Assembly (NCBI GenBank): GCA_018110855.1
Contig: JAGBFZ010000368.1
Coordinates: 1 to 17,022 of the forward strand
Direction of reading: 5' to 3'
DNA from: Oscillospiraceae bacterium
GTDB taxonomy: Bacteria > Bacillota > Clostridia > Oscillospirales > Ruminococcaceae
DNA length: 17,022 nt
The notes beneath the pieces are model-generated. The model searched no databases and was not told the origin of the DNA. It saw only the letters and a program-made list of their open reading frames with translations. Positions within the stretch are counted from its first letter, which is position 1. Each line of letters opens with the position of its first letter. A program made the position numbers and the translations under genes. Of the stretch, positions 1 through 17,022 are shown in pieces.

Positions 1-103
1 ACTAAAGAATAAATATTCTGCGCGTGCAGAGCTGTTTGTTCTTTATTATTTATCCTTTTTTATGTCCTGTCCTCTGTGATTATGCAAATGTACCAAATAA
101 ATT

Positions 104-117
104 CAAAAATATTTTTG
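104..117. promoter_or_regulatory. AT-rich perfect palindrome upstream of the promoter of the giant-protein gene
   Basis: CAAAAATATTTTTG is a perfect 14-bp palindrome that ends 22 bp before the -35 box at 140. It could be an operator or part of an AT-rich UP-like element. No regulator can be named from the sequence. The rest of 1-139 is AT-rich, with no gene and nothing else I recognise. Confidence 0.35.
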
Positions 118-139
118 TATAAAATACTCTAACATCACG

Positions 140-168
140 TTGACATACCCCCATTTTTTTGTTATAAT
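140..168 (+). promoter_or_regulatory. Consensus sigma-A-type promoter of the 1592-aa gene
   Basis: TTGACA (140-145) and TATAAT (163-168) are both perfect consensus boxes separated by the optimal 17 bp. Transcription would start near 174-176, giving a leader of about 115 nt before the GTG at 290. The leader contains a weak hairpin, CCCTC (193-197) with GAGGG (207-211), and a GGGAGG ribosome binding site. Such an exact match suggests strong expression. Confidence 0.85.
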
Positions 169-275
169 GTTAATAATACCATGCGATAGAAGCCCTCTTT
201 GAACGTGAGGGGAACGCACACAAAGAAAAAATTGACCTGAACTGCCGAAATATGTACAGCTCAGAGTCAGCAAAC

Positions 276-281
276 GGGAGG
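276..281 (+). promoter_or_regulatory. Ribosome binding site deciding a GTG start
   Basis: GGGAGG lies 8 nt before GTG at 290. No ATG in this frame is equally well placed, so this site supports a GTG start for the giant-protein gene. Confidence 0.75.
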
Positions 282-289
282 AATCAACT

Positions 290-3200
290 GTGGAAATTTT
301 TAGGGATTACGGTCGTTTTAAGGCTTCCTGCAGCGAATTTACAGCAGCATTTACCGACAAATATTTTAATGCGGGACGGCTTTTCTGCCACCCTCTTCTT
401 GACGGAGTGATATACATTCCAATCTCAAAGGAGGAGGCAAAGAGCAACAGCACTGATATCTGCCGTATGTCGGATATGCTTCTTATGTCCGCTGACGGGG
501 AGAGCTTTGAGCCGTTTAAAATAGCCGAGGCAAGAAAAATTGCCGCCGAAAACGGCAAGGTCATCATTGCAAATCTTATTTTTGACGCAGCCTTTGAGGC
601 AGAGGACTGGATGATCGACGGCAAGCACGACACCCTTATCATCAGCGAGGAGCATATGAAAAAGGAAGGCAAGCCCTACGCTCCCGTAACTCCTCTCACC
701 AACGTGGTCCAGCCCTTTAAGAAGATCACCAATCATTTCCTTTATAAAAAATGCACTCTTGAGGATCCCGCAGTTCTTTCGGATAAGGACGTTTCAGAAA
801 AAACCGAAGGCTATCTGGACGAGCTGGTTTCCGAATTTGTTTCTCCCGAAATAATCGGCGAGACCGAGTTTGAGATATTCGGAACAAAGATATCCTGCGA
901 TAAAAACGAATCCCGCTGCAAGGAGCTTGATAAGGGTCTGGCACTGTGCGACAGGCTTATCAAGGATATGGAGCCTCATGCCGCAGCCTTCAAGGCAGCG
1001 GAGATCGACTTTGAGATCAAAGGCTATACAGCAAAGCTCTTTGCAAAGCTTGCTGCAAAGTGCGGCGTATCAATCGACGAAAAAGCATATGCTTCCGATG
1101 ATATCCCCGCTCTCAAGGATAATTTCAGAAAGCTTGTATCCGAAAAGAACGGTTGCGGCTTCAAATATTCTGCTCCCGACAAGGAAAAATTTGCCGAGGG
1201 CTTAAAGGCTGCCGAGATGTCCTCCGCAGCTCCCGAAGAGCTTAAAAAGGATATAGCTGCTCTTCTGAGAGTCCGTCCCGCATATCCCGCAGTTTTCAAT
1301 ATGGCAAGAGCTGCGTCTCCTGCCGACGCAGAGGCAGTGGAGAATATCTCCGAGTTCTGGAACAGCTCTGCCCTCACACCCGCAGAGCTTGGTGAATATC
1401 TTGAAAGCTCATATATTCCCGCAGACTGCCGTGACGCTGACGGCAAGCTTAACTGCGGCGGTGCAAGAGCAGCTCTTATTTCTGAGGATATAAAGACTGC
1501 TGCTGCAAAATACAAGATGAAAAACGTTCCCGTTTTCGATGAGCTGGATACATACTGCAAGGAATACGAAGTTGCAGCCCGTACCTATAACGGAACCGTG
1601 TTCGATACCGTTGCCGATATGGAAAAGGCTGTGAAGAACGAGGCTGAGCTTGCGGATAAGTGCGCAGACCTCTCAGCGCTTAACGAGGACGAGTTAAAGC
1701 AGCTCCGCAAGTATATCTACGATATGCCCCTTGACAAGAAAACCACAGGCAAGTATCTTCTGAAGATAAAGCTTGCGCTGAACAGCTGCGAGGAAAATCA
1801 GCTGAAGCTTCTCTGTACGGGTCTTACTCTGAAAAAGCCCGAGGAGCTTGAGGTTGTAATGAAGAAGATAACCGAGGGCGGCTATGACGAGGTAGTATCG
1901 GCTCCCTATATCGCAATGGTGAAGGACGCCGTTCTTACTGCTCAGCTCAAGGTGCTTTCGGAAATGTTCAAAACTATCCCCGACAGCGCAAAGGCAGACG
2001 AGCTTGAAAAGGCTCTTGCATCGGGCAAGTATGACAAAATGTTCACCCGTCATTTCACTGCAAAGATCGCAGAGGCAAGAGACGGCTTTGCAAGAGCAGA
2101 GCTTTCCGCACTCTGCAAGGGCATTGCCGCAGCAGATAACAAGACCCTTGACGAAATGCTTTCAAAGCTCGGTACAGTTAAATGCAGAGAAGGTCTCAAG
2201 GCTACTTATAAGAAGGAGATCGACGCAAGAAAGCAGGAGCTTCTTTCCAAGGAGGTCTCGGACGCATTTGCAGGCATTGCAGATGCCGACAAGGCAAAGC
2301 TCGACAGCCTGAGAGCAGTCATAGCGTCGGGCAAATATCCCGCAGCCCTCACCGACAAATACAAGGCTCAGCTTGATTCCCGTGAGACCGAGCTTAAAAA
2401 TGCCGAGTTTATCAAGAAGTGCGATACAATTCCTCAGATGAATAAGGCAGACCTTGACAAGATAATCGAAGAGCTGAAGAGCGAAAAATATCCCGAGGAT
2501 ATCACAAAGAAATATCTCCCCATGACCGAGGAGAGAGCAAAGGCGCTTCTCAAGGCAGAGCTTTCAGAAATGTGCAAGGATATCCCCACTATGGATCATG
2601 CAAAGCTCGATTCTCTTGAAAAGGCACTGGCTGACGAGAAATATCCCGAGGAGCTTACATCGGGCTATTTCGATACCATCAAGGCAAGAAGAAAGACCCT
2701 TTACAATAAGGAAGCCGATGACCTGTGCAAGAATATCGGCAATATGTTCAAGCCCGAGCTTGCAGCTCTTTCCGAGAAGCTTAAGAACGAGAAGTTCGAT
2801 CCCGAGTATGTGAAGAAGTATTTTGAGGAGATCGACAAGCGCTTCAATAAGATAGAGACCGATAAGCTTGACGCAATGTGCAAGGATATCGCAAAGCTTA
2901 AAAAGCCCGAGCTTGAGAAGCTTTCGGCAGATATTGCCGCACTTGGCTTCAAGAAGGAAAATACCGCTCCATATCTTGAGAAGATCAGAAGCTGTGAGAT
3001 CACGCTTATGAAGGCTGAGATGGAGAATCTCTGCAAGAATATCGGCACAACTCCCAGAAAGGAGCTTTCAAAGCTCAGGGAGGCGCTTTCGGGCGGAGAA
3101 TTCGACAAGGAACTTTCCGCAAAATACATCAAGCAGATCGACGAGCGCACCGAGACCCTTATCAAGCAGGAGCTTGCCGAGCTTTGCAAAAATATCCAGA

Positions 3201-5068
3201 GCGCGCCCAAGGATAAGCTTCTGAGCATGAAGCTGGCTCTTAACGATACACCTGAATATAAGGAGCCCGGCAAGGCATATGCCGAGCAGATCGAAAGCCG
3301 TCTCAAGCAGCTTGACAAGGCTGAATTTGACAAGCAGATGGCTTCTATTGAGAAGCTCACCGCCGAGGAGCTTGACAAATTTGCAGATGAGCTTGACAAG
3401 CGCAAGCCCGCTCTTGATCCCAAGCTTTACGAGGCGTCCGAAGCCAAGCTGAAGGAGCGCAGAGAGCTTCTCCAGAGACAGGAGCTTGAAAAGCTCTGCG
3501 GCGATATTGCGAGCCATGACCTTAAAAAGCTTGCCGAGATCAAGGAGAAGATATCCGACGGCGATTTCATTCCCGAGATCACCTTCCCCTTCATCAAGAG
3601 GATCGACGAAGCGGTTGCAAATCTCCATGTTCAGTATTATACAAAGCTCACCGAGAAGATCAATTCCATGAGCCGTGCAGAGCTTATCGTCCTTCTCGAG
3701 AAGATCAACAAAAACGAAAATCACGCTCCCGACGATATGCTCCAGAGGTATATCGGCAAGGTGAATTCCAAGATCCGCGAGGCGGATGCGAATATACTGT
3801 CCGAGAAATGCAAAAATCTCGGAAATGCGGGTGAACATAGCAGCTTCGAGCTTATCAAGGATATCAACGCAATGGATATCGACGCAGATACCAAGAAGCG
3901 CTTTATCACTCAGGTCGAGCTTCATATCACAAATATCAAGACAGTTGAGAGAGACGGCTTTGTGGAGCTGATGAAGAAGCTCATGTACGAAAACAGTGTT
4001 AAGGAATCTCAGTTCTATATCCCCGGTATTTCCAAATCCTTTGAGAGCGTTTATGTTAAGATCCAGAATACCTATGCGAGAACAGAGCAGTTTGAGCTCC
4101 CTGTGTTTGTGCATGAATTTACCATGGGGCACCCCGAGGAATCCTATTTGCTCACCACCGAATATCTTTACGGAATGGGCAAAACATCGGGTCTCCTGCA
4201 TATTCCCATTGATCAGATCGAAAGATTTGAAGGCAAGAGCGGCGTTTTCGGAGCATCTCTAAAGGTCATCGAAAAGAACGGAAAGACAACAGATCTTCAC
4301 TCCAACTTTGAAAAGAAGGCATTTGAGCCTACTGCAAAGGTGATGAATGGAGTTCTTGCAGCTATTCAGAAGTCTAAGGTTGATGCGAAGCTCAAGGAAG
4401 CGGAAGAGATCAAGGCTGCCGAAGAAGCAAAGCTGCTTGAACTTGAGCAGGAGCAGAAGGATATTGACGAGGCAAGAAAGAAGGCAGAGGCTGCCGAGAA
4501 GGAAGTCATTGCTCCCAAGCCCGAGGCTACTCCCGAGAAGAAGCCCGAAGCTGCTACCGAAAAGAAGCCCGAGGCTGTTCCCGAGAAGAAGCCCGAGCCT
4601 ATCAAGCCCATCAAGCCTATTGAAGTGGTTGTGTCCTCAATTCCCGAGGTCAAGCCCATCAAGCCTATTGATGGCGCACAGAGTAAGCCTGTTGAAGCAG
4701 CAAAGCCCGTACAGCCCGCTGCACCTGTTAAGCCTATTGAAGCGGCAAAGCCCGTACAGCCCGCTGCACCTGTTAAGCCTGTTGAAGCGGCAAAGCCCGT
4801 ACAGCCCGCTGCACCTGCTAAGCCCGTTGAAGCAGCGAAGCCCGTACAGCCCGCAGCTCCCGTTAAGCCTGCCGAGCCTGCAAAGCCCGTACAGCCCGCA
4901 GCTCCTGCTAAGCCCGCCGAGCCTGCAAAGCCTGTACAGCCTGCAGAGCAGAGCAAGCCTGTTGAAGCAGCAAAGCCCAAGATCAAGTTCTGCGACCAGT
5001 GCGGAGCAAAGATCACCAGCGAGACTGCAAAGTTCTGCGCAGAGTGCGGAAACAAGCTTGTACACTGA
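290..5068 (+). CDS. 1592-aa cytosolic repeat protein with possible PH-like domain, Pro-rich linker and C-terminal zinc ribbon; function unknown
   Basis: I do not recognise this protein. No signal peptide or membrane segment is visible, so it is probably cytosolic. Residues 1 to about 455 match no family I can name; they include a short ARTYNGTVFDT segment near 430. From Cys458 to about 1225 there are some 15 tandem repeats of 51 residues (two or three are 49-54), each beginning like C-K-(D/N)-I, followed by E-L-x-x-L and K-Y-x-x-x-I-x-x-R. They look all-helical. Residues about 1235-1360 resemble a bacterial PH-like domain of the YokE type, which is a weak call. A Glu/Lys/Ala coiled coil (about 1362-1406) follows, then a Lys/Pro linker that includes six 15-residue repeats (1468-1557). 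The end is a zinc ribbon with Cys1568, 1571, 1583 and 1586 (CX2C-X11-CX2C). The gene has its own strong promoter and terminator and so appears monocistronic. A scaffold or adaptor role is inference from architecture alone. The open frame and codon use leave little doubt that it is a real gene. Confidence 0.9.
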   Translation: MEIFRDYGRFKASCSEFTAAFTDKYFNAGRLFCHPLLDGVIYIPISKEEAKSNSTDICRMSDMLLMSADGESFEPFKIAEARKIAAENGKVIIANLIFDAAFEAEDWMIDGKHDTLIISEEHMKKEGKPYAPVTPLTNVVQPFKKITNHFLYKKCTLEDPAVLSDKDVSEKTEGYLDELVSEFVSPEIIGETEFEIFGTKISCDKNESRCKELDKGLALCDRLIKDMEPHAAAFKAAEIDFEIKGYTAKLFAKLAAKCGVSIDEKAYASDDIPALKDNFRKLVSEKNGCGFKYSAPDKEKFAEGLKAAEMSSAAPEELKKDIAALLRVRPAYPAVFNMARAASPADAEAVENISEFWNSSALTPAELGEYLESSYIPADCRDADGKLNCGGARAALISEDIKTAAAKYKMKNVPVFDELDTYCKEYEVAARTYNGTVFDTVADMEKAVKNEAELADKCADLSALNEDELKQLRKYIYDMPLDKKTTGKYLLKIKLALNSCEENQLKLLCTGLTLKKPEELEVVMKKITEGGYDEVVSAPYIAMVKDAVLTAQLKVLSEMFKTIPDSAKADELEKALASGKYDKMFTRHFTAKIAEARDGFARAELSALCKGIAAADNKTLDEMLSKLGTVKCREGLKATYKKEIDARKQELLSKEVSDAFAGIADADKAKLDSLRAVIASGKYPAALTDKYKAQLDSRETELKNAEFIKKCDTIPQMNKADLDKIIEELKSEKYPEDITKKYLPMTEERAKALLKAELSEMCKDIPTMDHAKLDSLEKALADEKYPEELTSGYFDTIKARRKTLYNKEADDLCKNIGNMFKPELAALSEKLKNEKFDPEYVKKYFEEIDKRFNKIETDKLDAMCKDIAKLKKPELEKLSADIAALGFKKENTAPYLEKIRSCEITLMKAEMENLCKNIGTTPRKELSKLREALSGGEFDKELSAKYIKQIDERTETLIKQELAELCKNIQSAPKDKLLSMKLALNDTPEYKEPGKAYAEQIESRLKQLDKAEFDKQMASIEKLTAEELDKFADELDKRKPALDPKLYEASEAKLKERRELLQRQELEKLCGDIASHDLKKLAEIKEKISDGDFIPEITFPFIKRIDEAVANLHVQYYTKLTEKINSMSRAELIVLLEKINKNENHAPDDMLQRYIGKVNSKIREADANILSEKCKNLGNAGEHSSFELIKDINAMDIDADTKKRFITQVELHITNIKTVERDGFVELMKKLMYENSVKESQFYIPGISKSFESVYVKIQNTYARTEQFELPVFVHEFTMGHPEESYLLTTEYLYGMGKTSGLLHIPIDQIERFEGKSGVFGASLKVIEKNGKTTDLHSNFEKKAFEPTAKVMNGVLAAIQKSKVDAKLKEAEEIKAAEEAKLLELEQEQKDIDEARKKAEAAEKEVIAPKPEATPEKKPEAATEKKPEAVPEKKPEPIKPIKPIEVVVSSIPEVKPIKPIDGAQSKPVEAAKPVQPAAPVKPIEAAKPVQPAAPVKPVEAAKPVQPAAPAKPVEAAKPVQPAAPVKPAEPAKPVQPAAPAKPAEPAKPVQPAEQSKPVEAAKPKIKFCDQCGAKITSETAKFCAECGNKLVH
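4691..4978 (+). repeat. Six 45-bp tandem repeats plus an 18-bp partial copy, inside the giant-protein gene
   Basis: Units begin at 4691, 4736, 4781, 4826, 4871 and 4916, and a partial seventh begins at 4961. Each encodes 15 residues of the type (V/I/A)-E-(A/P)-AKPVQPAAP-(V/A)-KP. The first copies are nearly identical and the later ones diverge. The array forms an extended, probably flexible tether between the coiled coil and the zinc ribbon. Because the period is a multiple of three, gain or loss of a copy would keep the frame. Confidence 0.9.
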
Positions 5069-5092
5069 TTATACAGCATAATTCTGAGATAT

Positions 5093-5120
5093 GCCGCCGA
5101 TCTGAGATCGGCGGCTGTTG
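5093..5120 (+). terminator. Intrinsic terminator of the giant-protein gene
   Basis: GCCGCCGATC (5093-5102) pairs perfectly with GATCGGCGGC (5106-5115) around a 3-nt loop, and TGTTGTTTT follows. It starts 24 nt after the stop codon. The stem is very GC-rich and the U-tract is interrupted by G. Confidence 0.75.
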
Positions 5121-5138
5121 TTTTGGTGAAAAGGAGGT

Positions 5139-5157
5139 CAATTTTTTATTAAAATTG
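5139..5157. promoter_or_regulatory. AT-rich inverted repeat upstream of the pfl promoter
   Basis: CAATTTT (5139-5145) and AAAATTG (5151-5157) form a perfect 7-bp inverted repeat around TTATT. It ends 21 bp before the -35 box, much like the palindrome at 104-117. It could be an operator or UP-like element. It does not match a Rex or FNR operator well. Confidence 0.3.
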
Positions 5158-5178
5158 CCAAAATAACATAAAAACCAC

Positions 5179-5207
5179 TTGACAATTGTGTGCAAATGTT
5201 GTATTAT
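5179..5207 (+). promoter_or_regulatory. Promoter of the pfl locus
   Basis: TTGACA (5179-5184) and TATTAT (5202-5207) are 17 bp apart; TATAAT also occurs at 5205-5210 but with a 20-bp spacer. Transcription should start near 5213-5217. The start codon of pflB is at 5487, so the leader is about 270 nt, long enough for RNA-based control. Confidence 0.8.
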
Positions 5208-5229
5208 AATAGTGAAGCTGAAGAAGAGC

Positions 5230-5268
5230 GCAGAATCGGCTGTCCATCGGCATAAATTCTGCTTTTTT
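5230..5268 (+). terminator. Terminator-like hairpin early in the pfl leader (possible attenuator or short RNA end)
   Basis: GCAGAAT (5230-5236) pairs with ATTCTGC (5256-5262). An inner stem GCTG (5239-5242) with CGGC (5248-5251) closes a 5-nt loop. Six T residues follow at 5263-5268. It lies only about 15 nt after the predicted transcription start and about 220 nt before pflB. If it terminates, it would either release a short RNA of about 50 nt or control read-through into the pfl genes. I see no clear alternative antiterminator pairing. Confidence 0.5.
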
Positions 5269-5304
5269 ATGGTGTTGAAATAATACCGTGTGAGTATAGT
5301 TTAT

Positions 5305-5341
5305 CAGACCGGTTTGGTGTGAAAGCATAAAAACGGGTCTG
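5305..5341 (+). promoter_or_regulatory. Stem-loop in the pfl leader
   Basis: CAGACC (5305-5310) pairs with GGTCTG (5336-5341). After one G-G mismatch, GTTT (5312-5315) pairs with AAAC (5331-5334), giving 10 base pairs around a 15-nt loop. It lies between the terminator-like hairpin and the tandem hairpins, so it is likely part of one structured leader. Confidence 0.5.
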
Positions 5342-5351
5342 CTATAAATAT

Positions 5352-5373
5352 TTATGTGCATTATTGTACATAA
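5352..5373. promoter_or_regulatory. Near-perfect 22-bp inverted repeat in the pfl leader
   Basis: TTATGTGCA (5352-5360) and TGTACATAA (5365-5373) are inverted repeats with one mismatch, separated by TTAT. As RNA the mismatch becomes a G-U pair, so a 9-bp hairpin with a 4-nt loop can form. As DNA it could be an operator site. The sequence does not decide between the two. Confidence 0.4.
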
Positions 5374-5395
5374 CGGCAAAATTATTTTATTTTAC

Positions 5396-5467
5396 AGCTT
5401 TGTGCAGTCCCATAAGGACGGCACGGAAGATAGCTTCGCACAACCTCATAAGGGCGGTGCGAAAGAT
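5396..5467 (+). ncRNA. Two head-to-tail 36-nt hairpin units with compensatory changes, in the pfl 5' leader
   Basis: Unit 1 (5396-5431) and unit 2 (5432-5467) are 26/36 identical, and all ten differences are transitions at paired positions. Each folds the same way: a 7-bp lower stem (5399-5405 with 5421-5427; 5435-5441 with 5457-5463), an A-G mismatch, an upper stem of up to 4 bp, and a CAUAA loop. Three pairs change on both sides and stay paired: U-A to C-G (5403/5423), G-C to A-U (5404/5422) and U-A to C-G (5408/5418). Three other changes swap between a G-U and a Watson-Crick pair, and one breaks a pair (A5443 with C5455). The loop, the mismatch and the AGC/AGAT linkers are unchanged. The second unit ends 3 nt before the pflB AGGAGG. 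A cis-acting translation or stability element is likely. The RNA family is not one I recognise; it is not the ZTP (pfl) riboswitch consensus. A dispersed genomic repeat is the main alternative. Confidence 0.7.
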
Positions 5468-5486
5468 TGAAGGAGGAAAATAAACT

Positions 5487-7577
5487 ATGAATCAGATGCC
5501 ACAGGAATGGGAAGGCTTCAAGGGCGGTCAGTGGACAAAGGAGATCAATGTCCGTGACTTTATCCAGAAGAACTATACTCCCTATGACGGCGACGAAAGC
5601 TTCCTTGCAGATCCCACAGACGCTACCAAGAAGCTCTGGGACGACGTAATGGAGCTTGCTAAGAAGGAAAGAGAAGCAGGCGGCGTTCTCGATATGGATA
5701 CAAAGGTAGTATCCTCTCTCGTATCTCACGGCGCAGGCTATATTGAAAAGGATCTGGAGCAGATCGTTGGTCTCCAGACAGACAAGCCCTTCAAGAGAGC
5801 ACTCATGCCCTACGGCGGCCTCAGAATGGCTGAAAAGGCTTGCTCCGACAACGGCTACAAGGTTGACCCTGAGATCAGCCACATCTTCACAGAATACCGC
5901 AAGACTCATAACGCAGGCGTATTCGATGTATACACTCCCGAAATGAGAGCAGCAAGAACCGCTCATATCCTCACAGGTCTCCCCGATGCATACGGCAGAG
6001 GAAGAATCATCGGCGACTACAGACGTGTTGCTCTGTACGGCGTTGACAGACTTATCGAGGACAAGAAGGAGCAGAAGGCTTTCTACACCTGCCCCATGAC
6101 CGAGGAAAAGATCCGCGCAAGAGAGGAGATCGCTGAGCAGATCCGTGCTCTCGAGAACCTCAAGAAGATGGCAGAGATCTACGGCTGCGATATTTCCAAG
6201 CCCGCAGTAACCGCTAAGGAAGCAGTTCAGGCTGTATACTTCGGCTATCTGGGCGCTGTAAAGGATCAGAACGGCGCAGCAATGTCCCTCGGACGTACAT
6301 CCACATTCCTCGATATCTACTTCGAGAGAGACTTCAAGCTGGGCAGAATCACCGAAGTTGAAGCTCAGGAGCTTATCGACCATTTCATCATGAAGCTCCG
6401 TCTCGTTAGATTTGCAAGAACTCCCGAGTATAACGCCCTCTTCTCCGGCGACCCCCAGTGGGTAACAGAGTCCCTCGGCGGTATGGGAATCGACGGCAGA
6501 CATATGGTTACAAAGACCTCCTTCCGTTATCTCCACACTCTCGAGAATCTGGGCACATCTCCCGAGCCTAACATGACTGTTCTCTGGTCCACAAGACTTC
6601 CCGCTGCATGGAAGGCATACTGCGCAAAGATCTCTATCAATACATCTTCCATCCAGTACGAGAACGATGACCTTATGAGAGTAACCCACGGAGATGATTA
6701 CGCAATCGCTTGCTGCGTATCCTCCATGAGAGTCGGCAAGGAAATGCAGTTCTTCGGCGCAAGAGCAAACCTCGCTAAGTGCCTTCTCTACGCTATCAAC
6801 GGCGGTGTTGACGAGATCAGCGGCGTACAGGTAGCAACAAAGTTCAGACCCATCACCTCCGAGTATCTTGATTTCGATGAGGTAATGGAGAAGTACGATG
6901 ACATGATGACATGGCTCGCAGAGCTTTATGTAAACACCCTCAACATCATTCACTATATGCACGATAAGTACTGCTACGAAAGCCTCCAGATGGCTCTCCA
7001 CGACAGAGAGGTAAAGAGATACTTCGCAACAGGTATCGCAGGCATCTCCGTTGTAGCAGACTCCCTCTCCGCTATCAAGTATGCTAAGGTCAAGACCATC
7101 AGAAACGAGCAGGGTATCGTAGTAGATTACGAGATCGAGGGTGACTTCCCCAAGTACGGCAACGATGATGACCGTGTTGACGAGATCGCTGAGGATATCC
7201 TCAACCGCTTCATGAACAAGATCCGTCAGCAGCATACATACAGAAACGGTCTGCCTACAACTTCTATCCTTACAATTACTTCCAACGTTGTATACGGAAA
7301 GAAGACAGGCTCCACACCCGATGGACGTAAGCTCGGCGTGCCTCTCGCACCCGGTGCTAACCCCATGCACGGCAGAGATACTCATGGTGCTTCCGCATCC
7401 CTTTCTTCTGTATCCAAGCTCCAGTTCTCCAATGCACAGGATGGTATTTCCAATACCTTCTCCATCATTCCCGATGCACTCGGTAAGGACGGCGGCGTAT
7501 TTGTAGGCGATCTCGATATCGACGCACTTTGCCCCACTTGCGCTAATATCCCCAACACCAGCGACAATGACAGATAA
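5487..7577 (+). CDS. pflB: Pyruvate formate-lyase core subunit, lacking the glycyl radical domain
   Basis: It converts pyruvate and CoA to acetyl-CoA and formate by radical chemistry in the cytosol. The N-terminus ([27 protein letters not shown]) and the whole barrel match PFL, and the adjacent catalytic cysteines are Cys409-Cys410 in [16 protein letters not shown] at 5470-5476, 10 nt before the ATG, fixes the start. At 696 residues it is about 50-60 shorter than normal PFL (about 740-760). Homology runs through [13 protein letters not shown] and then stops before the region that should carry the RVSGY glycyl radical loop. In its place is a tail of about 25 residues containing CPTC (Cys682, Cys685), which is not part of ordinary PFL. 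The missing domain is supplied by the small gene at 7744. Both halves carry extra sequence at the break, so this is not a simple frameshift. It should be inactive unless the small protein docks. Confidence 0.93.
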
Positions 7578-7616
7578 ATCAGTCCACAGATAAACCTGTC
7601 TGAATGAAAAATTTGA

Positions 7617-7651
7617 GCCGATAGTCTTTACAATATGTTAAGACTATCGGC
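7617..7651 (+). other. 12-bp perfect hairpin between the PFL core and the glycyl radical gene
   Basis: GCCGATAGTCTT (7617-7628) pairs perfectly with AAGACTATCGGC (7640-7651) around an 11-nt loop. On the plus strand an A-tract, not a U-tract, follows, so it is not a normal intrinsic terminator in the direction of the operon. It may protect the 3' end of the core mRNA, mark a processing site, or alter the ratio of the two PFL parts. On the minus strand a weak T-run follows it. Confidence 0.6.
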
Positions 7652-7671
7652 ACAAAAAAAACATAATTTTA

Positions 7672-7680
7672 TGTTATAAT
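7672..7680 (+). promoter_or_regulatory. Possible extended -10 promoter for the glycyl radical gene
   Basis: TGTTATAAT is an extended -10 element (TG-N-TATAAT) with the hexamer at 7675-7680. No good -35 box lies 17 bp upstream; that stretch is an A-run. If active, transcription would start near 7687 and express the small PFL part and pflA separately from the core. Confidence 0.45.
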
Positions 7681-7743
7681 TAGCGTATAGAAAGTACACC
7701 AACCAAGTATAATTTTAACGATAATTTGAAAGGAGTTTTTACT

Positions 7744-7986
7744 ATGGCAGCAAATGCACAGCAGATAAACAACCTCGTAGGCCTTCTTGACGGTTATGCA
7801 ACCAAGGGCGGCCACCACCTCAATGTTAACGTGTTCACAAGAGATACCCTTCTCGATGCACAGAAGCACCCCGAGAACTATCCTCAGCTCACTATCCGTG
7901 TATCCGGATACGCAGTAAACTTCATCAAGCTCACCAAGGAGCAGCAGGACGACGTTATCGCAAGAACATTCCACGCTTCCCTGTAA
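7744..7986 (+). CDS. Stand-alone glycyl radical domain of pyruvate formate-lyase (GrcA/YfiD-like)
   Basis: This 80-residue protein matches the C-terminal domain of PFL from end to end: [19 protein letters not shown], a [15 protein letters not shown] segment with the radical glycine at Gly55, and [22 protein letters not shown] at 7729-7735 sits 8 nt before this ATG. An upstream in-frame TTG at 7726 would overlap that site, so I reject it. In E. coli, GrcA is a spare part that replaces the oxygen-cleaved domain of an intact PFL. Here the neighbouring core has no such domain, so this protein must be an obligate second subunit if the enzyme works. pflA begins 12 nt downstream, which fits joint expression with the activase that would put the radical on Gly55. 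The name grcA is possible but would suggest the repair role only. Confidence 0.93.
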
Positions 7987-7998
7987 TCAACCGAGCTT

Positions 7999-8766
7999 AT
8001 GAACGGCTTCATTCATTCAACTGAATCGTTCGGAACAGTCGACGGACCCGGTATCAGGTTCGTCGTCTTTTTCCAAGGGTGCCCTATGAGGTGCCTCTAT
8101 TGCCACAATCCCGATACATGGGAGTTTCACACCGAAAAAAACGACGTGGGCAAGGCAGTCACCGCCGAGGAGATACTTGATATGTATGATGGTGTCAAGG
8201 AGTTTCTCAAAGGCGGAGGAATTACCTGCACAGGCGGAGAGCCGATGGCTCAGCTCCCTTTCCTTACCGAGCTTTTTGAAAAAGCGAAGGAGCGGGGGAT
8301 ACACACCTGCCTCGATACCTCGGGAATCACCTTCAACCCCGAAAATACCGCAGCCGTGGACAGACTCATGGACGTTACCGACGTAATAATGCTTGATATC
8401 AAGCATATTGACGACGAGGAGCATAAAAAGCTCACAGGACAGAGCAACAAAAATATCCTTGCCTTTGCAAAATACGCCAGCGCAAAGAAAAAGGAGCTCT
8501 GGATACGTCATGTTGTCGTTCCGGGAATAACTCAGAATGATAAATATCTTCATGAGCTGGGCGTGTTCATTTCGGGACTGAAATCTGTCAAGGCGCTTGA
8601 TGTGCTTCCCTACCACGATATGGGCAAGGTGAAGTATAAAAATCTCGGCATAGACTACGCACTTGCAGATGTCGAACCTCTGCCCAAGGAGGAAGCAGTC
8701 AAGGCAAGAGATGTCATCATGCAGGGAATCAAGGACGGTCTTATGGCTGAACGAAACAGCAAATAA
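7999..8766 (+). CDS. pflA: Pyruvate formate-lyase activating enzyme (radical SAM)
   Basis: This 255-residue enzyme abstracts a hydrogen from the PFL glycine using S-adenosylmethionine and a [4Fe-4S] cluster. The N-terminus IHSTESFGTVDGPGIRFVVFFQGC is classic PflA. The cluster ligands are Cys28, Cys32 and Cys35 (CX3CX2C in CPMRCLYCHNP), and TCTGGEP is the SAM-contacting motif. Length is as expected (about 245-260). The gene lies 12 nt after the glycyl radical gene and its ribosome binding site is weak, so translational coupling is likely. Its substrate here would be the small separate subunit, either alone or docked in the core. Confidence 0.96.
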   Translation: MNGFIHSTESFGTVDGPGIRFVVFFQGCPMRCLYCHNPDTWEFHTEKNDVGKAVTAEEILDMYDGVKEFLKGGGITCTGGEPMAQLPFLTELFEKAKERGIHTCLDTSGITFNPENTAAVDRLMDVTDVIMLDIKHIDDEEHKKLTGQSNKNILAFAKYASAKKKELWIRHVVVPGITQNDKYLHELGVFISGLKSVKALDVLPYHDMGKVKYKNLGIDYALADVEPLPKEEAVKARDVIMQGIKDGLMAERNSK

Positions 8767-8770
8767 TTTT

Positions 8771-8801
8771 ATGCCGCACATGAAAATGTGCGGCATTTTT
8801 T
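8771..8801 (+). terminator. Intrinsic terminator of the pfl locus
   Basis: ATGCCGCACAT (8771-8781) pairs perfectly with ATGTGCGGCAT (8786-8796) around a GAAA tetraloop, and a T-run to 8801 follows directly. It begins just after the pflA stop codon. Confidence 0.92.
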
Positions 8802-8811
8802 GTATCATGAC

Positions 8812-8842
8812 AAAAGCTCCGAACCGATAGGTTCGGAGCTTT
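8812..8842 (-). terminator. Intrinsic terminator after ftsH
   Basis: AAAGCTCCGAACC (8813-8825) and GGTTCGGAGCTTT (8830-8842) form a perfect 13-bp stem around a 4-nt loop. On the minus strand it ends in TTTTG and lies just past the ftsH stop codon. It also gives the plus strand a second backstop behind the pfl terminator. Confidence 0.85.
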
Positions 8843-8846
8843 AAAA

Positions 8847-10829
8847 TTATTCCTTGTTATCCTCGGGCTTGTCCTGAGGCTTTTCCTCTGTCTTTTCCTC
8901 GGTTTCGGACTTTGCATCCTCTTCCTTTGTTTCAGAATCGTCAGTCTTATCCTCAGCCTTTTTGTCATTCTTTTCCCACTTCAGCTCGCCCTTCATAAGC
9001 TTGTCAAAATCATCACCATTGATCTTTTCATATTCAAGAAGATACTCGGCAAGATCGTCAAGCTGAGTTCTGTGAGATTTGAGCAGTTCCTCACATTCAT
9101 TGTAAGCCTTGTTGATAATGCGTCTTATTTCCTCGTCTATCATAGCAGCAGTAGCTTCGCTGTAATTCTGAGTGTGACCGTAATCTCTGCCAAGGAAAAC
9201 CTCATCGCTGCTACCACCGTAAGCCACAGGACCAAGCTGATCGGAGAAGCCGACCTTAGTGACCATGGCTCTTGCACGCTTTGTAACCATCTGAATATCG
9301 CCGTAAGCGCCCGTGTAGATATCCTCAAAGGTAATAGCTTCTGCAACACGACCACCCAGACCCATTACGATATCCTGATACATCTTTCCCCTTGAAACGT
9401 GCTCGTCATCGGTTTCGGGACGAACCATAGTAAATCCGCCTGCGTCGCCGCGGGGAATGGTTGTTACCATGTGAACCTTTTCACATTCGGGAAGATTATA
9501 TGCCGCAACAGCGTGACCGGCCTCGTGATATGCAGTGATTCTTCTGTCACGGTCTGTAACGATATGCGACTTCTTTTCAGGACCCGAAACAACCTTAACA
9601 GTAGCCTCTTCAATATCCTCCTCAGTAATAGCCCGTCTGTCGTGACGAGCGGCAAGAAGAGCCGCCTCATTAAGCAGATTTTCAAGATCGGCACCCGTAA
9701 ACTGCTGAGTAGTCTTAGCAATTACCTTGAGATCAACATCGGGAGCAAGAGGCTTGTTCTTGGCATGAACCTTGAGAATTTCCTCTCTTCCCTTAACATC
9801 GGGATAACCCACCATAACCTCTCTGTCGAAACGTCCGGGACGGAGCAGAGCGGGGTCAAGAATATCACGTCTGTTTGTGGCAGCGATAACGATAACGCCC
9901 TCATTGCCCTCAAAACCGTCCATCTCAACAAGGAGCTGATTAAGGGTCTGCTCACGCTCGTCATGACCGCCGCCAAGACCTGCACCTCTCTGACGGCCCA
10001 CAGCGTCTATCTCGTCAATGAAAACAATGGCGGGAGCATTTTTCTTAGCAGTCTCAAAAAGGTCTCTAACACGGCTGGCACCCACGCCGACAAACATCTC
10101 AACGAAGTCCGAACCTGAGATAGAGAAGAAAGGAACGCCTGCCTCGCCTGCAACAGCCTTTGCAAGAAGGGTCTTACCGGTACCCGGAGGGCCCATGAGA
10201 AGTACGCCCTTGGGTATTCTTGCGCCGATGTCATTGTATTTCTTGGGATTTTTAAGGAAGTCAACGATCTCCGCAAGCTCCTGCTTTTCCTCTTCAGCGC
10301 CTGCCACGTCCTTGAAGGTGTTTTTCTTCTTGGACTGATTCTTGATGTTAGCCTTGCCGAAGTTGTTGAGCTTAGAGCCGCCGCCCGCCTGTCTCATCAT
10401 AAAGATGAACAGCGCCACCATAAGAATAATGAGAACAATGGAGGGGAGAACGTTGTAAAGCCATGTGTTGTCCTGAATCTTGTAATAATCCTGACTGAGA
10501 GGAGCGTCGGGATGGAGCTTGTTGTAAGCCTCTCTGTAATTATCCTCGCCGCCCTCGGAATACTGTATCTCGTCAATAAAAATGCTTACATTGGGAACGG
10601 TGTACTGAATATCCTTGGGTCCCTCAGTGGTATTGACTGTCATTTTCAGCTCGCCTGTGCCCAGATCGAAGGTGTATTTTGAAACCTCATAATTATCAAA
10701 ATATTCCATTATCTGGGAATATGTGTATTCGGATTTTGTCTGAGTAGACTGTCTCAGAAAATAGACCATTGAAAACATCAGAACAATGGCTATTATAATG
10801 TAAATAAATAAACCGCTGCCTTTTTTCAT
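8847..10829 (-). CDS. ftsH: ATP-dependent zinc metalloprotease FtsH
   Basis: A membrane-anchored AAA+ protease that unfolds and degrades misassembled membrane proteins and short-lived regulators. In 660 residues I see a first membrane segment at about 7-25, an extracytoplasmic domain, a second segment at about 126-146, Walker A GPPGTGKT (213-220), Walker B VFIDEID (269-275), the second region of homology with the arginine fingers (317-336), and the zinc-binding HEAGH motif (435-439). The last 45 residues are a highly charged, disordered Glu/Lys/Asp tail, longer than in many homologues. A GAAAGGA site lies about 10 nt before the ATG. It is the last gene of the minus-strand cluster, 68 nt after hpt, the usual tilS-hpt-ftsH order. 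Confidence 0.97.
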
Positions 10830-10848
10830 CTGCTGATTTTCCTTTCTT

Positions 10849-10869
10849 GATACGGAAAACCTCCGTATC
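10849..10869 (-). promoter_or_regulatory. Hairpin just upstream of the ftsH ribosome binding site
   Basis: GATACGGA (10849-10856) and TCCGTATC (10862-10869) form a perfect 8-bp stem with a 5-nt loop in the 68-nt hpt-ftsH gap. No U-tract follows it on the minus strand, so it is not a terminator. It directly abuts the GAAAGGA site and could modulate ftsH translation or mRNA processing. Confidence 0.45.
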
Positions 10870-10897
10870 CACTGTAAAAATATAGGACTGCATAAAA

Positions 10898-11449
10898 TTA
10901 AAGCTCTGCCTCTGCGATATAGGGAAGATTTCTGAATTTCTCTCCGCAGTCCAGACCGTAGCCCACCACAAACAGGTCGGGAACGGTAAACAGGCTCACG
11001 TCCGCCGAAAAATCCACCTCACGGCGGGAGGGCTTGTCAAGGAGAGTGTAAACGCTGAGGGAAAGAGGATCGCGCTTGCGGAGCAGTTCGCAAATGCTTG
11101 CAAGGGTCCTGCCCGTATCTATGATATCCTCGGCAATGACAACATGATATTTTGAGATATCCCTGTCAAGGTCGAGGGTAATTTTCACATTTCCCGAAGA
11201 AACAGTACCGTTATAGTAGCTTGAAGCCGCCATAAAGCCGACCTCGCAGGGTATCTCCACCGCCCTGCACAGATCGGAAAGGAACACGAAGGAGCCTTTG
11301 AGAATGCTTATGAGCAGAAGCGGCTTTCCCGCATAATCACGGGAAATCTTCATGCCTGCTTCCTTGATTTTTTTCTTAATATCATCAGCGGAAAAAAGGA
11401 TCTGCTTTATTCCGCTGTATCCGTAATTATTTATAGTTTCGGTAATCAT
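10898..11449 (-). CDS. hpt: Hypoxanthine phosphoribosyltransferase
   Basis: A cytosolic purine salvage enzyme that joins hypoxanthine or guanine to PRPP, giving IMP or GMP. The 183-residue protein has the LKG loop (50-52), the PRPP-binding motif [14 protein letters not shown] (103-116) and the base-binding [18 protein letters not shown] region (161-178). The N-terminus is about ten residues longer than in typical homologues. The gene overlaps the end of tilS by 23 nt and its own ribosome binding site is weak, which suggests coupled translation. Confidence 0.95.
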
Positions 11450-12806
11450 TATCCGCCGTCTTTCTGACTAAAATTTCAACTATCCTGTTGTTATCAGTAA
11501 AGGGATGTGGAGAAACTCTTTCCGCCGCACCGCCGTATTCGCACCAGATAAGCCCCTGCTCGTCCTCCATAACAAGAGCGGACAGCCGCTCATGCTTTGA
11601 GAGCTTCAGAGAATTGAAATGCTTTTTCAGCTTTGTAGTAACGCCTCGGTTATTAAAGCGGATGCAGTCGCCGTCCCGCTTGTTCCGTAAAGTAACAACA
11701 CCTTGTATTTTATCACAATTTACAAAGCTATTTGTTAATTTTTTTTGAACATTGCCCTCGGAACGGAAAATATCATTGCAAGCTCTCCGAATTATCACCG
11801 TTTTATCAAATTCGGGAATGATAATTTCGGAATCATCGGAAATTCCGATAGCTTTTTCAAATAAAAGGTTCTCATGGGAATGAAGCTCAAGGATATCCAT
11901 AATGCCATCATTGAAAACAGCAAATAAATTGCCCTTCAGGTCATATTTAGCGTTTTTCCCCGAGATCATCATTCCGTCAAGGATATTTATCCTTTCATAG
12001 GAACACTCCGCACCTGCCTCAGAGAGCATTTTGCGGATATATCTTTTCCGCACCGACGGGGGATATCGGAAGATCTCATTATGGGGAACAGAGCGTAAAA
12101 GCATATCGAAATATTCCTCGTCCTCCGCAGCGCTTTCGGATAAACGGGAAACCGCCTCATGCAAATTCATGTTGATTCCCTCAAGCACGGGAACCACCCT
12201 GTGCCTGATAATGTTGCGTGAATAATTCTCAGTTAGATTGGTGCTGTCGGTAACAAAATCCTGCCCGATGCTTTGCAGATATTCCTCAATCTCCTTCCTT
12301 GTAACCCCAAGGAGCGGACGGATAATATTGTCTCTGACGGGCGGAATACCCCTCAGACCCTTTATGCCCGTTCCCCTTGTCAGATTAAAGAGAACGGTCT
12401 CGCTGCTGTCGCCCTTGTTGTGAGCGGTGGCAATGAGCGCACCTCCAAGCCTGCGGGATTCCTCTTCAAAAACCCCGTATCGGAGCTGCCTTGCGCCGTC
12501 CTCGCAGGAAACGCCGTTTTTATCGCAGTAGCCCTTCACGTCCACATGAGAAACAGTCAGAGGAATATTAAGCTCACCGCAAAGCTCCTCGCAGAAGCGC
12601 ATATCCCTGTCGCTTTCCTCACCCCGCAGACAATGATTCACATGAACAGCGGAAAGTGAGATGTTAAGCTCATCGGCAAGCGCATTAAGAACTCTCAGCA
12701 GGCAAACGCTGTCAGCGCCGCCCGAAAGGCATACAATCACCCTGCCGCCCTTTTTTATCATATCATAACGGGAGACAGTTTCCCGAACAGAATCTAACAC
12801 GCCCAT
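11427..12806 (-). CDS. tilS: tRNA(Ile)-lysidine synthetase
   Basis: It modifies C34 of the tRNA-Ile CAU anticodon to lysidine, which switches it from Met to Ile decoding; it is essential in most bacteria. The PP-loop motif is VIVCLSGGADS near the N-terminus, followed by VNHCLRGEES and ATAHNKGDSSETVLFNLTRGTG, with a TilS C-terminal domain after (TTKLKKHFNSLKLSK). I place the start at 12806, giving 459 residues: the ATG follows the dnaB stop by 1 nt (TGATATG) and leaves about 28 residues before the PP-loop, close to the family norm. An in-frame ATG at 12827 inside dnaB has a better-spaced AGGA and is a real alternative. A longer frame from 12914 would start with dnaB-overlapping sequence unlike TilS. 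Confidence 0.93.
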   Translation of the reverse strand: MGVLDSVRETVSRYDMIKKGGRVIVCLSGGADSVCLLRVLNALADELNISLSAVHVNHCLRGEESDRDMRFCEELCGELNIPLTVSHVDVKGYCDKNGVSCEDGARQLRYGVFEEESRRLGGALIATAHNKGDSSETVLFNLTRGTGIKGLRGIPPVRDNIIRPLLGVTRKEIEEYLQSIGQDFVTDSTNLTENYSRNIIRHRVVPVLEGINMNLHEAVSRLSESAAEDEEYFDMLLRSVPHNEIFRYPPSVRKRYIRKMLSEAGAECSYERINILDGMMISGKNAKYDLKGNLFAVFNDGIMDILELHSHENLLFEKAIGISDDSEIIIPEFDKTVIIRRACNDIFRSEGNVQKKLTNSFVNCDKIQGVVTLRNKRDGDCIRFNNRGVTTKLKKHFNSLKLSKHERLSALVMEDEQGLIWCEYGGAAERVSPHPFTDNNRIVEILVRKTADNDYRNYK

Positions 12807-12807
12807 A

Positions 12808-14163
12808 TCAGCTTTCAGAGGGCGCATACCGTCTGTCCTCGCTGATAAACAGGGTGTACTGACCGTTCCAGCGAAGATTAACAGTGCCAGTCTCGCCATG
12901 ACGGTTTTTTGCAACGATACATTCAGCCAGATTCACATCTTCGGTCTTGTCCTTGTTGTAATAGCCGTCACGATAGAGGAACATAACAATATCAGCGTCC
13001 TGCTCAATAGAACCCGATTCACGCAGGTCGGAGAGCAAGGGTCTCTTGTCGGGACGTGATTCAACGGAACGTGAAAGCTGAGAAAGGGTGATAACAGGAA
13101 CATTAAGCTCCTTAGCCATAAGCTTCAGCTGCCTTGTGATGTCAGATATCTCGTTAACACGGTTTTCGGTCCGCTTGCTTGAATTCATAAGCTGGAGATA
13201 GTCGATAATAACAAGCCCCACATTTTTGAGCCTGCGCAGCTTAGCCTTCATCTGAACAACAGTAATGCCTGCCGTATCGTCAAGATAGAGATTCATTCCC
13301 GCCATTCTGTCAGCGCCCTGAGCGAGCTTTTCCCAGTCCTTGTCGTCAATGTTTCCTTTTATAAGGTGATCGCTGTCCACAAGGCTCTCAGCTGAGAGCA
13401 TACGGGTAACAAGCTGCTCCTTTGACATTTCCAGAGAGAAAACGACAACCTCCTTATCAGCGGAACGCCTGCAAACATTTGCAGCTATATTAAGCGCAAA
13501 GGAAGTCTTTCCCATACCGGGACGAGCAGCAAGGATAAGCAGGTCAGACTTGTTAAGACCGCTTATAACATTATCCAGATCGGCATAACCCGACTTAGCG
13601 CCCTGATATTTCTCCTTGTCAACGCCCGAAATGCGGTTCAGGTGGTCATAGGTGTCAAGAAGCACCTCGTCTATCTTGGTAAGACCGTCAACCTCCTTGC
13701 CCTGCCTGATGTCATATATCATCTGCTCAGCAGAATCGAGAATAACAGAAGCAGGCTCAGCGCCCTCGGAGCAGTTTTCGATGATCTTCTTAGCCGCCTC
13801 CATAAGGGAGCGCAGATAATATTTCTCCTCAACGATCTTGCAGTAGCTTTCAATATTAGCAAGGGTGGGAACGCCGTTCATAATGGCAGCAAGATATTCC
13901 TTGCCCGAACCTTCGTCCTCGAAAATGCCCTCCTGAACAGCCTCATTGAGAACAGTAATAATATCGGAATTAACACCAAGAGTAAAAAGTCTGATGATAA
14001 TGGCAAAAAGGTCTCTGTGCTTAGAAACGAAGAAGCTTTCGGGCTTGACATAATTCATAGCCGTTCCCAGCAGCTCCGAGTTAAGAAGCACAGCGCCTAT
14101 AATAGTCTGTTCAGCCTCAACGCTGTGGGGGACTTCCCGCCCTGCGATCTCGTCAAAATCCAT
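12808..14163 (-). CDS. dnaB: Replicative DNA helicase DnaB
   Basis: Hexameric 5'-to-3' helicase of the replication fork. The 451-residue protein begins with the N-terminal primase-interacting domain (VPHSVEAEQTIIGAVLLN) and continues with the RecA-like domain: Walker A ARPGMGKT (213-220), the EMSKEQL motif (about 245-251), Walker B LVIIDYLQLM (317-326), and RPDKRPLLSDLRESGSIEQD with the arginine-finger region. The ribosome binding site GGAG is close to the ATG. It lies 9 nt after rplI, the standard Firmicute rplI-dnaB pair. No intein or insertion is present. Confidence 0.97.
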   Translation of the reverse strand: MDFDEIAGREVPHSVEAEQTIIGAVLLNSELLGTAMNYVKPESFFVSKHRDLFAIIIRLFTLGVNSDIITVLNEAVQEGIFEDEGSGKEYLAAIMNGVPTLANIESYCKIVEEKYYLRSLMEAAKKIIENCSEGAEPASVILDSAEQMIYDIRQGKEVDGLTKIDEVLLDTYDHLNRISGVDKEKYQGAKSGYADLDNVISGLNKSDLLILAARPGMGKTSFALNIAANVCRRSADKEVVVFSLEMSKEQLVTRMLSAESLVDSDHLIKGNIDDKDWEKLAQGADRMAGMNLYLDDTAGITVVQMKAKLRRLKNVGLVIIDYLQLMNSSKRTENRVNEISDITRQLKLMAKELNVPVITLSQLSRSVESRPDKRPLLSDLRESGSIEQDADIVMFLYRDGYYNKDKTEDVNLAECIVAKNRHGETGTVNLRWNGQYTLFISEDRRYAPSES

Positions 14164-14172
14164 GCCTTCTCC

Positions 14173-14619
14173 TTATTCCTCAACAACGTTGACAGTGATC
14201 TTCTCGGAAATGCCCGAATGCAGCTTTACCTCTGCGGTATAACCGCCGAAAGCCTTTATTTCGGAAGAAAGAGCGATCTTCTTCTTTTCAACGGAAATTC
14301 CAAGCTGCTCAGAAACAGCGTCAGCCACATGGGAAGCGGTAACAGCGCCGAAGAGCTTTCCGCCTGCGCCTGCCTTAGCCTTGATAACAACGTTCTTGCC
14401 CTTGAGCTTGGCAGCGTTGTCAAGAGCCTCCTGCCTTGCCACATCAGCCTTGTGCTGTTCGGAAGACTTCTTGCCTGCCAGATCGGACATATTCTTAGGG
14501 GTAGCCTCCACAGCAAGTCCCTTTCCGATGAGGAAATTTCTTGCATATCCGTCGGAAACTTCCTTTACCTCGCCCTTTTTGCCCGAGCCCTTAACGTCCT
14601 GTAAAAAAATTACTTTCAT
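14173..14619 (-). CDS. rplI: 50S ribosomal protein L9
   Basis: Binds 23S rRNA at the base of the L1 stalk. The 148-residue protein has the L9 signature [29 protein letters not shown] N-terminus, the long connecting helix (about 41-75) and the C-terminal domain. A strong GGGAGG site lies 8 nt before the ATG. The gap to the upstream SUFU-domain gene is 24 nt. Confidence 0.98.
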
Positions 14620-14643
14620 AAAAATAACCTCCCAAAATAAGTA

Positions 14644-15408
14644 TTATATGCATTTGTTCATGCATACGCTTTCTCTGTTTATATCAATGATAAGCTGAGA
14701 AAAATCGGTAACAGTTTCCCCGAAGAGCCGCAAGAAAAGCTCACTGCCGCCCTTTTCTATCTTGAAATTCATCTCGTCCTCGTACATGGGGATAAAGCAG
14801 AGGAGATTGATATAGGCTCCGTCCTCGGTGCGGAAATAATTCAGCCTGTCGCCATATTTTCCGCCGAAGTCATTGCTGTCCGAATGAAGGAACACCGCCG
14901 AGCAGAAGCCTGTGTTGTCGGCAAAGGGAGTGTTTTCCTCGGTAAACTGCAGGGAGTGCATACTGCCGAGACAGCTTTGACATTGATGTGGATATCTTGC
15001 CGCCTGCTTGAGAGCAGTAATTATCCACATATACCGCAGCGCTTCCCTGTTGTCCCCGAAGCCGTCAAATTTCCAGTCGGGGGGAAGCAGACAGTAAAGC
15101 TCGGCTCTCTCGTTGATCTTCTTGTCATCCCATGAGCAGTCCTCGGGAAGCGACATGGGAAGATCGCTCATTCCCGTGGTAAAAAGCAGATAAAAGGGAC
15201 GCTTTTCGCATGGTGGAACGATATGCACATCTATGTGAACGAAATCCGACATAAGCTCGTGAAAAACCCTCGCCTCGTCCAATTTGTATTCAAACACATC
15301 TGCGAAATGCTTTTCGATCTCTTCCATATAAAGAGTGGGAGCCACCCTGCCCGTAAGCCTTTTTACAGCTCCCGCAGCAGTATAATACAGCTTTGATAAA
15401 AAACTCAT
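14644..15408 (-). CDS. SUFU (suppressor of fused)-domain protein
   Basis: A 254-residue soluble protein. EARVFHELMSDFVHIDVHIVPP, the LLFTTGMSDLPM stretch, and ENTPFADNTGF followed by INLLCFIPMYEDEM match the bacterial SUFU-like fold, whose biochemical role is unclear and which is often found in immunity-type proteins of polymorphic toxin systems. No membrane segment is evident. The start at 15408 is 4 nt after the gdpP stop and has AAGGA about 8 nt upstream; the frame stays open further upstream, but only across gdpP. Two tightly spaced cysteines (CQSC, mid-protein) are present. Its position between gdpP and rplI, which usually adjoin, is odd. No toxin gene is nearby, so an immunity role has no local support. 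Confidence 0.85.
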   Translation of the reverse strand: MSFLSKLYYTAAGAVKRLTGRVAPTLYMEEIEKHFADVFEYKLDEARVFHELMSDFVHIDVHIVPPCEKRPFYLLFTTGMSDLPMSLPEDCSWDDKKINERAELYCLLPPDWKFDGFGDNREALRYMWIITALKQAARYPHQCQSCLGSMHSLQFTEENTPFADNTGFCSAVFLHSDSNDFGGKYGDRLNYFRTEDGAYINLLCFIPMYEDEMNFKIEKGGSELFLRLFGETVTDFSQLIIDINRESVCMNKCI

Positions 15409-15412
15409 ATGA

Positions 15413-17022
15413 TCATTCCTTGCTTTCGGAGCCGCTGTCCGGGGAGCCGATAGGCTTGACGCTGTCTCTGTACTCGTCAATGACCGCTTTGAGCCTTTCT
15501 GTCAGCTCCTTGGGAGAAATACCCTTGACGGAGGCTGCCGCCTGAGTCTGCTGACCGCCGCCGCCCAGCTTTACCATAAACGGCTGAACACTGAGACCGC
15601 CTGTATCTGTGCCGAAGGAGCGTGCGGAGATGATGGCAGCAGGGTCGCCATCCTTGTCGATTCCCGGATAAGCCGCAAAGCTTGCCTGAACGTCTCTGGT
15701 GTTGAGGAGCTGATCTGCAGCCTGAGCAGCAATGACGCTGATGTTTGGATATTTTTCCTCAATATAGGTGATAACGCATTTTTTGTAAATCTCAGCATTT
15801 TCGATAAACTTCGACCTGAGAATATTATCCTCAAGGGAGTTTGCAAAAAGCTTTTTGACTGAAAATGGGTCAGCATCAAGTGATTTGAGATAAGCCGCCG
15901 CCTCATAGGTCCTTGTCCTTGTCTTGATAACAAAATCCTTTGTATCAAGAGTAATTCCCGCAAGGAGACCGTCAGCGAAGAAGCGGGGGAGCTTTTTGTC
16001 CAGCGGGAGGAACTGAATGATCTCGGTAACGATCTCGCTGGCAGAAGAAGCCTTGTTGTCAACACGCTTGTTAAGAGCGTTGTCAATAATGTTTCTTTCC
16101 TCCATATGGTGATCTATATAAACCACCTTCTCAGCCTTTTCATAGATGGCAATGCTGTCAAGCTGAGCCTTGTTGCTGACATCCGTGATGATAAGGAGAG
16201 TGTTTTCAGTCATGCGGGAAAGAGCCTCTTCCTCCGAGATAAAAAGCTCCTTGTACTCATCAATAATAATTGAATCGTCCTCGGAAGGAAGATTGGAATC
16301 TATTCTGGGCTGAAGCCGCTTGATCACGGACATTGCCTGAGTGGTGTTCTTGTTCACGAAAACATGAGACCTGAAGCCCATAGCTCTTATCGCACCGCAA
16401 AGACCCGAAGCTGAACCCACAGCATCCATATCGCTTCTTGCATGACCCATGAGAAGGACAATATCCGAGCCTGAGATAAGATCATAGAGATTGTTGCTGA
16501 AAACTCTGTTTCTTGTTTTGTCGTTATCCTCGATCCTTTCGGACTGACCGCCGAAGAAATTGTATTTCGAGTCTATCCTGCTGTACTTGACAGCGATCTG
16601 ATCGCCGCCTCGTCTCTGAGTCATTTCCAGAGCGCTGCGTGCGATCTCCTCGCTTTCTCTCAGGTTTGCGCCGCCTCTGCCGATGCCCATAGAAAGGGTA
16701 ACTGGAAAGCGGTCCGAAACGGTAATTTTGTGTATCTCGTTAATGAAGGAGTTAAATTTCTCCTCCATCATAGCTCTTATCTCCTTTTCGCTGATAATAG
16801 CGAAATAGCGGTCGTCGGATATTTTTTTAAGGATACCGTTGTGCTTTTCAATAAAGGTCTCAGTCAGCTTGTCTATCTGAGCAGTAACGAGAGCCTTGTC
16901 CGAATCAGCAGCCTTGTAAAAAAGCTCGTCAAAGTTGTCGATAAGAATAATTGCAGCATAATTTCTGTTATCCTCAGCCTCATCCTTGAGCGAAAGAAGC
17001 TCTCTCATATCCCGAAAGCTCA
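15413..17022 (-). CDS. gdpP: Cyclic-di-AMP phosphodiesterase GdpP (5' end beyond the window)
   Basis: It hydrolyses c-di-AMP to pApA and so controls osmotic and cell-wall homeostasis. The frame is open to the window edge at 17022, with SFRDM before the first in-window ATG at 17008, so that ATG is internal. The N-terminal membrane segments and PAS domain lie outside. Visible parts, numbered from 17008, are a degenerate GGDEF domain (about 15-145, with FPVTLSMGIG at 101-110), the DHH phosphoesterase domain with GHARSDMDAVGSA (His189, Asp193, Asp195), Asp276, and the DHH triad (299-301), and the DHHA1 domain with its GGGGQQTQAA motif. All expected metal ligands of the DHH site are present. It is the first visible gene of the minus-strand cluster, 4 nt from the next. 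Confidence 0.96.
   Translation of the reverse strand, partial: SFRDMRELLSLKDEAEDNRNYAAIILIDNFDELFYKAADSDKALVTAQIDKLTETFIEKHNGILKKISDDRYFAIISEKEIRAMMEEKFNSFINEIHKITVSDRFPVTLSMGIGRGGANLRESEEIARSALEMTQRRGGDQIAVKYSRIDSKYNFFGGQSERIEDNDKTRNRVFSNNLYDLISGSDIVLLMGHARSDMDAVGSASGLCGAIRAMGFRSHVFVNKNTTQAMSVIKRLQPRIDSNLPSEDDSIIIDEYKELFISEEEALSRMTENTLLIITDVSNKAQLDSIAIYEKAEKVVYIDHHMEERNIIDNALNKRVDNKASSASEIVTEIIQFLPLDKKLPRFFADGLLAGITLDTKDFVIKTRTRTYEAAAYLKSLDADPFSVKKLFANSLEDNILRSKFIENAEIYKKCVITYIEEKYPNISVIAAQAADQLLNTRDVQASFAAYPGIDKDGDPAAIISARSFGTDTGGLSVQPFMVKLGGGGQQTQAAASVKGISPKELTERLKAVIDEYRDSVKPIGSPDSGSESKE

Follow-up and report, generated by a model that had tools for sequence, protein, structure and literature searches.

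The leader of pflB, the gene for the large part of a split pyruvate formate-lyase (PFL), carries two predicted head-to-tail 36-nt RNA hairpins just before the ribosome binding site. These units were analyzed in a 17,022-nucleotide stretch of DNA from an Oscillospiraceae bacterium (the window) and in related genomes. Stem covariation, constrained spacing of the loops and of the Shine-Dalgarno (SD) sequence, loop identity within leaders and a single pflB site in each searched genome were observed by sequence comparison and computation. We propose that the twin hairpins, with their genus-wide geometry and mostly matching loops, form a two-site translational operator that is read through its loops by a probably dimeric RNA-binding factor, a reading to which we assign a probability of slightly below one half.

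Twin hairpins in the leader of a split pyruvate formate-lyase gene

The two units of the window differ at 10 of 36 positions, every one of them in a paired base, and the probability that all ten changes fall within the 22 paired positions by chance is 0.0025. An earlier note, made from the sequence alone, had described these differences exactly to the base, and its tally of the affected pairs was reproduced pair by pair: three pairs (unit positions 8-28, 9-27 and 13-23) are changed on both sides with pairing kept, three (5-31, 6-30 and 15-21) alternate between wobble and Watson-Crick pairing, and one (12-24) is lost by a change from G-C to A-C. Both units have the same CAUAA loop, A-G mismatch and outer linkers. 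In folding of the twins a z-score of -3.43 was obtained, with 1 of 200 shuffles equally good. The SD lies just 3' of unit 2 (Table 1), which agrees with the placement given in the earlier note. In whole-leader ensembles the SD is only partly open (mean unpaired 0.20-0.90), so that structure alone might matter.

In many anaerobic fermenters PFL catalyzes a principal step of carbon and energy metabolism. In the window the glycyl-radical domain is missing from the large open reading frame (ORF) and comes from a separate GrcA3-like gene of 80 aa that has an SD of its own; the operon order is pflB, the small glycyl-radical gene and pflA in a genome of 2.6 Mb. The same split was found in every genus locus that extends sufficiently far (15/15, L014-L028). 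Among 77 outgroup loci, which were fetched using the domain-less PFL protein as query, 75 large ORFs were without the RxSGY motif, and 34 of those 75 are followed downstream by a small RxSGY ORF. GrcA3 is an already named NCBIfam family.

Upstream of the twins, a sigma-70-type promoter is predicted to start a leader of approximately 270 nt. The terminator-like hairpin with its U-run lies shortly 3' of this predicted promoter, and attenuation of that promoter is possible; the hairpin was absent from a terminator scan with a loop limit of 8 and from the RNAalifold consensus. Elements of the form ACCN6GTATARTTT are located upstream of both PFL subunit genes, and like ones were seen by eye in relatives. 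The ACCN6GTATAGTTT pattern has four sites in the genome, two of them in the pfl operon; a reversed-pattern control also gave four, and enrichment is thus unsupported. Two further pairings were considered and dropped, namely that of the CAUAA loop with UUAUG of the A+U-rich upstream hairpin, since one leader (L019) retains CAUAA without that hairpin, and pairing of CCUC in unit 2 with the SD, which was seen by eye in clade A only. In the gap that follows pflB, ahead of the small subunit gene, lies an inverted repeat (7617-7651), also seen in clade A relatives; it was rejected as a terminator because the + strand has A after the repeat and no U-run. The region 290-5068 encodes a repeat-rich protein of 1592 aa whose tail is rich in K, P and V/A; its C-terminal zinc ribbon scored under the Pfam cut-off, and no NCBIfam family matched.

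Table 1. Features of the pflB leader and the pfl operon, in positions of the window. R1 is the covariance model built from the hairpin units.
Feature	Position	Strand	Evidence and remarks
Sigma-70-type promoter, TTGACA, 17 nt, TATTAT (predicted)	5179..5207	+	11/12 consensus matches, best of 3 sites; chance expectation for the region, 1.5 such sites
Terminator-like hairpin GCAGAAU...AUUCUGC, then UUUUUU (tentative)	5230..5268	+	Early in leader; read by eye
Conserved ACCN6GTATAGTTT element	5285..5302	+	Similar element before small subunit gene at 7698-7715
A+U-rich hairpin UUAUGUGC-AUUAUU-GUACAUAA	5352..5373	+	Upstream of twins; in 5/6 clade A leaders; few substitutions, weak support
Hairpin unit 1	5396..5431	+	Stem 5399-5427, loop CAUAA 5411-5415; R1 match 49.4 bits (R1 seed includes unit 1)
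Hairpin unit 2	5432..5467	+	Stem 5435-5463, loop CAUAA 5447-5451; R1 match 49.1 bits (R1 seed includes unit 2)
Shine-Dalgarno AGGAGG	5471..5476	+	3-8 nt separate it from the end of predicted hairpin 2 in 17/17 leaders
pflB, PFL large part without glycyl-radical end	5487..7577	+	TIGR01255 1113.8 bits, profile 1-667 of 744; Gly_radical only 2-50 of 106
Separate glycyl-radical domain gene, GrcA3-like, RVSGYAV	7744..7986	+	NF038360 GrcA3 163.2 bits, cut-off 158
pflA-like radical-SAM activating enzyme	7999..8766	+	Radical_SAM and Fer4_12 domains

Conservation and covariation within one genus

Twenty genomes of the genus, mostly fragmented drafts and many of them incomplete, were compared; 19 had a pfl match and an orthologous leader was obtained from 17. 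In all 17 leaders two hairpins were predicted before the SD, in the stretch from -95 to -8, so that conservation upstream of pfl in relatives, which the earlier note had put forward as a test, is present in the genus. Each hairpin comprises 9-17 predicted pairs, except for five in the first hairpin of L023. The mean z-score of the genus leaders was -3.15 (n=17), with 15 of 17 below -2 and the remaining two at -1.96 and -1.20, compared with -0.55 in outgroup pfl leaders (n=76; 10 below -2). Two hairpins of at least nine pairs were found in 5 of the 76 outgroup leaders, none of which carried one and the same loop twice. The distribution of the element is limited to a single genus.

A covariance model (R1; rough E-values) was built from 15 units of 10 genomes, and its matches in its own seed leaders are circular. 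Two held-out leaders scored low (L023, 16.9 bits; L029, 13.9 bits), the leaders of L020, L021, L026 and L030 were not found by R1, and the first units of L022, L024, L025, L027, L028 and of the seed member L019 were missed; the membership of these units therefore rests on folding and position and not on the model. The 77 outgroup pfl loci gave no R1 match with an E of 1 or less. A search of 247 family genomes gave two genus members and two weak, unrelated-looking hits, under stricter filters that missed two (G010, G017) of the four genus members shown, so that divergent relatives may escape. The search of related genomes advised in the earlier note thus matched the genus pfl leaders in part, but none of the outgroup loci.

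For the covariation analysis, 15 distinct units from 10 genomes were compared over 12 pairs in a MAFFT alignment that was not structure-fitted. Over these units 89.3% of cells were paired, versus 72.7% in shuffled alignments. Cells that were changed on both sides and still paired numbered 34, against 10.5 in shuffles (reached in 0/500), and the covariation score was 0.594, against 0.269 in shuffles (0/500) and at most 0.228 when slid; these two comparisons support the claim of the earlier note that the RNA structure of the units is under selection. Further pair types were also more numerous (23 vs. 17.2 in shuffles, 2/500). Seven pairs showed a double change, a number that shuffles also reached (150/500), and this count alone is uninformative. 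When the six clade A leaders were taken alone, hairpin 2 was nearly invariant and the covariation term was close to zero; the evidence thus rests on the comparison of unit with unit and between lineages. The position of the A-G mismatch (alignment columns 12-26) was occupied among the 15 units by AU in three, GC in two, and CG, GU, UA and UG in one each, was unpaired in five and had a gap in one, and the mismatch is not conserved across the units of the genus. The constancy of mismatch, CAUAA loop and linkers described in the earlier note holds between the units of the window; in relatives the mismatch is often a standard pair and the loop differs in most leaders (see below).

Scattered copies, for which the earlier note had advised a count in this genome and which would have spoken against its reading, were not found. 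In the window's own genome low-E hits of R1 were confined to the two units, the next hit being at E 0.73 (150 of 1137 first-look candidates scored). The 11-mer core pattern occurs at 13 places of this genome, versus 9 for a reversed control; two of them are the twins, and at the other 11 no second hairpin was found, L011 being drawn with a single short hairpin. A REP-like dispersed repeat was rejected, given just two adjacent copies and core 11-mers elsewhere without a twin. Over the 20 genomes the CAUAA twin pattern was present at 16 places, six of them at pfl (6/6 clade A genomes), with 10 others versus 12 in the reversed control. The UUUACAAA twin pattern was present at 19 places, three of them at pfl (G002, G003, G010), with 16 others versus 5 in the reversed control, an excess that remains without explanation. 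When all twin-pattern places were folded, two hairpins with the pattern's loop were obtained only at the nine pfl places. As far as these searches reach, the element is a cis element of one gene, with one site per searched genome, and not a repeat family.

Away from pfl, three genomes (L167 in G001, L171 in G007 and L176 in G013) share an almost identical stretch of 38 nt that contains two TTTACAAA copies. The weak R1 hits outside pfl all (11/11) lie in an open frame of at least 109 aa, a location that is weak evidence of coding, as the clade A pfl twins also lie within an antisense open frame; two of these hits (L137, L141) resemble palindromes.

Loop identity, spacing and a possible passive role

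CAUAA loops are present on both hairpins in 6 of 17 leaders (L014-L019; the second loop of L015 is drawn as CAUA), and the loops are constant in all 12 clade A units. AAAUC is found on both hairpins in L020 and L021, in which a third AAAUC hairpin was seen further upstream of the twins, and UACAA twice in L026, L029 and L030, where the fold draws ACA closed by U-A. L022 has CACAA in hairpin 2 and a 6-nt CACAAA in the local fold of hairpin 1, a loop that is missing from the minimum-energy fold of a longer stretch; the loops of L015 and L022 vary with the fold chosen. In L024, L025, L027 and L028 a 7-nt CUACAAU loop comes first and is followed by CACAA or CACGA, and L023 is without a matching first hairpin loop. 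Altogether, a 5-mer common to both hairpins was found in 12 of 17 leaders (11 without L022), namely CAUAA in six, UACAA in three, AAAUC in two and CACAA in one.

Among the lineages in which both loops could be placed, 5 of 7 match (permutation P 0.0095; 4 of 6 and P 0.033 without L022), in a test that is small and in which the lineages are not fully independent. The pflB tree unites, each by itself, the leaders with CAUAA (support 93/95), the two with AAAUC (100/100) and the group of L024-L029 (100/100), and leaves the deeper order unresolved. Shared loops could partly stem from tandem duplication in each lineage, which would speak against an operator. In clade A, first units are 75-89% and second units 83-97% identical across species, and the two units of the same genome are 67-72% identical (each in 4/6 genomes). 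As identity is higher between species than within a genome, the clade A duplication predates the species, and the loops were held while the stems diverged. The geometry is similarly constrained, with a loop-to-loop distance of 30-38 nt (mean 34.6, 16 leaders), 20-25 nt from loop 2 to the SD and 3-8 nt from the end of hairpin 2 to the SD (17 leaders).

These data bear on the strongest alternative, namely that the hairpins are passive structures which need no specific binder and only protect the mRNA against nucleases or hold the SD region accessible. Their location just 5' of the SD in all 17 leaders and the free drift of the stem sequence would be expected of such structures. However, a passive stem needs neither invariant loops in 12 clade A units, nor loop matches in 12 of 17 leaders, nor a tight loop spacing; a passive stabilizer accounts for the stems but not for the loops, and we consider this explanation rather unlikely. 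Loops, spacing and SD distance that are kept while the stems drift fit the two-site operator read through its loops.

Known RNA systems and the proposed operator

In an Rfam cmscan of the window (E up to 5) five hits were obtained, all of them below the gathering score and none over the hairpins. The closest likeness is to the dual hairpins targeted by ANTAR proteins (EutV, NasR, AmiR), which are also two short tandem leader hairpins with like loops and constrained spacing. In the available parts of two sources, ANTAR targets have six-base loops with A at position 1 and G at position 4 (PMC3369931, PMC8934654). It is conceivable that the single ANTAR protein of the genus recognizes the twins through a changed preference for loop bases. 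Exactly one ANTAR protein is encoded in 20/20 genus genomes, in three of them (G012, G017, G018) with the ANTAR domain 2.1-2.8 kb downstream of pflB; a tandem pair of hairpins separated by a short linker is predicted in 17/17 leaders (spacing as above in 16); and the available part of the 2012 paper contains a putative ANTAR target that overlaps a ribosome-binding site (PMC3369931). However, loops in the pflB leaders are mostly of five bases, and hexaloops with A1 and G4 on both hairpins occur in 0/17. Hairpin 2 overlaps neither a terminator nor the ribosome binding site, as in the window no U-run follows it and the SD lies 3-8 nt beyond. ANTAR proteins are also unspecific to the genus (43 of 61 genomes in a family sample), whereas the R1 hairpin was found only in genus members apart from the two weak hits. 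Further, the three adjacent cases may represent one rearrangement, and in 16/20 genomes the ANTAR gene and pfl are on different contigs. The ANTAR likeness proposed in the earlier note stands for the twin layout but fails for loop size and loop bases, although each genus genome encodes one ANTAR protein, and binding by this protein appears improbable. In the fetched stretches of the ANTAR loci (L143-L162, 20 genus genomes) an ORF which we take, from its start MKFTKMQGIGNDY, to be dapF-like was present in 11 of 20.

Guanidine-II (mini-ykkC) riboswitches likewise consist of two tandem leader hairpins with like loops. Their loops are ACGR, and such loops were absent from both hairpins in the predicted folds of the genus leaders. 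According to the available part of PMC9300104, the P1 and P2 loops kiss. A metabolite riboswitch of this kind, with two hairpins close to the SD that touch through their loops, would share the layout, and the CAUAA, AAAUC and UACAA pairs could make two loop-loop base pairs. In contrast, CACAA with CACAA can make none, mixed-loop leaders can make only one, the loops differ between lineages, unlike a ligand pocket, and an Rfam match is absent; this explanation is even less probable than binding by the ANTAR protein. The pfl RNA motif (ZTP riboswitch) is a different, pseudoknotted aptamer whose likeness lies mostly in the name, and its Rfam model was unmatched in the window. That motif is tied to purine and formyl-folate genes in the accessible text of PMC2864571. 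Phage boxB and coat-protein operator hairpins are similar in that a small hairpin presents a loop read by a protein, but they are viral, single hairpins. The loops of boxB are pentaloops with A at positions 2 and 5.

A small RNA might pair with the loops, since they and their flanks lie exposed in the predicted folds and are conserved inside each clade; this explanation is slightly less probable again, as the 5-nt loops vary among lineages. A short coding tandem, a 12-codon repeat ending at TGA before the SD, can practically be dismissed: an open frame spans both units in the window, but it is broken in relatives (L015 has one additional nucleotide, and L016 and L018 one fewer, in the units), the unit differences lie in RNA pairs and no SD was seen before the frame.

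In the two-site operator that we favor, a trans-acting factor, probably a dimeric protein, would bind the twin loops. When bound to hairpin 2, 3-8 nt before the SD, it would crowd the landing 30S subunit and thereby alter ribosome access, and the effect would presumably be to repress, not to activate. By adjusting how much of the large PFL subunit is made, such a switch would determine the ratio of this subunit to the glycyl-radical subunit, which has a gene of its own.

The literature searches brought up no RNA leader that controls pflB, and the titles and abstract openings of the best literature matches contained no description of this twin-hairpin leader. A candidate RNA in the available part of PMC8040213 overlaps pflA, a different place. 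The layout of two alike hairpins in a leader is of a known kind, and within the searches made the loop code and the target are new. More tentatively, the twins may represent an undescribed class of operator that governs the large subunit of split PFL, with loops that co-change across lineages and so preserve a record of evolution in step with an RNA-binding regulator dedicated to them, such as the lone ANTAR protein, if that reads a new loop code, or a PFL subunit that regulates itself; we regard this as possible but not probable.

Loops that are alike within a leader and differ between species constitute a natural experiment, in which loop and reader should co-change. If the binders of its approximately seven lineages were compared, this one genus might yield an RNA-binding specificity not seen before. 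The split enzyme and the proposed twin operator jointly raise the question of how cells balance the large and the radical-carrying PFL subunit.
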